Positions 1-64,000 of a stretch of DNA of 64,000 nt are shown here, in pieces (within the stretch, counting starts at the first letter, position 1; the number at the start of each line of letters is the position of its first letter). The DNA is from Moorella humiferrea (GTDB lineage Bacteria > Bacillota > DSM-521 > Neomoorellales > Neomoorellaceae): NCBI RefSeq assembly GCF_039233145.1, contig NZ_CP136419.1, positions 1,276,001 through 1,340,000 of the forward strand, given 5' to 3'. The position numbers were made by a program, and so were the translations under genes. The notes under the pieces are model-generated. The model worked only from the letters and a program-made list of their open reading frames with translations, was not told the origin of the DNA and ran no database searches.

Positions 1-1094
1 GGGCCATTCAGGCAGTAGGTGCCGGTATGTTTATGGCTATGGGTCCAGCCATAGTAACATCGGTTTTTCCGGCCAATGAGCGTGGACGTGCTTTGGGTAC
101 AAATGGTATGATTGTTGCCACAGGTCTGGCCTTGGGTCCGACCCTCGGCGGTTTGCTTATTACTGTGGCCGGATGGCAGGCCATTTTCATGATAAATATA
201 CCCATCGGCCTCTTCAGCTATATCTTGTGCCGTCAAGTAGTACCGGAGGTAGAAAAACTTAAACCGCAACGTTTTGATTTAATGGGTGCCGTTTTGGCCT
301 TTATTTCCTTGAGCGCTTTTTTACTGGCAGGTAGTTATGGTGAAGAATGGGGTTGGACTTCCCCGTTAACCATTATTTTGGGAATTATATTTCTCGTAGG
401 CATTTGGGCCTTTATCCGCTGGGAACGACGGGTAGAGCAGCCTATGTTGGATTTAAGTCTATTTCGTAACAAGGTTTTTACAGCCGCTAACTTTGCAGCC
501 CTAATGAACTTTATGTCCCAGTATGCAGTCATTTTCTTAATCCCCTTTTTCCTGCAGCAAATATTAAATTATTCTCCGGGAAAGGCCGGTTTAATTCTTA
601 CCGCGTCTCCCCTGGTGACGTTATTAGTGGCCCCTATCAGCGGAGCCCTATCGGACCTAGTGGGGACCCGCAGGCTGGCCTTTTTGGGACAGGCTACCGT
701 AAGTGCCACCCTCTTTTTGATGTCAAGATTGCAGGTTACTTCCCAGGCCTTTGATATCGTTTGGCGCTTATGCCTTTTTGGTTTAGGGACAGGAATCTTT
801 CAGTCACCTAATAACAGCGCGGTCATGGGTAGCGTTCCCCGTAGTCGTCTCGGTATAGGTTCCGGTGTTTTGGCAACTGTCCGCAACGTGGGCATGGTTT
901 TGGGGATAGCTGTTAGCAGCGGTGTTTTTACCTGGCAGCGGCAGGCTAAATTGGCGATTCTCGGCCCGGCCGGAAACACCCAGGCTTTTATGGCGGGATT
1001 AAAAGCCTCCTTTATAGTAGGAGCCTGCCTGGCCGCTGCCGGGGCCTTCGCCTCCCTTGTAAGGGGTGATAATTTGCTGTCAAAGGTGAATTAA
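1..1094 (+). CDS. MFS drug/proton antiporter, DHA2 (EmrB/QacA) type, 5'-truncated by window edge
   Basis: The reading frame is open from the first bases (first full codon at 3), so the gene starts upstream of the window. About 360 residues are visible, made almost wholly of hydrophobic membrane segments. The GRALGTNGMIVATGLALGP stretch and the following GGLLITVAGWQAIFMINIP match the motif C/post-C region of 14-helix exporters. A single central loop holds a charged RWERRVEQPMLDLSLF segment, which is typical between helices 6-8 of DHA2 proteins. The substrate cannot be told from sequence. The stop is followed within 5 bases by the tRNA-Pro promoter. Family call is firm; substrate is unknown. 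Confidence 0.85.
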   Translation, partial: AIQAVGAGMFMAMGPAIVTSVFPANERGRALGTNGMIVATGLALGPTLGGLLITVAGWQAIFMINIPIGLFSYILCRQVVPEVEKLKPQRFDLMGAVLAFISLSAFLLAGSYGEEWGWTSPLTIILGIIFLVGIWAFIRWERRVEQPMLDLSLFRNKVFTAANFAALMNFMSQYAVIFLIPFFLQQILNYSPGKAGLILTASPLVTLLVAPISGALSDLVGTRRLAFLGQATVSATLFLMSRLQVTSQAFDIVWRLCLFGLGTGIFQSPNNSAVMGSVPRSRLGIGSGVLATVRNVGMVLGIAVSSGVFTWQRQAKLAILGPAGNTQAFMAGLKASFIVGACLAAAGAFASLVRGDNLLSKVN

Positions 1095-1098
1095 AGTA

Positions 1099-1127
1099 TT
1101 GCCTGTAGGTAACCTACATGTTAAAAT
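1099..1127 (+). promoter_or_regulatory. Predicted sigma-A promoter of the tRNA pair
   Basis: TTGCCT (1099-1104) and TAAAAT (1122-1127) are separated by 17 bases, and the tRNA-Pro 5' end is 13 bases after the -10. The spacer contains a perfect dyad GTAGGT-A-ACCTAC at 1105-1117. Confidence 0.55.
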
Positions 1128-1139
1128 ATTTGTTGCATA

Positions 1140-1217
1140 CGGGATGTAGCTCAGTTTGGCTAGAGCACCTGCTTTGGGAGCAGGGGGTCGCAGGTTCAAA
1201 TCCTGTCATCCCGACCA
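1140..1217 (+). tRNA. tRNA-Pro (anticodon TGG)
   Basis: The acceptor strands CGGGATG (1140-1146) and CATCCCG (1207-1213) pair fully. The anticodon loop CTTTGGGAG gives TGG, the T loop reads GGTTCAAATCC, and the CCA end is encoded (1215-1217). C at position 1 is normal for proline tRNAs. It lies 8 bases before tRNA-Thr, so the two are probably co-transcribed. Confidence 0.96.
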
Positions 1218-1225
1218 TAAACTTT

Positions 1226-1301
<76 letters not shown>

Positions 1302-1314
1302 TTAATAATATTAA

Positions 1315-1343
1315 GGCCTCCCCTTAAAGCTAAAGGGGAGGCC
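1315..1343. terminator. Bidirectional terminator hairpin
   Basis: An 11-bp perfect stem GGCCTCCCCTT / AAGGGGAGGCC with a 7-base loop lies between tRNA-Thr (+) and the ABC ATPase end (-). AT-rich sequence follows on both sides, so it can serve both converging transcripts. Confidence 0.8.
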
Positions 1344-1347
1344 CCAT

Positions 1348-2166
1348 TTATTCTACGGGTACCATATTGGCTGCCTTGAGGCTTTCTTCCCGGATTTGAT
1401 CGAGGATACGGGTTTTCAGTTCGAGAAAAACCCTGGTATTTTTCATTTCCGGAGTTCGGGGACGAGCAAGGGGGATGGGTATTTGGGCTTTAAGGCGGCC
1501 AGGACGAGCGGTCATGATATATACAGTATCCCCTAAAAAAATAGCTTCTTCCACGTCGTGGGTTACGAAAAGGATGGTCTTCCTGCTTTCCTCCCAAACC
1601 TTTAAAAGCAGCTCCTGCATAACCAGGCGCGTTTGGGCATCAAGGGCTCCGAAGGGCTCATCCATAAGGAGAATGTCCGGATCGTTGGCCAGGGCCCGGG
1701 CGATAGCCACACGCTGTTTCATACCGCCGGAAAGGTTTTTGGGATATGCATCGGCAAAGGGCGTGAGACCGATAATTTCCAGATAATGATCAACGATTTC
1801 CCGGCGGCGGGCTTCCGCCATCCCCTTCAGGGTAAGGCCGAACTCAATATTCTGGCGTACCGTCAGCCAGGGGAAGAGGGTATAGCTCTGGAAAACCATA
1901 CCCCGGTCTGCCCCCGGCCCTTGAATTAAACGTCCGTCTTTATACACCTGCCCGCTAGTGGCTTCGGCAAGTCCGGCTATTATCCGCAACAAAGTGGATT
2001 TACCGCACCCGGAAGGACCGAGAATGGTTACAAATTCTCCTTCTTTAACTTCTAAAGAAACATTGTCCAGGGCGGTAATCTTTTGCCGTTTGATGTTGAA
2101 TACCCTGGATAAGTTCATAACCGTTAATTTATATACCCGGCTTTGGGGAGCGGGAGCTAGGGCCAC
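1348..2166 (-). CDS. ABC transporter ATP-binding protein, nitrate/sulfonate/taurine (SsuB/TauB) type
   Basis: This is the cytoplasmic ATPase that would power uptake of a small organic anion or nitrogen/sulfur compound with the two upstream genes. The Walker A GPSGCGKST, Q-loop MVFQSYTLFPW, signature LSGGMKQRVAIARAL, Walker B ILLMDEPF and the switch histidine of FVTHDVEEA are all present and in order. Length (272 aa) is normal. The start chosen is GTG 2166, which has GGGAGG seven bases upstream and lies 2 bases after the permease stop. A longer frame starting at ATG 2190 lacks a ribosome site. The family is sure; the substrate is not. Confidence 0.93.
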   Translation of the reverse strand: MALAPAPQSRVYKLTVMNLSRVFNIKRQKITALDNVSLEVKEGEFVTILGPSGCGKSTLLRIIAGLAEATSGQVYKDGRLIQGPGADRGMVFQSYTLFPWLTVRQNIEFGLTLKGMAEARRREIVDHYLEIIGLTPFADAYPKNLSGGMKQRVAIARALANDPDILLMDEPFGALDAQTRLVMQELLLKVWEESRKTILFVTHDVEEAIFLGDTVYIMTARPGRLKAQIPIPLARPRTPEMKNTRVFLELKTRILDQIREESLKAANMVPVE

Positions 2167-2168
2167 TG

Positions 2169-2957
2169 TTATACCTCCCTCTCCATCCAAGGGAATAAAA
2201 GACGATTAAAGGCTTTAAAAGCCATGTCGCAGATAATTCCCAGGATGCCTATCGTTAAAATACCCACAAACATGTCGGGGGTATTAAGTTGCCGTCCGGC
2301 ATTCATGATCAAGAAGCCCAGGCCCGAATTAGCCGCTACCAACTCGGCGACGATAACATAGGTCCAGGCCCACCCTAGTGTGATCCGCAGGGTATCCATG
2401 ATTCCCGGTAAGGCTGCCGGCAGTATAACCCGCCGGAACACTTCTAAAGGACGTGCCCCCAGGGTATAGGCGGTATCAATCAGATCTTGAGGAACGTTTT
2501 TGGTAACATCCATGACCATTAAAACCATCTGGAAAAATATGCCTATAAAAACAACGCCGATTTTCTGGGTTTCAAAGATGCTAAGCCAGATTATGGTAAG
2601 GGGTATGAAAGCCGAAGCGGGCATATAACGAAAAAAGGCCAGTAAAGGTTCAAAGAAGGCCTCTACAACCTTTAAGGTGCCCATGAGTATCCCCAGAGGC
2701 ACGCCAATAGCTGCGGCCAGCAGAAAACCGCTAGTAACCCGAAAAAAGCTGATGCCGATATCGCCCAGTAATCCGTCGGCCGCCAGGTCCCAGGCCGCCC
2801 GGGCTACAGCCCCGGGCGGCGGTAGATGGGAAGGCGGCAGCTGCCCCACCGTTACTCCTAGTTCCCACAATAAAAGGACAAAGGCAAAGGCGGTAATGCT
2901 CAAGGTAAAGTATAATTTACCCGGGATGGGAGTGTTCAGTTTTAGATACTTGCGCAT
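2169..2957 (-). CDS. ABC transporter permease, SsuC/TauC type
   Basis: A 262-aa integral membrane protein with about six hydrophobic helices. The BPD-transport motif region (LGARPLEVFRRVILPAALP) near residues 165-185 is the EAA loop that contacts the ATPase. The start ATG 2957 gives a short cytoplasmic N-terminus and then the first helix. It lies 25 bases after the binding-protein gene and 2 bases before the ATPase start, so the three genes form one transcription unit read on the minus strand. Confidence 0.93.
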   Translation of the reverse strand: MRKYLKLNTPIPGKLYFTLSITAFAFVLLLWELGVTVGQLPPSHLPPPGAVARAAWDLAADGLLGDIGISFFRVTSGFLLAAAIGVPLGILMGTLKVVEAFFEPLLAFFRYMPASAFIPLTIIWLSIFETQKIGVVFIGIFFQMVLMVMDVTKNVPQDLIDTAYTLGARPLEVFRRVILPAALPGIMDTLRITLGWAWTYVIVAELVAANSGLGFLIMNAGRQLNTPDMFVGILTIGILGIICDMAFKAFNRLLFPWMEREV

Positions 2958-2982
2958 TTAAACAACACCGTATTTCTCGGGA

Positions 2983-4029
2983 TTAGATTTTGGCATTGTT
3001 GACATAGGTTGAATCAAGCATGCTTTTTACATCGGGTTTAGATTTAATTACCTTGTTGTTATATCCGAAATCAACGGCCTGTTGCAAGGAGGTGTAAAGG
3101 GGGCCAGGTTTGTCGAGGGTTCCAAACATCTCCTTGTTCTGGGCCAGATTGAAAAGGCGCAGGGTTTCTAAATTGCTTTCAAACTCCTCCTGCTTGATCC
3201 CCAGGCCCTTGGCCATGATAGCGTTTGCCTCGGCTTTGTTGTTTTCCCAATACTGCATTGCTTCGGCCAGGGCATCGACCATGGCCTGGAGGGCTTCAGG
3301 ATGTTGCTCAGCCCAATCGCTCCGCAGGGCGACGGTATCCATTATCAGCCCAGGGGTCTCTTTGGAGGTTGCCAGGAGATTGCCTTTATTTTCTTTAATC
3401 GCTTTGCTCAGCCAGGGTTCCCAGGTAACGGCGGCGTCTACTTTGCCGGCAACGAAGGTCGAACCGGCGTCGCTGGCTGACATTTGGATATGGTTGATAT
3501 CCTTTTCCGTCATACCGTTTTTAGCCAGGATAGCCAAAAGTAGGATATGACTGGCGGTGCCGAAGTCATAGGCTACATTTTTACCCTTGAGGTCTTTTAT
3601 GGTCTTGATCTCCGGTTTGGCCAGGATGCCGTCGCCGCCGTAGGAATCATCCAGAGCCCAGATCTGTTTCAGGGGGATACCCGCATCTACAATCTGGGTT
3701 ACGATATCCAGGGTGGTAGCAATGCCGTCCACCTGCTTCCCGGCCAGGGCCTGCTTGCGTTCGCCCAAGCCCTGGATAACGATAAGCTGCACGTCCAGGC
3801 CGTGTTTCTTGAAGAAGCCTTTATCCCGGGCCAGGAAGAGGGGTCCATAGCCCGACCAGGTGGTCATGGTGAGCTTGACAGGTGTAAGCTGTTGCTCCTG
3901 TCCCCCGCCGGCAGCCTGTTTAGCGGCGGTTTGCTGTTTGCTGCCGCCGCCTCCGCAACCGGCCAGTAACAAAGCGGCTAAAATTCCTGTTAAGAAGAAA
4001 GTGATGATTTTGCTAAACTTAATCTTCAT
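2983..4029 (-). CDS. ABC transporter substrate-binding lipoprotein, NitT/TauT (NMT1-like) family
   Basis: A 348-aa exported lipoprotein. The N-terminal basic segment and hydrophobic helix end in the lipobox LLAGC (Cys near residue 25), followed by a Gly/Gln-rich linker. The mature part has the periplasmic-binding fold of SsuA/TauA proteins: TTWSGYGPLFLARDKGFF near the N-terminus, and AAVTWEPWLSKA for the second lobe. AAAGGAGG lies 6 bases before ATG 4029. Ligand specificity cannot be read. It lies 40 bases downstream of the glycerol-dehydrogenase-like gene and probably shares its transcript. Confidence 0.92.
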   Translation of the reverse strand: MKIKFSKIITFFLTGILAALLLAGCGGGGSKQQTAAKQAAGGGQEQQLTPVKLTMTTWSGYGPLFLARDKGFFKKHGLDVQLIVIQGLGERKQALAGKQVDGIATTLDIVTQIVDAGIPLKQIWALDDSYGGDGILAKPEIKTIKDLKGKNVAYDFGTASHILLLAILAKNGMTEKDINHIQMSASDAGSTFVAGKVDAAVTWEPWLSKAIKENKGNLLATSKETPGLIMDTVALRSDWAEQHPEALQAMVDALAEAMQYWENNKAEANAIMAKGLGIKQEEFESNLETLRLFNLAQNKEMFGTLDKPGPLYTSLQQAVDFGYNNKVIKSKPDVKSMLDSTYVNNAKI

Positions 4030-4069
4030 GGAGATCCTCCTTTAATCCAACAGCTAATCCAAAGGCAAT

Positions 4070-5158
4070 TTAAAACCCTCGCCCGAGGCGGTCTGCTGCC
4101 AAGAGCGCTTCCCGAATCATGGCCGCCGTTACCGGAAAGGGCATATTGGCCATATCCGGGCTCGCCGCCGCAGCGTTGCTAACCAGTTCCAGGGACGGCC
4201 CATCCTCCGGCGACAGACCCACTTCTTTTAAGGTTACCGGCAGGCCGACCTGGCGGTTAAAGGCGGCCAAGGATGCGATGATTTTTATTTCCCTCCCTTC
4301 CAGGAATAGCTGCACCAGGTTGCCGAAGGCCACCAGTTCTCCATGGCAGCAGCCCCGCGTTAACGGTGAGGCAGTCAGTCCTTCGTAAACTCCATGGGCG
4401 CCGGCCGTACGCCCGTCGTCGCCGCCCAGACCGCTGACCAGACCGCTGATGAGGATTACAGCGTCAATTACCCTTTCTAAGTCCTGGGTGACCATTTGTT
4501 TTTCTACGGCTTTCCTGGCACCGGGGCCAGCAGTCAAAATAATGTCATAGCAGAGGCGGGCCAATGCCACGGCTCCTTCCAGGGCCGGATAAGAGGAAAC
4601 CGCCGTACTGGTAGCCCGGAGCTCGATATACTTGGCCAAGGTATCCCCCATCCCTGCGGCCAGGTAGCGCCAAGGAGCGGCGGCGATTATCTGGCTGTCA
4701 ACCAGTACCAGGGAAGGGTTTACGGCTTCATGGGATATGGCTTGAAAATGCCCTTCCCGGTCATAAATAATAGCAATTGATGTAAAGGCGGCGCAGGTGG
4801 CAGCGATTGTCGGCACCGTTACCAGGGGCACCCCAGCCTGCCGGGCGGCCCCTTTGGCGGTATCTAGGGCCTTGCCACCGCCGACACCAACCATGAAATC
4901 GGCACCCTTTTCTTTAATTGCCGCCGCTACCGCGGCTATATTTTCCGGGCAACATTCACCCCCGTACCAGACCTGCCCCACCGGTTCCACCCCGGCAGAA
5001 GCCATGGCTTCATGCAATGCCGGTACCGCCGCCGCCAGGGCCCGGTGCCCCCCTACCAGGAAGGCCTTAGCCCCCATCCTTCGCAGGGCTTGTCCGGACG
5101 CCGTAATGACGCCCGCTCCTCGGCGGTAGTTACCGGGGGCTATAATCCTTTCAAACAT
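4070..5158 (-). CDS. gldA: Glycerol dehydrogenase-like iron/zinc alcohol dehydrogenase
   Basis: An NAD-dependent group III alcohol dehydrogenase, 362 aa. The nucleotide-binding GVGGGKALDTAKGAA, the TVPTIAATCAAFTS segment, and the metal ligands of GMGDTLAK (Asp), AHGVYEGL (His) and CCHGELV (His) all match GldA. The start ATG 5158 has AGGAGG five bases upstream; the longer GTG start at 5176 would place that ribosome site inside the coding region. It heads the transcript that continues into the NitT/TauT-type transporter, an unusual pairing. The natural substrate may be a polyol or hydroxyketone other than glycerol, possibly related to the transported compound. Confidence 0.88.
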   Translation of the reverse strand: MFERIIAPGNYRRGAGVITASGQALRRMGAKAFLVGGHRALAAAVPALHEAMASAGVEPVGQVWYGGECCPENIAAVAAAIKEKGADFMVGVGGGKALDTAKGAARQAGVPLVTVPTIAATCAAFTSIAIIYDREGHFQAISHEAVNPSLVLVDSQIIAAAPWRYLAAGMGDTLAKYIELRATSTAVSSYPALEGAVALARLCYDIILTAGPGARKAVEKQMVTQDLERVIDAVILISGLVSGLGGDDGRTAGAHGVYEGLTASPLTRGCCHGELVAFGNLVQLFLEGREIKIIASLAAFNRQVGLPVTLKEVGLSPEDGPSLELVSNAAAASPDMANMPFPVTAAMIREALLAADRLGRGF

Positions 5159-5348
5159 CGTTTCCTCCTGCGACACTTAAATTATGGATTTCCTTTCACT
5201 ACCACTCTATCACTTTACCAAGACAAAATAATATTCGCCGCGGGAGACGAGAATCCTGCCAACAGATAAACGATGGCATAGGTAGAATGCAAATTGCCTC
5301 CAATCCATTAAAAGGTGTAGAATGGTTTTTGTTTGGGGGTATGGCGCT

Positions 5349-6554
5349 ATGAAGCTCGCCTACATTAACCAGCAGACAGACCTGGACCTCCTGGCCGGCA
5401 ACCTGTGGGACGGCCGGGGCGAGGGGTGCCGGCAGCAAGTAGTTATCAGCATCCGCCGGGGCCGCATCGCCGCTGTCCGTCCCCAGGATATGGCCGTTAC
5501 AGAAAAAGATGCCCGGCAGATCAACCTTGCCGGGTTGACGGTCTTACCCGGCTTAATCGACGCCCACGTTCATCTAGCCCTGGACGGCCTCGATTTTCAG
5601 GCCTCACTGGCCCGCTGGCAGGACCCGCCGGCCAGGGAAGCGGCCCTGGCCCGGGCCCTGCGGGCATCCCTGGAGCATGGCCTGGTAGCCATAAGAGACG
5701 GCAGCGACCTGGAGGGTCTCAACCTCCTGGCGCGGGAATGGGTCCGGACAGGCAAATACCCGGGTCCCAGGGTGGTGGCAACCGGGATGGCCGTAACGAA
5801 AAAAGGGAAATACGGTTCTTTCCTGGGCCCCGGCACCACCGACCAGGCTTCCATCAAGGAGTTGATTGCCGGCCTGGTAAACCGGGGCGTTGACCAGGTT
5901 AAAGTAGTGGTTTCCGGCTTAGTTACCTTCCACCGCTACGGGGAGGTGGGCAGCCTGGAATTTGACGCTGCCGAGCTGGCTACCGCCGTAAAGGCGGCCC
6001 ATGCGGCCGGCAGGCCGGTGATGGCCCATGTCAACTCGGCTGCCGGCGTGGACCTGGCCCTGGCCGCCGGGGTGGACAGTATTGAACATGGCTATTTTCT
6101 TACAACGGCCCAACTGGAAACTATGGCTGCCAGGGGTACATACTGGGTACCGACTGTGGCCGCTATAGCCAACCGACTTTCTGCCACCGTGAAAAAGTTC
6201 TACCCGGAGAGGGAAAAGGAAATTATACAGCGGACCCGGGAATCTCAGCAGGAGATGATTGCTAGAGCTTACCAGCTCGGAGTGAAGCTGGTCGTAGGCA
6301 CCGATGCCGGCGCACCCGGTGTCTACCACGGGGAATCTTATGTGGACGAACTGCTGTACTGGCACCGGGCCGGTGTCCCGGCGGCGGCTATCTTACGGGC
6401 GGCTACGGTTACAGCTGCAGCCGCCCTGGGCCTGGACGGGGAACTGGGGCAGGTAAAACCCGGCTACCGGCCCTGCCTGATTGCCGTCCGGGGTAATCCC
6501 CTGGAGGATTTAAAGGTCCTGGCCAAACCGGAAATGGTTTTTATTGACTTTTAG
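5349..6554 (+). CDS. Metal-dependent amidohydrolase, imidazolonepropionase-like
   Basis: A cytosolic TIM-barrel hydrolase of about 400 aa. The metal ligands are visible in order: HxH in LIDAHVHLALDG, a Lys candidate in VDQVKVVVSG, His in MAHVNSA, His in SIEHGYF, and Asp in GTDAGAPG. This arrangement fits the HutI/prolidase-like branch of the amidohydrolases; the substrate is unknown. Two starts are plausible: ATG 5349 behind GGGGGT, chosen here, and ATG 5322 behind AAAAGGTG, which adds nine atypical hydrophobic residues. It is divergent from gldA and monocistronic. Confidence 0.85.
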   Translation: MKLAYINQQTDLDLLAGNLWDGRGEGCRQQVVISIRRGRIAAVRPQDMAVTEKDARQINLAGLTVLPGLIDAHVHLALDGLDFQASLARWQDPPAREAALARALRASLEHGLVAIRDGSDLEGLNLLAREWVRTGKYPGPRVVATGMAVTKKGKYGSFLGPGTTDQASIKELIAGLVNRGVDQVKVVVSGLVTFHRYGEVGSLEFDAAELATAVKAAHAAGRPVMAHVNSAAGVDLALAAGVDSIEHGYFLTTAQLETMAARGTYWVPTVAAIANRLSATVKKFYPEREKEIIQRTRESQQEMIARAYQLGVKLVVGTDAGAPGVYHGESYVDELLYWHRAGVPAAAILRAATVTAAAALGLDGELGQVKPGYRPCLIAVRGNPLEDLKVLAKPEMVFIDF

Positions 6555-6666
6555 CCGTTTTGCCGCCGCACCTCTACCTGGAGGCTCCTCCTGCTCAACT
6601 ATGAGTTGTCCTTTCCCCGGGCCTATGCTATCTTTTTACTAAGATTTTTTCAAGGAGGGCTTCGCT

Positions 6667-6948
6667 TTGTCCCTTGTGCGGGCGCACTTCTGGGTGAAAG
6701 GACTGGTCCAGGGGGTGGGGTTTCGTTATTTTATCCTGCGGCAGGCGGCGGCTTTGCAGCTTAACGGGTGGGTGCGGAATCGCTTAAATGGCAGCGTTGA
6801 GGGTGTAGTTGAAGGACCGGCGGAAAGGGTGAAAGAGTTCCTGGACCACTGCCGGCGGGGTCCTGCTTTGGCCGAAGTCGAGGAAGTCAGGATCCAGTAT
6901 GAAGAGCCACAGGGCGAAACGACCTTTAGAATTAGAAGTTCCCTTTGA
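6667..6948 (+). CDS. acyP: Acylphosphatase
   Basis: A 93-aa enzyme that hydrolyses acyl phosphates such as acetyl phosphate. The signature VKGLVQGVGFRYFILRQA contains the catalytic Arg, and the second motif GWVRNRLNGSVEGVVEG contains the catalytic Asn. The start is TTG 6667 with AAGGAGGG seven bases upstream; no ATG fits. Length matches the family exactly. It converges on plsY across a 24-base gap. Confidence 0.95.
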   Translation: MSLVRAHFWVKGLVQGVGFRYFILRQAAALQLNGWVRNRLNGSVEGVVEGPAERVKEFLDHCRRGPALAEVEEVRIQYEEPQGETTFRIRSSL

Positions 6949-6972
6949 ATTAAGCCATAGTGATTGTGGCAG

Positions 6973-7542
6973 TTAATCAAACTTGCCAATTACCAGGGGG
7001 CCATGCCGTAGTAGCATAATTACCGCCAGGCCCAGGCCGAAAATAAAATACCAGCCTGGTCCTTCGCGCAGCCAGAAATAAAAAGGCAGGCCGCTGAAGG
7101 TCAGGAGGGTGGCCAGGTCGCTATTGCGGGTGAGGGCGAGCAGCAGGCCCAGGACAATGGCCGCCGGCAGGACTAGCGGCGGATAAATGGCCAGGGTTGT
7201 CCCCAGGCTGGTGGCCAGGCCTTTGCCGCCTTGAAATTGCCAGTAGAAGGGCCAGTTGTGCCCGGCCACGGCCGCCAGGGCCATGAGGACGGCCAGCTCT
7301 ATACCACCCCATTTTCTTCCCATGGCCGCCAGCAGGTAACCCTTCGCCGTATCCCAGAGGAAGGTCGTTATACCTGCCGTCACGCTTAAGTTGCGGAGGA
7401 CGTTCATGGTACCGGCGTTGCCGCTGCCCACCCGGCGCACATCCACCCGGTGCCAGAGGCGGGCGGCGATATGCCCACCTGCCAAGGACCCGCCCAGGTA
7501 GGCCAGCAGGGTGCCTATGGCAGCCTTTATCCAAGGCAACAA
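6973..7542 (-). CDS. plsY: Acyl-phosphate:glycerol-3-phosphate acyltransferase PlsY
   Basis: A membrane enzyme that makes lysophosphatidic acid, the first step of phospholipid synthesis. The three family motifs are visible: GSGNAGTMNVLR, the DTAKGYL region, and GHNWPFYWQFQGGKGLATSLG. Five or so hydrophobic helices span 189 aa. The start appears to be TTG 7542 (followed by a second TTG) behind a GGGGGG stretch; there is no ATG. The neighbouring acylphosphatase consumes the same acyl-phosphate class, although the two genes converge. Confidence 0.93.
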   Translation of the reverse strand: MLPWIKAAIGTLLAYLGGSLAGGHIAARLWHRVDVRRVGSGNAGTMNVLRNLSVTAGITTFLWDTAKGYLLAAMGRKWGGIELAVLMALAAVAGHNWPFYWQFQGGKGLATSLGTTLAIYPPLVLPAAIVLGLLLALTRNSDLATLLTFSGLPFYFWLREGPGWYFIFGLGLAVIMLLRHGPLVIGKFD

Positions 7543-7798
7543 AACTGGTTACCCCCCCTGTAGTTAAGCTACATTTTATTTAACTATAATTCCAAAAACG
7601 GAGAAGGAGCGGAGATGATCCGGGGATGGTCCGTGTTTCCTACTTAAGTCAGATTTAACCGCGCCGGTTTAATCGTTTTTTGTCATGCCGCCGCAATGTT
7701 CGTGTCGCCGGCAGAGGATGAAAATGCCCCCCTACTGACCTCCGGCTGGCAAACAGCATAGGATATATGGAACGGTGCGGTGAAAGGGGGGAATGCAG
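7543..7798. other. Intergenic region between plsY and a small membrane protein gene
   Basis: About 250 bases without a gene. The only structure seen is a weak hairpin AACCG-CGC-CGGTT (7657-7669) followed by six T (7676-7681) on the plus strand. This could be an attenuator or the end of a short RNA, but no promoter upstream of it is clear. Confidence 0.3.
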
Positions 7799-8287
7799 AT
7801 GGAAGATCTCAGCCGCTTCTTCACTGTTATTGGCGCGGTCTTTGCGGCGGCCAAAGGTATTACCGACCAGGTCAAGGCCCGCTGGCCCTGGCTGGGGGAG
7901 CCGAGGGATGACCCCCAGGCGGAAAAACAGCGGGAGCTATGGGTAATTATATTTAACGCCGTTATCGCCGCCCTCCTGGCCGGCATGGCATCGATTGATG
8001 TCTTTGCCCTGCTGGGACTGAATGCCTTTACCGGGTTGAAGGCTGCTTATCCTGGTCTTTATTCATTGATTAATATGGTGGCTGTAGGCCTGATGTCTAC
8101 CTTTGGCAGTCCCTTCCTCCATGAGATCCTGTCGATCCTGATTGAATTCAAGGAAAATATTCGCTTGCGCAACCAGATGGCCACCTTACAGCTCCTGCCG
8201 GCGAAAAAAATCAGAACGCCCAGGGATGAAAATGATGAAAACTGTTTTACGAACCGGGCCGTGGACCAACTCAAATGGCCAGTTTAG
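7799..8287 (+). CDS. Small membrane protein of unknown function
   Basis: Not recognised. The 162-aa product has an amphipathic N-terminus, a polar linker, then two or three hydrophobic segments (about residues 45-70 and 85-110) and a charged C-terminal tail. The start ATG 7799 is seven bases after GGGGGG; an ATG six bases earlier is too close to that site. It converges on cbiO and overlaps its end by 17 bases. The size and layout recall holin-like or phage-derived membrane proteins, but no motif supports that. Confidence 0.7.
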   Translation: MEDLSRFFTVIGAVFAAAKGITDQVKARWPWLGEPRDDPQAEKQRELWVIIFNAVIAALLAGMASIDVFALLGLNAFTGLKAAYPGLYSLINMVAVGLMSTFGSPFLHEILSILIEFKENIRLRNQMATLQLLPAKKIRTPRDENDENCFTNRAVDQLKWPV

Positions 8288-9125
8288 ACCTGGAACGATA
8301 AGGAATGAGGCCCAGGAGCTCTTCTTTATTTTTGGGGACTGGCGCCGTTGCCGGCAGCCAGCCTTTATTTTTCAGGTCTTCGTAGACCTCCAGCAGCCAG
8401 GGCCGGGCCAGATCAGCAGTTTCCAGGAGGGTGGCATCGCTAAAGATTTCGGCCGGCGTCCCGGCACCGATTACCTGGCCGCGGGCCAGGACGTAGATAT
8501 AGTCGGCCCAGGTATAGGCTATGTCTACATCATGGGTGGATAAAATAATCGTCTTTCCCTGGCTGCTGATATCTGCCAGCAAGGCCATGACCTCCCGGGT
8601 TGAGCGCGGGTCCAGGTAGGCCGTCGGCTCATCAAAGATGATCAGCCGGGGTTCCATGGCCAGGACGCTGGCAATGGCCACCCGCTTTTTCTGGCCGTAG
8701 CTTAAAAAATGCGTCGGCTTATCCTGGAGGTCGGCGATACCCGTTACCGCCATGGCGGCTTCAACCCTTTGCCCTACCTCTTCCCTGCCCAGGCCCAGGT
8801 TTAATGGTCCAAAAGAAATTTCCTGGCGGACGCTGGCCGAAAAGAGCATGCTGTCGGGGTCTTGAAAGACGATGCCCACCTGCCGGCGTAAATCTGTTAA
8901 TGCTTTATGGCTGTAATTAATCCTGACTCCGGCAAAGTAGATACACCCCTCCTGGGGCCTTAAGATGCCGTTAAAATGAAGGAAAAGGGTTGACTTGCCA
9001 GCACCATTGGGACCCAGGACGGCAATCTTCTTGCCTTCAGGGATGCTCAAGGTAACATGCTGCAGGGCCCGGGTACCGTCAGGGTAAGTAAAGGAAACCC
9101 TCTCTGCTTCTAAAAGGGCGGCCAA
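8271..9125 (-). CDS. cbiO: Cobalt ECF transporter ATPase CbiO
   Basis: The ATPase of the CbiMNQO cobalt uptake system, 284 aa. It shows Walker A GPNGAGKST, Q-loop GIVFQDPDSMLFS, signature LSYGQKKRVAIASVL, Walker B LIIFDEPT and STHDVDIAY. GGAGGT lies seven bases before TTG 9125, which is therefore preferred over GTG 9134, which overlaps the ribosome site. It is the last gene of the cobK-cbiM-cbiN-cbiQ-cbiO unit and is expected to be repressed by cobalamin through the leader at 12185-12330. Confidence 0.95.
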   Translation of the reverse strand: MAALLEAERVSFTYPDGTRALQHVTLSIPEGKKIAVLGPNGAGKSTLFLHFNGILRPQEGCIYFAGVRINYSHKALTDLRRQVGIVFQDPDSMLFSASVRQEISFGPLNLGLGREEVGQRVEAAMAVTGIADLQDKPTHFLSYGQKKRVAIASVLAMEPRLIIFDEPTAYLDPRSTREVMALLADISSQGKTIILSTHDVDIAYTWADYIYVLARGQVIGAGTPAEIFSDATLLETADLARPWLLEVYEDLKNKGWLPATAPVPKNKEELLGLIPYRSRSKLAI

Positions 9126-9202
9126 AAGGTCCACCTCCGGTAGTCGGCATTGATTGGGGACATAAAAGGTACGTGGAGGAGCCGGTCTGCAGATGGCCGG
9201 TA

Positions 9203-9970
9203 TTATGTACGCAGCATTAAAATAACTAAAGCCAGGTCAAAGATGACGGCCAGGCATAAAAAGGGCCAGGAGAAAGGATATACAGCCTCCAGCACGCGCA
9301 GCTCTTCATCGTAGCCCCGGGCCGTCAGGGCGGTAAATAATTCCTGGGAGCGGCGGTAAGTCTTGATAAAAAGGTTGGCCGCCAGATGGCCCAGGGAATG
9401 ATAGGAAGTGCGCAGGGAGGCATAGCCCAGGCGGGAAGCCTGGGCGGTATAAATGTCGTTGACGGTCGCCAGCAGGACAAAAATAAAGCGGTAGGTCAGG
9501 CTGATTAAATCCACCAGCAGGGCCGGGAGGCGCAGTTGCCTGAGGACGGTAAGGATATCTACCATGGGAGTTGTTAGGGAAAGGAAATAAAGGCAGGCAG
9601 TAGCCCCCAGGGACTTGAGAAAAATTTTCCCGGCCAGGTGCATGCCGGCTGGGGTAACACCCAGGGTCCACTCCAGGAGGGTCACACCCTTAAGACCGGC
9701 CTGGGGCTGGTTGGAAATGGTGAGGGCGATCATGGCCACCCCCGCGACTAAAAAAGAAAAGGGCACCAGGATAAGCTGCAGGTAAAAACGGGCCGGGATG
9801 CCGGCGACCCCAATGGTAGCCCCGGCCATCAGGGCTATGATGATGGCTGGGATTAAAGGCTGGGGCGCCACCAGGGCGATCAGGAGGGTTACCAGGGCAA
9901 AGGCTACTTTTTCGCCCGGGTGGACGTTCTTTAACCGGTTGCTATAGGCATACTGGTCAATGCTGAACAT
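9203..9970 (-). CDS. cbiQ: Cobalt ECF transporter T component CbiQ
   Basis: A 255-aa membrane protein with four to five helices and the coupling segments QASRLGYASLRTSYHS and FTALTARGYD, whose Ala-Arg-Gly-type motifs bind the ATPase. The start ATG is immediately downstream of the cbiN stop. Order and spacing are the standard cbiMNQO layout; a 77-base gap separates it from cbiO. Confidence 0.95.
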   Translation of the reverse strand: MFSIDQYAYSNRLKNVHPGEKVAFALVTLLIALVAPQPLIPAIIIALMAGATIGVAGIPARFYLQLILVPFSFLVAGVAMIALTISNQPQAGLKGVTLLEWTLGVTPAGMHLAGKIFLKSLGATACLYFLSLTTPMVDILTVLRQLRLPALLVDLISLTYRFIFVLLATVNDIYTAQASRLGYASLRTSYHSLGHLAANLFIKTYRRSQELFTALTARGYDEELRVLEAVYPFSWPFLCLAVIFDLALVILMLRT

Positions 9971-10258
9971 TTACTTCTGCTCCCGCTGTTTCTTTCCTTT
10001 GCTGTAACCCAGGAAGTAGCAAACAATACCGCTGCCGATGGCAGCCTGGGCGGCAAAGAGAAAGGTTTCCACTTCCCCACTGGGCGGTTCCCAGACGGGT
10101 TTAAACCAGGGATCATAATCAGGCCGGATTTGGCTAATGGCCTCTTCCGCTTGATCATCAGCACCGGCAAACTCCCCGCTGCGGTGCATGAAGAGGGGGG
10201 CTGCTGCCAGGAGAATAACGATTAGGAGCAAGAAAAGATTTTTCTGGACGCTGCTCAT
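9971..10258 (-). CDS. cbiN: Cobalt transport protein CbiN
   Basis: A 95-aa protein with two transmembrane helices (about residues 7-24 and 65-84) around an extracytoplasmic loop containing FAGADDQAEEAI, the family signature. The ATG overlaps the cbiM stop as TAATG. CbiN contacts CbiM to open the cobalt site. Confidence 0.95.
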   Translation of the reverse strand: MSSVQKNLFLLLIVILLAAAPLFMHRSGEFAGADDQAEEAISQIRPDYDPWFKPVWEPPSGEVETFLFAAQAAIGSGIVCYFLGYSKGKKQREQK

Positions 10259-11040
10259 TATTTACGCACCTCCAGTTTACTACCGCCAGCCGCCAGGGTT
10301 TTGTCGTCTAAAATAGACAGTTCCTGCAGTTCGTTTTTATTATAGGCGGTCAGCAAATTAAAAACGACGACCGTTAAGATACCTTCGCTGACAGCCAGGG
10401 GTAGCTGGGTCACGGCAAAAATGCCCATAAATTTTAGCATAGACGCCAGTACCCCGCCGGGCTGGGCCGGGAAGGCCAGGGCCAACTGCAGGGAAGTGGT
10501 GACATAGGTCATCAGGTCCCCCAGGGTGGCGGCCAGGAAGACGGCCAGGGGAATTGAGCCGTTGAGCCTTCGCACCAGGCGGTAAAAACCGTAGGCTACA
10601 AAAGGACCCACCACGGCCATGGAAAAGGTGTTAGCTCCCAGGGTGCTTAAGCCGCCGTGGGCCAGCAAAAGGGCCTGGAAGAGGAGGACGATACCCCCCA
10701 GGATACTCATGGCTGCCGGGCCAAAGAGGATGGCCCCCAGACCAACCCCGGTGGGATGGGAACAGCTACCGGTTACTGAAGGGATTTTCAGGGCCGACAG
10801 GACAAAGGTATAGGCGCCGGCCAGGCCCAGGAGCATTTTCAGGCCGGGATTGCTTTTTACAGTTTGCTGGATGGACCGCAGGCCCCAAAGCCAGAAGGGC
10901 AACACGACGATATACCAGGCAGCGGCCCAGTTAAAAGGGAGAAATCCTTCGGCGATGTGCATGGCGTAGGCCGGCCGGTTGAGAACGGCCATGGTCAACA
11001 GGAAAAATATAAATATTATGGATGTACGCCGGAACACCAT
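10258..11040 (-). CDS. cbiM: Cobalt-binding S component CbiM
   Basis: A 260-aa membrane protein that binds Co(II). An N-terminal signal-like helix ends before MHIAEGFLP, the conserved metal-binding start (Met-His) of mature CbiM. The conserved [11 protein letters not shown]-type loop is present as [14 protein letters not shown], and the family [15 protein letters not shown] stretch follows. GGAGGTACAT precedes ATG 11040. The gene lies 18 bases after cobK. Confidence 0.96.
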
Positions 11041-11058
11041 ATGTACCTCCTTCGGATG

Positions 11059-11832
11059 CTATTTTCGAGGTATTAAGCGTTTTAATAGAAGAATGGCTTC
11101 CTCAATCGTGGCAACAGAATACAGATACCGAATGGAAGGTCGCTTAATTAACACCACCGGAATTTTCAGGGCCAAAGCGGCGGCAATTTTAGCTTCCGTA
11201 CCGCCGGCGGGTCCGGCATCCCGGGTGACGACAACACCGGCCTTATATGCCTTAAACATGACCTTATTCATTTCTTTGGAAAAAGGCCCCTGCATAGCAA
11301 TAATGTCCCGGGGTGTCAACCCCAGATCTTGGCACTTTTTAATTACCCTGTGTTCAGGCAACACCCTGACCACGATACGTTTATCTTTAAACAGGGGATT
11401 GTTAACGAATACTTCGAGGTTGTTGGTGCCTGTAGTTAAAAATATTGTGTCTCCTAGGTCGGCGGCAGCCCGGGCGGCTTCTTCCCAAGTCGTAACCTGG
11501 TGAATAAGGCTATCGCGGGGCAATTCCGTTTCCGGGCGTAAAAAACGCAGGTAAGGTATGGAATTTTGCCGGCACCAGGCCTCTAAGGCTAGGGAAAACC
11601 TGCCGGGATAAGGAAGGGTGGCGTCTATCACCGCTTCCGGTTGCCGACCGCCTTCCAGGGCGGCTAAATTGCCTTCCGTTAAGGGGACGGTTAAAATAAA
11701 AGTCGCCCCATCCTCCCGGGCCAACTGTTCGCCGTAGGTGCTGTCGGTCCAGGTAGCAACCTCATAGCCTTCCTGCCGCAGGCTACGTATTAATTGCCTT
11801 CCCTCGCCGGTACTACCCACTACTAAAATCAA
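11059..11832 (-). CDS. cobK: Precorrin-6A/cobalt-precorrin-6A reductase
   Basis: Reduces (cobalt-)precorrin-6A with NAD(P)H in corrin-ring synthesis; 257 aa. The N-terminal nucleotide-binding stretch ILVVGSTGEGRQL, VIDATLPYP, LRPETELPRD and the C-terminal VVTRDAGPAGGTEAKI are family hallmarks. The start is TTG 11832 with GGGGAGG upstream; an open frame extends to 11940 but runs through a leader hairpin and has no ribosome site. It is the first gene of the cobalt transport operon, which ties ring synthesis to cobalt uptake. Confidence 0.92.
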   Translation of the reverse strand: MILVVGSTGEGRQLIRSLRQEGYEVATWTDSTYGEQLAREDGATFILTVPLTEGNLAALEGGRQPEAVIDATLPYPGRFSLALEAWCRQNSIPYLRFLRPETELPRDSLIHQVTTWEEAARAAADLGDTIFLTTGTNNLEVFVNNPLFKDKRIVVRVLPEHRVIKKCQDLGLTPRDIIAMQGPFSKEMNKVMFKAYKAGVVVTRDAGPAGGTEAKIAAALALKIPVVLIKRPSIRYLYSVATIEEAILLLKRLIPRK

Positions 11833-11863
11833 AAAGCGGTATCCTCCCCGTAACAATTTAAAT

Positions 11864-11882
11864 CCCCGGCTTTTTGCCGGGG
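11864..11882 (-). terminator. Leader hairpin just upstream of cobK
   Basis: A perfect 7-bp stem CCCCGGC / GCCGGGG with an AAAAA loop on the minus strand, followed by ATTTAAATT. It sits 32 bases before the cobK start and could be an attenuator, or simply shape the ribosome site region. Confidence 0.5.
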
Positions 11883-11944
11883 AAGCCGTGGTGCCGCAAA
11901 AACAGGCGTGCCTAAAGAAACCACCTCCCCGGGTTCTCACCCTG

Positions 11945-12095
11945 GTGGATGGAGAACAGGCTTGCCTGTTGGCCGGGCATCATCGGTTGCGGCAAGTTCC
12001 CGCCTTCCGCGGCGTTTTGCCCAACCTCTCCCCTGCCGGCGGCGAAATTTAAGCCCGATCTTCTCGAGACCGCGCACCTTTCCCTATGTAATTTT
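11945..12095 (-). ncRNA. Structured leader element 2 of the cobK operon (class unassigned)
   Basis: On the minus strand this stretch can form an outer stem (12027-12031 with 11951-11955) enclosing a strong hairpin (11985-12026, stems GGTTG/CAACC, GGCAA/TTGCC and CGCC/GGCG) and a dyad AACAGGC/GCCTGTT (11955-11970). It carries AGGGAA near its 5' end, and GATGA followed by a CAGG...CCTG hairpin near its 3' end, echoes of the cobalamin aptamer core. It lies between two hairpins. Assignment as a degenerate second aptamer is inference. Confidence 0.4.
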
Positions 12096-12097
12096 AA

Positions 12098-12125
12098 ACC
12101 CTCTGCTCCTACATCAGCAGAGGGT
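12098..12125 (-). terminator. Hairpin after the cobalamin aptamer, probable expression-platform terminator
   Basis: A perfect 10-bp stem ACCCTCTGCT / AGCAGAGGGT with an 8-base loop, followed on the minus strand by TTTAAAATT. Located 60 bases after the aptamer end, in the position of a riboswitch terminator. The T-run is short. Confidence 0.6.
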
Positions 12126-12184
12126 ATGCTTGCCGTAAGTCCGGCCAACCACCCCCTATCCATCGTAGGGGTCAAGGTTTCCCC

Positions 12185-12330
12185 GGCAACCGGTATCCTG
12201 ACTCGGGATCATAGCTACCGCACCGCCTTCCCAGGTGTCCCCAGTGGCCTGATGGTGTTTCGCTCCTCCTTACAGTGGCGGGACCGTGTCAGCTTTACAC
12301 TGACTTCCCGGATTTGCCGGAGGCAATATT
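12185..12330 (-). promoter_or_regulatory. Cobalamin riboswitch
   Basis: The minus strand holds the class core in order: CCGGGAAG, a GTCAG...CTGAC stem, GGTCCCGCCACTGTAAGGAGG, GGCCACTGG, CCTGGGAAGGCGG, and GATCCCGAGTCAGGATACC. These are the conserved adenosylcobalamin-aptamer boxes (Rfam cobalamin family, by memory). It precedes cobK-cbiMNQO and should turn the operon down when cobalamin is plentiful. Confidence 0.95.
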
Positions 12331-12397
12331 CAGTTTAGTTTATTTTAGCATAATCCAAAGGTTATGTCTACGGCTTTTTACCGCCCTTTGCGGTATG

Positions 12398-13723
12398 CTA
12401 TGCCAGTCCTGCCCTACGGGCGACGCGTTGGACGGCCTCGTTGGCCTTTTTTCTCACTTCGTCGGCAGCAATTGTTTTCAATTGCCTGTTCTCCATGACT
12501 ATTTTGCCGTCAACCATGGTCAGAGTGACATCCGTACCCCTGGCCTGGTAGACGAGCTGGGTGTAGACGTCGACGCCATCCTGGGGCTGGGTATGGAAAC
12601 CCTCAAGGGAAACCAGGGCCAGGTCGGCTTTTTTGCCTACTTCCAGGCTGCCGATTTCCTTTTCCATACCTAAAGCCCGGGCCCCGCCCAGAGTGGCCAT
12701 TTCAAAGACCAGTGGTGCCGGCATGGCAGTGGGCCCGTGAAGGGGTTTCTGGATTAAGGCCGCCAGCCGCATTTCCATAAAGGCGTCCAGGTTGTTGTTG
12801 CAGGGTGCGCCGTCGGCGGCCAGGGACACTACCGTTCCCCGGCTCAACAGATCCGGTACCGGGCAGATACCGGAAGCCATCTTTAAGTTAGAAGAAGGAC
12901 AGTGGACCACTTTCGTCCCGGTACGGGCCAGGATCTCCTTCTCTTCTTCACTGAGCCAGATACAGTGGACCAGGATGAGGTCGGGGCCGGTGAGGCCGAT
13001 ATCGTCCAGGTAAAGGACGTTGCGCCGGCTGTAAAGTTCTTCTACCAGGGCACACTCGCCCCTGTTTTCGGAAGCGTGGGTGTGGATTTTAACTCCGTAG
13101 CGGCGGGCGAGATCCCTGACTGTCAATAATAACTCTTCAGTGCAGGAGACTACAAAGCGGGGCGCAAAGGCGTACCGGATGCGGCCGTTATCGTAGCCGT
13201 GCCATTTCTCTAGCAGTTCGACGCTTTCTTTAAGGGAAGCCGCCGTTGTTTCTTTAAGGCTTTCCGGGACGTCCTCGCCAAAGTCCATCATTACCTTGCC
13301 GGTAAGGGCGCGAATCCCGCTTTTGGCGATAGCTTCAATGGCCGCGTCGGTATGATGGACGGTTTCCATATCGACGATTGTCGTGGTGCCGCTTAAGAAA
13401 AGTTCACCGATACCCAGCAGGGCGGAATAATAAAGGGAATCGGCGTCGTGGGCGCCTTCCAGGGGCCAGATCCGCAGGCGCAACCAGTCCAGAAGTTCCA
13501 TGTCGTCGGCGCGACCGCGGAAAAGGGACTGGCAGAGGTGGATATGGGGCTGGATGAGGCCGGGGATGACCAGGTGACCTGCGGCGTCGATAACCCGGTC
13601 GGCAGTGGCCGGAGTATTGCCCATGGCGGCGATGCGATCGCCTTCAATATAGATATCTCCCTGGAAAACTTCCCTCTGGGGATTCATTGTAACTAACGTA
13701 CCGTTCTTAATTAAGATACTCAT
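12398..13723 (-). CDS. Purine-type aminohydrolase (5'-deoxyadenosine/guanine deaminase-like amidohydrolase)
   Basis: A 441-aa member of the amidohydrolase superfamily, ATZ/TRZ branch. Metal ligands are seen in IQPHIHLCQSLFRGR (HxH), KIHTHASENRGE (His), VHCIWLSEEE (His) and LAADGAPCNNN (Asp). The HLCQSLFRG-ADD-LLDWL run is typical of proteins annotated as 5'-deoxyadenosine or S-adenosylhomocysteine deaminase. The ATG overlaps the preceding stop as ATGA, so it is translationally coupled to the molybdenum-hydroxylase genes. With a guanine-class riboswitch in front, deamination of a purine (for example guanine to xanthine) is a reasonable inference, not proven. Confidence 0.85.
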   Translation of the reverse strand: MSILIKNGTLVTMNPQREVFQGDIYIEGDRIAAMGNTPATADRVIDAAGHLVIPGLIQPHIHLCQSLFRGRADDMELLDWLRLRIWPLEGAHDADSLYYSALLGIGELFLSGTTTIVDMETVHHTDAAIEAIAKSGIRALTGKVMMDFGEDVPESLKETTAASLKESVELLEKWHGYDNGRIRYAFAPRFVVSCTEELLLTVRDLARRYGVKIHTHASENRGECALVEELYSRRNVLYLDDIGLTGPDLILVHCIWLSEEEKEILARTGTKVVHCPSSNLKMASGICPVPDLLSRGTVVSLAADGAPCNNNLDAFMEMRLAALIQKPLHGPTAMPAPLVFEMATLGGARALGMEKEIGSLEVGKKADLALVSLEGFHTQPQDGVDVYTQLVYQARGTDVTLTMVDGKIVMENRQLKTIAADEVRKKANEAVQRVARRAGLA

Positions 13724-14724
13724 TTCTTTCCTCCTTCTTTTTCCCGCAAGGCAGCCAGGATTCTTTCCGGGGTAACCGGCAGCTCCCTAATGCGCACCCC
13801 TACGGCATTGTATATGGCGTTGATGATGGCGGGCGCGGTGGGGATGGTGGCGGGCTCACCTACCCCTTTAGCGCCGTAGGGACCGGTAGGTTCATTGCTT
13901 TCTATAATCAAGGGCTGGATCTCGGGCATATCCAGGACGGTCGGAATGAGATAAGTGGAAAAAGAATTGTTGACGATGCGGCCCTGTTGCAGGTGCACCT
14001 TTTCCATAAGGGCCATGCCCAGTCCCTGGGCGATGCCGCCTTCAATCTGTCCTTCTACCCCGAGGCGATTTACGGCCCGGCCGACGTCATGGGCGGCTAT
14101 CAGCTTTAAAACCCGTACTTCCCCTGTTTCCGTATCCACTTCTACTTCCGCAATCTGCGTGGCAAAAGCGTAGGGCCAGTAGGGTGCCCCCTGGCCAGTT
14201 TCCGGGTCCACGGCCGTGGTGTGGGTGATGAAGGTTCCCTGGCCTACCAGGCGGCAACCGGCCAGGCGCGCCCGGGCGGCGGCCTCGGAATAGGATATCT
14301 GTTTCTGGGGATAACCTTTGACGTAAATTATACCTTCCCGGGCCGTCAGGCCGGCAACGGTATTGACCCCTAAGAGGAGGCGGGTATGTTCAAACAGGAC
14401 CTCCCTGGCCTGGCGGCAGGCCATTTTAACGGCGTTGCCCGAGGCATAGGTCTGACGGGTAGCAGCCGTCGTGCCGGCGTCGGGAGTGGTATCGGTATCG
14501 GCGGTAATCACCGTTACCCATTCATAGGGTATTCCCAGTTCCTCGGCGGCAATCTGGGCCAGAATGGTACTGGACCCCTGGCCGCAGTCCACCGCGCCGC
14601 TGCGCACCGTGGCCGTGCCGTCGTCATGAATCTCCACAGTGGCCGTGGAAACGTCGGGAAAACCGTTGCCGTATCCCGTTCCGTAAAAAATACAGGCCAT
14701 GCCGGTGCCGCGCTTTTTACTCAT
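13720..14724 (-). CDS. Molybdenum hydroxylase, medium molybdopterin subunit (NdhM-like; C-terminal half of XdhA)
   Basis: 334 aa, matching the second half of xanthine-dehydrogenase-type molybdopterin subunits. TVRSGAVDCGQGSSTILAQ binds the cofactor; GAKGVGEPATIPTAPAI holds the catalytic Glu. The start ATG 14724 overlaps the previous gene's end by 8 bases (ATGAGTAA) and has GGAGG beside it, so this is a real second gene, coupled to the first, rather than a random frameshift. The size pair 427/334 mirrors the two molybdopterin subunits of nicotinate dehydrogenase of Eubacterium barkeri, where the chain is naturally split. The substrate is more likely a purine here. Confidence 0.88.
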   Translation of the reverse strand: MSKKRGTGMACIFYGTGYGNGFPDVSTATVEIHDDGTATVRSGAVDCGQGSSTILAQIAAEELGIPYEWVTVITADTDTTPDAGTTAATRQTYASGNAVKMACRQAREVLFEHTRLLLGVNTVAGLTAREGIIYVKGYPQKQISYSEAAARARLAGCRLVGQGTFITHTTAVDPETGQGAPYWPYAFATQIAEVEVDTETGEVRVLKLIAAHDVGRAVNRLGVEGQIEGGIAQGLGMALMEKVHLQQGRIVNNSFSTYLIPTVLDMPEIQPLIIESNEPTGPYGAKGVGEPATIPTAPAIINAIYNAVGVRIRELPVTPERILAALREKEGGKK

Positions 14725-16000
14725 CCTCCATCCCTCCCGGTATTAATTCAGCCGGAGACCAACCGGCAGCCCTGGCTGCCTGAAGCATGGTTGCGGTTAA
14801 ACCGACGCTGCTTTCCAGGACCTGGCCCGTCGCGGTGACATCCCCCTGGCGGAAGGCATTGAGCCAGCGGAAGGTAAAGGGATGAATGCCCAGGCGTTCG
14901 GCCAATTCATCCATCTGGCTTTCATATGCCAGGGGCGGTTGGGTGGCGCCGAAGCCGCGCATGGCGCCGGTAAATGGATTGTTGGTATAAACGGCATAGG
15001 CATCAATCTTGACATTAGGTACAACATATGGGCCGGTGGCATGGATGGCAGCCTTGCGCAGGATTTTAGGGGCCCAGGAAGCGTAGGCGCCGCTGTCGCC
15101 GATTATTTCCGCTTCCAGGGCCGTCAGCTTCCCCTCCCTGGTGGCACCGGTCTTATAGCGCATGATCATGGGATGGCGTTTGCTGTGGGCCAGGAAAGAT
15201 TCCTCCCGGGTAAGGACCATCTTTGCCGGCCGCCTGGTATGAACGGCCAGCAGGGCTACCAGGGTTTGCAGGGTCATGTCTTCCCGGCCGCCGAAGGCAC
15301 CGCCGACTGCCGGAGCCACGATGCGGATGCGGTCCTGGTGCCAGCCCAGCACCCGGGCAACTTCCGTCCGATCCCAGTGGACGTACTGGGTGGCCACATA
15401 AATTACCAGGTGACCGCGCTCGTCCAGCCGGGCCACGGCGGCCTCAGGCTGGAGGAAAGCGTGGTCCAGGAGTTGGGTGCGGTAGGTATTTTCCACAACA
15501 ACGTCGGCGGCGGCAAAGCCGGCTTCCACGTCGCCTTTACGGATGGGCAGGTGGTAAATAATATTGTCCCGGTCGGGATGAACCCGGGGGGCTCCGGGTT
15601 TAAGGGCTTCCAAAGGATCTAAAATGGCCGGCAGCTCCTCGTAGGTTATTTTTACTTTAGCTGCCCCGGCCCGGGCGGCGGCCGGGGTGGTGGCCCCCAC
15701 CAGGGCGACGACGTCGTTCACCGAGCGCACTTCGTCCCGGGCCAGGACAGGCATGTCCTGGTAAACGACGCCCTGGCCGTTATGGCCGGGAATATCCCGG
15801 GCAGTCAGGACGCAGAGGACCCCCGGCACCTCCAGGGCGGCCGAGGTGTCAATGTTGATGATCCGGGCATGGGCGTAGGGGCTGCGGACGGCCTGGCCGT
15901 AGATCATCCCCGGGAAATTGATGTCGGCGGGGTAAAGGGCCCGGCCGGTGACCTTGGACCGGGCATCTACCCTGGGCGGGGATGTACCGATGAGAGACAT
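14717..16000 (-). CDS. Molybdenum hydroxylase, large molybdopterin subunit (NdhL-like; N-terminal half of XdhA)
   Basis: 427 aa, beginning with the Ald_Xan_dh N-terminal domain (VDARSKVTGRALYPADI) and then the first molybdopterin domain with TQYVHWDRTEVARVLG, VGGAFGGREDM and GAMRGFGATQPPLAYE. It ends at TATMLQAARAAGW, the normal junction between the two Mo-binding domains. AGGAG lies nine bases before ATG 16000. No [2Fe-2S] or FAD subunit gene is next to it, so partners must be encoded elsewhere. Transcription starts behind the guanine-class riboswitch. Confidence 0.9.
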   Translation of the reverse strand: MSLIGTSPPRVDARSKVTGRALYPADINFPGMIYGQAVRSPYAHARIINIDTSAALEVPGVLCVLTARDIPGHNGQGVVYQDMPVLARDEVRSVNDVVALVGATTPAAARAGAAKVKITYEELPAILDPLEALKPGAPRVHPDRDNIIYHLPIRKGDVEAGFAAADVVVENTYRTQLLDHAFLQPEAAVARLDERGHLVIYVATQYVHWDRTEVARVLGWHQDRIRIVAPAVGGAFGGREDMTLQTLVALLAVHTRRPAKMVLTREESFLAHSKRHPMIMRYKTGATREGKLTALEAEIIGDSGAYASWAPKILRKAAIHATGPYVVPNVKIDAYAVYTNNPFTGAMRGFGATQPPLAYESQMDELAERLGIHPFTFRWLNAFRQGDVTATGQVLESSVGLTATMLQAARAAGWSPAELIPGGMEDE

Positions 16001-16033
16001 GGAAAACCACTCCTCGCACCGTTATAAAAATTT

Positions 16034-16094
16034 AGGCAACCGCGCTTTCGGCAACGAAGAATCGCCTTCGTAGCCGGGCAATTTGCGGTTGCCT
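16034..16094 (-). terminator. Riboswitch terminator hairpin overlapping the aptamer
   Basis: On the minus strand AGGCAACCGC (16094-16085) pairs with GCGGTTGCCT (16043-16034). Inside it, CGGCTACGAAG (16076-16066) pairs with CTTCGTTGCCG (16059-16049) with one mismatch. The hairpin is followed by AAATTTTTAT. Its 5' strands are the P3 5' strand and the P1 3' strand of the aptamer, so terminator and aptamer exclude each other. Confidence 0.7.
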
Positions 16095-16134
16095 GGTAGA
16101 GACCCTCAGTCCGTATTGCTGAGGATATACGAAG
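16066..16134 (-). promoter_or_regulatory. Purine riboswitch aptamer, guanine class
   Basis: Minus-strand CTTCGTA...TACGAAG forms P1. P2 is TCCTCAG...CTGAGG, J2/3 is GTCTCTACC (consensus GNNUCUACC), P3 is GGCAA/TTGCC with a 7-base loop, and J3/1 is GGCTACG. The C in GGCTA at the specificity position marks the guanine/hypoxanthine class rather than adenine. Total length is 69 bases as for xpt. It is followed by the mutually exclusive terminator. Confidence 0.9.
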
Positions 16135-16140
16135 TTAATA

Positions 16141-16146
16141 ATTATA
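16141..16146 (-). promoter_or_regulatory. Predicted -10 box of the Mo-hydroxylase operon
   Basis: TATAAT on the minus strand lies 7 bases before the aptamer 5' end. A clear -35 is not seen (ATTTTA/TTTTAG at the right distance is weak). Confidence 0.45.
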
Positions 16147-16175
16147 GTTCGACCAGTACCGGCTAAAATCCTGCT

Positions 16176-16189
16176 TAAACATTTGTTCG
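16176..16189 (+). promoter_or_regulatory. LexA (SOS) box 1
   Basis: TAAACATTTGTTCG; its complement CGAACAAATGTTTA fits the Gram-positive LexA consensus CGAACRNRYGTTYC at 13 of 14 positions. It lies just upstream of the dinB -35. Confidence 0.65.
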
Positions 16190-16199
16190 TAAAATTCCC

Positions 16200-16227
16200 T
16201 TGTTATTTTTGTAATTGGAGTTATAAT
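16200..16227 (+). promoter_or_regulatory. Predicted dinB promoter
   Basis: TTGTTA (16200-16205), 16-base spacer, perfect TATAAT (16222-16227). It is flanked on both sides by LexA-like boxes. Confidence 0.55.
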
Positions 16228-16232
16228 ATAAG

Positions 16233-16246
16233 TAAACAATTGTTCG
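16233..16246 (+). promoter_or_regulatory. LexA (SOS) box 2
   Basis: TAAACAATTGTTCG, differing from box 1 at a single base. It covers the expected transcription start of dinB, where bound LexA would block transcription. Confidence 0.65.
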
Positions 16247-16259
16247 CGAGGTGGAGGCA

Positions 16260-17459
16260 TTGTCTTCCTCCTGCACCATCCTCCTCTGTGACGCCAACAG
16301 CTTCTTTGCCTCCGTCCACCAGGCATTAAATCCTGCTTTGCGTGGCCGGCCGGTCATCGTCGCCGGCCGGGAAAGTACCCGCCACGGCATCGTCCTGGCG
16401 GCCAGCTACGAGGCCAAAAGGGGTTACGGCATCAAAACCGGCATGACCGTCCGGGAAGCGAAAGGTCTCTGCCCGGACGGCGTCTTCATCCCTCCCCGCC
16501 ACGACCTGTACATCGAGTTCTCCACCCGCATCTTACGCATCATGCGGGAGTTTTCTCCCCTGGTGGAGCCCTTCTCCATCGATGAAGCCTGGCTAGACGT
16601 TAGAGGTTGTGAAAATCTTTTCGGCCCGCCTTTAACCATCGCCCGGCGGCTGAAGGAAAGGATTAAAACTGAGGTAGGCATTACCACCAGCGTCGGCCTG
16701 GGGCCTACCAAGCTCCTGGCCAAAATGGCGGCCGAAATGGAAAAACCCGACGGCCTGACGGTCCTCGATTTCCCGGACGTCCCTAAAAAGATGTGGCCCT
16801 TGCCGGTAAAGGATCTTTTCGGCGTCGGCCTTCGCATGGAGGCGCATCTAGCCAAACTTGGCATCCACACCATCGGCGACCTGGCGCGGTTCCCAGTTGA
16901 CGTCCTGGTCCGGCGCTTCGGCGTCGTCGGCCGTATTCTGCACCAGTGCGCTAATGGTATAGATTATAGCCCGGTAGACCCCCACTCCCTGGACAGGGTT
17001 AAATCAGTCGGCCACCAGATTACCCTCCCCCGGGATTACTACAGCTACCAGGAGATTGAGGTGGTTTTACTGGAGCTTTCCGAGCTGGTGGCCCGGCGAG
17101 CGCGCCTGGGAAATTACCTGGGACGCACGGTAAGCATCAGTCTTAAAGACGCCGATTTTAACTGGTTGGGACGTTCCTACACCCTGCCCTATTATACCGA
17201 TACGGCCGCCGATATTTACGCTGCGGCCCGGCAGCTTCTACACCGCCACTGGCCGCCCGGCCGGGCGGTACGACTTGTGGGGGTCAGTCTGGCTGGACTC
17301 GTGCCTGCGGTGTCACGCCAGGAAGATCTCTTCGGACGAGTGGAGAAACAGGCCCGGCTGGACCGGGCCTGCGACCGGTTAAAAAATCGCTATGGGGAAA
17401 GGATTATCTACCGGGCGGCATCCCTGATGGGGGCAGGTGTCCTTTATGCGCGGGGATAA
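16260..17459 (+). CDS. dinB: DNA polymerase IV (Y family)
   Basis: A translesion polymerase of 399 aa. Catalytic acidic residues are in LLCDANSFFASV near the N-terminus and SIDEAWLDV near residue 105. YGIKTGMTVREAK and TSVGLGPTKLLAKMAAEMEKPDGL are family motifs, followed by the helix-hairpin-helix and the little-finger domain (SVGHQITLPRDYY). The start TTG 16260 lies six bases after GAGGTG; the GTG at 16251 is itself part of that site. The two LexA boxes put it in the SOS regulon by inference. Confidence 0.93.
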   Translation: MSSSCTILLCDANSFFASVHQALNPALRGRPVIVAGRESTRHGIVLAASYEAKRGYGIKTGMTVREAKGLCPDGVFIPPRHDLYIEFSTRILRIMREFSPLVEPFSIDEAWLDVRGCENLFGPPLTIARRLKERIKTEVGITTSVGLGPTKLLAKMAAEMEKPDGLTVLDFPDVPKKMWPLPVKDLFGVGLRMEAHLAKLGIHTIGDLARFPVDVLVRRFGVVGRILHQCANGIDYSPVDPHSLDRVKSVGHQITLPRDYYSYQEIEVVLLELSELVARRARLGNYLGRTVSISLKDADFNWLGRSYTLPYYTDTAADIYAAARQLLHRHWPPGRAVRLVGVSLAGLVPAVSRQEDLFGRVEKQARLDRACDRLKNRYGERIIYRAASLMGAGVLYARG

Positions 17460-17597
17460 CGCTCTCTATGAAGGCCACCGCATAATATTGCCCGGTATCA
17501 GAGAACGAGCCGCGGCGACCTGCCGGGGATGCCGCTTTTGTGTGCCCATCGTGGGCCGGGAAGAAACGCGCCTGGCATGCCTGGCAACCCTAGACAT

Positions 17598-17606
17598 ATA
17601 TTTAAC
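17598..17606. repeat. Target-site duplication, left copy
   Basis: ATATTTAAC directly abuts the left inverted repeat; an identical 9-mer abuts the right end at 19183-19191. Confidence 0.9.
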
Positions 17607-19182
17607 CACTAGCGTTGCATAAAAATTTTTAGCACAGTGCAAGGCAATATATGGAAGGCAGAATATGTTATATAATAACATTAATGGTGTATACAACCAT
17701 GCATTTTCTTCCTTCACTGGCCAAAGGACTTAGGTTATCAGGGGTAGTCCTTATCCACATATTGCCATATAAAGTTGCTTAAAGAACTAAGGGGTCATAA
17801 GTTACGTCGTTTAAATAATCAGCTTCGCCAGCTAAAACTTGCTTTACTAAATCCTGATAGATGCCTTCATAGTCTATCTTGTGCCGCCCATAAGACCTTC
17901 GTTTGGGTTTACGGTGCAGGCTTTGGACGAAGAAGGTAAAGGGCTCATATAGACAGGTGCGGATTAAACGTTTAATAGTGAGCAATGGTCCTTGATAGCC
18001 GGCCTTTAATTGCAGCATAACCATCAGGCAGTAGGTTATTAGCGCTATGAAGAGCTGGTTTTCTACAGCCTGTTCGCTTTTACCATAAAAATGTTTCACC
18101 TGCAGGTGTTGTTTCATCCATTTGAAGAAGAGTTCTATCTGCCAGCGCTTACGATAAATCTCGCTTAATTCTTCCGCCGGTAACTCGAAATCATTGGTGA
18201 CTATAATTACCGGTTGCCCTTGGGTATCTTCGGTTGTTATCAGCCGTAAAGGGTGCTTCATTTTGGTAACTCCATCTTTGCCAAGGTAAACAAGCTGTTC
18301 CTTTTTAACCTTGCTGTCAGGGTTTACCGGCAACTCGGCGATTATTTCTACCAGAGCATTACCCTTTAAGCGGCTGGCAAAGCGGACGCCTTCTTCACAG
18401 TATCTGTCAAACTTCTTGTAATCGACATAGCCGCGGTCAAAGACGTTTAAGGCTTCTTCTTCCTCTACTACGAGGGTATCCATCTGGGTTTTATCTGCCT
18501 TCCGGGCCGGGGTGACAATTGCTTTATCAGGTAGAACCTCTTCTTCACAGAACTTTAAGCGCAGGTGGAGTTTTATCCCGCTTTTAGTCCTACGAAACTC
18601 GGCCCAGAGGTACTGGGTAAAACAGAGACTAATGATAGTGGAATCGATGAGGTAAATACGTCCTGCGGTATTTCTTAAGTTTTCAAAGCCGATTTCCCGG
18701 CCTATCCGGGTGGTGAGATGGCTGAATAATAGCCGGATGAATTGCGGCGATAAATCCCTTAAACGGCGCGCTATCTGGGAGAAACTGATACTCTCTAAAT
18801 TGATAGCCAGGCTAAATTGCGGGTCATTGAAGCTATTGCTGATATCCCGCAAGCCATTAAGTTGTTCCAGCTGAGCGAAGGCTATTAGTTTAATGAGTTG
18901 AAGGGAATTTAGCTTCTTAGCGTACTTATCGACCCCCATACCGGCGGTTAACTGCCAAAAATAGTCGTTAGAAACTGGAGCAAACAGTTGATGAAATGTG
19001 GATAATGTGGTATCCTTACCTTGCATTTGGGCCTCCTTATGTTAGAGGTTGGGGCAAGGACTACCCTCAATCTCTAGTATAAGGAGTTTTTTCTTGCAAG
19101 GCTAGGTTATTTCAGGAATTTGGCTGTTTTTTGGGCGTTATTTCCCTTGACAAGTTTATTTTTTCTTTATGCAACGCTAGTG
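17607..19182 (-). mobile_element. Intact insertion sequence, IS4-type DDE family, 1576 bp
   Basis: The ends are perfect 17-bp inverted repeats CACTAGCGTTGCATAAA (17607-17623 and complement 19166-19182), with 9-bp target duplications outside. It holds one transposase gene on the minus strand and about 150 bases of non-coding sequence on each side. Intact ends, an open transposase and perfect duplicates suggest a recent insertion. Confidence 0.93.
17779..19026 (-). CDS. IS4-family DDE transposase
   Basis: 415 aa. The RNase-H-like catalytic triad is visible: Asp in RIYLIDSTIISL, Asp in NVFDRGYVD, and Glu in the YRKRWQIELFFKWMKQHL block, the Y-R-E-K signature of IS4 transposases. The N-terminal DUF4372-like segment (FHQLFAPVSNDYFWQL) is common in this subgroup. 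AAGGAGG precedes ATG 19026. The frame is complete, so the element could be active. Confidence 0.95.
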   Translation of the reverse strand: MQGKDTTLSTFHQLFAPVSNDYFWQLTAGMGVDKYAKKLNSLQLIKLIAFAQLEQLNGLRDISNSFNDPQFSLAINLESISFSQIARRLRDLSPQFIRLLFSHLTTRIGREIGFENLRNTAGRIYLIDSTIISLCFTQYLWAEFRRTKSGIKLHLRLKFCEEEVLPDKAIVTPARKADKTQMDTLVVEEEEALNVFDRGYVDYKKFDRYCEEGVRFASRLKGNALVEIIAELPVNPDSKVKKEQLVYLGKDGVTKMKHPLRLITTEDTQGQPVIIVTNDFELPAEELSEIYRKRWQIELFFKWMKQHLQVKHFYGKSEQAVENQLFIALITYCLMVMLQLKAGYQGPLLTIKRLIRTCLYEPFTFFVQSLHRKPKRRSYGRHKIDYEGIYQDLVKQVLAGEADYLNDVTYDPLVL

Positions 19183-19191
19183 ATATTTAAC
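19183..19191. repeat. Target-site duplication, right copy
   Basis: ATATTTAAC, identical to 17598-17606. Confidence 0.9.
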
Positions 19192-19323
19192 AGGCACAAA
19201 ACGGGTGCCGGAAGAGCTTAAGGCCCTGGACTTCATCTGGCTGGCCGGCAGAGAAGCCCTGTTAAAAGCCGTAGAGAAGGTTCGACCGGAAGGGCAGGCC
19301 TGCGGGTTTTATGGCCCCAGGGG

Positions 19324-20559
19324 TTAGCGTGTAACTTCCTCCGCCTCCCTGATCCTTTCAAGGGGTGAAGGATGGGAGGCGGTGAGCCATGTTATAAAGG
19401 GCGGCGGGGCAATATCACTCAAGTTTTTCCGCGCCAAATCGATGTGAAGCCTGATCATGGCGTCGGGGTTACCGGTAAGCTGGAGGGCCACTCGGTCTGC
19501 TTCCCTTTCGTAGTGACGGGAAATTGCGTTTTGCAACGGCTGACCTAGAAAAGAAACCAGCTGAAGAAAAAGGAGCGTGGCAACCAGCAGGTGGGGCGGA
19601 TATGGACCCGGTCTTGCTATTTCGTAAGTAAAGGTTATTTTTAGCACGGCGTATAACATTCCCAAAAGTAAAAAGTTAGCCCCCACACTCCACAGTAAAC
19701 TGCGGAAGATATGGCCGCGCTGCCAGTGGGCCATCTCGTGGGCGATTACGGCTTCGACTTCTTCTAAGGGGTAATTCTTCAGTAAATTATCATAAAGGAC
19801 GATTCTTTTGGTGCTCCCCAAACCTGTAAAATAGGCGTTGGCTTTAGTTGTACGTCTGCTGGCGTCCATCACCAGTATTTCCTTGATCTTTAGCCCGGCG
19901 CGTTCGGCTAGCCGGTCCACCGTCGTTTTAACCGGCCCTTCTTCGATTGGCTGGAAACGGTTAAAAAGGGGTGCGACGAGTAGCGGCCAAAGGAATGTCG
20001 ATATAAAAAGCCAGCCTGATAAAAAAAGGGCGGCGACCGCCCACCAGGTGTGGGGCCAGCGCCCGCTGGACCAGAAAAGGAGGGTTACTCCTATTCCCGC
20101 AAGGACCAGTTCCAAAACGCCGCCCTTTAAATAATCCATCCACCATGAACCGAGATTCTGGGTAGAGAAACCCCATTGATGTTGTACGATAAAGCCACCA
20201 TAAAAGTTAAAAGGTAAAGCAACGACTTTTAACAGGATCCAGATTAAAATGAAATATATTATCAGAGCCGGATAATATCGCCCTCCGGTGATGCGTAAAA
20301 CCGTATCCGACCATGCCATGGCCCTGGTACTGGCCACCAGCCAAACAAGGCAGACAACTTGAGCCAGGAAAGCCATGACGCCGAGCAGGCGCATTATCTG
20401 CTGGTAATGGCGGGCCCTTTCTATTTCGGACGGAGTAAAATACTGCCCGGCAACTGAAGGCACTTTTCCTGGAAAAAGGGTATAAAAGATAAAGGCCAGG
20501 CTTACTATGCCTGCCGTTATTAAGAGAATGGACCACACTAATCCGGCCTTCGACGTCAT
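19324..20559 (-). CDS. M48 family zinc metallopeptidase, Ste24/CAAX-protease type
   Basis: A 411-aa multi-pass membrane protease. The zinc site HEMAHWQRGH (HExxH) is in the middle, with the downstream third ligand in AISRHYEREADRVAL. Six or more hydrophobic helices precede and surround the site, and the N-terminal peptidase_M48_N domain is present, as in Ste24. The usual bacterial role is membrane protein quality control, since CAAX proteins are absent. The start ATG 20559 lies behind GGGGGCGGC; TTG 20562 is possible. Confidence 0.9.
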   Translation of the reverse strand: MTSKAGLVWSILLITAGIVSLAFIFYTLFPGKVPSVAGQYFTPSEIERARHYQQIMRLLGVMAFLAQVVCLVWLVASTRAMAWSDTVLRITGGRYYPALIIYFILIWILLKVVALPFNFYGGFIVQHQWGFSTQNLGSWWMDYLKGGVLELVLAGIGVTLLFWSSGRWPHTWWAVAALFLSGWLFISTFLWPLLVAPLFNRFQPIEEGPVKTTVDRLAERAGLKIKEILVMDASRRTTKANAYFTGLGSTKRIVLYDNLLKNYPLEEVEAVIAHEMAHWQRGHIFRSLLWSVGANFLLLGMLYAVLKITFTYEIARPGPYPPHLLVATLLFLQLVSFLGQPLQNAISRHYEREADRVALQLTGNPDAMIRLHIDLARKNLSDIAPPPFITWLTASHPSPLERIREAEEVTR

Positions 20560-20642
20560 CAAGCCGCCCCCTTTTTTTCTGCCTTTAAGGCTATTTTATT
20601 CATCCTCTACAACTCTATTCTTTAAAGACAGGCAGCGACACT

Positions 20643-21401
20643 TTAAGACGCCTTTTCATAGGTAAAGGCCGGCATCAGTGTTTTAAGAATCATTGCATTG
20701 GCGCGGGAGTTTTTGCGGACGGCTTTCTGGGTTGATGGCAATAAAATACTCACGGGACTAAAATAAGGTTCACCACAGATGTCGGCACCTATTACATTTT
20801 TTTGTCGCACAATTTCCCTTAGCGCAGACAATAATTCTTGGAGTGTCAAGGCCCCCTGGTCCCAGTTAGTAATTACCTCCTCCGGGCTTAAAACATCTTT
20901 ATCGATGCTTATATAAACGTTTGGCGGAACTTCTTTTAATGCGCGGACAAGGGTTGTATGATAGGCCTTAGGAAGAAAAATTAATTTAGTTAAATATTGA
21001 GGGGGGATTTTTTCCCCGGCAGGTAACGCACGAGGACCGATTAACAAGGCCTTTTTTAAAGCTGGCAACTCTATTGCCCGCCTGAGCCAGGAAGCGCAGG
21101 AAAGAGCGACGCCCCGGGGCAGCGGCTGCAGATCCGCATGGTTATCAAATAAAATTAACGCAAAAGGTGTCTTAACGTAAGAGGCAAGGAGATAAGAAAC
21201 ATAATGAAAATCACCGCTGCCTATCAAAGTAATGCCTATTTTTGTCTTTTTTAATCTGGCGGCGATCTCTCGCAGGGCATCCCGGCTGCAGTAAAGCCGC
21301 GTACCCGGTATGTCTCCCATTTCCACTACCTTATAAGGAAAGCGTCGTAGTTCTTCCTGACAGGTTAAAGTATTATCAAAATTAAGCAAGGTAATAACCA
21401 T
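20643..21401 (-). CDS. Arginase/agmatinase-family ureohydrolase-like protein
   Basis: 252 aa, with binuclear Mn ligands in GDFHYVSY (His), LFDNHADLQ (Asp-His-Asp) and SIDKDVLSP (Asp-Asp). The motifs differ slightly from true arginases (DNHAD for DAHxD), and the N-terminal third is short. The specificity loop is unlike arginase or agmatinase, so the substrate is open. AGGGGTGAT precedes ATG 21401. It lies 38 bases after queT. Confidence 0.8.
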   Translation of the reverse strand: MVITLLNFDNTLTCQEELRRFPYKVVEMGDIPGTRLYCSRDALREIAARLKKTKIGITLIGSGDFHYVSYLLASYVKTPFALILFDNHADLQPLPRGVALSCASWLRRAIELPALKKALLIGPRALPAGEKIPPQYLTKLIFLPKAYHTTLVRALKEVPPNVYISIDKDVLSPEEVITNWDQGALTLQELLSALREIVRQKNVIGADICGEPYFSPVSILLPSTQKAVRKNSRANAMILKTLMPAFTYEKAS

Positions 21402-21439
21402 CGGTTATCACCCCTGCTTTTTAATTATCCCTCTGATGA

Positions 21440-21895
21440 TTAATGCAAATTTAACTTACGCAATTGGTTTAACAAAGGAATACCGATTAGGAGGACGGCG
21501 ATGGCTTCCCCGATGGAAACGGCGGCTATGGAAATGAATAAGCCTACATGCAACAGGTAAGAAAGATAGCCGCCAACTATAAGACCGTTTAAAACAACAG
21601 GTGATAGGTAGGCAAGTTTGCTCCGGCGCCAGATATAGGTCAACCATGCTGCCGCCAGGGTGGTCAAGCTGCCCAGGATGATGTCGATGGGGCCGAGACC
21701 GCCGTAAATATTGCTAATCAAGCATCCAAGGAAAAGCCCGGGAATGGCTTCCGGATAAAGAATCGGTAAAAGGGTCAATGCCTCGGCTACCCGTACCTGA
21801 AGATATCCAAAGCTAATGGGTTTAAGGATAATAGTAATTACGGCATATAAGGCGGCGATAACGGCACCTCTCGCAATCCTCCTGGCGGTGGACAC
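21440..21895 (-). CDS. queT: QueT-type ECF transporter S component (queuosine precursor)
   Basis: A 151-aa protein with about five helices. The FGYLQVRVAEALTLLPILYPEAIPGLFLGCLISN block is the family signature. The likely ligand is preQ0/preQ1 or a related queuosine precursor; shared EcfAT subunits would be encoded elsewhere. Start GTG 21895 follows GGGAG. The gap after pfp is only 24 bases, so no separate preQ1 riboswitch fits; it is probably read from the pfp transcript. Confidence 0.88.
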   Translation of the reverse strand: MSTARRIARGAVIAALYAVITIILKPISFGYLQVRVAEALTLLPILYPEAIPGLFLGCLISNIYGGLGPIDIILGSLTTLAAAWLTYIWRRSKLAYLSPVVLNGLIVGGYLSYLLHVGLFISIAAVSIGEAIAVLLIGIPLLNQLRKLNLH

Positions 21896-21919
21896 TTACC
21901 TACTCCCTTTCTTCTTTAA

Positions 21920-23128
21920 TTATACAATATCCACATAGGCAGGCAAGCCGTTGTGATATGGTATGGCAACTTCTCCCTGAATTAAAGGACGGGCGTAGTT
22001 AATGAAGGCTTGTGTAACATCGTTTCCTGCCTCGTTTATCCAGCTTCGGGGCATCTTTTTTTCACGGTTGGCCACCTCATTAAGTGCCACCAGTTCATAC
22101 GTACAGGAGTATTCTTCTGCCCCTTCCAGGCGCCTTATGGCGACCATGCAGCCGGTCCTGTCCTTTTGGGCTTCTTCAACGGCAACCCTGCCGACGTGAT
22201 AGGCTTCTTCGGCGTCGGTACGGGAGGCCAAGTGCATGGCGCTGCGCTGGCAGGTGGCCGGGAGAACGAAACGTCCCTTAAGGCTCAATTCACTTTCGAT
22301 TAGATTGACAAGATACTGTCCCACGCCTCCCAGGCGTTGGTGCCCGAAGACGTCGACGGTAGTGGTATCGTTAAATATATAGTTTCCATTTTTATCTACC
22401 AGGCCCTCGGAAACAACCACCAGCACCGTTCCATACCGCCGATAGGCTTCTTCTACATCGTTAAGGAAATTAGCTGTATCAAAGGGCACTTCCGGTAAAT
22501 AAATCAGATGGGGGACATCTTCCTGGCGACGGCGGGCAAGGGCCGCTGCCGCAGCCAGCCAGCCGGCATTGCGCCCCATTGCTTCCACAATAACCACCTT
22601 AGTAGAGGTAACAATGCATTTAAGATCAATTCCCATCTCCATGACAATGGTGGCCAAATATTTGGCCGCACTGCCGTATCCGGGTGTATGATCGGTCAAG
22701 GGAAGGTCATTGTCAATGGTTTTGGGGATGCCTATGACCCGAAGATCATAGCCTTCTTCCAGGGCCAATTTGTTTACCTTATAAGCAGTGTCCATGGAAT
22801 CATTGCCGCCGATGTAAAAAAAATAGCGGATATTGTATTTACGAAATACATTCAGGAGCTTCTCAAAGTCTTCTTGCTTTTTTAACTGGTAACGGCAGGA
22901 GCCAAGGGCCGCCCCGGGAGTAAATTTTAGCCCTTTAATGGTAGAAGGGCTTTGTCGACGCAGATCAATGAAATTCTCGGCTAAAATACCCATAATGCCG
23001 TTGCGGGCGCCGTATATTTCTCCGATAGCTTCACTCCGATACGCTGCTTCGACGGCTCCAAGAAGGCTGTTATTAATTACGGCCGTAGGCCCGCCGGATT
23101 GGGCTATGACACAGTTCCCTTTTAACAA
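21920..23128 (-). CDS. pfp: Pyrophosphate-dependent phosphofructokinase
   Basis: 402 aa. GGNDSMDTAYK replaces the GGDGS of ATP enzymes, and the catalytic block reads GIPKTIDNDLPLTDHTPGYGSA with Lys where ATP enzymes have Gly; both mark pyrophosphate use. MGRNAGWLAA follows. The reaction is reversible, fructose-6-phosphate to fructose-1,6-bisphosphate, and saves ATP. The start is TTG 23128 behind GGAGG. Family and donor prediction are strong; no assay is implied. Confidence 0.92.
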   Translation of the reverse strand: MLKGNCVIAQSGGPTAVINNSLLGAVEAAYRSEAIGEIYGARNGIMGILAENFIDLRRQSPSTIKGLKFTPGAALGSCRYQLKKQEDFEKLLNVFRKYNIRYFFYIGGNDSMDTAYKVNKLALEEGYDLRVIGIPKTIDNDLPLTDHTPGYGSAAKYLATIVMEMGIDLKCIVTSTKVVIVEAMGRNAGWLAAAAALARRRQEDVPHLIYLPEVPFDTANFLNDVEEAYRRYGTVLVVVSEGLVDKNGNYIFNDTTTVDVFGHQRLGGVGQYLVNLIESELSLKGRFVLPATCQRSAMHLASRTDAEEAYHVGRVAVEEAQKDRTGCMVAIRRLEGAEEYSCTYELVALNEVANREKKMPRSWINEAGNDVTQAFINYARPLIQGEVAIPYHNGLPAYVDIV

Positions 23129-23282
23129 AGGGATTTTCCTCCTCTCCCAGGTAAAAATTATTTAAAGCTGCCCACACTTTATATATTATAATGCCGTTCT
23201 ACCGATCTGACTATAGGCAGTAGCAACATAGACGCCTAACGAATAAGCTAAATTAGACCAAAGGCTTTTGGAGGTGAAACTG

Positions 23283-23420
23283 ATGGTTGAAGAAGGCGGC
23301 AATGTTTTTGGCCCGAAAAAAAGCCCGCAAGAAAGTAATCTCGGTTTTAACTTTCCCGGTGGAAATGTGGCTTTTATCTTGTTCCTAATTTTAATTCTTC
23401 TAGTTTTCGGCGACAATTAA
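23283..23420 (+). CDS. Small single-span membrane peptide, YjcZ-like
   Basis: A 45-aa peptide behind a near-perfect GGAGGTG ribosome site. A polar Gly-rich N-half is followed by one hydrophobic helix (about residues 28-42, VAFILFLILILLVFG) and a GDN end. Size and layout resemble the small YjcZ-type spore membrane proteins, but identity is too low to be sure. A terminator follows at 23438. Confidence 0.65.
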   Translation: MVEEGGNVFGPKKSPQESNLGFNFPGGNVAFILFLILILLVFGDN

Positions 23421-23437
23421 TCAACACAAGTTAAAGC

Positions 23438-23458
23438 GCCCCTTCGAGGGGCATTTTT
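23438..23458 (+). terminator. Terminator of the small peptide gene
   Basis: GCCCC-TTCGA-GGGGC stem-loop followed by ATTTTTG. Confidence 0.8.
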
Positions 23459-23459
23459 G

Positions 23460-24812
23460 TTAAATATTAGGATCCAAAGTTTCCACTGGTACACCGGCGA
23501 CCGTTTCCAGGACGCTATAATGTCGGCCTGTTAAATCATTACCAAAGAAATCAAAGGATATGCCTGGAAGGATAATTAAATCTAACGGTCTAAAATTTAC
23601 AGCAGACCACTGCCGCCAAGCGGCAATATAGTCTTCCGTGGTAAGCAAACCGGCGCAGGCTATATTCCCGCCAAAGAAAATGTTTTTTACCTTTACTATT
23701 TCCCATTCTCCAGGCAGTAAAGATATTCCTCCCTTAACAGCTTCATAGGCAAGCTCAGAAGTCATAACGAGGATGTGCCCGGCACGGTGACGTCGCTGCT
23801 TTTCATTTAATATATCAAGAACATCGGGATCGAGATCCCAGGTAAAGGTAAGGCCGCTGCCGTCCTTTGGTACCTTTAAATTAAGGGCGATAGCCATCTG
23901 GCCCTGCTTTTTAAATACCACTATCCGGCGGTTTCCTTCCCGGGATACCATACGGTGGGCTTCTACCCGTGAACGGGGTTGTCGGCCATCAACTTCTAAG
24001 ATAACGTCGCCCCTTTTAAGGCCAGCCCGGTGGGCAGGTGAAGCCGGTATCACGCCCTCCACAACCGGAGACAGGTCTTTGGGTTCAGGGGGTTCCAGGA
24101 GCAGGGGTACTTCCGTTTGTCCTCGCAGGTACTCAAGTTCCCTTTCCATTTGCTCCCGGAAATACGGGGGTACTTGCATTTCCGGCTGAGTCAATCGGGT
24201 GTAGCCTGGTAGAAAAATGCGGATGGTTCTGGCTCCGGAACGGGCAAGATATAATATCGTCTTTCGGAAATCTTGCCAGCCTGTGATCCACGGCATGGCC
24301 ACCAGGCTCCCATGGTAAGGAATGCCGGCCTCCCTTAAAACTAAAGGAGCGGCTATCGCCGTTATTGCTTCTTTATCCCCCATGAGTTTGCGACGACCTA
24401 TCGGGCTTGCGCTGTTAAGAGAAAGATTAATTTCTAACGGGCCCAATTGGGCCATAACCCCGGCTACTTTTGCCGTCAAAAACGTTCCGTTGGTTGTAAT
24501 CTCCAGAGGGGTCGAAGGGAAACGTCGACGCACCCTGGTCAGGATTTCCAGAAACTCTGGATGGGTCATGGGTTCTCCTTCAATAAGACGGGTGGCCGAC
24601 TCGCCGATGACAATTTTCCGTTCACCATCAAGGAAGTCTAAAAGGGTGTCAACCTCGTCAAGTTTTAGTGGCGGTAGAAACCATGTTTCTACCCCGGGTG
24701 GATTCTGCCGGTGGCTGCAGAAAAGACATCGCAAATTACACCGGGAGGTCAAAGGCAAAATATTATACCTCGAACTTGTCAGAACCGCCAACTGGATAAC
24801 ATTAATAGGCAT
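23460..24812 (-). CDS. Radical SAM protein with internal PDZ domain and DUF512-like C-terminus
   Basis: 450 aa. The radical SAM cluster is SRCNLRCLFC (Cys 25, 29, 32), and TTNGTF lies in the barrel. A PDZ domain follows at about residues 220-300 (VIPASPAHRAGLKRGDVILEVDG). The C-terminal part has FFGGNIACAGLLTTEDY, like DUF512. In ordinary DUF512 proteins the PDZ domain comes first, so the order here is permuted. The gap to the upstream chromate-transporter gene is 24 bases. ATG 24812 has no close ribosome site (AAGGAGC is about 19 bases away), so the start is uncertain. Function is unknown. Confidence 0.8.
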   Translation of the reverse strand: MPINVIQLAVLTSSRYNILPLTSRCNLRCLFCSHRQNPPGVETWFLPPLKLDEVDTLLDFLDGERKIVIGESATRLIEGEPMTHPEFLEILTRVRRRFPSTPLEITTNGTFLTAKVAGVMAQLGPLEINLSLNSASPIGRRKLMGDKEAITAIAAPLVLREAGIPYHGSLVAMPWITGWQDFRKTILYLARSGARTIRIFLPGYTRLTQPEMQVPPYFREQMERELEYLRGQTEVPLLLEPPEPKDLSPVVEGVIPASPAHRAGLKRGDVILEVDGRQPRSRVEAHRMVSREGNRRIVVFKKQGQMAIALNLKVPKDGSGLTFTWDLDPDVLDILNEKQRRHRAGHILVMTSELAYEAVKGGISLLPGEWEIVKVKNIFFGGNIACAGLLTTEDYIAAWRQWSAVNFRPLDLIILPGISFDFFGNDLTGRHYSVLETVAGVPVETLDPNI

Positions 24813-24836
24813 TATTTGCAGATAAAGAACGCTCCT

Positions 24837-25385
24837 TTAGCGCAAGAAAATTCCTCCCAGAACCAGGGAAGCTATTACCCCAAGGAGGGGACTTAAATTA
24901 AGGTAATAAACTATTATAAAATATACCGCCGCAATGGCGAAGGGCAACCAACTTAAAGGACCGGTCTCTTTAGGCACGAAGGCGTATTTAGCAAATTCCA
25001 TGGCTAGCATGGCCAGCATGACGAAAACCACGGGGCGGATACCGGCAATCATTCCTTTAATAGTTGGGCTGTCTTTAAATTTATCTAGGAAGGCGAAGAA
25101 TATCACCATGATAATAAATACCGGAAAGGTTACCGCTACCAGGGAAACTAAAGCGCCTAACCATCCTGCCACCTTATAACCGATATACATCGTTAATTTG
25201 GTGGCAATCGGGCCTGGAAGGGCGTTGCCGAAAGCCAGAGCCTGGCCGAATTCTTCCGGGGTCACCCAGTGATAGACATTTACCGCCTCATGTTCATAGA
25301 GGGGAACGATCGCCGGTCCTCCGCCGTAGCCGAGGAGTGTGGCCCGGCCGAAACCGATAAAAAGATCCAGCAACGTTTTCAGCAT
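24837..25385 (-). CDS. Chromate transporter (CHR) family protein, single domain
   Basis: 182 aa, about six helices, with the LLGYGGGPAIVPLYEHEAV start and FGNALPGPIATKLTMYIGYK, both CHR-family motifs. Short CHR proteins normally work as pairs encoded side by side; only one half is present here. It may transport another oxyanion. AGAAGGGAG precedes ATG 25385. Confidence 0.87.
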   Translation of the reverse strand: MLKTLLDLFIGFGRATLLGYGGGPAIVPLYEHEAVNVYHWVTPEEFGQALAFGNALPGPIATKLTMYIGYKVAGWLGALVSLVAVTFPVFIIMVIFFAFLDKFKDSPTIKGMIAGIRPVVFVMLAMLAMEFAKYAFVPKETGPLSWLPFAIAAVYFIIVYYLNLSPLLGVIASLVLGGIFLR

Positions 25386-25516
25386 ATATACTCCCTTCTT
25401 CGGACTAATCTTGTCGATTTGGATCGAAATAAATACATTTATATTTCTACTCGCTTTACAAATCTCCTTTTTATTTTTTGGTTTTATCTAAATACCAAAC
25501 TTTACCCCCAATAAAA

Positions 25517-25553
25517 AATGAGGTTCTTGTAATAATCTTACAAGAACCTCATT
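25517..25553 (-). terminator. Terminator of tRNA-Leu
   Basis: A perfect 16-bp stem AATGAGGTTCTTGTAA / TTACAAGAACCTCATT followed on the minus strand by TTTTATTG. Confidence 0.9.
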
Positions 25554-25557
25554 TTTT

Positions 25558-25645
25558 TGGTGCGGCAGAAGGGATTTGAACCCCCACCCTGTAGACCAGG
25601 ACTAGAACCTGAATCTAGCGCGTCTGCCAATTCCGCCACTGCCGC
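25558..25645 (-). tRNA. tRNA-Leu (anticodon CAG)
   Basis: The minus strand begins GCGGCAG and ends CTGCCGCACCA with CCA encoded. The anticodon arm CTAGA-TTCAGGT-TCTAG gives CAG. The long variable arm is typical of class II tRNAs, and the total length is 88. Confidence 0.95.
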
Positions 25646-25700
25646 ACGTTTTCGCTCCTCTTCGGAGCAAGTTTAATTATAGCAGCCTGCCGACTACCTG

Positions 25701-27647
25701 TCAAGGGTCCCAACGTAAAGTAACCTGATCTCCTGCGGCCAGAGGAGTTGTAAATTCAGCCGGACGGCCGTTAACCTCCATAACGAGTCTTTTCCGGCCC
25801 GGTGGCGGTGTTGAGGGGAAATCCAGGTAGTTAAAAATATCGGCAAATAACACATCGTCTGCCTGGACTTTGAGGGTGAGCGGGCGGCCGTTTAAGATGA
25901 TAGTTATAACCTGACCGGCAGCCTCTACCCCTGTGACCAGGTTGTCGCCATCTTTGATGGGAGCTTCGGGCCGGACCGGCTGGCCGTTTAAAAGAATAGT
26001 ACCTTCCAGGGGCTCCCCCAATCTGGTCAGCACATGGGCCACCGTATCTAAGGGTTCATAGGTTATGCGGGCTTTATCTTCCAGGGGAGTATTGTAATCC
26101 ACCTGGTTGTCGTTCATTATAATTAGAGGTTCCAGGGTGACCTGGCGCCCGTTAAATGTTATGGTTATGGGAGCAAGTTCCGGCACCAGGTCGCCTACAG
26201 TTCCGCAGGCGTCGGCACCATCCCGGCCCGGGATCACCTGGATTTCATCTCCGGGTCTTACGGTAGCATCCAGGGTGGCAGGAGAATTATTTATCAGGAC
26301 GGTTCCCGGCTGCCCGGGTTGACCCCGGAGAAAGGTTAGACGCCCGTTGACCTCCACACCTAGGCCTTTGCCCGGCCGGCCATAAAGGGTTCGTGCCGGG
26401 ATGCCGGCCGCCAGCAGGGCCTGGGTCACAGTCACCTGCTGCCCGGCCAGGAAATGTACCGGCCGGCCGTTGACAATAACCCGGGCCAGTCCCAGGCCTT
26501 CCTGCTTTAAAGCTGTAATGGCAATTCCAATGGGGGTAATGGCCTGGGGGCCCTGCAAATTTTTCGCCCCGCTGATGCCATTTAAAACTTCCCGGCCGCG
26601 CACGGCCACCCTGTCCGGCGGTATCTCCAGCTGGCCGGCCAGGGCCTCAGGGAGTCCCGGCGTGAGGCTACCGCCCCCTACCAGCAAGACGGCCTGGGGG
26701 GCGCGGCCGTTGAGCAGGATAATCTGGTTGGCAATCTGCCGGGCCAGCTCGACTACCGCCGGTTTAATAACTTCTACAATGGCAGTTGCCGGCAGGGTGC
26801 GTTTTTGCCCGACAATATCGGTAAACGTTATACTGTCATTTTTTAATAACTGGCGCTTGACTGCTTCAGCTGTATGAAAGTCCAAAAGGAGGGCCTCTGC
26901 CAGGGCTTCGGTGATTTCATCCCCGGCTGAGGGTACCATAGCATAACCTGTAATGGTACCCTGGCCGGTAATGGCTATGTCGGAAGTGCCGGCGCCGATA
27001 TCTACCAGGACCAGGTTTAATCCCCGCATGGCTGCCGGCACGGCTACGGCGCTGGCGGCAATGGGTTCCAGGGTAAGGGAAGCCATAGAGAGGCCAGCCC
27101 TTTGCAGGGAGGCTACCAGGGAATCCACCACTACCCTGGGCAAAAAAGTAGCTATAACTTCCGTGGCGATGCGCCGCCCTCGCTGGCCAACTAGGTTGCC
27201 GATGGGATGGCCGTCGAGACTGTAACCCACCACACTGTAACCGACACAATGGTAAGCCGCCTGGTTTTCGCCCGCCGTCAGGAGACGTTTTTCGGCTTCC
27301 TGGATGGCTGCGGCCTCCAATGCCAGCACATCCTGGCTGCTGATTTCCGTTGCCGGCGATATTTCTTCCCCGGCGGTGGCCCGCTCGGTTTTTAGAGCCC
27401 GGCCGGCAGCGGCTACCGCAGCTTCTTTTAAAGGCATACGTAACTTTTTTTCCAGTTGCTCTTTCACCGCCTGGATGGCCAGGGCTACCTGGGGAATATC
27501 ATGGATCTGGCCGTCCAGCATGGCGCGCTGCTGGTGTTCAACTATTGCTGCCGCCCGGATGTGGTAACCCTTTTTCCCGGGAACCAGCACCAGGCCCGCG
27601 ACTTTACGGGTCCCCACGTCCAGGGCAAAAACCGGACTTTCAGCCAT
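25701..27647 (-). CDS. FtsA/PilM-like actin-fold protein with long repeat-containing C-terminus
   Basis: 648 aa. Residues 1-385 form an FtsA-type ATPase: phosphate-1 VFALDVGTRKVAGLVL, phosphate-2 LVLVDIGAGTSDIAI, and the adenosine motif AVLLVGGGSLTPGL. The remaining 250 residues carry about six copies of a beta-rich unit built round NGR or NGQ (for example IVNGRPVHF, ITFNGRQVTL, ILNGRPLTL), each followed by a GD turn, like beta-grasp (ThiS/MoaD-like) modules. FtsA proteins are usually about 420 aa and end in a membrane helix, which is not seen here. GGAGGAGGTG precedes ATG 27647. A role in division or sporulation is possible; the tail function is unknown. Confidence 0.82.
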   Translation of the reverse strand: MAESPVFALDVGTRKVAGLVLVPGKKGYHIRAAAIVEHQQRAMLDGQIHDIPQVALAIQAVKEQLEKKLRMPLKEAAVAAAGRALKTERATAGEEISPATEISSQDVLALEAAAIQEAEKRLLTAGENQAAYHCVGYSVVGYSLDGHPIGNLVGQRGRRIATEVIATFLPRVVVDSLVASLQRAGLSMASLTLEPIAASAVAVPAAMRGLNLVLVDIGAGTSDIAITGQGTITGYAMVPSAGDEITEALAEALLLDFHTAEAVKRQLLKNDSITFTDIVGQKRTLPATAIVEVIKPAVVELARQIANQIILLNGRAPQAVLLVGGGSLTPGLPEALAGQLEIPPDRVAVRGREVLNGISGAKNLQGPQAITPIGIAITALKQEGLGLARVIVNGRPVHFLAGQQVTVTQALLAAGIPARTLYGRPGKGLGVEVNGRLTFLRGQPGQPGTVLINNSPATLDATVRPGDEIQVIPGRDGADACGTVGDLVPELAPITITFNGRQVTLEPLIIMNDNQVDYNTPLEDKARITYEPLDTVAHVLTRLGEPLEGTILLNGQPVRPEAPIKDGDNLVTGVEAAGQVITIILNGRPLTLKVQADDVLFADIFNYLDFPSTPPPGRKRLVMEVNGRPAEFTTPLAAGDQVTLRWDP

Positions 27648-27751
27648 GGCAGCACCTCCTCCCCAAAAATTCGCCCTGTCCGGATAAAATCCTCCTTTTC
27701 ACCGGCAAAAGTCGCCTTTTCCTGTCGCAATCAGCCATGCCCGGAAAAAGC

Positions 27752-27781
27752 AAAAATTTACCCGGATGTTTAAACCCGGGT
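27752..27781 (-). terminator. Terminator after the two small-protein genes
   Basis: ACCCGG ... CCGGGT stem (27760-27781) followed on the minus strand by AAATTTTTGCTTTTT. Confidence 0.75.
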
Positions 27782-27793
27782 CACTGTCACTCT

Positions 27794-28024
27794 CTATTTA
27801 TTTCCTTCCTCGGCAAAGCCGCTATAGGGGTCAGGATAGCCTGGCGTACCGCCGTACACCTGTAGTATCTTTCTGATATCATCCATTTCTTTCTTTTCTC
27901 GCTCCAGCATACTGTTAATTATTTGCTTGACTCCGTCCGGAGCTGTGGCGGCTATTTCCGGCCAGAGGCTAAACTCTTCCTCATCAAGGCGCAGGACCTG
28001 GCGCAGTTTATCCAGCCAGTGCAT
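27794..28024 (-). CDS. Small acidic helical protein, unknown function
   Basis: 76 aa, not recognised. It is mostly charged helix (MHWLDKLRQVLRLDEEEF; EREKKEMDDIRKIL) ending in a GTPGYPDPYSGF tail. GGAAAGGAG lies before ATG 28024; the open frame extends to 28162 but without a ribosome site. It is preceded by the Pro/Tyr-rich gene 20 bases upstream and followed by a terminator, so the two form a small unit. Confidence 0.7.
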   Translation of the reverse strand: MHWLDKLRQVLRLDEEEFSLWPEIAATAPDGVKQIINSMLEREKKEMDDIRKILQVYGGTPGYPDPYSGFAEEGNK

Positions 28025-28043
28025 AGTTCCTTCTCCTTTCCGA

Positions 28044-28334
28044 TTACTTTTTTTCCTCAGGTTTTTCATTGTAAGGGACAGGGTCATCGTAGTAAGGCGG
28101 CCGGGGCGGTTTATAGGGTGGCGGGTAAGGTGGTTGATAGGGCGGTTCGTAGGCCATGACATGGGCCAGGTGATGGTTCCAGAACATGGCTTCCTCTACT
28201 TCACCAAGGATGTGATTTAACAGGGTATGCCGGATACCAAAGGAAGGCGCCGCCGCTGCTGCTTCAGCCATGAGCCTGATTTCTTCCAGGTCGATTTCCA
28301 GGGCTCTTCTGGTTTTATGATGAGAACCGTTCAT
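28044..28334 (-). CDS. Small protein with Pro/Tyr-rich tail, possible spore or envelope protein
   Basis: 96 aa, not recognised. The N-terminal 55 residues form a helical, Ala/Glu-rich part with two His-rich patches (MNGSHHK; FWNHHLAHVM). From about residue 60 there is a low-complexity run of PPY repeats (PPYQPPYPPPYKPPRPPYY), then an acidic end. GGAG lies eight bases before ATG 28334. Such tails occur in coat and exosporium proteins, which is only an analogy. Confidence 0.7.
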   Translation of the reverse strand: MNGSHHKTRRALEIDLEEIRLMAEAAAAAPSFGIRHTLLNHILGEVEEAMFWNHHLAHVMAYEPPYQPPYPPPYKPPRPPYYDDPVPYNEKPEEKK

Positions 28335-28476
28335 TGATATTACTCCTTCCATAAAAGGAATTTCCTGTAATAGATTATGACGGCTATTACCGGGATGTTA
28401 TTGGTGACAGCAGGTTTTTTCTCATTGCGCTAGCGGGAGAAGTATTATAAAATCATTGCCGAGAGGAGATTTGTCG

Positions 28477-29199
28477 ATGCAACCTCAGGATGAAATTGTG
28501 CCCCGCAATGTGACGGTTGCCCCCCTTATGTGGCAGGGTGTCCGGGCGGCCATGCCCATCGTCCTCGGCTATTTACCCCTGGGCTTTGCCTACGGTGTCC
28601 TCGCACGGGAAGCAGGCTTTAACCTCTGGGAAACAGTACTCATGTCGGTGCTGCTCTATGCCGGCTCCGGTCAGTTTATTGCCGTGAGCATGTTTAGTAG
28701 CGGCATGGCAGCGGCCGCCATTATTTTCACCGTTTTCCTGGTAAACTTACGCCACCTGCTTTTCAGCGCCTCCCTGGTACCTCATTTGCGGCGTTTTCGG
28801 CCGGGAGCCCTGGCCCTGCTGGCAGCGGAAATCACCGATGAGACCTTTGCCGTGGCCATCAATCACTACAGCGACCACGAGGCCAGTCTTCCCTATCATT
28901 TCAGCCTCAACCTGGCGGCCCATTTTTCCTGGGTGCTAGCCTCGCTGTTGGGCGGGCTGGCTGGTAATTTGATGGGGGACCCGGCCCGCTTCGGCTTCAA
29001 TTTTGCCCTGCCGGCCATGTTCATCATCCTGCTTGTCATGCAGTTAAAGGATAAAAAGACCCTCATAGTTGCTGCCCTGGCGGCCTTATTTTCGGTAGTT
29101 TTTGCCCTCCTCTGGCCCGGCAGCTGGAATATCATCCTGGCAACGGTTATAGCCGCCACTCTAGGAGTGTTTTTAGAGCCATGGACAAGCAAATTTTAA
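28477..29199 (+). CDS. azlC: AzlC family branched-chain amino acid exporter subunit
   Basis: 240 aa with multiple membrane helices. The family start MPIVLGYLPLGFAYGVLARE and LLYAGSGQFIAVSMFSSG, and NLRHLLFSASLVPHL, are diagnostic. GAGGAG lies eight bases before ATG 28477. The 3' end overlaps azlD by 19 bases. Together they export branched-chain amino acids or analogues. Confidence 0.93.
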   Translation: MQPQDEIVPRNVTVAPLMWQGVRAAMPIVLGYLPLGFAYGVLAREAGFNLWETVLMSVLLYAGSGQFIAVSMFSSGMAAAAIIFTVFLVNLRHLLFSASLVPHLRRFRPGALALLAAEITDETFAVAINHYSDHEASLPYHFSLNLAAHFSWVLASLLGGLAGNLMGDPARFGFNFALPAMFIILLVMQLKDKKTLIVAALAALFSVVFALLWPGSWNIILATVIAATLGVFLEPWTSKF

Positions 29200-29492
29200 T
29201 TATTATCCTCGGTACCGCCGTGGTAACCTATTTGCCCCGGATGCTTCCCCTGGTAGTCTTAAGCCGGGTCCGGTTACCGGAGGTTTTTTTACGCTGGTTG
29301 AGCTATGTTCCGGCGGCGGTCCTGGCTGCCCTGCTGGCGCCGGGACTGCTGTTACCCGATGGCAAGTTGTCGTTAGCTGCCAACCCCTACCTGCTGGCGG
29401 CCATCCCCACGGGGTTCGTAGCCCTGAAGACCCGCAGCATGGCTCTGACCATTTTGACCGGTATGGTAGCTATGGTCCTGATACAGCGCTGA
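29181..29492 (+). CDS. azlD: AzlD family branched-chain amino acid exporter subunit
   Basis: 103 aa, three to four helices, with the family TYLPRMLPLVVLSRVRLPEVFLRWLSYVPAAVLAALLAP region. The start ATG lies inside the end of azlC, so translation is coupled. Confidence 0.93.
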   Translation: MDKQILIIILGTAVVTYLPRMLPLVVLSRVRLPEVFLRWLSYVPAAVLAALLAPGLLLPDGKLSLAANPYLLAAIPTGFVALKTRSMALTILTGMVAMVLIQR

Positions 29493-29508
29493 AAGGAAGG
29501 CTTTACTT

Positions 29509-31497
29509 ATGGCTACCTATCATTCCGTTTGTCCCCTCGACTGCCCCGATACTTGTGGCTTGCTCATTGAAGTAAATGACGGCCGGGTGACTAAAGTCAG
29601 CGGCGACCCGGAGCACCCTTACACGAGGGGATATACTTGCGCCAAAATGCGCCATTATCCAGAGCTAATTCACTCCCCGGAACGGGTCCTGACACCTTTA
29701 AAGCGGAGCGGCCCTAAGGGAAGCGGCCTTTTTACGCCCATTTCCTGGGCGGAAGCCCTGGAAACCATCGCCAGGCGCTGGCAGGAAATTATAGCTACCT
29801 ATGGCGCCGAAGCCATTCTCCCTTATTCCTATGCCGGCGTCATGGGATTGCTCCAGCGCAATGCCGGCCATGCCTTTTTCCACCGTCTGGGAGCTTCCGA
29901 ACTCCAGCGGACTATCTGCTCACCAGCCGCCGAGGCCGGCTGGCAGCAAGTTCTAGGCTACACCTGGGGTAGCGATCCGGAGACGGTTGTTAACGCGGAC
30001 CTGGTAATCATTTGGGGCATGAATCCGGCCTCTACCAGCATCCATTTCCTCTCCTTGGTGCAGCAGGCCCGGCAGAAGGGCGCCCGGTTGATTGTTATCG
30101 ATGCTTACCGTACCCGGACGGCTGCCGTGGCCGATGAGGTCATCCTGGTTCGACCGGGCAGCGATGCCGCCCTGGCTCTGGGCGTCATGCACGTGCTGGT
30201 GGCGGCAGGACTGGTCGATAGCGGCTATATATCCACCCACGTTTCCGGCTATGAGGAACTTCGCGCTAAAGTCCTGCCCGATTATCCTCCGGAAAAGGTG
30301 GCCGCCCTCACCGGTGTGCCGCCCGCAACGATTATCAACCTGGCCCGGGCCTACGGCCGGGCCAGGGCGCCCTTTATCCGCATCGGCTACGGCTTGTCCC
30401 GTCACCGCCAGGGCGGTATGGCCGTCCGGCTCATTGCCTCCCTGCCGGCCCTGGTGGGAGCCTATGGCAAGCCTGGGGGCGGTGCCCTGCAGAGTTCCGG
30501 CACCGGCAGCGCTGTCAAGCTGGATGTCCTGACCCGGCCGGACCTGCGGCAGCGGCCGGTGCGGGCGATAAATATGGTCCGGTTGGGCCGGGCTTTAACA
30601 GAGGCGCTGGAGCCACCGGTGATGAGCCTTTACGTCTATCACGGCAATCCAGCCACAGTGGCACCCGACCAGAACCGCGTGCTGGCGGGTTTAAGGCGGG
30701 AGGATCTCTTTACCGTGGTCCACGAGCGCTTCCTGACGGATACGGCCCTCTACGCCGACATCATCCTGCCGGCGACCTTTTTTATAGAACAGGAAGATCT
30801 CTACCGCAGCTACGGCCACTATTACCTCCAGCGCAGCCCGGCGATACTACCACCCCCGGGACAGGCGAAGAGCAACTGGCAGACCTTTTGCCTCTTGGCC
30901 CAAGCCCTGGGTTTTAGCGAAGATATTTTCCGGCATTCCGAGAGGGAAATGGTCGAGCTTTTAATCCAGGAGATTCCCCTGGAGCAGGGAGACAGGAAAG
31001 CCCTGGCCGCCGGCAGGGCTGTAAAATTAAAACCGCCCCAGGGATTTGTCACCCTTTCCGGGAAAATCGAACTTATGGCTGCCGGGGCCAAACTACCCGG
31101 ATACGAGCCGCCGGGCGATCATGAGCTGAACAGACTTTATCCTTTCCATCTCCTCACGGCCCCGGCTCATTTTGCCCTCAACTCCAATTTCGGACAGTTA
31201 TCTTCCCTGCGGGAACGGGAAGGGGGCCCTCAGATCCTCGTCAACCCCGATGACTGCCGTAAAAAGGGCCTGGTGGATGGCACCCTGGCTGAGGTTTACA
31301 ACCAGCGCGGCTCCTGCCTCCTCAAAGTGCGGGCCAGCAGCGACGTTCCTCCGGGTGTCGCCGTGGCTCCCGGAGTCTGGTGGTGCCGGCATTCCCCCGG
31401 CGGACGCGACATTAACAGCGTTATTGGCGACGATTTAACCGACCTGGGTGGAGGCAGCACCTTTTACGACCACCGGGTTGATATCCGGCCGTTATAA
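29509..31497 (+). CDS. Molybdopterin oxidoreductase (DMSO-reductase superfamily), catalytic subunit
   Basis: 662 aa. An N-terminal [4Fe-4S] site CPLDCPDTCGLL...TCAKMR is followed by the molybdopterin domains. QRTICSPAAEAGW lies where the Mo ligand is expected (Cys or Ser), and the C-terminal dinucleotide-binding domain begins around LTAPAHFALNSNFGQ. There is no Tat or Sec signal, so it should be cytosolic. No partner electron-transfer or membrane subunit is adjacent. The substrate is unknown; it is not a clear formate dehydrogenase. AAAGGAAGG precedes ATG 29509, 16 bases after azlD. Confidence 0.87.
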   Translation: MATYHSVCPLDCPDTCGLLIEVNDGRVTKVSGDPEHPYTRGYTCAKMRHYPELIHSPERVLTPLKRSGPKGSGLFTPISWAEALETIARRWQEIIATYGAEAILPYSYAGVMGLLQRNAGHAFFHRLGASELQRTICSPAAEAGWQQVLGYTWGSDPETVVNADLVIIWGMNPASTSIHFLSLVQQARQKGARLIVIDAYRTRTAAVADEVILVRPGSDAALALGVMHVLVAAGLVDSGYISTHVSGYEELRAKVLPDYPPEKVAALTGVPPATIINLARAYGRARAPFIRIGYGLSRHRQGGMAVRLIASLPALVGAYGKPGGGALQSSGTGSAVKLDVLTRPDLRQRPVRAINMVRLGRALTEALEPPVMSLYVYHGNPATVAPDQNRVLAGLRREDLFTVVHERFLTDTALYADIILPATFFIEQEDLYRSYGHYYLQRSPAILPPPGQAKSNWQTFCLLAQALGFSEDIFRHSEREMVELLIQEIPLEQGDRKALAAGRAVKLKPPQGFVTLSGKIELMAAGAKLPGYEPPGDHELNRLYPFHLLTAPAHFALNSNFGQLSSLREREGGPQILVNPDDCRKKGLVDGTLAEVYNQRGSCLLKVRASSDVPPGVAVAPGVWWCRHSPGGRDINSVIGDDLTDLGGGSTFYDHRVDIRPL

Positions 31498-31519
31498 ATT
31501 ATCAACCCCGCGTAAAACA

Positions 31520-31551
31520 AAGCCCGGTTTATTTTCAGCCGGGCTTTTTAT
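31520..31551 (+). terminator. Terminator of the azlCD/molybdopterin gene unit
   Basis: AAGCCCGG ... CCGGGCTT stem with a T-rich tail (TTTTTATATT). Confidence 0.85.
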
Positions 31552-31617
31552 ATTTACCCTTCCCGGCAATTTTAATAACCCGCAGGGAATAATAAGCCCG
31601 GGGAGGCATTGAGCTAT

Positions 31618-32031
31618 ATGCGGGTAGCTCGGCTTTACCTGGCAGCCATAATGGTATTCCTGGCGATTTTTACGGCAGCCATCTATTTTTCCATCCGCCC
31701 GGTCCTTGAAGAAACCTGGCCCCAGGAAGCCATTGCCGGGAAGAAAATATGGCAGGAGAATGGTTGCGTTGAATGTCACGCCCTCCTGGGTAACGGGGGT
31801 TATGCCGGCGCCGACCTGACCAGGATTACCGCTACTACCGGTCGCGAAGAATTGGTAACCTTCCTGACCCAGCCGCCGGTTATGCGCCCGGCCAGACGGC
31901 AGCGTCACCCGGCCCTGGCCCGGGAGGAAGCAGAAAGGTTACTCGACTACCTGGAGCAGGTTAGTAAAATTGACACCCGTGGCTGGCCGCCCCCTCCCTT
32001 TACCCGCATTAATCCTGCCCAAGGGGAGTAG
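31618..32031 (+). CDS. Membrane-anchored c-type cytochrome, NorC-like
   Basis: 137 aa. One N-terminal transmembrane anchor (about residues 7-27) is followed by a single heme c site CVECH (50-54) and GNGGYAGADLT, like NorC of nitric oxide reductase. The C-terminal part lies outside the membrane. It would pass electrons to the next gene's heme-copper subunit. ATG 31618 has GGGGAGG 11 bases upstream; TTG 31609 is the other option, only 2 bases from that site. It ends 3 bases before norB. Confidence 0.85.
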   Translation: MRVARLYLAAIMVFLAIFTAAIYFSIRPVLEETWPQEAIAGKKIWQENGCVECHALLGNGGYAGADLTRITATTGREELVTFLTQPPVMRPARRQRHPALAREEAERLLDYLEQVSKIDTRGWPPPPFTRINPAQGE

Positions 32032-32034
32032 ACT

Positions 32035-33450
32035 TTGCTGGTACTCCTTAAAATGATAAAAAAATTATTTTTTCCTCGCCGGCGTCAGGAAAAAACACCC
32101 GTACAAGACAGCCCTTCCCAAAAAGCTGCATATACCTATGCCCTGGCCACCTTTCTTTTTCTGGGCTTGCAGGGTATTCTGGCTACCGCCGGGTCCCTGC
32201 ACCTTATCTTTCCTGATTTACCGGCCCCCCTTAACTTTGCCAGCGGGCGAGCCATGCACCTCAACTTAAGCATTTTCTGGCCTCTTCTGGGCACCATGGG
32301 CGGGGTTTATTACTTCCTCGTCGAGGCAACAGACCGGGAGCTTTTCAGTATCAGGCTGGCCCGATGGGGCTTCTGGTATCTCCTTGGCACCGGCATGGCC
32401 ACCCTGGGTTTCCTGGCCTTTGGTAAGACTGACGGGAGGGAGTACCTGGAGGCTCCTTACTTTTTAAAAATCGCCCTTTTAACTGGCTTGCTGGCCTTTA
32501 CCTTCAACCTGCTGGCTACGGCCATCAAGAACCGCCTCCTGGTCCAGCCGGAGGTAGTAGTTATTTTAAGTGGTGCCCTCCTTGCTCCTTTGCTCTACCT
32601 GCCGACTATATTCTTTGTCACCCACCCCACCGTTGATGACGTTTTGCGTTTCCTGGTCATACATCTATGGGAAGAAGGGAGCCTGGAGCTGCTAGCCACG
32701 ACCATCGGTGCCGCCCTCCTGGCTTCCCTCAAAGTTGCCGGCAGGCAAAAAGTAAAGCGCCTGCTCCTCTGGGAAGCAGGGCTGGTCCTTACTTCCGGTT
32801 TTATAGCTACCGGGCATCATTACTACTGGATCGGCACTCCGGATTTCTGGAAAGTAATTGGCAGTGTTGCCAGCGGCCTGCAGGTAGTGCCCGTAGTGCT
32901 CCTAGCTTTGACAGCCTGGCAGACTACGGCTAACCGTCCCCGTAACTTCACCCCCAACCTGGCCCTTTATTTCTTTTATGCCAGCGTATTCTGGAATGTA
33001 GTTGGAGCCGGACTTTTGGGTTTCCTCCTGGCCATCCCGCCCTTGAACCGCTACGCCCATGGCACTTACTTTACCTCGGCCCATGCCCACATGGCCCTCT
33101 TTGGCTTTTTCGGCTTCCTGGTACTGGCCAGCAGCTACTATATCCTGACCCGCCGGCGCAGGCTAAGCCCTACCCATGTCAAGCGTATCAAATTAAGCCT
33201 TGTCCTGCTCAATTCAGGTCTGGCCCTGATGGCTGCCTGCCTGGTAATCGCCGGTTTTCTCCAAACCTACCTCTGGCGGGGGCTGGGTATGGATTTCACC
33301 CAGGTTCATCTCTTACTGCTCCCTTACCTTTTACTCCGGACCGGTGGGGGAGCCATCTTTGCTGCCGGCGGTTTTTTACTGGCCTGGGAGATGGTTTCCC
33401 TGATGCTTAAGCCTTGGATGGCTTTACTAAAGCCGGGGAAAGAGCCTTGA
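32035..33450 (+). CDS. Heme-copper oxidoreductase subunit I, nitric oxide reductase NorB-like
   Basis: 471 aa, about 12 helices. Heme and metal His ligands are visible in AMHLNLSIFWPLLG, IHLWEEGSLELL, TGHHYYWIG and FTSAHAHMALFGFFGF. The Glu residues of HLWEEGSLE match the NorB catalytic region and not oxygen-reducing oxidases. There is no N-terminal quinol-oxidase extension, so it is the cytochrome-c-linked form, consistent with NorC in front. TTG 32035 is preceded by GGGGAG. Probable role: NO detoxification or respiration. Confidence 0.85.
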   Translation: MLVLLKMIKKLFFPRRRQEKTPVQDSPSQKAAYTYALATFLFLGLQGILATAGSLHLIFPDLPAPLNFASGRAMHLNLSIFWPLLGTMGGVYYFLVEATDRELFSIRLARWGFWYLLGTGMATLGFLAFGKTDGREYLEAPYFLKIALLTGLLAFTFNLLATAIKNRLLVQPEVVVILSGALLAPLLYLPTIFFVTHPTVDDVLRFLVIHLWEEGSLELLATTIGAALLASLKVAGRQKVKRLLLWEAGLVLTSGFIATGHHYYWIGTPDFWKVIGSVASGLQVVPVVLLALTAWQTTANRPRNFTPNLALYFFYASVFWNVVGAGLLGFLLAIPPLNRYAHGTYFTSAHAHMALFGFFGFLVLASSYYILTRRRRLSPTHVKRIKLSLVLLNSGLALMAACLVIAGFLQTYLWRGLGMDFTQVHLLLLPYLLLRTGGGAIFAAGGFLLAWEMVSLMLKPWMALLKPGKEP

Positions 33451-33492
33451 AAAAACCGGCAGGGCCTTGAACGTCGTTGCCCAAGGCCCTGC
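33451..33492 (-). terminator. Terminator at the end of the heme gene cluster
   Basis: An 11-bp perfect stem GCAGGGCCTTG / CAAGGCCCTGC (33459-33492), followed on the minus strand by CGGTTTTTTC. The plus side has no T-run, so it mainly serves the minus-strand cluster. Confidence 0.75.
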
Positions 33493-33625
33493 TGGCTCAA
33501 GGAGGTCTTTGAAGAAGTGAGTGTGTATTCCTATTATAACCTTCCAGGCTAATATTATACATGGTTGCCAAAAATTTATGGGATGTTCGGCTCACCATGG
33601 CAATTTAAGGCTTTGTAAATCCTGA

Positions 33626-34927
33626 TTACTTGGCCGCGATCTCCCGAAAGGCTTCCCGGGCGGCTTCTATGGTCCGGTCAATATCGGCTTCCGTGTGGGC
33701 CAGGGACATGAAGGCGGCTTCAAACTGGGACGGCGCCAGGTATATGCCCCGGCGCAACATGGCCTGGAAGTAGGCGGCAAAGGTCTTTGTGTCGCTGGCC
33801 GTGGCCGTAGTATAATCGGTTACCGGGCCGGGGGTAAAGAAGGCGGTGAACATGGCTCCCACCCGGTTAAAGGTAACGGGTACGCCGGCCTCACCGGCAG
33901 CTTCCTTGAGGCCCTTTTCCAGGCGGGCCGAGAGGCTTTCCAGGCGCTCATAGACCCCGGGTTCCTTGAGGACCTTCAAAGTTGCCAGGCCGGCGCTGAC
34001 GGCCAGGGGGTTGCCGGACAGGGTCCCGGCCTGGTAGACCGGCCCCACTGGAGCTACCCTGGCCATAATCTCCCGCCGGCCACCGTATGCTCCTACCGGC
34101 AGGCCGCCGCCGATGATTTTACCCAGGCAGGTAAGGTCAGGCCGGACGCCAAAGCGGCTCTGGGCACCGCCGTAGGCTACCCGGAAACCGGTCATGACTT
34201 CATCAAAAATTAACAGGCTTCCATAGTGTTTTGTTATGGCCCGCAGGCCCTCCAGGAACCCCGGTTGCGGCGGGACACAGCCCATATTGCCGGCCACAGG
34301 TTCGACAATGACGGCGGCAATCTCTTCACCAGCCTGTTTAAAGACAGCCTCCACGGCATCCAGATTGTTATACGGGACAACGATGGTATTGGCGGCTGTG
34401 GCGGCGGGGACGCCGGGGCTGTCGGGGACGCCGAAGGTCAGGGCCCCGGAGCCGGCCTGGATCAAAAAGTAATCGGCATGGCCGTGGTAACAACCAGCAA
34501 ATTTAACGACTTTCTCCCGGCCGGTATAACCGCGGGCCAGGCGGATGGCGCTCATGGTCGCCTCCGTACCCGAATTGACCAGGCGCACCATCTCGATGGA
34601 AGGAACGGCGGCGATGATTTCTCTGGCCAGTTCATTTTCCAGTTCGGTAGGAGCGCCAAAGCTGGTCCCTATATTATGTAAGGTGTTCTCCAGGGCGGCC
34701 ATAACCTTCGGGTGGCGGTGTCCCAGGATGAGTGGTCCCCAGGAGGCCACATAGTCGATATACCGGTTACCGTCAATGTCATAGAGATAAGCTCCTTCGC
34801 CTCGCTGGATAAAGGGCGGCGTCAGCCCGACGGCTTTAAAGGCGCGGACGGGGCTGTTTACGCCGCCGGGCATAAGTTCGACAGCCTCGGCATATGCTGC
34901 CGCCGATTTCGGCCAGGCTGTAATCAC
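33626..34927 (-). CDS. hemL: Glutamate-1-semialdehyde 2,1-aminomutase
   Basis: 433 aa, PLP enzyme giving 5-aminolevulinate from glutamate-1-semialdehyde. [51 protein letters not shown] and the PLP lysine in [18 protein letters not shown] are seen. The start is GTG 34927 with GGAGGGG seven bases upstream, overlapping the ahbB stop (GTGA); a TTG at 34948 lies before that site. It is the last gene of the cluster. Confidence 0.96.
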
Positions 34928-35445
34928 CGTTTTTCCCCTCCTTGCCAACTTTCGTCCTCAAAGGTTCCTTGGATAAAATAACGCATACTTTCTTTTTTCA
35001 ATTCGTCGGTGCTGAAAAGTAAACGATAATTGTTGCAGCCTATGGCCGCAGCCAGACGGGCCGCCAGCGTACGGCAGGCTTCCCGGGTACGGCAATGAAC
35101 CACGGCATACAGGTTGTAGGGCCACTGGGGATGGGGTCGACGCTGGTAACAATGGGTTACTTCAGGAAAGGAAGCCAGTTTTTCTCCGGCCGCGGCCAAT
35201 TTTTCCCGGGGCAGCTGCCAGACTATCATGGCATTAGCAGTAATTCCGGCTTCACGGTGGCGCAGGGCGGCGCCAAAACGACGAATGATGCCCTCCCTTT
35301 GCAGGCGTTGTATATGACCCAGAACTTCCTTCTCGCTGATGCCCAATTTTTGCGCCACAGGTAGGAAAGGACGGGAAACCAGAGGGATGTCTCCCTGCAG
35401 CATGCGTACCAGCTCTATTTCCAGAGGAGTTAAGGGACGCGACAA
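34924..35445 (-). CDS. ahbB: Siroheme decarboxylase subunit AhbB (Lrp/AsnC-like)
   Basis: 173 aa. An N-terminal winged helix ([35 protein letters not shown]) and a C-terminal AsnC-like ferredoxin fold ([23 protein letters not shown]) are present. With AhbA it removes two acetate carboxyls of siroheme to give 12,18-didecarboxysiroheme. Such proteins were once thought regulators (NirD/G/L/H). TTG 35445 lies behind GGGAG, just after ahbA. Context makes the enzyme role much more likely than regulation. Confidence 0.92.
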
Positions 35446-35447
35446 TT

Positions 35448-35906
35448 TTAGGAACTCCCTTCATCCATATTAAATTTTACCCGAATTTTATACGATTTTT
35501 CCGCAGGAAGTTCCATTACCGCAAGGCCGGTTCTGGCTTCAATACTGGCCATTACTTCCTCTAGATATTTTCGGCTGGGCCCGATCAAGGTAAACCACAT
35601 GTTGTAGGTATCTTCCCGCAGATAGTTGTGGGTTACACCGAGGAAGCCGTTAACTACAGCCGCCACTTCGTTCAGACGTTCGGCCGGGACCTGCATAGCA
35701 CATAGGGTGCTGGTGTACCCTAACTGCCGCAGATCAAACACGGCGCCGATGCGGCGAATTATACCGCGTTTTTTAAGCCTTGTCAGGCGCTCTAGAACTT
35801 CCTTTTCCGTCAACCCCAGTCGGCGCCCGATTTCGGCATAAGGTTCTTCTGTTAAAGGGAAATCTTCCTGAATCATGTTTAGCAAACGACGGTCAAGACT
35901 GTCCAA
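35448..35906 (-). CDS. ahbA: Siroheme decarboxylase subunit AhbA (Lrp/AsnC-like)
   Basis: 152 aa, with a winged helix (LGLTEKEVLERLTRLKKRGIIRRIGAVFDLRQLGY) and the ligand-binding half (VTHNYLREDTYNMWFTLIG). It is a paralogue of ahbB and forms the heterodimeric decarboxylase with it. The start is TTG 35906, seven bases after GGGG; a much longer open frame (to 36026) overlaps ahbD fully and is not credible. The frame overlaps the ahbD end by 14 bases. Confidence 0.92.
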   Translation of the reverse strand: MDSLDRRLLNMIQEDFPLTEEPYAEIGRRLGLTEKEVLERLTRLKKRGIIRRIGAVFDLRQLGYTSTLCAMQVPAERLNEVAAVVNGFLGVTHNYLREDTYNMWFTLIGPSRKYLEEVMASIEARTGLAVMELPAEKSYKIRVKFNMDEGSS

Positions 35907-36903
35907 AATGCATCCCCTTTCGCTCCTGATGGAGGCACCAGGGTTCCTCGGCCATATAGTCACCGTAGTAGTACCAGGCGCGGGCGCGGCAGCCGCCGCA
36001 AATTTTTTTATACCCGCAACGTCCACAGCTTCCGCCGTAGTTCTGGGTACGCAGGGTACGGAAAACCTCGCTTTCCTGCCAAATACGGCTAAAGGGTTTT
36101 TCCCTTACATTACCCACCGGGATGTTGAGGTAGGCGCAGGGCTGGACATCTCCCCTGGGACTGATAATACAATAGGCTATTCCCGCCAGACAGCCGCGGC
36201 TGTATCGCAGCGCGACTCCCGCTTCTTTGGCAATACGCATGAAGTGAGGAGCACAGGTTGGTTTTAACTCTATATTTACCTGACGTTGTTTCTCTAATAT
36301 TCGTTTTAAAGTGTTCTCATAGGCTTCGGACCTCAAAGTTTCTTCTTCGATATTCGCTGCCCGGCCGGTAGGTACGAGGAAGAAAAAGTGATGGGCCCTG
36401 GCGCCTATTTCAACTGCCAGATCGGTTATCTTTTCCAGTTCGTCCTGATTCCAGTCAAACACGGTGGTATGCACCTGAAAGGGCAAACCTACCGTCAGGC
36501 AGGCCTGCATGCCGGCTACAGCCTGTTCCCACGCACCTTCCTTCCGTCGCAGTCGGTCGTGACGTACGGGTTCAAGGCTGTCCAGGGATATGCCTACGGC
36601 CAGGGCACCGGCTCTCTTTAATTCCCGGGCCAGCTCTGGGGTGAGGAGGGTGCCATTGCTTCCCACTACCGGCCTTAAACCTCGCTGGGAGGCGTAGGCG
36701 ATTAACTCCAATAGATCGGGTCTTAAAAGGGGTTCGCCGCCGCTGAAGATCATAATCCGGAAGCCAGCTGCAAAAGCTTCATCGATTAAATTTTTTGCTT
36801 CGTCCGTTTTCAGTTCATCTTCCACCTTGGCACCGGCATCCCGGTAGCAGTGGTCACAGTAAAGGTTGCATTGGTTGGTAGTATTCCATGACAACAGCAT
36901 CAT
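35893..36903 (-). CDS. ahbD: Heme synthase AhbD, radical SAM (NirJ1-like)
   Basis: 336 aa. The radical SAM cluster [19 protein letters not shown] (Cys 12, 16, 19) and the C-terminal SPASM-type cysteines ([23 protein letters not shown]) are present, as in AhbD, which oxidatively decarboxylates Fe-coproporphyrin III to heme b. The start ATG 36903 lies six bases after AAGGTG and overlaps the hemB stop. The AhbC/AhbD assignment rests on length and motif flavour and could be swapped, but both enzymes are present. Confidence 0.87.
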
Positions 36904-37874
36904 TTTAGCCACCTTGCCACATCCAGGGCATAATAGGTAATAATAAGGTCGGCTCCGGCCCTTTTAATGGCCGTTAAGGTTTCCAGCACCGTTTTTTCTT
37001 CGTCCAGCCAGCCATTGGCGGCGGCAGCTTTGAGCATGGCGTATTCGCCGCTAACCTGATATGCCGCCAAAGGAGCATTGAAGGTATCTTTAACGCGGCG
37101 GATGATATCAAGGTAGGGAAGAGCAGGTTTAACCATTATGATATCGGCCCCTTCCTGGAGGTCCAGCTCGACTTCCCGCAGGGCCTCATCGCTGTTGGCC
37201 GGGTCCATCTGATAACTGCGGCGGTCGCCAAACTGGGGCGCCGAAGCGGCAGCTTCCCGGAAGGGCCCGTAAAAAGCAGAAGCGTATTTGGCTGCATAAG
37301 CCATGATGGGCGTATTAGTAAAACCTTCCTTATCCAGGAGCCTGCGTATGGCGCCCACCCGGCCGTCCATCATGTCCGAAGGAGCGACGATATCGGCACC
37401 GGCTTCTACATGGGATAATGCCGTTCTGGCGATGATGTCCAAAGTAGGATCGTTTAAGATCTGGCCATCGTCCACCAGGCCGCAGTGGCCGTGGCTGGTG
37501 TATTCACACAGGCAGACGTCGGTTATTACTAAAAGCTGCGGGTAGAATCTCTTTAAAGCTCGCACGGCTTCCTGTACAATGCCTTTGGGGTCATAAGCTC
37601 CGGAAGCAACTTCATCTTTTTCTGCCGGGATGCCGAAAAGAATGACGGCCGGAATGCCCGCAGCAACAACCCCTGCCGCTTCTTTAACCAAATTGTCGAT
37701 GGAAAGCTGGTAAACGCCGGGCATGGAGGGCACCGGATTTTTTATACCCTTACCGTGGATTACGAAAAAGGGATATATAAGATCCCTTATATTTATTTCT
37801 GTTTCCCGGACCATGGCTCGCAGGATTTCATTTTGCCGCAGACGCCTTGGCCGGCGCACGGGAAAACCTGTCAT
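36900..37874 (-). CDS. hemB: Porphobilinogen synthase (5-aminolevulinate dehydratase)
   Basis: 324 aa. The zinc-type metal site [14 protein letters not shown] has three cysteines; Schiff-base lysines lie in [18 protein letters not shown] and [22 protein letters not shown] precedes ATG 37874. It condenses two 5-aminolevulinate to porphobilinogen. It sits between the two radical SAM genes within the cluster. Confidence 0.97.
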
Positions 37875-37898
37875 TGGCGGCCCACCTCCGCAATTAAT

Positions 37899-39074
37899 TT
37901 ATTCAGCGGCGATTTCTGCATCAGTCAAATAACATGCCGGATCGGCTTCCCAGAAATCGCCGGTCAAACTCTCGGCCCTGGCACGGCAGTTGCCGTTACA
38001 CAGATCCAGCCAGGCGCAGGTACGGCAACGTCCTTTAAGGAGGGGCTTGCGATTCCTTAAACCTCGTAATAATGGGTTATTCAAATCAGTCCAGATTTCT
38101 CCAAAGGGACGTTTCCGAACGTTACCCAGGGTGTGATTAAGGGTAAACTGATCGGGATGGACGTTGCCGGCCCAATCTACGGCGCCGATGGCGATCCCGC
38201 TGCGGTTACCGCCGTTAAGGCGCAACAATTCCAGAACTGCCGCCGCCCGTTCCGGATCGCGGCTGCGCAGGTGCAGGTAAAGATATATACCGTCGGCATG
38301 GTTGTCTACGGTTAAAATCTCCACTTCCCGTCCCTGTTCCTTCAGTCTTTTAGTTCCTTCTATGAGCATATCCATTGCCGCCCTGCTTTCGGCGTGGGTC
38401 AAATCTTCCTCGGCAAGTTCGCTGCCCCGGCCGCTATAAACCAGGTGATAGAAACAAGCCCGGGGAATTTTTTCTTCCCGGATAAGATAGAAGATTTCCT
38501 CCAACTGATCGATATTGTTGCGGCTCAAGGTAAACCGTAACCCCACCCGTTGGCCCACAGCCAAGCAATTACGGATGCCTTCCAGGGCAGCCGCAAAGGC
38601 TCCTTTTTGTCCCCGGAAGGCGTCATGTTTTTCTTCCGCCCCGTCCACACTGATGCCTACATAGCTTATGCCTATCCTTTTTAAATCACGGGCTGTACCG
38701 CGGTCAATAAGGGTACCGTTGGTAGAAAGGGTTACGCGCAGGCCTTTTTGTACGGCATCGTTCATTAAATCGAAAATATCCGGTCTTACCAGGGGTTCTC
38801 CTCCGGATAAGAGGAGTACAGGGACGTGGAAAGCCGCCAGTTGCTCAAGGAAATCCCGGGCCGTCCTGGTATCCATTTCTTCCTCACCCGCCGGGGAACC
38901 GGCGGTGGCATAACAGTGGCGGCACCTCAAATTGCAGGCGCGGGTACAGTTCCATACTACCACCGGACCGGCGCCCCGGCGTGCGCCGGCTGTGGCGCCG
39001 GAAACCTCCCTGCTGTAGCGCAAAGAATCGCCAAAGTAATCGTCATTGAAAAGAAGTTTTGTCAGGCTTATCAC
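37899..39074 (-). CDS. ahbC: 12,18-didecarboxysiroheme deacetylase AhbC, radical SAM (NirJ-like)
   Basis: 391 aa. The radical SAM cluster is CNLRCRHC (Cys 47, 51, 54) after VVWNCTRA, with SGGEPLVRPD and STNGTL downstream; a C-terminal Cys set (CRTCAWLDLCNGNC) suggests a second Fe-S cluster. AhbC removes two acetate groups as part of the siroheme-to-heme route. GTG 39074 overlaps the cobA-hemD stop (GTGA), showing coupling. Confidence 0.88.
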   Translation of the reverse strand: MISLTKLLFNDDYFGDSLRYSREVSGATAGARRGAGPVVVWNCTRACNLRCRHCYATAGSPAGEEEMDTRTARDFLEQLAAFHVPVLLLSGGEPLVRPDIFDLMNDAVQKGLRVTLSTNGTLIDRGTARDLKRIGISYVGISVDGAEEKHDAFRGQKGAFAAALEGIRNCLAVGQRVGLRFTLSRNNIDQLEEIFYLIREEKIPRACFYHLVYSGRGSELAEEDLTHAESRAAMDMLIEGTKRLKEQGREVEILTVDNHADGIYLYLHLRSRDPERAAAVLELLRLNGGNRSGIAIGAVDWAGNVHPDQFTLNHTLGNVRKRPFGEIWTDLNNPLLRGLRNRKPLLKGRCRTCAWLDLCNGNCRARAESLTGDFWEADPACYLTDAEIAAE

Positions 39075-40606
39075 TTTGCTTCACCCGTTCCCCGGCTGAT
39101 ATAATATTCCAGCATGGTCCGGATCAAACCTTCTTCTGTATATTCTGCGGCCGTAGCCGTTACCTTTAAGCCCATCTCTATAGCTGTAGCCGCCGTTATG
39201 GGACCCAGGCAGAATATATCTACGTTCTTCATCAGATGCAGGCCTTTATCCCCGAGGGTTTCCAAAAACGAACGAACTGTAGAGGAGCTCGTAAAGGTAA
39301 CGGCCGCTATTTTACCTTTTTCCAGCATTTCCCGTAAAATGTCGACATCATTTGTCGCTTTAACCGTCCGGTAAGCGGCAATTTCCACCACTTCCGCCCC
39401 TTGCCTGCGGAGATTTTCCGCTAGGAACGGCCGGGCGATATCGGCCCGCGGCAGGAGGACCCTGCGGCCTTTTAGTTGAGGACCGAGGCCGGCGGCGACG
39501 GCTTCCGCAACGTATTCCTGCGGCCGCCAGTCAGGATAAAGGCCCCGCTCTTCCAAAGCCCTGGAAGTGGCCGGACCGATGGCGGCAATCTTTAGATGGG
39601 CCAGAAGTCGCACGTCGAAACGCTTTTCCTGAAGACGTTGCCAAAAAAAGCGCACACCGTTGGCGCTGGTGAAAATCAACCAGTCAAAACCCTTAATTTC
39701 GGCAAGGGCGGCATCGAGGGCTTCCCAATCGGCAGGCGGCCGGATTTCAATTGCCGGAAAGAGAAGGACTTCGGCACCCAAAGCCGCCAATTCCTGGGCC
39801 ATGGTTTCCGCCTGGTTCCGGGGTCTGGTGACGACCACCCGTCGTCCGAAAAGTGGTTTCCCTTCCAGCCAGGCAAGTTTTGAGCGCAGGGAAACCACCC
39901 GTCCCACCACGATGACGGCCGGATTGCTAAATCCGGCCTCCCGGGCCCTGGCTTCGATATCGCCCAGGGTGCCGGTAAGGGTTTCTTGCTCGGCCCTGGT
40001 TCCCCAGCGTATAAGGGCCACAGGCGTGGCAGGTTCACGGCCGCAGGCCAAAAGTCGGCCGACAATGGTGGGCAAATTGGCCATGCCCATGAGAAAGACC
40101 AGAGTATCAACGGCTCCCGCAAGGCCCTCCCAATTTATAGCACTATTCTCTTTTCCCGGATCCTCGTTGCCGGTAATAAAGGCCACGGAAGAGGCCAGGC
40201 CGCGATGGGTTACGGGAATGCCGGCATAGGCAGGTACGGCGACGGCCGCCGTAACGCCGGGAATTACTTCAAAGGGTATACCTGCGGCTTTAAGGGCCAG
40301 GGCCTCTTCCCCACCGCGCCCAAAAACAAAGGGGTCACCGCCCTTCAAGCGTACCACTTTTTTACCGCGACGGGCCAAATCCACCAGAAGTTTATTTATC
40401 TCTTCCTGATTAAGGGCATGGCGGTGCGGCGCTTTACCAACGTAAACTTTTTCAGCATCCCGGGAAGCATAATCAAGGAGGGCGGGATTAATCAGGCGAT
40501 CATATACCACGACATCGGCCTGGGCCAGACAGTCACGCCCTTTGAGGGTTAATAGCCCGGGGTCCCCCGGTCCGGCACCGACGAGAAAAACCTTACCGTT
40601 AGGCAT
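39071..40606 (-). CDS. cobA-hemD: Uroporphyrinogen-III C-methyltransferase / uroporphyrinogen-III synthase fusion
   Basis: 511 aa. Residues 1-245 are CobA/SUMT: VFLVGAGPGDPGLLTLKG, RLKGGDPFVFGRGGEE and IPGVTAAVAVPAYAGIPVTHRG. Residues 255-505 are HemD: VVVTRPRNQAETMAQELAALGAEV, DWLIFTSANGVRFF and VTFTSSSTVRSF. The fusion closes the ring and methylates it to precorrin-2. ATG 40606 has AAGGG at the right distance; GTG 40612 is less likely. It overlaps hemC by 8 bases. Confidence 0.96.
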   Translation of the reverse strand: MPNGKVFLVGAGPGDPGLLTLKGRDCLAQADVVVYDRLINPALLDYASRDAEKVYVGKAPHRHALNQEEINKLLVDLARRGKKVVRLKGGDPFVFGRGGEEALALKAAGIPFEVIPGVTAAVAVPAYAGIPVTHRGLASSVAFITGNEDPGKENSAINWEGLAGAVDTLVFLMGMANLPTIVGRLLACGREPATPVALIRWGTRAEQETLTGTLGDIEARAREAGFSNPAVIVVGRVVSLRSKLAWLEGKPLFGRRVVVTRPRNQAETMAQELAALGAEVLLFPAIEIRPPADWEALDAALAEIKGFDWLIFTSANGVRFFWQRLQEKRFDVRLLAHLKIAAIGPATSRALEERGLYPDWRPQEYVAEAVAAGLGPQLKGRRVLLPRADIARPFLAENLRRQGAEVVEIAAYRTVKATNDVDILREMLEKGKIAAVTFTSSSTVRSFLETLGDKGLHLMKNVDIFCLGPITAATAIEMGLKVTATAAEYTEEGLIRTMLEYYISRGTGEAK

Positions 40607-41534
40607 TGCCACCCTTCAATTTTACCTCCTCTAATATAGTCCCCGCACCCCGGTCCAACAGTTTGCGGGCCAGTTCCCTGCCGGCAGCCTCGGGAGCGCT
40701 AGTTGCTGCGGAAACGAAATCCCTTAAAACCCTTCTGCCGTCCAGGCTGGCCACCATCCCCTGGATAATCATGGCTTCTCCTTCTACTGTCGCCAGGGCG
40801 CCTATGGGAACCTGACATCCCCCTTCCAGGGAACGTAGAAAGGCCCTTTCCGCATATACGGCGGCAGCCGTTGGTGCATGATTGATGGCGGCCACAATCC
40901 GGGCCATTTCTTCATCATCGGCACGTATCTCGACGCCGATGGCCCCCTGCCCCACGGCCGGCAGACATATGCTGTAGGGCAGGGTTTCCCCGTGGATGCG
41001 ATTGAGATTTAATCTTTTTAACCCCGCCGCCGCCAGAACGATGGCCGCTAAACCTTCCCTCTCCATTTTAGCAAGGCGGGTGGGAACGTTACCACGTATA
41101 TCTACCAGTTCCAAATCGGGACGGAAATGGGCCAGCTGGGCTTTGCGCCTGAGGCTGCTTGTCCCCACCCGGGCCTTTATTGGTAAAGTGTTTAAAGTAT
41201 ATCCTGCAGGAGAAATCAAAACATCGGCCGGTTCTTCCCGCCGTCCCACAGCGCCAATTTTCAGGCCTTTCGGCAGGGAGGTCGGCATATCCTTCATACT
41301 ATGGACAGCCATATCGATAACTCCGTCCATGAGGGCCACTTCTAGCTCTTTGGTAAAAAGGCCCTTGTCGCCGATACGCGCCAGGGCCACATCGAGGATT
41401 TTATCGCCCTTAGTCTTAAAGGTAATTAGACGAAAGGTGAGATCCGGCCAGGCCTTTGCAAGGGACTCTATGACCCAACGTGCCTGCCAGCGTGCCAGTT
41501 CGCTGTCCCTGGAGCCCACCTTTATCTCACGCAT
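40599..41534 (-). CDS. hemC: Hydroxymethylbilane synthase (porphobilinogen deaminase)
   Basis: 311 aa. VGSRDSELARWQARWVIESL begins the fold; LEGGCQVPIGALA holds the Cys that carries the dipyrromethane cofactor. ATG 41534 lies 5 bases after the hemA stop; the longer open frame into hemA is rejected. Confidence 0.97.
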   Translation of the reverse strand: MREIKVGSRDSELARWQARWVIESLAKAWPDLTFRLITFKTKGDKILDVALARIGDKGLFTKELEVALMDGVIDMAVHSMKDMPTSLPKGLKIGAVGRREEPADVLISPAGYTLNTLPIKARVGTSSLRRKAQLAHFRPDLELVDIRGNVPTRLAKMEREGLAAIVLAAAGLKRLNLNRIHGETLPYSICLPAVGQGAIGVEIRADDEEMARIVAAINHAPTAAAVYAERAFLRSLEGGCQVPIGALATVEGEAMIIQGMVASLDGRRVLRDFVSAATSAPEAAGRELARKLLDRGAGTILEEVKLKGGNA

Positions 41535-41538
41535 GATT

Positions 41539-42867
41539 TTAATTTCTCCCTTCTGCCGCCGCCGGACTTTTCCGGTCGACGCCGTGTTCCGTGCCTTGCC
41601 CTTCAGATAGGTTAAAAAGTTCATGGAGGGCTTCGGCATATAAGTGTCCCCGCGGCGTAGGGGCGGCCTTTTTCAGATTAACTACAACATCGTGAAGGAG
41701 CTGGTTGGCAATGGAATTGGCAAGTGAGGCTACGATTTTCTTCTGCCTGGGCGTCAGCTCACCCAGACGATTGTAAGCCCGTTCCAGCTCCGCCGCTTTA
41801 ATAGTTTCAGCTTTTTCCTTCAGGGCTGTAATCGTCGGTACTACATAGAGGGTTGCCAGCCAGCGGAAAAACCCTTCAACTTCTTCGGCAACTATAGCCT
41901 CCGCCTGACGGGCGGCACGCTGCCTTTCTTCCAGATTGGTCAGAACCACCTGCTGCAGGTCGTCGATATCAAAAAGCTTAACCCCAGGTAATTCTCCTAC
42001 TGAAGGTTCGATATCGCGGGGTACGGCTATATCGATAAACATTAAAGGTTTTCCCGGCCGCTTCGCCAGGGCCCGTGCCACTTGTTCCCGGTGAATGATA
42101 TAGTGACTGGCCGTCGTACAGCTAATTATAATATCGGCCCGCGGCAGGTATTCCTCTAAATGGTCAAGACGTATTGCATGGCCCTCTATTTTGACGGCCA
42201 AATCGACGGCCCGTTCATAAGAACGATTAGAAACAAGGACGGTTGTTGCTCCTTTATCTTTCAAGTATCGCGCAGCCAGGGTGCTCATCTTTCCGGCCCC
42301 GATCACTAAAATGGTGCGTCCCTCGAGGTTGCCGTGAAAGACCTGGCGGGCCAGCTCGACGGCGGCATAGCTTACAGATACCGTATTGCGGTCGATACGG
42401 GTTTCCGTCCTTATTCTTTTCCCCACGTTGATGGCCTGTTGCCACAGGGTGTTGAGAATGCCGTTAGTCGTACCGGTAGTCCTGGCCATTTCGTAAGCCT
42501 CGGCCACCTGGGACAGTACCTGATCTTCACCGAGGATCATGGAATCCAGCCCGCCCGCAACCCGGAACAGGTGGCGGACGGAGTGACGCGTATTAAGGGT
42601 ATAAAGGTAGTTTTCTAATTCGCGATCGTCCTGCCGACAGTATTTTACCAGGAAATTCTTACCCTCCCTGATCCCCGCGTCTTCCTGCCGGCAGGCTATA
42701 TATATCTCCGTTCGGTTACAGGTGCTTAAAATTACGCAGCCTTCAACGCCGGTTGTGTTCTTTAGCTGTCTTAAAGCTTCCGGCAAACTGTAGCGGGTAA
42801 AGGCCAGCTGTTCCCGGATTTCCACCGGCGCCGTACGATGGTTTAAACCGACGGCAACGATAAACAA
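41539..42867 (-). CDS. hemA: Glutamyl-tRNA reductase
   Basis: 442 aa. The catalytic Cys 50 lies in ILSTCNRTEIY, the nucleotide fold in RTILVIGAGKMSTLAARYL, and a C-terminal dimerisation helix follows. It makes glutamate-1-semialdehyde from Glu-tRNA, the C5 entry to tetrapyrroles. ATG 42867 lies within the end of sirC (25-base overlap). Confidence 0.97.
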   Translation of the reverse strand: MFIVAVGLNHRTAPVEIREQLAFTRYSLPEALRQLKNTTGVEGCVILSTCNRTEIYIACRQEDAGIREGKNFLVKYCRQDDRELENYLYTLNTRHSVRHLFRVAGGLDSMILGEDQVLSQVAEAYEMARTTGTTNGILNTLWQQAINVGKRIRTETRIDRNTVSVSYAAVELARQVFHGNLEGRTILVIGAGKMSTLAARYLKDKGATTVLVSNRSYERAVDLAVKIEGHAIRLDHLEEYLPRADIIISCTTASHYIIHREQVARALAKRPGKPLMFIDIAVPRDIEPSVGELPGVKLFDIDDLQQVVLTNLEERQRAARQAEAIVAEEVEGFFRWLATLYVVPTITALKEKAETIKAAELERAYNRLGELTPRQKKIVASLANSIANQLLHDVVVNLKKAAPTPRGHLYAEALHELFNLSEGQGTEHGVDRKSPAAAEGRN

Positions 42868-43487
42868 TGCTTCACCCGCTCCTTTGCCAATTCTTCTTTT
42901 CCCCGGGCAACCAGGCGAAACAAGATCTCATCGCCGGTTAAAAGTTTAAGCATTTCTTCCCGCCTTTTTTGGTCATTAGGCCATATTTCTTTAAGAAAAG
43001 GGCGCAGTTCTCCCAAAAAGTTCAGCCAAGGGCCGTATTCCGCCCCGATTTCTCCTTCCAGCTTTTTTTTCAGCTGGCGTGCCAGGGCCGGACTTTTACC
43101 GCCGGTGGAAATGGCAATTTGCAGGTCGCCGCGCCGCAGTACGGCCGGTACCATAAAGGTACATTGTTCCGGAGCATCGGCTACATTGACAAATATGCCG
43201 GCCTGCCGGCAGTCGGCGGCCACTCGGGCGTTGACCCCGGCATCGGCGGTAACGGCAAAGACGAGCGTCATGCCTTTAATATCATCGGGTCGGTAGCAGC
43301 GACGCCACCACACCAGTTGCCGCGCCAGGGCTAAATCCGCCAGGCGTTTGGTAGCTTCCGGGCTAACCAGGGTAACGTTGGCCCCCGCTTCCAGGAGATT
43401 TAAAACTTTGCGTTCGCCAACCCGTCCGCCGCCGACAACCAGGCAGGGGCGTCCTGATAACTCCACTACCATAGAATATAGGCCCAT
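42843..43487 (-). CDS. sirC: Precorrin-2 dehydrogenase (and possible sirohydrochlorin ferrochelatase), SirC/Met8-like
   Basis: 214 aa. The N-terminal Rossmann motif CLVVGGGRVGERKVLNLLEAGA and VNVADAPEQCTFMVPAVLRRGDLQIAISTGGKSPALA are the Met8p/CysG-N hallmarks. It oxidises precorrin-2 to sirohydrochlorin; in the Met8 type the same site inserts iron. No separate chelatase gene is in this cluster, which favours a bifunctional role. ATG overlaps the preceding stop as TAATG. Confidence 0.93.
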   Translation of the reverse strand: MGLYSMVVELSGRPCLVVGGGRVGERKVLNLLEAGANVTLVSPEATKRLADLALARQLVWWRRCYRPDDIKGMTLVFAVTADAGVNARVAADCRQAGIFVNVADAPEQCTFMVPAVLRRGDLQIAISTGGKSPALARQLKKKLEGEIGAEYGPWLNFLGELRPFLKEIWPNDQKRREEMLKLLTGDEILFRLVARGKEELAKERVKHCLSLPSV

Positions 43488-44455
43488 TATATACCACGCG
43501 TCCTTACAAAATACGTTAGGCCAACTAATATATCGCGCGCCCTTCCCGGCGGCAGTGCAAGGACATGCTGTCTGGCCTTCGCCAGGTAACGCTCCGCCAG
43601 CCCCAGGGAATAATCAATGCCGCCGCAGTTTTTAATAAGATCTATGACTTCCTGAATTTCCATTGAAGTTTTATCCCTTTTGGCTAAAAGACAGGCCAAT
43701 TTCTGCTTTTTAGGCGAAAAACGCAAAGCGTAAATAGCCGGCAGGGTGATAACCCCCTGGCGCAGATCGCTGCCTATCGGCTTACCCAATTTCTCGGGCT
43801 CTGCGGCCATGTCCAGGACGTCGTCGGTAATCTGGAAGGCCATACCCAGATTGCGGCCGTAACGGTAAAGGCTGCCGATTAAGTTCTCGCTTGCTCCGGC
43901 GGCTATTGCCCCCAGCTGACAGCTGGCGGCAATGAGCAGGGCCGTTTTACGATATATTCGCTTTAAATAATCCCGTAAAGTGACGCCAATATCAAAGGCT
44001 CCGGCCAGCTGATAGAGTTCCCCCTGCACCATTTTAACACTGGTGGAAGCCAGGATTGACGGGATGCGGGGATCGTCATAAGCGGCTACCAGGAGAAGGG
44101 CCCGGGCAAAAAGATAATCCCCAGTATGCAGAGAAAGCTCTTTGCCCCACCGTGCCCAGACCGTGGGCCGTCCCCGTCGTACAGGGGAAGCATCGATGAC
44201 ATCATCGTGGACCAGGGTGGCCATGTGAATCATTTCCAGGGCGACGGCCAGGGGAAGAATCTGTTCCCGGGGGGCCCCGCAGCATTTAGCAGCAAGGATG
44301 GCAAAGGCCGGGCGCAGTCTTTTACCCCCTGCCTGTACCAGGTGCCGGGCCGCCTGAGTTAAGATGGGGTCGGGGGCTTCAACCTGGCGCAATAATTCCG
44401 CCTCGACCGCTTCTAAATCGGCTTGTACCTCCTGCCAAAGGGGAAACTCTTTCAT
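43487..44455 (-). CDS. hepT: Polyprenyl (heptaprenyl-type) diphosphate synthase, catalytic component
   Basis: 322 aa. First Asp-rich motif LVHDDVIDASPVRRG and second FQITDDVLDM, with GGKRLRPAF and K-TA-L region; all are polyprenyl synthase landmarks. It makes the menaquinone side chain. It is the first gene of the tetrapyrrole transcript. Component I (hepS) appears at the far end of the window, some 19 kb away, next to ubiE. Confidence 0.88.
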   Translation of the reverse strand: MKEFPLWQEVQADLEAVEAELLRQVEAPDPILTQAARHLVQAGGKRLRPAFAILAAKCCGAPREQILPLAVALEMIHMATLVHDDVIDASPVRRGRPTVWARWGKELSLHTGDYLFARALLLVAAYDDPRIPSILASTSVKMVQGELYQLAGAFDIGVTLRDYLKRIYRKTALLIAASCQLGAIAAGASENLIGSLYRYGRNLGMAFQITDDVLDMAAEPEKLGKPIGSDLRQGVITLPAIYALRFSPKKQKLACLLAKRDKTSMEIQEVIDLIKNCGGIDYSLGLAERYLAKARQHVLALPPGRARDILVGLTYFVRTRGI

Positions 44456-44513
44456 GATTACATTATACCACCTATAGCTATTCTTGCCGAGTGTTTTCTC
44501 CTGCCAAAAAGGT

Positions 44514-46943
44514 CTACCTGACCAGTTGCGGCAACTTTTTTAACTGATCAAACTGCCGGGCCAGGGAGGCGTTAGTCTTGTCTACCTGCGCCAAAAGCCT
44601 GGATGCCTCTCGTTCATCCCCTTGAGAAGAAGCAAGGACGGCCTGCCAAAGCTGAACTTCATCCTTTATCTGCCCGTCGACGGCTGCCGCCTTAAGATTG
44701 GCTGCCGCCTCTTTTGTCAGTCCCAGGAAATACTGGCCGATGGCCGCCTGCAGACGAAGGGTCGGCGTCAGGGCCACTCCCCCCTGCTGGTGCAGTTCTT
44801 TTAATTCTCCAAGGGTGTTTACCTTCTCCTGTACGTCGTCCGGCAAGGACGCAGCCGCCTGGAACATCTGCCGGGCGCGATCCTGCTTGCCCGCCTGGAG
44901 GTAATTAATGCCGGCAGTAGCATAGGCCCGCCCTAAATTCTCCCACACTGCCCCCACCCAGGGCGCTATTTGGCGGGCGCGTTCCATGGTCGCGATGGCT
45001 TCTTCCAAGGCTCCGTTCTGCCAGTATGCTTCAGCCAGACGGTTTAATACGTTTAAATTAAATGGATCTTTAAAGCTTGCGGCCAGGGCCGAGGTCAGGG
45101 CCTCCTTGTTCTTCCCCTGCTGCAATAAAATGCCTGCTAGGTCGCTGTTGTACGAGGCGGTAAAGGGGTCATAACGACCGGCTTCTTCTAAATAAGAGGC
45201 CGCGGCATTAAGGTTGTTGCGCTGCAGGGCGACTGCCGCCCGGCGGGCACTGTTCACACCGGCCAGGTAGGAAACGCTAAAGAGTATAAGGATTAGCGTT
45301 AAGAATCCGGCCCCCGTAACGTAGGCCGCCCGTTTGTTTTTCCATTCTACCGCGGCCATAACTGTTTCCTGGCCCAGGCGTTGTTCTTCCATATTACGGA
45401 TCAATCCGAAACAGGCCCAGAGCATTATGGATATAGCCCCCAGGGCGAGGTCGAAATCCAGGGCCGCGTGGAGACCGAGGTTTAAAGCGGCTGTAGCAAC
45501 GGCTGCTACTTGAAGGCGCTCTTTGCCGTTCAAAGTGCGATAGTTGGCAAGGGCGGCCTGTAAGAAAAACAACCAAATCAGGGCCAGCACGCCCAAACCG
45601 GTCAGGCCGGTTTCTACGGCCACCTGGGCGTAATCGTTGTGCACCTGGGTAGAATTATAAAAATAGCTCTGATACTGGCGGTATGCCGCTTCCCACCCGC
45701 CGCCGCCAAAGCCCAGGAGGGGGCGTTCCCGCACCATTTTTATTGCATCTTTCGTCCACAACAAACGTTCTTTGCTGCTCTTCGTTTCTAAATTGATGTC
45801 TTGCAGACGGTTCATTATTTGGGGCGGCAAGATGCGGGCCAATAGACTGCTTGTCTGGCCTTCTACGGCTGCAGGACTTACGGACATTTGGCGCTGGACC
45901 AGGATAAAGCCACCACCAAGGAAAAGGACAAGAAGGGCAATACCGGCGGCCCAGCGTGCCCGGGCGGTAAACAGGATGCGCCCTGTCCCCTGAATTACAA
46001 GTTGACCGCTTAGGGCAACAACCAGGCCCAGGATAAACCAACCCCACGCGGGTCCGTAGGCTTTAGCCACAGCCAGGGGAATAAATCGGGCAATACCGAA
46101 CAGGGCGGCGCCACCGCTGACAGCGATATGAGCCAGGGTATTCAGGCGATAGCCTCTAGGCGCCAGCAGCCAAAAGAGAAGAACCGCCCCCGGAAAAACT
46201 AATAAAGCCCCCCTGGACCCCGTTCCCAGAAAAACCATTAACAACAGGTAATTAGCCGCAGCGTACAAGTAACGACGGCGACTATCGGATTGGCCCCAGA
46301 GATAAAAACCGATGAGGCTGCCGGCTCCGACGTAACTGGCCAGGGCATTGGGATACTGTAAAGTGGAGTAAAAACGTCCTCCCACAAAACCGTCTTTTAT
46401 ATAAACAATTTCCGTGGCGCTGAACAGGGCTGCCAGGGCGGTGCCAGCGGCGGCCAGATACATGGTGTTAAGCAGGTAAAGGGAACGGCGCTGGCCGCCC
46501 AGGCGGGAAACAAGCCAGTAAGTTAAAAAATAAAGGAAAACCTTGGCCACCTCGGCTACGGCCAGGCTGCGGCTGGCCGGCTTGACGGCAGCCAGGATAT
46601 AAACTACTACCAGGGCCGCTGCGGCAAAATCCAGGGGATGGTTGAGAAAGGCTACTTCCCGCCGGGACAGCTTCCATAAATATGTAAGGAAAAACAACAC
46701 GGCGGCGAACAACAAAGTCCAGCGTTGCTCTACCGGGAAAAAGAGACCGCGAAAAAAGGGCGGGTAAAAGAGGAGTAACATTAGCCCGCCAAAGGCCAGG
46801 AAAAATAAAGTCTTGTTACCTTCTTCGTTATTCACCTTTTGCTTTTTCCCGCTTTTAATGGCACTTGTCAGGGGTATTACTTTGCCCTTCTTGTTTTCTT
46901 CTTTTGTATTTGTTTCAACCGGTTTTCTTTTACTACGCGCCAT
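44514..46943 (-). CDS. O-antigen ligase-like (Wzy/WaaL) membrane protein with TPR domain
   Basis: 809 aa. Residues 1-40 are Lys-rich cytosolic sequence. About residues 45-560 contain a dozen helices with the large outer loop typical of ligases (RPLLGFGGGGWEAAYRQYQSYFYNSTQVHNDYAQVAVETG, where the His is the conserved catalytic-type residue). Residues 590-800 form TPR repeats. It probably joins or polymerises a surface glycan. GGAAAGGGG precedes ATG 46943. Confidence 0.83.
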   Translation of the reverse strand: MARSKRKPVETNTKEENKKGKVIPLTSAIKSGKKQKVNNEEGNKTLFFLAFGGLMLLLFYPPFFRGLFFPVEQRWTLLFAAVLFFLTYLWKLSRREVAFLNHPLDFAAAALVVVYILAAVKPASRSLAVAEVAKVFLYFLTYWLVSRLGGQRRSLYLLNTMYLAAAGTALAALFSATEIVYIKDGFVGGRFYSTLQYPNALASYVGAGSLIGFYLWGQSDSRRRYLYAAANYLLLMVFLGTGSRGALLVFPGAVLLFWLLAPRGYRLNTLAHIAVSGGAALFGIARFIPLAVAKAYGPAWGWFILGLVVALSGQLVIQGTGRILFTARARWAAGIALLVLFLGGGFILVQRQMSVSPAAVEGQTSSLLARILPPQIMNRLQDINLETKSSKERLLWTKDAIKMVRERPLLGFGGGGWEAAYRQYQSYFYNSTQVHNDYAQVAVETGLTGLGVLALIWLFFLQAALANYRTLNGKERLQVAAVATAALNLGLHAALDFDLALGAISIMLWACFGLIRNMEEQRLGQETVMAAVEWKNKRAAYVTGAGFLTLILILFSVSYLAGVNSARRAAVALQRNNLNAAASYLEEAGRYDPFTASYNSDLAGILLQQGKNKEALTSALAASFKDPFNLNVLNRLAEAYWQNGALEEAIATMERARQIAPWVGAVWENLGRAYATAGINYLQAGKQDRARQMFQAAASLPDDVQEKVNTLGELKELHQQGGVALTPTLRLQAAIGQYFLGLTKEAAANLKAAAVDGQIKDEVQLWQAVLASSQGDEREASRLLAQVDKTNASLARQFDQLKKLPQLVR

Positions 46944-47121
46944 ACCCCAGACCCCTTTCCACGTCATTTCTAACCTATTCATTCGCCGCTTCCCTATCCT
47001 TTTCCTGCTACCAGGCTATATCTGGAAGACCAACCCCTTATAATCATCTTTTTGACGAGGAGGGCTTGGGGTGCTATGCTTAAAGACAGGGCAATTGTGC
47101 TGATGGGAGATGACTTAAAAT

Positions 47122-47337
47122 ATGCCGCGCCGGGAATTGCTAATCATTGATCATTTTGAAAATGAATTGGCCGTGATTAAATACGGCCACCACACCTTTA
47201 CCTTACTCCGTTCCCTCCTGCCCCGGGCAGCCAAAGAAGGCGATGTTATCAAACTCGCTGTGGTCCTGGATGCGCAAGCCTCTGCCCGGCGAAAAAAAGA
47301 AGCCCGCTCTGTAGCAGGCGTTGAGTTTGAGGAGTAA
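47122..47337 (+). CDS. DUF3006 family protein
   Basis: 71 aa. The pattern LIIDHFENELAVIKYGHHTFTLLRSLLPRAAKEGDVIKLAV is that of DUF3006, a small beta-barrel-like family of unknown role that is common in Firmicutes. GGGAG lies upstream of ATG 47122. It sits alone between two minus-strand genes. Confidence 0.8.
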   Translation: MPRRELLIIDHFENELAVIKYGHHTFTLLRSLLPRAAKEGDVIKLAVVLDAQASARRKKEARSVAGVEFEE

Positions 47338-47347
47338 AAGCTTTTGT

Positions 47348-47743
47348 TTACCGGGATGCTGCATCTACAATGGCCCTGATTTTAGCGTCTACCTGCAGGG
47401 CTATTTCGTCCACGCCAGCTCCAGGAAAAAACTTGGCGAGAATGGTGGGCCGTAGGGCACTGATGTAAGTCTGGCCTTCCCTGGTGAAAACATTAATCTT
47501 ACAGGGCATCATCAAGCTGATCATTACGTCTTTAGCCAGAACTTCATAAGCGTAATGGGCATTGCAGATTTCAATGATTTTTAAGGGTTCTACAACATAG
47601 CCCTTGCTTTGCAAGGTTGCTTGGACGTCGTGGATATGAAGTACCTTCATACCTTGCGCAGTAGTAGCTTCTTCCACGGAAGCGACAGCAGCGTCAAACC
47701 CTTTATCAGTGGCCACCGTATAGTACATCCCTTGCGTTGTCAA
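47348..47743 (-). CDS. DUF302 domain protein
   Basis: 131 aa. The signature EICNAHYAYEVLAKDVMISLMMPCKINVF is DUF302, a fold of unknown chemistry often near metal or sulfur genes. TTG 47743 lies eight bases after GGAGG; the longer frame to 47818 has no ribosome site. Monocistronic, converging on the DUF3006 gene. Confidence 0.85.
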   Translation of the reverse strand: MTTQGMYYTVATDKGFDAAVASVEEATTAQGMKVLHIHDVQATLQSKGYVVEPLKIIEICNAHYAYEVLAKDVMISLMMPCKINVFTREGQTYISALRPTILAKFFPGAGVDEIALQVDAKIRAIVDAASR

Positions 47744-47829
47744 AGTATATCCCTCCATATAAACTTCTATTGTTTCAATAATACTACTTTTAAAATTCGC
47801 CGTCAATATAGCGGCCATTCGCCATCACA

Positions 47830-48642
47830 TCAGGAGTTCTTTGCCAGGGCGACGAGGCATCTTATCGCCTGGTAGGCTTCCAGGAAATCGGCGCCGGTGT
47901 AAATTACGGTAACGGCATCGCGACGCTGGCTGCGGGGTAATATTGCCGCCGCCGCCGCTCGGGCCGGGTCATTAAATTTGATCGTTACTGTTGCCGGGGC
48001 CGGTGCCGCAAGGGGATGAAAGCTCCTTTTGTTGAGGGCCTTGATCAGTCCCTGGCGGATTTTTTCCCTGGCCAATCGTGGAGGGAGGGAACGGGCGGCA
48101 TGATAATTGAGGGCTTCCTTAACGATAATGATTTCTACCCCGGCCAGCAGGTTTTTGGCTTCATCGGCAAGAAACTGATCGCCGCTCACGAGAACTACCG
48201 GAACGCCAAAATAACCGGCCAGCAGGGCATTGAGGCCTAATTCACCCATCTCCCTGCCGTTAACCTCCAGACTGTGAACTATATCGCTGATGGTGTGCGC
48301 CAGAACGCCGCCGCTGCCGGAACGGGCATGATAACCAATGAAGCAGGCGGCCGCAAAACCCTTTTCTATCCCCTCCATCATGCCCAGCTTTTTCGGTGCG
48401 CCGCTGATAAGCTGTGCCCCGGGGTGCAGGTCTTCCGGGAGGATGTTGTGCATCCTGCCGTGGGCGTCATTGACGGTTATGCCGGTAGCCCCGGCTTCAA
48501 GGGCGCCGCGTATGGCGGCATTAATTTCAGCCGTCATTAGTTTCCGGGATCGATGGTACTCCTCCCCACCCATAGCTTCTACCTGTTCCCAGATAGTTAT
48601 CCCGGCAACGCCTTCCATATCGGCGGATATGTAAACCCGCAT
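47830..48642 (-). CDS. dppA: M55 family D-aminopeptidase (DppA-like)
   Basis: 270 aa. YISADMEGVAGI carries the zinc-binding Asp-x-Glu, VNDAHGRMHNI the next ligands, and FIGYHARSG a further His: all match DppA, a zinc decameric peptidase for D-amino-acid peptides. In Bacillus it is expressed early in sporulation. GGAGG lies ten bases before ATG 48642. The adjacent putative envelope genes fit a cell-wall-peptide role. Confidence 0.9.
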   Translation of the reverse strand: MRVYISADMEGVAGITIWEQVEAMGGEEYHRSRKLMTAEINAAIRGALEAGATGITVNDAHGRMHNILPEDLHPGAQLISGAPKKLGMMEGIEKGFAAACFIGYHARSGSGGVLAHTISDIVHSLEVNGREMGELGLNALLAGYFGVPVVLVSGDQFLADEAKNLLAGVEIIIVKEALNYHAARSLPPRLAREKIRQGLIKALNKRSFHPLAAPAPATVTIKFNDPARAAAAAILPRSQRRDAVTVIYTGADFLEAYQAIRCLVALAKNS

Positions 48643-48709
48643 CCCTATTATTCCTCCTTTAAAGAGACTAAATGTCAAAAGGGCCTGACCGGCCCTAAGA
48701 ACAACTCCT

Positions 48710-49012
48710 TCATGATTTATGAATGTAATGGTAACCTAGTTTTGTGATCTGCTCGCCAATGATTTCCAGGCTTATCTGGGGCAAATAATAGGTGATCACC
48801 ACCCAGCGTCGTTCTAAGATTACATTGACACCGGCTACCCCGGGGAGGCTGCTCAGGGCACTGCTGATTTTCTTGGCATCTTCCCCTGTACGCATGTCGC
48901 TGACGATCAGGGTGACGGTTACCTGCCTGGGTTCAGTAGGATAACCATAATGTGAAATTTGCCGGAATTGCCCGCCCAGGATTTCAACAGCCCGTTGGCT
49001 GTACCAGCTCAT
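48710..49012 (-). CDS. HMA-like ferredoxin-fold protein lacking the metal Cys pair, unknown function
   Basis: 100 aa. The pattern of strands and helices (VTVTLIVSDMRTGEDAKKISSALSSLPGVAGVNVILERRWVVITYY) resembles heavy-metal-associated domains, but the CxxC is absent. GGAGG lies nine bases before ATG 49012. It follows another small protein of similar fold, 68 bases away, probably in one unit. Confidence 0.65.
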   Translation of the reverse strand: MSWYSQRAVEILGGQFRQISHYGYPTEPRQVTVTLIVSDMRTGEDAKKISSALSSLPGVAGVNVILERRWVVITYYLPQISLEIIGEQITKLGYHYIHKS

Positions 49013-49079
49013 CTTTTGCATCCTCCTTACAATTTTTTCTTTCTGTTGCCAGGTGAGCACCCTGCCCACTTGCCTATCC

Positions 49080-49358
49080 TCAAGGATTAAGGCGCCGGAA
49101 TTCGACCCCCTTTTGCGAAAGTAAATAATCGATAAAGGAAGGAGTAATCCTTTCGGGATCGTAAATTATTTTAACCTTCTCGAAATCTTCTTCCTCGGCT
49201 ATCTGGATTTCTTTTACCAATACTGCCAGGGTCTGATAAATTGTTTCCCGGATGGACTGTGTTTTAATGCCGGATATAACGTAATTAACTTCCTGATACC
49301 GGCCGGGTTGTAATTGTTCCTGGCGGGCATCAATCCACAGCCTTACCCTGTGTTCCAT
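49080..49358 (-). CDS. Small HMA-like protein, unknown function
   Basis: 92 aa. A polar N-half (HRVRLWIDARQEQLQPGRYQEVNYVISGI) leads to a helix-rich segment, then KIIYDPERITPSFIDYLLSQKGVEF, which looks like the end of an HMA fold, again without Cys. GGAGGTGGG precedes ATG 49358; the open frame to 49634 runs under the opposite gene and is not used. Divergent from the next gene. Confidence 0.65.
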   Translation of the reverse strand: MEHRVRLWIDARQEQLQPGRYQEVNYVISGIKTQSIRETIYQTLAVLVKEIQIAEEEDFEKVKIIYDPERITPSFIDYLLSQKGVEFRRLNP

Positions 49359-49503
49359 GTTTGCCCACCTCCAGCTCCCTACTTTCCCTACTTTATATAT
49401 TCTATGCAACGACCCCCTTTTTGCCGCCTGTTTTTTAGGTCCCTTCCGTCTTGCATCAACATATGCTGTAATAAGTAATTTTGGATGAAATGAGGGGTGA
49501 AAG

Positions 49504-51003
49504 ATGACCAAGGTATTCTGGGGAGACGGCAGTCTACCGCCCTGGGAAATCGACGCCCAGGCTAAACCCTTGCTCCCCCTTCTCTGTCGCAGTATGGGAA
49601 TAAACTTTTTGGAAGACGGCGAAGGAAACTTCATCCTCGCGCCCCCCCTGGCCGATCAGACTATAGTCTTACGCTCCCTGGAGTCTCAGGTACAAGAACT
49701 TGACATGCTTCTTGCGAACATAAGCCGGGAATTGCGCCGACGGGGTGCAAATGTTTTAATTGTGCCCGCTGCAGCCGGCGATGAACGGCTTTTGCCCCTC
49801 TGGCAGACTCAGGTCCTTTTTTCCTTCACCCGCAGGGAAACAGGCAGTCCGGAACCGGCTCTTCGCTTTTTTTATCCTTCCAAAAGACGTCAGGAAAGCC
49901 TGAGGTTGATAGCCGCCCTGGTTCAGGCCATGCTTCGTTCAGGCAAAGCGCTGAAATATAGCATCCCCGGCTCCTGGGAAATTTTTAAAAATTTCCGTTA
50001 CCGACGCTTCTTAAATACCACCGTAGTACCGGCAATTTTAATCGAATTTATCCAGATCAACCTCGACCATGGGGTAACTGCCGACATAACTACATGGTTG
50101 GTTAGCGGTTTAACCCAGTATTTCCAGAAGCCCCTTACTGAAGAAACAATTTTTAAGCTCCAAACCCTCCTGCAACGTTTGCGCGAATTTTTGCCGCCGG
50201 CTTTGCCAAAGGAAAGCAGCTTCGGGGAAAGCAAAGTTCTACCTGCGGGTACTCAGGCGGTAACTATGGAACCGCAGGGCCGGATCGCGACAGTAAGTCC
50301 GGAAAGTAAGGCGGCCGTCGAGGAGGAGAAAGGGGAGGCCGCGGTTTTGTCCGGGATGGCGGGCACCGAGGAAGGTACGCCCCCAGTTCCTGCAGAGGAA
50401 GCGGCAATCACACCCTCGGGAGCGGAGGCCGGGGGAAGTACACCAGAAAAAAGGGTAACAGTGCAACAGAAAGAAACTCCGGAAGTGGTTACCCCGGAAG
50501 GTGCAAGGCGGCAGGCCGGCGAAGTAAAGGATATAACAACAGCAGCCGCCGACCGGGGAAAACCGCCGGACGGTACTCTGGTTTCCGGCAGCAATACCCT
50601 TCGCCAACAGTTACCCCTGGAGCGTTCCACTGGCGCCTGCCGGGTTAAAAACCGACACCGGGGCAACCCCTTCGCTCCCCCAGGCGACGGCCCGGTGTTT
50701 ATCTTTAAGCGCCCCCTGGAAGCCGGCCCGCTTCCAGCCGTTTTTCCCCAGGAAGTCCTGGAACGTATGGCGCCATTGCCCCTCCAAAGCCTTTTACTGC
50801 CTTCTCCCTCTGCAGGTACGGCCCCGGCCGGACTTCCTAACGGCGATGGGCTTCATCATAGAACGACAAAACCGACATCTGGTATGGCAGTCCACAGTTC
50901 GGGAAACAACGATACTTTGGAAGCGCTTAAAAAATTAAGCGCCGCCATCCTGGCGGCGGAACGGCCGGGGCAACCGTTAAACGGCGAAGCACCGTCAATT
51001 TGA
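49504..51003 (+). CDS. Amidase_3-like domain with long disordered tail, unknown function
   Basis: 499 aa. Residues 1-220 show the layout of an N-acetylmuramoyl-L-alanine amidase domain (ISRELRRRGANVLIVPA; RYRRFLNTTVVPAILIEFIQI near the place of the catalytic Glu), but the usual DPGHGG start and zinc histidines are not seen, so it is likely non-catalytic. Residues 230-420 are rich in Pro, Glu, Ala and Thr and look disordered. The C-terminus has further Pro-rich sequence and a short helix. GAGGGGTGA precedes ATG 49504. Probably a spore or envelope protein by context. Confidence 0.6.
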   Translation: MTKVFWGDGSLPPWEIDAQAKPLLPLLCRSMGINFLEDGEGNFILAPPLADQTIVLRSLESQVQELDMLLANISRELRRRGANVLIVPAAAGDERLLPLWQTQVLFSFTRRETGSPEPALRFFYPSKRRQESLRLIAALVQAMLRSGKALKYSIPGSWEIFKNFRYRRFLNTTVVPAILIEFIQINLDHGVTADITTWLVSGLTQYFQKPLTEETIFKLQTLLQRLREFLPPALPKESSFGESKVLPAGTQAVTMEPQGRIATVSPESKAAVEEEKGEAAVLSGMAGTEEGTPPVPAEEAAITPSGAEAGGSTPEKRVTVQQKETPEVVTPEGARRQAGEVKDITTAAADRGKPPDGTLVSGSNTLRQQLPLERSTGACRVKNRHRGNPFAPPGDGPVFIFKRPLEAGPLPAVFPQEVLERMAPLPLQSLLLPSPSAGTAPAGLPNGDGLHHRTTKPTSGMAVHSSGNNDTLEALKKLSAAILAAERPGQPLNGEAPSI

Positions 51004-51013
51004 CGGTGCTTCG
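50985..51013. terminator. Hairpin overlapping the stop of the amidase-like gene
   Basis: A 13-bp perfect inverted repeat CGAAGCACCGTCA / TGACGGTGCTTCG with a 3-base loop; the TGA stop (51001) is part of the stem. No strong T-run on either side, so bidirectional termination is possible but unproven. Confidence 0.55.
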
Positions 51014-51026
51014 TACTTCCTGCCTT

Positions 51027-51650
51027 CTAGAAGCACTGGGCCGGTGGTGTCGGCGGACAGACGCCGGGAGCAACAGTGCAGGGAGCCGGTACGCAGAAGC
51101 CGTAGCTGGGCACCAGGAGCTGGACGGAAAGGATGGTCTTAATAACAACGCATACCTGGAAATCACAGGTAACGGTGATGTTACCGACACCTACGGCCGA
51201 GACGACGCAGTTGCAGAAAAGCAAGGTGCTTTCGGAGCAATCTACGGTTACTCCTTCAGGAGCGCAAAGGGTGACGACTTTGGTGAAGGTAAAGACACGA
51301 TTGGCAGTTTCAGCTGGAGCATTGGGGTTGGTCAGGGTTATTGGAACAGAGACGACTATGGTCAAAGTAGCAAAATTGCCGGTAGTTGGTACCCGGTTAA
51401 TCACGTTGCAGGAAATGGTCCCATTCAGGGCACAGGGGATAGCCTGCCCTACGGTAAAAGTCCCGGTAACAAACTCACCAGTAAGACCCGTCGTTACGGT
51501 TGTATCCCGGGTACGGCTTTCCACCTGGAAACAGCTGTCATAAACCTTGTCAACGACAATACACTCGATACGAGTCGGGGGCGGACATCCTTCCGGCGGG
51601 CACAGACCGGGAGCAACGACGGCCTGCTTGACGCTCGCTTCATCAGCCAT
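51027..51650 (-). CDS. Cys-rich beta-structured protein, probable spore coat component
   Basis: 207 aa, not assigned to a named family. About a dozen cysteines are spread through Thr/Val-rich beta sequence; the ends are Cys-Pro-rich (LCPPEGCPPPTR; CTVAPGVCPPTPPAQC). RIECIVVDKVYDSCFQVE near residue 27 is a pattern I associate with spore-surface proteins of related Clostridia. There is no signal peptide, which fits mother-cell-made coat proteins. GGAGGT precedes ATG 51650. Confidence 0.6.
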   Translation of the reverse strand: MADEASVKQAVVAPGLCPPEGCPPPTRIECIVVDKVYDSCFQVESRTRDTTVTTGLTGEFVTGTFTVGQAIPCALNGTISCNVINRVPTTGNFATLTIVVSVPITLTNPNAPAETANRVFTFTKVVTLCAPEGVTVDCSESTLLFCNCVVSAVGVGNITVTCDFQVCVVIKTILSVQLLVPSYGFCVPAPCTVAPGVCPPTPPAQCF

Positions 51651-51829
51651 GTTTGAACTTACCTCCTTGCCAGCAAATATTTCGGGTTAATGCCTGGTAT
51701 ATAATATTGACCTCAACGAGTGGATGTTACCGGGAAAACATATTTTGCTGCCGGCAATCAAAATTATATTTTTCTGCCAGGAAAGCATATGCATTAGTTA
51801 GGTAGCCGCGGTCCAGGGAGGTGATGGCC
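51651..51829. other. Divergent promoter region of two probable spore genes
   Basis: About 180 AT-rich bases between divergent genes. GTCAATATTATATACC on the minus side and GCATATGCATTA on the plus side look like -10 regions, the latter of the CATA-type used by mother-cell sigma factors. Neither can be assigned with confidence. Confidence 0.3.
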
Positions 51830-52816
51830 GTGATAAAGTATTTAGCTACACCGGGTGATAGCTGGCAGTTAGTCTTGCACCATAACATATTACAATACGG
51901 TTATATAGCTACCGGTGAGCCCATGGCCGGCCTGGAGGACTGTACTGCCGTTATCGATCCTGCCGGTCGTTTACATTTAGTGGCAACACTGCTTAATAAA
52001 CGGTTAATTTATGCCCGCTGGCAGGGTCACCGCTGGGAAAGTAGTGAGTTGCCGGTAAATGGTTCCGTCCTGGGCTTTGTCCTCGATTCCCGCCGGCAGC
52101 CGCACCTCTTATTAGAGGAAGCCAGCAGGTCGGAAATTGTCCATCTCTACCTTGATGGCAACCGCTGGCAAAGGCAGTTTTTACCTTTTAACCTTACGGC
52201 TCCTCCCTTACTATTCAAACCCCTGCTCCTTGGGCGGCTTTTTTTTGCCGGGCAGGACGCCTCCAGGGAAAGGCAGCTTGTATTTTTAACAATTTTTGAT
52301 CCTGCCACAGGCTGGCAGGTACCCCGTCCCATCATTGGCGCAGAACCTGGTAACAAAATTTATGCTTACTGGTTTGAGGGATATCTTTACCTGTTATCCT
52401 GGCACAGCCGGGAAAAGGACTACTCGCTTTTTTTATACGTAGTCGATCCGGAAAAAAACACCTTGCGGAGGCTCTGCCCGGGAACAACTGTTGATCTTCC
52501 CGATGACCGGCCGGTACTCCTGGCTAAGGAAAAAACCTTGCTTTTCCTCTGGACATCCAGCAGCCGCCTGGCCTTTTGCTTATCCCAGGACGGCGGCAGT
52601 ACCTGGCCACCACCCCAGAGCGCCTATTTCTTTTTTCCGGCCCGGATTAAAGCTGTAGAGGGGCCAGATGGCCCCTCCACCAGGCAGGTGGTTTTCACCA
52701 AGATCAGCGGTCTGGAGCCGGACTGGCCCCTGGTAATCAATTTTGAGCCTCTTTTTTCTTTGTGCAGGGCGGTCCTTGTAAATCCCGACAGCAGGAATAC
52801 TCCTTTTAAGCAATGA
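51830..52816 (+). CDS. Beta-propeller-like protein, unknown function
   Basis: 328 aa, not recognised. It has repeated blocks of the type DPAGRLHLVATLLNKRLIYARW and DSRRQPHLLLEE...IVHLYLDGNRW, the rhythm of sialidase-like or YVTN-type propeller blades, and CLSQDGGSTWPPP, a typical Asp-box (SxDGGxTW). The start GTG 51830 lies eight bases after GGGAGG; ATG 51824 overlaps it. There is no signal peptide. Divergent from the Cys-rich gene and converging on the LysM gene. Confidence 0.65.
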   Translation: MIKYLATPGDSWQLVLHHNILQYGYIATGEPMAGLEDCTAVIDPAGRLHLVATLLNKRLIYARWQGHRWESSELPVNGSVLGFVLDSRRQPHLLLEEASRSEIVHLYLDGNRWQRQFLPFNLTAPPLLFKPLLLGRLFFAGQDASRERQLVFLTIFDPATGWQVPRPIIGAEPGNKIYAYWFEGYLYLLSWHSREKDYSLFLYVVDPEKNTLRRLCPGTTVDLPDDRPVLLAKEKTLLFLWTSSSRLAFCLSQDGGSTWPPPQSAYFFFPARIKAVEGPDGPSTRQVVFTKISGLEPDWPLVINFEPLFSLCRAVLVNPDSRNTPFKQ

Positions 52817-52818
52817 TT

Positions 52819-53745
52819 TTAGATAATAAATGGCACAACCACACCCAGGAATAAAGGACCAAAGACGAAGGGGAACCTGCGGGCAGCGCCAATTAACAAA
52901 ACAGGGTCTTTATCCATATCGGAATCCATCATATGATGCCACATCATCATATCATGGGCCATAGGCATCATCTCAACTACCCTGAATTCCTCCATCTCCC
53001 GGTAGCGAACCATTAAAACTACATGCTCCATACCGAAATGCCTGGGATCAGGAATCCCCCGGGCAACAACCAGCAACTCCCGCTTTTCTATATCAATGAT
53101 ACCCATGCCCATGGCACCAGGACAATGGTGGGTGGGATGCATCATAAAGCAGTGGCGCCGGGGCATTACGTGAGGCATGATGGGAATGCAAATACGCTGG
53201 CCGGGAAAGATCAAATTAGGATCTGTAATTTGCGGGTTGGCCGCCAGGATCTGATCCACTGTAGTACCGAACATGCGGGCAATGCCGCTTAAAGTATCGC
53301 CGGGTTTGACGATATAGATGAAGCCGTGGGGGCAGTGATCCCCAGGTCTACCCGGTATGCAGAGCACCTCGCCGGGGTAAATGAGATTGGGGTCCTTTAC
53401 CTGGGGGTTGGCGGCTATCAAAGCATCCAGGCTGACATTGAATTTCTGGGCGATGGAATACATGGAATCGCCCGGTTGGACGGTATAATGGAAACCGCCG
53501 GGACAGGGTACGGGCATTCTTTTAGGGATGCACAATACCTGGCCGGGATAAATGAGATTGGGATCCCTTACCTGGGGGTTGGCGGCTATAAGTTCATCAA
53601 GGGATATACCGAAATGGCGGGCAATCAAATACATGGTGTCACCGCTTTTGACGGTGTAATGGAAGCCGTGGGGACATGGGGGCACCATGTGCTGGGCTGT
53701 CGCCTCGCTTACAGTTGCCTCAGCTATCCTGCTTTCGTCGCTCAT
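52819..53745 (-). CDS. Triple-LysM protein with Met/His-rich C-terminus
   Basis: 308 aa. Three LysM repeats of about 57 residues (HYTVKSGDTMYLIARHFG; HYTVQPGDSMYSIAQKFN; IYIVKPGDTLSGIARMFG), each closed by a LIYPGQVLCIP-type end and each opened by PCP/HCPHGF Cys. LysM binds peptidoglycan or chitin. The last 120 residues are rich in Met and His (MMWHHMMDSDMDKD) and end hydrophobic (FGPLFLGVVVPFII). There is no signal peptide, as in SafA-type coat proteins. GGAGA precedes ATG 53745. Confidence 0.82.
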   Translation of the reverse strand: MSDESRIAEATVSEATAQHMVPPCPHGFHYTVKSGDTMYLIARHFGISLDELIAANPQVRDPNLIYPGQVLCIPKRMPVPCPGGFHYTVQPGDSMYSIAQKFNVSLDALIAANPQVKDPNLIYPGEVLCIPGRPGDHCPHGFIYIVKPGDTLSGIARMFGTTVDQILAANPQITDPNLIFPGQRICIPIMPHVMPRRHCFMMHPTHHCPGAMGMGIIDIEKRELLVVARGIPDPRHFGMEHVVLMVRYREMEEFRVVEMMPMAHDMMMWHHMMDSDMDKDPVLLIGAARRFPFVFGPLFLGVVVPFII

Positions 53746-53822
53746 AAGGCCGGTCTCCTTTCCTTGAAGGCATGGTTTGCTAGTATAAGGTATGAAACCG
53801 GCCGGCTCCTGGTGACTGAAAA

Positions 53823-53842
53823 AGCGCCCGGTAAAGGGCGCT
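53823..53842 (-). terminator. Terminator of the deoC/aminohydrolase unit
   Basis: AGCGCCC / GGGCGCT stem, followed on the minus strand by TTTTTC. Confidence 0.85.
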
Positions 53843-53859
53843 CTAATTATTAATGGTGC

Positions 53860-55263
53860 TTACCTTTTGGAATAAGTATAATAATCAATTCCTGTACGCC
53901 TTCCGGCCCGGGCCAGCATTTCACCTGATATCCGGTTGGCCTGGCGAACGATTTCAGTTTCATCAACCTTCACCAGCCGCCCTTCCCGAACGACGACCTC
54001 ACCGTTAACAATGGTCGTATCCACCAACTGGCTATCACCGCAGGTAATAATAGCCGCTACCGGATCATGCTGCCCCCCGGCAAACCCCAGGTCCTCAAAG
54101 TTAATTATAATCAGGTCCGCCGCCATTCCCGGCGCCAGGAAGCCGATGTCATCGCGGCCCAAAACTTCAGCGCTGCCGACAGTTGCCAGACGCAAAACTT
54201 CTTCTGCTGTCAGGCCGTTATTACCGTAAGCCAGTTTTTGTAAGAGATAGGCAATACGCATTTCGTTCCACATATTAGAGGAGTCATTACTGGCACTGCC
54301 ATCCACGGCCAGCCCCACCCGGGCCCCGGCAGCCAGCAGGTCCTTCACCCGGCAGACGCCGGAAGCCAGTTTCATATTGGAAGCCGGGCAATGGGCCACC
54401 CCGCTTTTCGTCTCGCCCAGCAGGGCCACCTCGGCGTCGTTTAAATGTATGGCATGGGCAAACCATACGTCGGGCCCCAGCCAGCCCAGATCGGCCATGT
54501 ACTCCACCGGTCGTCGGCCAAATTTTTCTTTACAGAAGCGTTCTTCATCCAGGGTTTCGGCCAGGTGGGTATGGAGCATGACACCGTACCGGCGCGCCAG
54601 GGCGGCACTATCTCGCATCAGTTCGGGAGTTACAGAAAAAGGTGAACAGGGAGCCAGGGCAATACGGCACATGGCGAAGTGACCAGCCTCATGGTACTGC
54701 CGGATCAGGCGCTCGCTATCAGCTAATATCTCGTCTTCTGTTTGCACCACTTCATCCGGTGGTAGGCCACCCTGACTTTTGCCCAGGGACATGCTGCCCC
54801 GGGTGGCATGGAAGCGGATCCCCAGTTCCCGGGCCGCCTGGATCTCAATATCAATAAGTTCATTCCCCTGCCCGCGGGGAAAGACGTAGTGATGGTCGCT
54901 GGAGCAGGTACAGCCTGTTTTCAGCAATTCCCCCAAGCCCACCAGGGCTCCCAGGCGAACCGCTTCGGGCGTCAGCTCGCGCCAGAGTTCGTAAAGGGTC
55001 ACCAACCAGGGGAACAGGGGTATATCCTGGGTTGCCGGGATATTGCGGGTCAGGGTCTGGTATAAGTGATGATGGGTGTTAATCAGGCCGGGGAGGACGA
55101 CTTTGCCCCGGGCATCGATAGTTTCCGTACCTTCGTCGACGGGCAAGTTGCGGCCGATGGCCTTGATCGCCGGGCCTTCTATTAAAAGATCGGCCTGCCG
55201 GTAGCGACGGCCCTCCCCATCAAGGGTGATTATCCATTCGGCGTTTTTAATCAGCAGAGCCAA
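53860..55263 (-). CDS. 8-oxoguanine deaminase-like amidohydrolase (ATZ/TRZ family)
   Basis: 467 aa. Metal ligands are in LINTHHHLYQTLTRN (HxH), MLHTHLAETLDEE (His), WFAHAIHLND (His) and LAVDGSASNDSSNM (Asp). The HHLYQTLTR and SASNDSSN motifs match the 8-oxoguanine deaminase / hydroxyatrazine hydrolase group. The start TTG 55263 overlaps the deoC end by 17 bases; the longer open frame reads through deoC. It is a second purine-type deaminase beside the one at 12.4 kb. Confidence 0.85.
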   Translation of the reverse strand: MALLIKNAEWIITLDGEGRRYRQADLLIEGPAIKAIGRNLPVDEGTETIDARGKVVLPGLINTHHHLYQTLTRNIPATQDIPLFPWLVTLYELWRELTPEAVRLGALVGLGELLKTGCTCSSDHHYVFPRGQGNELIDIEIQAARELGIRFHATRGSMSLGKSQGGLPPDEVVQTEDEILADSERLIRQYHEAGHFAMCRIALAPCSPFSVTPELMRDSAALARRYGVMLHTHLAETLDEERFCKEKFGRRPVEYMADLGWLGPDVWFAHAIHLNDAEVALLGETKSGVAHCPASNMKLASGVCRVKDLLAAGARVGLAVDGSASNDSSNMWNEMRIAYLLQKLAYGNNGLTAEEVLRLATVGSAEVLGRDDIGFLAPGMAADLIIINFEDLGFAGGQHDPVAAIITCGDSQLVDTTIVNGEVVVREGRLVKVDETEIVRQANRISGEMLARAGRRTGIDYYTYSKR

Positions 55264-56095
55264 CCCCAAATTCCCCCATTCCTTCGCCTCGGCGTGCCGC
55301 CAGTTCCCCGGCAATACGAACGCCGGAACTGGTTCCGATACGGCTGGCCCCGGCACGGATCATGGCCATGGCCGTCTCTAGATCGCGAATCCCTCCGGAA
55401 GCCTTTACTCCCACGTCCTTTCCAACTGTCCAGCGTAACAACCGCACATCCTCTACCGTCGCTCCCCCACCGGCAAAACCAGTGGAAGTTTTGACAAAAT
55501 CAGCACCGTATTTTACAGCGATTAAAGCTGCCAGGATTTTCTCTACATCATCCAGGAGGGCTGTCTCAAGGATAACTTTAAGTATCCTTTCCCGTCCTAT
55601 ACCTTCCTTCACGGCCCGGATCTCTTCCCCGACCGCCCGCAGGTTACGTTCTTTAAGGGCACCCAGGTTCAGTACCATATCGACCTCCTCGGCGCCCCTG
55701 GCTGCAGCTTCAACGGCTTCTGTGACCTTTACCAATTTCGAAGCGTTACCATGAGGAAAGCCGATGACGGTACAGACCTTCACCCCCTGGCCGCGTAGAT
55801 ATTTTGCGGCCAATTCCACCCGGCAGGGCGGTACACAAACGCTATAGAAATTGTGCTCTATGGCCTCCTGACAGAGTTGTTCAATGATCGCCCCCGTGGT
55901 CTCAGGTTTTAAAGCTGTATGATCTATTAACTGACATACATCCTGCTCTTGAAGGTTGATATTTACGGTGGAAGGCGACTCGGCCAGCGAGGGTTCCCAA
56001 TTAAATTCCGGCAAGTTTTGCTTTAGTTCTTTCAGGGCCAGCGCATACAGCTCCCGAAAATCTGCCGCCTGCATCATTAACACCTTCTTCTTCAT
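55247..56095 (-). CDS. deoC: Deoxyribose-phosphate aldolase
   Basis: 282 aa. LIDHTALKPETT opens the barrel, EVDMVLNLGALKE and ILKVILETALL follow, the Schiff-base lysine is in FVKTSTGF, and GVKASGGIRDLETA closes it. It splits deoxyribose-5-phosphate to acetaldehyde and glyceraldehyde-3-phosphate. The N-terminal 55 residues are extra relative to the usual 220-aa enzyme. The start may be a later ATG (56077) that follows AAGGTG. It follows the phosphorylase remnant with no gap. Confidence 0.93.
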   Translation of the reverse strand: MKKKVLMMQAADFRELYALALKELKQNLPEFNWEPSLAESPSTVNINLQEQDVCQLIDHTALKPETTGAIIEQLCQEAIEHNFYSVCVPPCRVELAAKYLRGQGVKVCTVIGFPHGNASKLVKVTEAVEAAARGAEEVDMVLNLGALKERNLRAVGEEIRAVKEGIGRERILKVILETALLDDVEKILAALIAVKYGADFVKTSTGFAGGGATVEDVRLLRWTVGKDVGVKASGGIRDLETAMAMIRAGASRIGTSSGVRIAGELAARRGEGMGEFGVGSAD

Positions 56096-56569
56096 CTAAG
56101 GCTGCGTTTGGCGTTGCCTTTCATAAGCGTAGATGGCCTCCAAGACCACCTTGATTTCCTTTTCCCAACCTTCAACCAGCCGCTTGTTCTCCGTTTCATA
56201 GATAACTTCGCCCGTCACCAGGTTCCCGGAAACAGCACAGATGCTGGCAGCTTTACAACGGCGCAAGTAAGCCACCGTAAAGATGGCCGAGCTTTCCATC
56301 TCAACATTAATTACGCCCAGGCGGGACAATTTTTCAATCCATTCCGGGGTTTCGCCATAAAAACTATCGTCGGAGGCGCAGATGCCTACGTGGAGGCCAA
56401 AATCCAGCTCGGACTGCAGCCGGCGCGCCGTGGCAATGAGCGTGCTGGTAAATTCAATATCCGGAACGGCCGGGAAAACATCGGGTACATAAAAGCGTGA
56501 AGTGCCTTCATTCTTCATGGAACCGCAAGATATTAACAGGTCTCCCAGGGCGATGCCGGGCTGCAGGGC
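56096..56569 (-). pseudogene. 5'-truncated nucleoside phosphorylase (PNP/UDP family)
   Basis: An open stretch encoding ALQPGIALGDLLI and then CGSMKNEGTSRFYVPDV... to the end, with SRLGVINVEMESSAIF (the substrate-binding Met-Glu) and ICAVSGNLVTG, clearly the C-terminal 60% of a uridine/purine nucleoside phosphorylase. The first about 100 residues (phosphate-binding GDP and RG motifs) are missing: upstream is the amidase gene, whose stop codon directly precedes the fragment in the same frame. An internal ATG (56518) could give 140 aa but has no ribosome site. Confidence 0.75.
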
Positions 56570-57286
56570 TTACCCGGTGGGTTTCAGTTTGACCAGCAGT
56601 TTGGCCACGGCCGCAGCCACTTCGGCACGGGTGGCAGCCTGGTCTGGCCGGAAGGTTCCGTCAGGGTAACCGTTCATAATTCCGGCCGCCATGATTTGAC
56701 GAATGGCCTCCTCGGCCCAGTGACCCTGGATATCGCGGGGCTCTCCCGGTTTAAGACCCAAATAGGCGGCCAGGCCGCGGAAAATGGCAACGGCCAGGGT
56801 TTGCTGCATTGCAGGCGTAGCGAGTTGGGTCGCCACGCTGGGGTTGCTGATAAAACCCATCTCCACCAGGACTGCAGGAGCATCGGTTTCCCGCAGGATA
56901 TAGAAATTCGCTTGGCGGACGCCCCCGTCGGGCCAGCCGGTGGCCGCCACTACTTCAGCCTGGATTAAGCGGGCTATCTTTTCCGCCTCGCCTCCGGGAG
57001 CCAAAATAAAGGTGCTGACATAGTTCGGCTCCGGAGTGCCTGTACTGTTGACGTGCAGACTGATGATGAGATCTACCTGTTCCCGGTTGAACAGGGCTGC
57101 CCGGTCGGCAAGGGAAACGTCCTGGTCCCCTGTCCGGGACATCACCACCGCCACACCTGCCTTCTGGAGCAACTGCTGCAACAGCAGGCCCACGGCCAGG
57201 GTAACAACCTTTTCCTGAAGACCGTTGGCGGCGACGGCCCCGGGGTCGCTGCCGCCGTGGCCGGGATCAATACCTATCTTAGGCAA
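56570..57286 (-). CDS. N-acetylmuramoyl-L-alanine amidase (Amidase_3) with SLH domain
   Basis: 238 aa. KIGIDPGHGGSDPGA (zinc His), ISLHVNSTG (zinc His) and VLVEMGFISN (catalytic Glu) make up a complete amidase_3 domain (1-175). A single SLH domain follows (QGHWAEEAIRQIMAAGIMNGYPDGTFRPDQAATRAE). There is no signal peptide, unusual for a wall hydrolase with SLH. The start TTG 57286 lies just after GGGGGTGG; GTG 57295 is inside that site. It is followed in frame by a phosphorylase remnant. Confidence 0.9.
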   Translation of the reverse strand: MPKIGIDPGHGGSDPGAVAANGLQEKVVTLAVGLLLQQLLQKAGVAVVMSRTGDQDVSLADRAALFNREQVDLIISLHVNSTGTPEPNYVSTFILAPGGEAEKIARLIQAEVVAATGWPDGGVRQANFYILRETDAPAVLVEMGFISNPSVATQLATPAMQQTLAVAIFRGLAAYLGLKPGEPRDIQGHWAEEAIRQIMAAGIMNGYPDGTFRPDQAATRAEVAAAVAKLLVKLKPTG

Positions 57287-57366
57287 TAAAACCACCCCCG
57301 CTTTAAGATATGCTTTTAATGTAATTTTAAGTTCCGGGGGTGAAACCCGACCAGCAGCGTAAATTG

Positions 57367-58800
57367 CTATTTACGCGCCTCCGGCTCCTCTTGCCGTCTA
57401 TTTACCGGCTTTATAATACCGGGTTTCGTCATGGCCGCCGGGGTTAAGATGCCGTCCAGTTCTTCCGGCGTAAAAAAACCTTTTGCCAGCAAGATTTCTT
57501 TAACCGGACGGCCGTGGGCTTCCGCTTCCCTTACCACCTCAGAGGCTCTATCGTAACCGAGATAGGGTAAGAGGGCCGTCACCAGGACGGGGCTTTGTTC
57601 CAGCATCTCCCGACAGCGCCCGGCATTGGCCGTGATACCGTCGATACATTCCTCACGAAAGATACGGGCCGCCGCCGCCAGCATTTCCAGGGATTCCAGC
57701 AGAGCGTGGGCGATAAGGGGCGCAAAAGGGTTCAGCTCCAGGTGACCCTGGCCGGCAGCCATGGCGATCAGCATGTCGTTGGCCATGACCTGCATGGCCA
57801 CCTGGTTGACCATTTCCGGGATCACCGGGTTGACCTTGCCGGGCATTATGGAAGAACCGGCCTGGCGGGGCGGGAGGTTGATTTCCGCCGGCCCGCCCTT
57901 TGGACCGGCGGAAAGGAAACGCAGGTCGCCGGCAATTTTATGCATGGTCACGGCAGCGGCCTTTATCAGTCCGGAAACTTCCACAAAGACGTCCATGTTC
58001 TGGGTGCCGTCGATCATGTTTTCCGCCCGGGCCAGGCCCAGTCCCGTCAGGCGTCTCAGATAGTCATTGACCAGGTAAATATATTTTAGCGGAGCGTTGA
58101 GACCGGTACCAGTGGCCGTACCGCCCAGGTTAACCTGACGCAGGCGCTCCTCCACCTTATACAGCCGCCAGCGATCCCGGGCCACGGCTTGGGCGTAGGC
58201 GCCGAACTCCTGCCCCAGGGTGACCGGAACGGCATCCTGGAATTCAGTCCGGCCGATTTTCAGTATCCCGGCAAAGGTGGCCTCCTTTTCCTGGAGGGCC
58301 TCCTGGAGCCGGGCCATTTCCTCGGCCAGGGGCAGTAAAAGGCGGATGGCCGCAATCCGCATGGCGGTAGGATAGACATCGTTGGTGGACTGGTGCAGGT
58401 TGACATGATCGTTGGGGTGGATGGTAGCATAATCGCCCTTGGGGAGGCCCATGATTTCCAGGGCACGGTTGGCGATTACCTCATTAACGTTCATATTGGT
58501 CGAAGTACCGGCTCCGCCCTGGAAAGCGTCGAGGAAAAACTGATCGGCCAGTTCTCCCCGGGCTACTTCCCGGCAGGCGGCGATAATGGCCTCTCCCTTG
58601 TCCCGGGGTAGGTAACCCAGATCGAGGTTGGCCCGGGCGGCGGCTTCCTTGACGACGGCCAGAGCCTTAATTATTTCCGGGTGGACTTGATGTCGGCTGA
58701 CGCGAAAATTCTCCGCCGCCCTCAAGGTATGGATGCCGTAATACGCCTCGGCCGGTATTTCTCGGGTTCCCAGGAAATCATGTTCCCGGCGGGTAGACAT
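57367..58800 (-). CDS. aspA: Aspartate ammonia-lyase
   Basis: 477 aa. GTREIPAEAYYGIHTLRA starts the fold, LHQSTNDVYPTAMR follows, and GSSIMPGKVNPVIPE carries the mobile catalytic loop. These fit AspA more than fumarase C. It gives fumarate and ammonia from aspartate. Monocistronic: a terminator lies upstream and the amidase is 80 bases downstream. Confidence 0.94.
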   Translation of the reverse strand: MSTRREHDFLGTREIPAEAYYGIHTLRAAENFRVSRHQVHPEIIKALAVVKEAAARANLDLGYLPRDKGEAIIAACREVARGELADQFFLDAFQGGAGTSTNMNVNEVIANRALEIMGLPKGDYATIHPNDHVNLHQSTNDVYPTAMRIAAIRLLLPLAEEMARLQEALQEKEATFAGILKIGRTEFQDAVPVTLGQEFGAYAQAVARDRWRLYKVEERLRQVNLGGTATGTGLNAPLKYIYLVNDYLRRLTGLGLARAENMIDGTQNMDVFVEVSGLIKAAAVTMHKIAGDLRFLSAGPKGGPAEINLPPRQAGSSIMPGKVNPVIPEMVNQVAMQVMANDMLIAMAAGQGHLELNPFAPLIAHALLESLEMLAAAARIFREECIDGITANAGRCREMLEQSPVLVTALLPYLGYDRASEVVREAEAHGRPVKEILLAKGFFTPEELDGILTPAAMTKPGIIKPVNRRQEEPEARK

Positions 58801-58891
58801 GGCGTTCCCTTCCTCTGAACCTGAACTCTGTCTGAACTCTATCAGTCTCTATTGTAGCAAAATGCCCACGTCCGGCAAATCCGGGCAACTG

Positions 58892-58919
58892 AAAAGCGAC
58901 CGGCGAGGGAAAACGCCGG
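58892..58919 (-). terminator. Terminator upstream of aspA
   Basis: CCGGCG / CGCCGG stem (58900-58919) followed on the minus strand by TCGCTTTTC; it ends the transcript of the small gene above. Confidence 0.65.
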
Positions 58920-58935
58920 CCGTTCCGCCTGGAGA

Positions 58936-59247
58936 TTATTTATGTACGTAAATGTGGGCATCCCGGGGCAGGGCCAAGCCAGCGGCTACTTCTACAGCCT
59001 TTACCATACCCGGGAGTACCGGGCAGGCGGCATGGGGGCAGTGTTGCAGGAATAATTCCCGCAGGCGGCTATTGCCTTTGAAACTTATCTCGTCCATGGG
59101 ATTGAGGGTGCCCAGTTCGGCGGCAATTTTCTGGATGTTGGGACATGTGGTTTTAACGGAAAGGTTGCAGGAGAACATATCCGGTGCTTCCGCCAGAACT
59201 TCGGTGGTAAAACCACAAATACCAGATTCCACCCTTACTTTAGCCAT
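58936..59247 (-). CDS. Conserved Cys-rich small protein, unknown function
   Basis: 103 aa. Cys residues lie in ESGICGFTTEV, DMFSCNLSV, KTTCPNIQKI and QHCPHAACPVLPGM, a layout that suggests an Fe-S or metal-binding small protein. The C-terminus is VEVAAGLALPRDAHIYV. I know similar proteins in Clostridia only as uncharacterised. GGGAG precedes ATG 59247. It lies 66 bases downstream of mgsA. Confidence 0.75.
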   Translation of the reverse strand: MAKVRVESGICGFTTEVLAEAPDMFSCNLSVKTTCPNIQKIAAELGTLNPMDEISFKGNSRLRELFLQHCPHAACPVLPGMVKAVEVAAGLALPRDAHIYVHK

Positions 59248-59312
59248 AGTGAAGCTCCCTTCTACTAGAAAAATAAATTTTACTCGCTTTTAACAGGAGC
59301 CCAATCCCCATC

Positions 59313-59726
59313 TTATCCTTTTTCTACAGGTGAGTCTTTAACGGTGCATAAATGTTCTGTTCTGCTTTTTAAATACTCGAGAAATATGGCCGCCGTGGCC
59401 AGGTTCGTGGCCGCCGGAACGTTGTGCACGTCACAGATGCGGAGCAATGCGTTTATATCCGGCTCATGGGGCTGGGGAGTCAGAGGGTCCCGCAGAAAGA
59501 TCACCAGATCCAGACGTTTTTTGGCCACCAGGGAGCCCATTTGCTGGTCTCCCCCCAGGGGACCGGACATGAGACGGTGGACCTTAAGGCCGGTGCGTTC
59601 CATTATCCTGGTACCGGTAGTCCCGGTGGCTATCAGGCGGTGCCCGGCAAAGATATGTTTATGGCGGTCAACGAAATTGACCAGATCGTCTTTCATGCGG
59701 TCGTGGGCAATAAGAGCGATACGCAT
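59313..59726 (-). CDS. mgsA: Methylglyoxal synthase
   Basis: 137 aa. [19 protein letters not shown], the phosphate-binding [24 protein letters not shown] (with the catalytic Asp region) and [14 protein letters not shown] are the full set of family motifs. It turns dihydroxyacetone phosphate to methylglyoxal. ATG 59726 lies 3 bases after the ykgJ-type stop behind GGGGG. Confidence 0.96.
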
Positions 59727-59729
59727 TAA

Positions 59730-60410
59730 TCATCCCCCGTGCTTTTTCTCGCAATATTTGAGCTGTCGCCATAGTTCCGGCGGACAAAGGGACTGTAAAG
59801 AAACTTCGGCAAAATCCCCGCACCCGGTAAAAGGGGTCGGTCCCCAGTCATAGCGGCGCACCCCCGCCGGTATTACATTTTGTAATGAAAGCCAATAGCG
59901 TACCAGTTCATCTTCACCACGGTTAACGATTGTTTCCCTTAAATCTCCTGCCCGCCGCGTAAGGGGGCAACAAAAATAAGTGCGGCAGATGAGGGGACGG
60001 TATTTATAAATGCGGCACCGCCGAAGGTTGGGTTCTAAAAAAATACAGTAACCTTCTCCATCGGTGCGCAGAGTTATGTCTACGGCCCGTCCTTGCACCC
60101 TTACCCGGCAGTATTTTGTCAGCAGTTGCGGGAGGGACAATTTTTTATCCGTCAGCTCATAAAGGCCCTCTTGGAGAATTAATAAGTCGATACTCGTCAG
60201 GGGCAAGCGCCCGCCACAGCAATGATCGCAACCAAGGCAGTCGCCGTCAGTATAGGGGCGGTAAAGGAGGGAACGATCCAGCCCTTCTACAGCGGCGATA
60301 TAATCAGCCACGCTGGCCTTCGGAGAGACGATCCGCAGGTCGTAGCCCTGCCTGCCGTTTACCCGCCAGTAGCGTACCTGAACGGGATTCTGTTCTTGCT
60401 TTGCGCGCAA
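59730..60410 (-). CDS. YkgJ family (UPF0153) cysteine-cluster protein
   Basis: 226 aa. Cysteines in CLGCDHCCGGRLPLTSIDLL, the FLEPNLRRCRIYKYRPLICRTYFCCP block and others form the CxxCxxxC-type zinc or Fe-S site of this family. Function is unknown. GGAGG lies seven bases before TTG 60410; TTG 60428 lies before that site. It lies 25 bases after hydF, probably co-transcribed with it. Confidence 0.85.
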   Translation of the reverse strand: MRAKQEQNPVQVRYWRVNGRQGYDLRIVSPKASVADYIAAVEGLDRSLLYRPYTDGDCLGCDHCCGGRLPLTSIDLLILQEGLYELTDKKLSLPQLLTKYCRVRVQGRAVDITLRTDGEGYCIFLEPNLRRCRIYKYRPLICRTYFCCPLTRRAGDLRETIVNRGEDELVRYWLSLQNVIPAGVRRYDWGPTPFTGCGDFAEVSLQSLCPPELWRQLKYCEKKHGG

Positions 60411-60435
60411 TCGCCAACCTCCTGCCAATTATTTC

Positions 60436-61656
60436 TCACTCTTCTTCCCGCCACTCCATCAGGGCCAGGGGGAAGGGTTCCAGGGCCCGTTCCAGGACCC
60501 CGTGGATAAAGGCCAGGAGCACACCGTAATTAACTATCGGCACGCCGGCTTCTTTAGCGAGCTGGATGCGGTAGAGCATTTCCCGGCGGTTGATCATGCA
60601 ACCGCCGCAGTGAATGATCACTTTATAACTGGCCACATCTTCCGGATAACCAGTTCCGGAATACCAGGAAAACTGTAACTCGCCGCCCACATACTGCCGC
60701 AGCCAGCGGGGTATCTGCACTTTACCGATATCATCGGCCTGACGGTGATGGGTGCAGGCCTCGGCGATGAGAACCCTGTCTCCAGGCCGTAAGTTTTTAA
60801 CAGCCTTGGCTCCCCGTACCAGTTCCACCAGATCGCCCTTATACCGGGCAAATAAAATGGAAAAGGAAGTCATCCAGATGTCGGGGGGAGTATCGGCCGC
60901 CACCTTCAGGAATGCCTGGGAATCCGTAATCACGATTTTCGGGGGCGGGATCTTCGTCAGGGCTAGCTTCAGTTCCCGCTCTTTCACCACCAAGCCCATG
61001 GCGTCATGATCCAGCAAATCCCTCAAGGTCTGTACCTGGGGCAGTATCAGGCGACCCTTCGGTGCCGCCTTGTCAATAGGCACCACCAGAACGGCCATCT
61101 CTCCCGGCCCCACCAGGTCGGCGACGATATAGGGTTCCTCAAAATCGGCAGGAGCGGCTTTAATCAGTTCTCCCTTAAGTTCTTCGATACCCTGCCGGGT
61201 GAGGGCGCTGACCGGAAGGACCCGTTGACCTACGATTTTTTCCAGGTCGGGCAACAATTCCCGGCCGCCCTGGTCTATTTTATTTAAAACAACAACTACC
61301 GGTAAATTTTGCTCCTTTAAACGCTTTAGAAGCTCCACTTCATAGGTCCCTACGCAGGCGCCGGGGTCCAGGACCAGGATGGCCAGATCGGTACGCCGCA
61401 GGACTTCCATGGTCTTTTTGACCCTCAGTGCACCCAGTTCGCCCACATCGTCAATTCCCGCCGTGTCGATGAGAACGACCGGTCCGAGGGGTAAAATCTC
61501 CATGGATTTAAGGACCGGATCGGTTGTCGTACCGGGAACACTGGAGACTACGGCCAGTTCCTGATTGGTCAGGGCGTTGATCAAACTGGATTTGCCGGCA
61601 TTGCGGCGACCAAAAATGGCGATATGCAGGCGGTTACCCCTTGGCGTTGTATCCAC
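60436..61656 (-). CDS. hydF: [FeFe]-hydrogenase maturation GTPase HydF
   Basis: 406 aa. GTPase motifs: P-loop IAIFGRRNAGKSS, switch DTAGIDDVGELG, and NKID. The C-terminal [4Fe-4S] ligands are in EACTHHRQAD and IHCGGCMINR, the CxHx(n)CxxC signature of HydF. It is the scaffold that loads the H-cluster into hydrogenase. HydE and HydG are not in the window. GTG 61656 lies behind GGTGAGGG. Confidence 0.96.
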   Translation of the reverse strand: MDTTPRGNRLHIAIFGRRNAGKSSLINALTNQELAVVSSVPGTTTDPVLKSMEILPLGPVVLIDTAGIDDVGELGALRVKKTMEVLRRTDLAILVLDPGACVGTYEVELLKRLKEQNLPVVVVLNKIDQGGRELLPDLEKIVGQRVLPVSALTRQGIEELKGELIKAAPADFEEPYIVADLVGPGEMAVLVVPIDKAAPKGRLILPQVQTLRDLLDHDAMGLVVKERELKLALTKIPPPKIVITDSQAFLKVAADTPPDIWMTSFSILFARYKGDLVELVRGAKAVKNLRPGDRVLIAEACTHHRQADDIGKVQIPRWLRQYVGGELQFSWYSGTGYPEDVASYKVIIHCGGCMINRREMLYRIQLAKEAGVPIVNYGVLLAFIHGVLERALEPFPLALMEWREEE

Positions 61657-61712
61657 AGTTCCCTCACCTTCCCGAAAAAATTTCCCGACCGCCGAGGCAA
61701 GGGATTTTCAGT

Positions 61713-61736
61713 AAAAAACGGGAGTTTATCTCCCGT
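61713..61736 (-). terminator. Terminator of the hepS-ubiE-tatC-tatA unit
   Basis: ACGGGAG / CTCCCGT stem with a 5-base loop, followed on the minus strand by TTTTTACTG. Confidence 0.85.
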
Positions 61737-61747
61737 AGCTTACAACT

Positions 61748-61966
61748 TTAAGAGGTGTGTTTAGCGGCCTTCTCTTTAGCCGAGCCGTCGCCTTCGTCTA
61801 TCTTGGCCGCTTCTTTGATTTCCTCTGTTACCGAGCTGGTGGCATTTTTAAATTCCCTAATGCCCTTTCCCAGGGCGCGGCCCACCTCGGGCAGCTTGCC
61901 GGGACCGAAAATAATCAACGCCAGGACTAAGATTAATATCAATTCAGGGGCTCCCAGACCGAACAT
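61748..61966 (-). CDS. tatA: Twin-arginine translocase TatA
   Basis: 72 aa. A short N-terminal helix ([30 protein letters not shown]) with the FGPGKLP hinge, then an amphipathic helix and an acidic tail: the standard TatA/E layout. ATG 61966 lies eight bases after GGAGG. Confidence 0.95.
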
Positions 61967-62013
61967 CTTTCTCACCTCCTGCTTAAATTATTGTACATCC
62001 GGTTTGTTTAAAT

Positions 62014-62757
62014 TTAAATACTTTCTTCCTCAGCCCTTTCTTCCCTTTTACGTCTTACCAGATAAGAGATCCAAATGCTCACTTCATAAAGGGCAATTAC
62101 CGGTAAAGCCATCAGGGTTTGAGAAATCATATCCGGCGTAGGCGTAAGAACAGCCGCCAGTATGAAAATAAGCAAAACGGCATATTTACGGTTTTTGGCG
62201 AGGAAACGTGGTGTTACAAGGCCAAGATGAGTGAGCAGCATAATAACAAGGGGAAGTTGAAAAATCAGTCCAAAGGGCAAAACAAACATCGTCAGGAAAC
62301 TAAAATAACGGGATATGGATATAAGCGGAGTAAAACCTTCGCTGGCACTTACCAAAAGAAAGCGAATGGCCGCCGGAAAAACTACGAGGTAGCCGAATAT
62401 AATCCCGCCGAAAAAGAGGAGTATTGATGCCGGCATTACCATATAAACCAGGCGCCTTTCATGGCTGTGGAGGGCCGGCAATATAAAGCTCCATACCTCC
62501 CAGAGAATCACCGGTAGAGCCAGGAAGATGGCCGCTACAAAAGAAATCTTAATGGTTGTAAAAAATGCCTCCCACGGTGTGATAAAAACGGGGTTTATAC
62601 CCAATGATTTAAGGGGGCGTAAAATCAACTCCAGCAGCTGGGCGCGGAAACCGAAATAAACGGCAACAGTCGCAATTACCAAAGCTATAATGGATACTAT
62701 AAGGACCCGCCGTAAGGCTTCCAGATGCTCGGTGAGGGTCATTGATTTATCTTCCAA
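62014..62757 (-). CDS. tatC: Twin-arginine translocase TatC
   Basis: 247 aa, six helices. MTLTEHLEALRRVL (the conserved cytosolic N-terminus), PWEAFFTTIKISFVAAIFLALPVILWEVWSFI and the FLVLPFG-type FPLVIMLL region match TatC. TTG 62757 lies after GGTGGAG. With tatA it makes a minimal TatAC system for folded exports. Confidence 0.95.
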   Translation of the reverse strand: MEDKSMTLTEHLEALRRVLIVSIIALVIATVAVYFGFRAQLLELILRPLKSLGINPVFITPWEAFFTTIKISFVAAIFLALPVILWEVWSFILPALHSHERRLVYMVMPASILLFFGGIIFGYLVVFPAAIRFLLVSASEGFTPLISISRYFSFLTMFVLPFGLIFQLPLVIMLLTHLGLVTPRFLAKNRKYAVLLIFILAAVLTPTPDMISQTLMALPVIALYEVSIWISYLVRRKREERAEEESI

Positions 62758-62827
62758 AGCTCCACCCCCTTTTCACCATACCCTTCGGATAATTACATTA
62801 TAACCCCACTAAAACCTTAGGGCAACC

Positions 62828-63532
62828 TTATCTCTTAATACCCACGTGGACAGCCACAATCCCACCTGTCAATTCAAAATAACGGGCGTTGTCAAGGCCC
62901 AGTTCGCGGAAATATTGCAGTATTTCCGCCTGGTGGGGATAACCCTTAAGGGATCGTGGCAAATAGCTATAGGGGCCGTCTAGACCAACCCCCAGGCGCC
63001 CTATTAGCGGCACCAGGTAATCAAAGTACAGGTAATAAAGTTGTTTAAAAAAAGGCAATGTCGGCTTGGCTAATTCCAGCGATACTACCCGTCCCCCCGG
63101 ACGGACTACTCGCCTCATTTCTGCAAGCCCTTTTTTAATATCGGGAAGGTTACGCAATCCAAAGGCTATCGTAGCGCAATCAAAGGAGTTATCCGGAAAA
63201 GGGAGGTCTATGGCATTACCTTCCACCAGACGAACCAGGTGTCCATTAGGATCGTTGGCCAAACGGGAAGAGGCGATCTCCAGCATTCGCGGGGAAAAAT
63301 CCAGCCCCACCACCTGACCATCGGGAGCCACGGCCCGGGCCAGCTCTAAGGACAGCATGCCGGTACCACAGCAGACGTCCAGGGCCTTGTACCCAGGTTT
63401 CAGGCCGGTCTGAGCCACCGTAAAGCGGCGCCACCTGCGATCGCAGTTAAAACTGAGAATAGTATTGAGCAAATCATAGCGGGGGGCTATGGCGTTAAAA
63501 ATTCCGCGGACATATTCTTCTTTACCGGTCAC
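62828..63532 (-). CDS. ubiE: Demethylmenaquinone methyltransferase
   Basis: 234 aa. VRGIFNAIAPRYDLLNTILSFNCDRRWRR, ALDVCCGTGMLSLELARAV (SAM-binding), DNSFDCATIAFGLRNLPD and PGGRVVSLELAKP are UbiE/MenG motifs. It makes the last methylation step of menaquinone. ATG overlaps the hepS stop by 4 bases. Confidence 0.95.
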   Translation of the reverse strand: MTGKEEYVRGIFNAIAPRYDLLNTILSFNCDRRWRRFTVAQTGLKPGYKALDVCCGTGMLSLELARAVAPDGQVVGLDFSPRMLEIASSRLANDPNGHLVRLVEGNAIDLPFPDNSFDCATIAFGLRNLPDIKKGLAEMRRVVRPGGRVVSLELAKPTLPFFKQLYYLYFDYLVPLIGRLGVGLDGPYSYLPRSLKGYPHQAEILQYFRELGLDNARYFELTGGIVAVHVGIKR

Positions 63533-64000
63533 AGGGCCATCACCTGTTTGGCAGGTAGTTTTTCGCTTAAATGAAAAACCAGTTCTACCAGCAAGTCCTT
63601 GACTGCTTTGGGTGCCAATTTTTCTATAGCCTGGCCGGCTTTTACCTTAACAGGCTGCCCGTTCCACAATTTGCCTAAAAACATACCGATTTCTTTCCAG
63701 GCCTCGACCTTCTGGGGCTCGACTTTACCCAACTGACTGCCCAAATAAGTTGCCATAGTAGCCAGGTATTCTCGCAAATGCGACCCGTCAGCGGAAACAG
63801 ACTTTTCATGCCGTCCGGCGGCATCAAGATGAATTTGGCAGATCAACCGGGAAAGCGGTACTAAAAATTGGAGATTACCGTCGCGACATAAAAGATCTAA
63901 AAAGCGGGCATAGAAATAATCGCCCACCAGGGTTTGCACGGCTACTTCATCTTTAACGTCGCTATGCATCAAGGAGGCGAGGAAGATAAACTGAAAAACG
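63529..64000 (-). CDS. hepS: Heptaprenyl diphosphate synthase component I (HepS-like), 5' end outside window
   Basis: At least 157 codons; the frame stays open to the window edge. VQTLVGDYFYARFLDLLC is the (L)xGDYxxxRxxxLL pattern of the HEPPP_synt_1 family, and the position just before ubiE repeats the hepS-menG order of Bacillus. The internal ATG 63969 has AAGGAGG only one base away, but the frame continues with FIFLAS, so the true start is probably upstream, outside the window. The catalytic partner (hepT) is at 43.5 kb. Confidence 0.72.
   Translation of the reverse strand, partial: VFQFIFLASLMHSDVKDEVAVQTLVGDYFYARFLDLLCRDGNLQFLVPLSRLICQIHLDAAGRHEKSVSADGSHLREYLATMATYLGSQLGKVEPQKVEAWKEIGMFLGKLWNGQPVKVKAGQAIEKLAPKAVKDLLVELVFHLSEKLPAKQVMAL

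Follow-up and report, generated by a model that had tools for sequence, protein, structure and literature searches.

On comparative evidence, the canonical cobalamin riboswitch in the leader of the cbiJ/cobK-cbiMNQO operon of Moorella humiferrea is accompanied in tandem by a second control element, which is real, conserved and cobalamin-derived. The sequences establish the homology and the covariation of this element, hereafter element 2, as well as its conservation, its tandem placement, its association with genes and its mutually exclusive pairings. We lean towards regarding it as a variant corrinoid-class riboswitch that would make the leader a two-input gate on cobalt uptake, in which a canonical OFF switch is followed by a putative ON switch. 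An earlier sequence-only reading of the same DNA, which had proposed a second, diverged aptamer and two-input control, is as a whole partly supported by the present comparisons.

The window, by which we mean the whole 64,000-nucleotide stretch analysed, belongs to a genome assembled as a single 2.67-Mb contig. The leader runs on the minus strand of the window from 12346 to 11833, in the order canonical aptamer, T1, element 2 (12084–11901), T3 and the cbiJ/cobK-cbiMNQO genes; all its features given below are on this strand. It contains two structured units and the terminator-like platforms T1, T2 and T3. About 500 nt lie between a putative promoter-like TAGACA-17-TAAAAT (12342–12370), found by a consensus scan and accompanied by a similar sequence in aligned relatives, and the likely TTG start at position 11832, a length already read from the sequence. 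The canonical aptamer, formerly placed at 12185–12330, matched the whole RF00174 model at 12171–12346 with 92.6 bits. The T1 hairpin (ACCCTCTGC/GCAGAGGGT), read from the sequence at exactly the positions first proposed (12098–12125) and followed by a T-rich tail, would be the first expression platform; it was kept in all 10 aligned orthologous leaders and was not detected by the terminator scan of the window genome. Element 2 begins 86 nt after the canonical aptamer, in a second highly folded stretch which proved to be real, the segment 12090–11860 folding at -109 kcal/mol (z = -3.9 versus dinucleotide shuffles). The last hairpin, T3, is intrinsic-terminator-like and conserved in the genus; its presence was borne out, with a T-rich tail and, in the terminator scan, an extent of 11863–11883 and 8 pairs instead of 11864–11882 and 7 bp. 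The ribosome-binding site GGGGAGG, read from the sequence at 11843–11849, precedes cbiJ/cobK (11059–11832, precorrin-6x reductase, PF02571, E = 1.1e-60) and the cobalt-uptake genes cbiM, cbiN, cbiQ and cbiO (8271–11040; PF01891, PF02553, PF02361 and PF00005). On the plus strand, a 164-aa ORF without Pfam match (7793–8287) adjoins the cbi operon. Elsewhere in the window, the minus strand carries a Purine riboswitch aptamer (16051–16152, RF00167, 79.1 bits) about 50 nt upstream of the ORF 14717–16000, which by eye resembles a xanthine dehydrogenase subunit, and a 415-aa ORF (17779–19026) resembling by eye an IS4-type transposase.

Element 2 is closed by the helix P1, whose 5' strand (GGGAAAGG) lies at 12077–12084 and whose 3' strand (CCTGTTCTC) lies at 11952–11960, within the region of the T2 hairpin. 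The register of P1 was taken from the RF00174 alignment of the relative L131, together with pair counts and a partner-swap test and, for the 3' strand, in-silico competition. The AGGGAA motif at about 12086–12080, which had been listed among elements in cobalamin-like order, overlaps the P1 5' strand and is not the cobalamin GGGAA box. The H5 hairpin (12053–12074) has a CGAG loop and ends before the conserved joining strand CTTAAAT (12047–12053), the counterpart, in the alignments and the RF00174 register, of the cobalamin uuAAaaGGGAA. The P5-like arm (11985–12026) comes next, flanked by what is, by the usual consensus, a kink-turn; its short strand (GGGGA-GA-GG, 12025–12033) and long strand (CC-GAU-GA-UGCCC, 11975–11986) were read from the sequence. 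The GATGA noted earlier does exist, at 11984–11980, and forms part of this long strand, while the CAGG/CCTG elements, also present, turned out to be strands of T2 and P1. The T2, or P13-like, hairpin occupies 11901–11970, supported by alignment and pair counts as well as the swap test, and its U-run is weak in the window genome. It includes CCGGGGAGGTGG (11921–11932), the putative antiterminator strand for T3.

The helices were evaluated in A8, an alignment of 19 diverse copies. For H5, the P5-like arm and T2 taken together, 83.2% of the cells were paired, as compared to 70.6% after shuffling, and 91 cells had changed on both sides, as compared to 34.9, in sequences that are related and do not represent independent events. 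None of 500 shuffles reached the A8 value for pairing or for both-side changes, and sliding the partners reduced pairing to 31–51%. When T2 was replaced by the kink-turn stem, the values were 84.5% versus 65.1% paired, and 99 versus 35 both-side cells. Changes on both sides affected seven of the eight pairs in H5 and eight of eight in the P5-like arm. Tests of own against swapped partners in 16 representatives gave p <= 5e-5 for H5, T2, the P5-like arm (with cross energies capped) and the stem flanking the kink-turn; the result for P1 was modest (p = 0.012), and at fixed columns P1 displayed one-sided changes and no both-side changes. The GA/GA signature of the kink-turn was present at fixed columns in 10 of the 19 copies. 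Covariation, whose absence had been named in the sequence-only reading as an argument against a second aptamer, was thus strong; together with homology through intermediates and conservation across families it upholds the proposal of a second, diverged cobalamin-class element.

These intermediates connect element 2 to the family RF00174, for which the gathering threshold is 31.5 bits. The copy of genome G139 scored 50.3 bits as Cobalamin when isolated and 59.0 bits with its flanks, and the copy of G143 scored 32.7 bits in context. In the RF00174 alignment of the G139 copy, the 5' part of the cobalamin fold was represented by AGAAUAGGUG-hairpin-CUUAAAU, and the 3' strand of the outer helix by CCUAUUC. 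The outer helix, the 5' hairpin with its UUAAA strand, the GAUGA region and the P13-like hairpin were all found, in the register from L131. Because the G139 and G143 copies score as Cobalamin, element 2 is, on these alignments, a diverged, core-altered cobalamin-class element. Among 20 isolated copies, 19, including that of the window, had no RF00174 match at E <= 1, and none of the other riboswitch families in Rfam (NiCo, Moco, T-box, SAM-I etc.) reached its gathering score with element 2; the search with element 2 alone returned sub-threshold chance matches only. An Rfam scan of the second folded stretch, advised in the sequence-only reading, gave nothing significant in the window genome. 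By inspection the window copy is devoid of the conserved core, i.e., P4 GGUG-AAUCC, ACUGU, CCACUG/GGGAAGG and the B12 box AGCCAGGA. The core appeared partly kept in G139, G143, G025, G105, G170 and G067, the last four retaining P4-like and ACUGU-like boxes.

Among nine congeneric genomes, the segment 11964–12084 showed 90.7% identity, as compared to 86.7% for the canonical aptamer and 64.9% for the third codon positions of cobK; by this measure, element 2 is no less conserved in the genus than the canonical aptamer. A DNA search of 22 genomes recovered it in nine of the 11 genomes of the genus, the two others being 84% and 58% complete, and in one genome from another genus of the family; there was no match in the 10 remaining genomes of the order. 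Covariance models were then used. Of 13 regions picked for holding another cobalamin aptamer match, all of them with RF00174, 12 yielded diverged copies with model R1, which was built from 10 orthologues. Beyond the genus and G011, R1 gave weak matches in G402, where the match resembles coding DNA by eye, and in G335, a match of which overlaps a canonical aptamer and was rejected. Model R2, made from the 12 diverged copies, matched 22 of 398 genomes of the phylum at E <= 0.1, and R3, made from A8, matched 37 of the 398 at E <= 0.01. The R3 copies above about 40 bits represented at least 14 families and 18 genera, matches overlapping canonical aptamers having been set aside (e.g., G054:C1, G143:C61:2001, G108, G335, G071 and G009:3261967). 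The match G010:C1:2847223 and the weak R3 matches in G370, G347, G129, G157, G017 and G037:C48 lay outside the examined set. A pattern scan of named contigs produced 15 matches and added Desulfofundulus thermobenzoicus, with a copy again located after a cobalamin aptamer. Six of the 15 were tested with R2, and L084, L092 and L093 were judged to be chance matches because R2 found none at the pattern site. An R2 match in G156 (L117) was dropped as it resembles coding DNA. Alignment A4 (MAFFT, both Moorella groups, P2 region misaligned) and alignments A5 and A7 (cmsearch, antisense matches) were kept out of the counts.

The position behind a canonical riboswitch was highly recurrent. All 17 strong copies held out from model building (outside A8 and the Moorella clade) had RF00174 on the same strand 87–198 nt upstream. 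RF00174 was present in 16 of a first set of 20 loci, the exceptions being the solo loci L112, L113 and L116 and the coding chance match L117, and in 17 of a second set of 20, the exceptions being L169, L170 and L116 (solo copies of G025, G071 and G058:C13). In G025 and G071, which belong to the same genus, the solo element lies directly before cbiM, with no RF00174 match within 1500 nt upstream. Several other arrangements were observed. In G178 (C50:26785-27177; L126 and L128), two copies of element 2 follow one cobalamin aptamer in series, forming a triple arrangement. In L066 (G011:C45:71800-75800), a cobalamin aptamer (687–871), element 2 (944–1124) and a second full cobalamin aptamer (1297–1487) are found within 800 nt. 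A further B12-box-like fragment (CCTGAGCCAGGAGTCCTGCTC) is present 3' of the element-2 terminator in L061, L059 and L065. The canonical aptamer of L037 (G005) is enlarged by a hairpin-like insert of about 80 nt, absent from the other nine leaders. Four reduced leaders, L108 (G004), L114 (G263), L119 (G388) and L120 (G057), show a cobalamin aptamer and then a T2-like hairpin and a GGGAGGUG-like strand, with little or no aptamer core.

The genes located downstream were compared for 43 loci in all. Directly downstream of the copies not belonging to group 2, cbiJ or cbiM was found in 23 of 31 cases, as compared to none of the 12 Moorella-clade group-2 paralogues, which by eye precede large exported proteins and lipoproteins as well as, in the window genome, genes of other kinds. 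In 40 cobalamin riboswitches devoid of element 2, taken from eight of the genomes, a CbiJ or CbiM relative was present within about 3 kb in eight cases, two of which were weak; L225, a neighbour with its own leader, would be the ninth and was not counted. The difference between 23/31 and 8/40 corresponds to a Fisher p of 8e-6 when relatedness is ignored. None of the 14 families lacked a copy before cbiJ or cbiM. The recurring pair of a canonical and a remodelled unit, mostly at cobalt-uptake genes, suggests that a second, uncatalogued RNA signal governs these genes.

Since the T2 hairpin uses the 3' strand of P1 as well, P1 and T2 are predicted to be mutually exclusive, and this sharing is, on the predicted pairings, an ON-switch geometry. 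At nine loci folded in silico, the minimum free energy (MFE) structure of the nascent prefix contained at least five P1 pairs in eight, and that of the full segment contained no P1 pair in any of the nine. For the 10 orthologous Moorella-type leaders, the prefix MFE structure had at least six P1 pairs in five, three to four in two and none in three, and the full fold had no P1 pair in nine of 10; the window copy formed eight P1 pairs, and only one when the segment was one base shorter, so that the outcome depends on the segment start. In the T3-less copies that were read, T2 ends in a U-run. In all 20 loci with T3, the 3' side of T2 contains the conserved GGGAGGUG, to which the T3 5' arm is complementary; this pairing showed no covariation beyond conservation in these 20 loci (p = 0.14). 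T2 also carries, in this way, a strand which could disarm T3. In both layouts, with and without T3, formation of T2 would correspond to the OFF state and formation of P1 to the ON state.

We propose the following organization. The first unit is the canonical cobalamin riboswitch, which has a hairpin to itself and would be switched OFF by adenosylcobalamin. The second is a remodelled descendant of the cobalamin aptamer, which keeps the outer helix, the 5' hairpin, the kink-turn arm and the P13-like hairpin and which, in most copies including that of the window, appears to have lost the recognisable parts of the ligand-binding core. As long as P1 is held, T2 would be blocked, which would leave the GGGGAGGUGG strand available for pairing with the T3 5' arm, and cobK-cbiMNQO would be transcribed. 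When P1 is lost, T2 would form and hide the GGGGAGGUGG strand, T3 would form and transcription would stop. If, as we infer, P1 is stabilised by a ligand, whether a corrinoid, a precursor of the corrin or cobalt, the two units together would form a NOT A AND B gate: cobalt uptake would be switched on only if there is little of the finished coenzyme and the second signal is also there. T2 may also act without an aptamer, since L108, L114, L119 and L120 keep a T2-like hairpin in spite of the loss of the core.

As to the nature of the element, our tentative reading, a possible one on the present data, is that element 2 is an uncatalogued, widespread ON-type class derived from the cobalamin aptamer, which senses another signal and forms the NOT A AND B gate with the canonical aptamer. 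The signal may be a corrin precursor (cobinamide, cobyric acid or cobalt-precorrin) or cobalt itself. The opposite sign could also be considered because, in the repressing model of Procknow in a 2023 paper on corrinoid riboswitches, it is the formation of P13 that brings about termination (PMC10653944). In one rival reading, element 2 would be a second OFF switch for the same ligand, binding a corrinoid and repressing, and giving a steeper or wider dose response in the manner of a pseudo-cooperative doublet. Two intermediates still score as Cobalamin, T2 hides the T3 antiterminator strand in the way P13 does in the repressing P. megaterium metE riboswitch, where P13 promotes termination (PMC10653944), and 26 AdoCbl doublets are counted in a tandem riboswitch review (PMC9481103). 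We nevertheless consider a second OFF switch unlikely, as in most copies the core is either altered or missing and the strand shared by P1 and T2 corresponds to an ON geometry.

The graded loss, from the near-canonical G139 copy to the core-less L108, L114, L119 and L120, and the two adjacent copies in G178 would also be expected if a tandem-duplicated cobalamin riboswitch were decaying, the second copy losing its aptamer and the backup hairpins remaining. This is quite doubtful in view of the identity of the core-side part within the genus, which is no lower than that of the canonical aptamer, of the strong covariation in stems away from the terminator and of the existence of copies in 14 families, also as solo units. 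It is improbable that the choice between T2 and T3 is made by an L7Ae-type protein on the kink-turn or by the 30S subunit on GGGAGGUG, which is nearly invariant and Shine-Dalgarno-like: the fixed GA/GA signature of 10 of the 19 copies would fit such a protein- or ribosome-responsive leader, but pairing with T3 can account for GGGAGGUG and the tandem position behind a cobalamin aptamer speaks for the corrinoid pathway. By eye no consistent start codon follows GGGAGGUG, and its interpretation as a Shine-Dalgarno sequence or part of a leader peptide was dropped for this reason.

Leaders of this kind are usually annotated with the Rfam cobalamin model, by which only the first aptamer was seen in nearly all the leaders tested. 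In at least 14 families, element 2 occurs downstream of a cobalamin riboswitch, mostly at cobalt-uptake operons, and has a predicted ON geometry. It would show the rebuilding of a riboswitch fold after tandem duplication, would offer a natural case of cobalt uptake controlled by two signals and would supply a large set of test RNAs. No description of element 2 was found in searches of the openly accessible literature. In the tandem riboswitch review, a pair of NiCo and AdoCbl riboswitches is described as expected but absent (PMC9481103).

Compared to RF00174 (clan CL00101), element 2 has the same outer helix, 5' hairpin with uuAAa strand, GAUGA region and P13-like hairpin, whereas the P4 and ACUGU boxes are missing or altered in many copies and the closing helix shares a strand with a terminator hairpin. 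The AdoCbl doublets are likewise tandem corrinoid-class units with separate platforms; the review counts 26 of them, whereas most copies of element 2 are invisible to RF00174 (PMC9481103). The A. halodurans cobT riboswitch, presented in the 2023 paper as the first activating corrinoid riboswitch and responding to cobinamide, resembles element 2 in that an aptamer-side helix and the terminator are exclusive, an arrangement which in element 2 would also activate (PMC10653944). It differs in being a single unit, classed in that paper as a cobalamin riboswitch, with P13 as the competing helix, whereas in element 2 the competing helix is P1 and the element usually stands behind a canonical riboswitch. 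By analogy, the closest system in logic is the TPP/HMP-PP (thiS motif) tandem, in which an end-product riboswitch with its own terminator comes first and a terminator-embedded switch for a precursor comes second (PMC6478431). The likeness extends to a second unit tied to a related pathway and to the order OFF then ON. It differs in that the second ligand of the TPP/HMP-PP tandem is proven (PMC6478431) and in that the two RNAs of the cobalamin leaders go back to one and the same family.

Follow-up and report, generated by a model that had tools for sequence, protein, structure and literature searches.

The guanine-I class of purine riboswitches (Rfam RF00167), exemplified by B. subtilis xpt, is built on a three-stem junction with the J2/3 motif UNUCUAC, the bases U22, U47, U51 and C74, and GG/CC contacts between L2 and L3. 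These features are shared by a leader in the window, a stretch of 64,000 nucleotides from Moorella humiferrea, of a genus of heat-loving acetogens (contig NZ_CP136419.1, positions 1,276,001 to 1,340,000). It differs from xpt in that its terminator is made of the P3 5' and P1 3' strands of the aptamer and is not freed by aptamer formation, and in that the genes behind it are catabolic. The adenine pbuE ON riboswitch resembles the window leader in its expression platform, with a terminator that invades aptamer strands unless the ligand prevents it. However, pbuE carries U74 where the window has C74, and it serves an efflux pump rather than breakdown enzymes.

A first-pass annotation of this locus took the ON architecture to be best known for adenine (pbuE), a premise that is out of date. 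Guanine-II, predicted to be ON, and xanthine-II, whose architectures are described as consistent with ON, have been published from Paenibacillus and other bacteria (PMC9295807). Like the window leader, they combine a guanine-riboswitch scaffold with an ON architecture, and xanthine-II precedes xanthine dehydrogenase and allantoinase genes (PMC9295807). Both carry insertions in J2/3 and J3/1, with U51G in addition in xanthine-II, whereas the window junctions are without insertions. An 8-oxoguanine riboswitch has also been mentioned as a guanine-I variant (PMC9295807).

Two further systems are relevant. The guanine-PRPP tandem, present in the same genomes as the window leader before purE and other synthesis genes, differs from it in having two aptamers and in its IMPLY logic, under which guanine acts as OFF (PMC5912903). 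The reductive urate/xanthine pathway, in which YgfK and SsnA act after Mo-hydroxylases, was proven with E. coli and C. difficile enzymes in a paper that leaves riboswitches unmentioned (PMC12507026). In the open literature, no guanine-I-type ON switch was found before xdh or other purine-breakdown genes.

We read the window leader, with a probability of roughly 85%, as a transcription-terminating guanine-class riboswitch whose expression platform is ON and which belongs to an ON-wired regulon for purine breakdown and uptake. The new part would be the use of a guanine-I-like pocket as an ON switch for anaerobic purine catabolism, ON guanine-class variants as such having been published already. 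If this is true, ON platforms that let a ligand induce catabolism are joined to the common guanine-I pocket as well as to its rare Paenibacillus variants.

Aptamer, terminator and exclusive folds

The Rfam purine-model search proposed with the first-pass annotation gives an RF00167 match at 16152-16051 on the minus strand, the strand of the riboswitch, covering the model end to end (1-102) with 79.1 bits against a gathering score of 37 (E 1.7e-12). The aptamer core occupies 16134-16066 (Table 1). The anatomy first described (P1, P2, J2/3, P3, and J3/1 with its C) is correct in all parts, and the interval 16034-16134 is exact, its ends being the opening base of P1 (16134) and the final base of the terminator 3' arm (16034). 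All sequence features of guanine-I are present, namely U22, U47, U51 and C74 without junction insertions, which supports the guanine-class pocket that had been claimed. The window aptamer lacks the U74 of adenine riboswitches, the one-nucleotide J2/3 insertion that marks guanine-II, and the xanthine-II marks of U51G and insertions in J2/3 and J3/1; its J2/3 is 8 nt long with U51, and its J3/1 is 2 nt. Just upstream, a TATAAT hexamer is kept in 3 of the 13 orthologs, and no promoter is called at this hexamer (16141..16146, minus strand) by a promoter/terminator scanner.

Table 1. Features of the leader and operon in the window (positions counted from the first letter of the window)
Feature	Position	Strand	Basis
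TATAAT, candidate -10 element just 5' of the aptamer; good -35 absent	16141..16146	-	sequence; unproven promoter
P1 5' strand CUUCGUA	16128..16134	-	RF00167 alignment
P2 stem-loop CCUCAGC / loop AAUACGG / ACUGAGG	16104..16124	-	RF00167 alignment
J2/3 GUCUCUAC (C), 8 nt, with U47 and U51 (guanine-contact positions)	16096..16103	-	RF00167 alignment; pocket table
P3 stem-loop CAGGCAA / loop CCGCAAA / UUGCCCG; strands 16095-16089 with 16081-16075	16075..16095	-	RF00167 alignment
J3/1 GC, 2 nt; C74 at 16073, the guanine-specifying position	16073..16074	-	RF00167 alignment; pocket table
P1 3' strand UACGAAG; doubles as 5' arm of the terminator inner helix	16066..16072	-	RF00167 alignment; fold
Terminator 5' arm AGGCAACCGC, overlapping P3 5' strand and L3	16085..16094	-	fold; ortholog alignment
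CUUCGU, pairing with P1 3' strand (ACGAAG) in the terminator inner helix; first displacing strand	16054..16059	-	fold
Terminator 3' arm GCGGUUGCCU	16034..16043	-	fold; 104/104 cells paired in 13 orthologs
Terminator U-run UUUUU, three A's after the stem	16026..16030	-	sequence
AGGAG, probable ribosome-binding site of the first gene	16010..16014	-	sequence
Mo-hydroxylase Mo subunit, N-terminal half, 427 aa, NdhL-like, XDH-type Glu in FGGRE	14717..16000	-	
Mo-hydroxylase Mo subunit, C-terminal half, 334 aa, NdhM-like, own ribosome-binding site (GGAGG before ATG)	13720..14724	-	
Amidohydrolase, 441 aa, probable purine deaminase with guanine-deaminase PRF motif	12398..13723	-	

The terminator is drawn from the P3 5' strand and the P1 3' strand, as had been noticed from the sequence. 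Its stem AGGCAACCGC/GCGGUUGCCU is a perfect 10 bp (16094-16085 with 16043-16034) followed by AAAUUUUUAU, and the inner helix ACGAAG/CUUCGU lies within it. A simple terminator scanner restricted to loops of 3-8 nt makes no call on this hairpin because of its long branched loop. The leader has a minimum free energy of -45.9 kcal/mol, compared with -27 +/- 3.1 for shuffles (z -6.1, 0 of 200 shuffles), and the corresponding structure is the terminator form, not the aptamer form, which reaches -32.4 kcal/mol when P1 is enforced. In a series of folds with ever longer transcripts the aptamer appears first; P1 disappears once the transcript includes CUUCGU and the UGCCG that follows, and P3 when the last arm emerges.

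The hairpin takes its 5' arm from the P3 5' strand, and its inner helix uses up the P1 3' strand. Aptamer and hairpin are therefore mutually exclusive, and ligand binding should turn the operon ON. The gap of ~13 kcal/mol between the two forms means that the ligand could win only kinetically. In the proposed mechanism, the aptamer would fold first in the nascent RNA. Without ligand, the downstream CUUCGU would take the P1 3' strand and GCGGUUGCCU would then take the P3 5' strand, giving a long hairpin with a U-run at which transcription would end before the operon. Bound guanine (or hypoxanthine or xanthine) would hold P1 and P3 and block the hairpin, so that the split Mo-hydroxylase and the purine deaminase would be made. 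The sequence element itself, an aptamer with an overlapping hairpin, is confirmed.

Conservation and covariation of the leader

Ten Moorella genomes and members of sister genera (G014, which is Thermanaeromonas, G016 and G017) have an orthologous leader in front of the same split hydroxylase, and 13 such leaders from three genera were aligned. The eight terminator stem pairs are paired in 104 of 104 cells, while sliding the partner by one to three columns lowers pairing to 19-51%. Covariance of the terminator in relatives, a second check suggested with the first-pass annotation, is seen at two compensatory pairs, changed on both sides from C-G to U-A and from A-U to G-C; among the 13 orthologs this covariation represents one evolutionary event, Moorella versus the sister genera, and the shuffles ignore relatedness. 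A third state of the covarying positions (UA/UA; GGUAACC with GGUUACC) occurs in other families (L137, L138). The terminator stem and U-rich tail are kept in 12/12 aligned orthologs. The spacer between them, 3 nt of A in the window, is shorter or absent in most.

In the aptamer fold, the two covarying bases of the P3 5' strand have their partners in the P3 3' strand, and these partners change too. A single strand covarying with two alternative partners is expected if both helices are selected, and the P3 5' strand with its two partners provides a clean natural case of selection for two mutually exclusive helices. The exclusive helices, their joint conservation and the covariation with both partners all support the ON wiring proposed at first sight. 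The ON mechanism of the window leader is well supported by anatomy and comparison; the ligand, termination in the cell, the direction of control and the enzyme substrates are what we infer from it.

Operon genes and the Moorellaceae regulon

Three intact, overlapping ORFs lie 3' of the leader on the same strand. The first-pass annotation named a molybdenum hydroxylase and a purine-type deaminase, and each name holds in part. The former is a Mo-hydroxylase, but the operon encodes the Mo subunit only, split into two polypeptides; its FeS and FAD partner genes are absent from the window operon. A second set of these partners in the type B operon (see below) may serve the split enzyme. The best solved-structure match of both halves is NdhL/NdhM of Eubacterium barkeri nicotinate dehydrogenase (3hrd; 381 and 310 bits), in which the Mo subunit is split at the same place. 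A frameshift or sequencing error as the cause of the split was ruled out, since the split recurs in 12/12 orthologous loci with both halves read and a ribosome-binding site lies at the junction. At the motif that reads FGGKL in NdhL, the window protein has FGGRE, with the xanthine-dehydrogenase Glu; the sister genera have FGARE. We take this Glu to correspond to E802 of bovine xanthine dehydrogenase. The Mo subunit at 13720-16000 combines a nicotinate-dehydrogenase-like break with a xanthine-dehydrogenase Glu and purine riboswitch control.

The amidohydrolase has the PRF motif of guanine deaminases, but the model it exceeds, its best in NCBIfam, is that of 5'-deoxyadenosine deaminase (723 bits, cut-off 522), and it stays below the cut-off of the guanine-deaminase model (243 of 375.4 bits). 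Its central segment matches E. coli guanine deaminase best (the fragment best against 6ohb), and PRF is found in 13/13 relatives, compared with PCS in 8-oxoguanine deaminases and PHA in thioadenosine deaminases. Judged by these matches, it is probably a guanine or related purine deaminase. In the 8-oxoguanine riboswitch, an altered binding pocket goes with an ON architecture, and the gene behind it encodes a purine deaminase, 8-oxoguanine deaminase. This gene link is not seen for the window leader, whose amidohydrolase reaches 307 of 532 bits for that deaminase family, far under the cut-off.

Other elements were seen around the operon. Directly 3' of it, a cobalamin riboswitch (12171-12346, minus strand, 92.6 bits) precedes cbiJ, cbiM, cbiQ and cbiO. 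On the other side, an IS4-type transposase gene (17779-19026, minus strand) lies between DNA polymerase IV and M48 peptidase genes. In three related genomes (G005, G009, G010) an NCS2 permease with a type E ON leader sits near the M48 peptidase; it was not seen in the window.

The window genome (2.67 Mb in one contig) and ten genomes of the same genus contain two to five purine aptamers each, which fall into five leader types in Moorellaceae. Type A is that of the window, before the split hydroxylase. Three more are ON-wired: type B before a complete xanthine dehydrogenase (XdhA 1300 bits, XdhB 438, both above cut-off) with SsnA, type D before a BMP-type nucleoside ABC transporter followed by YgfK, and type E before an NCS2 (xanthine/uracil) permease. 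Type C, a guanine-PRPP tandem, stands in front of synthesis genes, purE among them. The 5' arm of the terminator is the J2/3-P3 5' strand in types A, B and D and mostly the P3 3'/J3/1/P1 3' strand in type E.

With ON-wired A, B, D and E leaders beside a type C tandem under IMPLY logic (PMC5912903), guanine appears to act within the same genomes as an ON signal for breakdown and uptake but an OFF signal for synthesis. The regulon in Moorella and its relatives would comprise the window operon, xdh-ssnA, the nucleoside ABC transporter-ygfK operon and the NCS2 permease. We lean towards a broader reading in which anaerobic purine breakdown in these bacteria (uptake, deamination, hydroxylation and ring reduction) is under a number of ON switches whose pocket is ordinary guanine-I, and synthesis is shut off through the tandems by the same base; the opposite signs would coexist in one genome, possibly without a dedicated protein regulator. 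This would explain in concrete terms how the reductive urate/xanthine pathway of YgfK and SsnA, solved only recently, could be regulated.

The type D leader of the window genome is a decayed aptamer with its terminator still visible. Its P1 and P3 pairing is lost and a transposase gene lies between the leader and the transporter/ygfK operon (leader and transposase region: L183:16426-17766 and L183:18060-18200; ~2094.9-2096.7 kb). Erosion of parts of the regulon in this strain is therefore possible. Behind ygfK stand genes for serine dehydratase and glycine cleavage (L183:1981-8186), with a tandem glycine riboswitch at L183:6347-6557; they plausibly form a glycine branch of purine fermentation. 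A type E aptamer of M. thermoacetica DSM 21394 (L058, G006:C5:82960-83061) has a degraded J2/3 (UUUUUAAC) with an intact terminator and is probably a dead switch.

Ligand, alternative readings and distribution across the phylum

Every type A leader has U at positions 22, 47 and 51 and C at 74, as do nearly all other ON leaders; the exceptions at contact positions are L060 (J2/3 GAUUCUAC) and the degraded L058. At three positions the window aptamer is unlike the xpt consensus, with U for A at 24, C for U at 48 and G for A at 73. These departures could indicate that the ON mechanism is as proposed but the aptamer is a specificity variant for xanthine, urate or 8-oxoguanine, in keeping with published ON-like xanthine variants before similar genes (PMC9295807). 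However, orthologous leaders differ from one another at all three positions, and the guanine-PRPP tandems of the same genomes have G73 throughout, while U22, U51 and C74 are invariant in type A leaders and everything that defines xanthine-II is absent. Such a variant is unlikely. Guanine-I-like binding is expected of the window aptamer given the conserved contact positions and the behaviour of the three deviant ones. As guanine-I riboswitches separate guanine from hypoxanthine or xanthine by a factor of only about ten (PMC9295807), any of the three may be the working inducer.

It is very improbable that the leader is a conventional guanine OFF switch with an incidental hairpin, controlled by an antiterminator or at translation. 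Most guanine-I switches are indeed OFF (PMC9295807, PMC5912903), but here the sole U-run hairpin of the leader is formed by strands of the aptamer itself, the stretch from this hairpin to the start codon contains no second terminator, and the competition between P3 and terminator is exactly maintained by conservation. Loss of function in this genome, leaving an inherited aptamer and hairpin as a relic, would agree with the decay of the type D leader and the transposase gene before its operon, and with the weakening of the window terminator by its A-spacer. Against this, the type A helices and terminator pairs are intact, the aptamer scoring 79.1 bits, and so are the operon ORFs, which leaves a relic improbable, if less so than an OFF switch. 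An ON-wired guanine-class terminator switch is the reading we prefer.

The association of this wiring with breakdown genes was also scored across the phylum. A search of 398 genomes yielded 178 aptamers with downstream DNA, which were scored as ON, blind to genes, by the complementarity of aptamer strands to the bases before a U-run against shuffles. An earlier automatic ON/OFF classifier had been too lenient, as it enclosed the aptamer's own P3, and this P3-strand test was used instead. With author-chosen thresholds, which leave uncalled roughly half of the type B and D leaders that are visibly ON, ON calls were made for 23/31 aptamers before Mo-hydroxylase, XDH FeS, XDH FAD or purine-deaminase genes and for 14/147 before other first genes, ten of the 14 being Moorellaceae transporters. 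Outside Moorellaceae, the counts were 5/8 before purine-breakdown enzyme genes and 4/117 elsewhere (Fisher p 3e-5). Among the 178 aptamers there were no ON calls before purE (0/28), purD-like genes (0/11) or guaA (0/7). Terminators built on the P3 strand are found mainly before purine-breakdown genes and before few or no synthesis genes.

SsnA, the marker of the reductive urate/xanthine pathway, is above cut-off in 10/11 genomes with ON leaders (only marginally so in G242) and in 1/14 others, and YgfK in 12/12 versus 0/9, mostly from one genus. Genome-wide pattern matches returned real ON leaders only in Moorella and Thermanaeromonas; of the remaining matches, L218 is a guanine-PRPP tandem and the rest are without a purine aptamer. 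In one further case (L089, G024:C8:162005-162106, plus strand), a purine aptamer is followed by an apparent ykkC/PRPP-like second aptamer and stands before a xanthine dehydrogenase operon, not synthesis genes.
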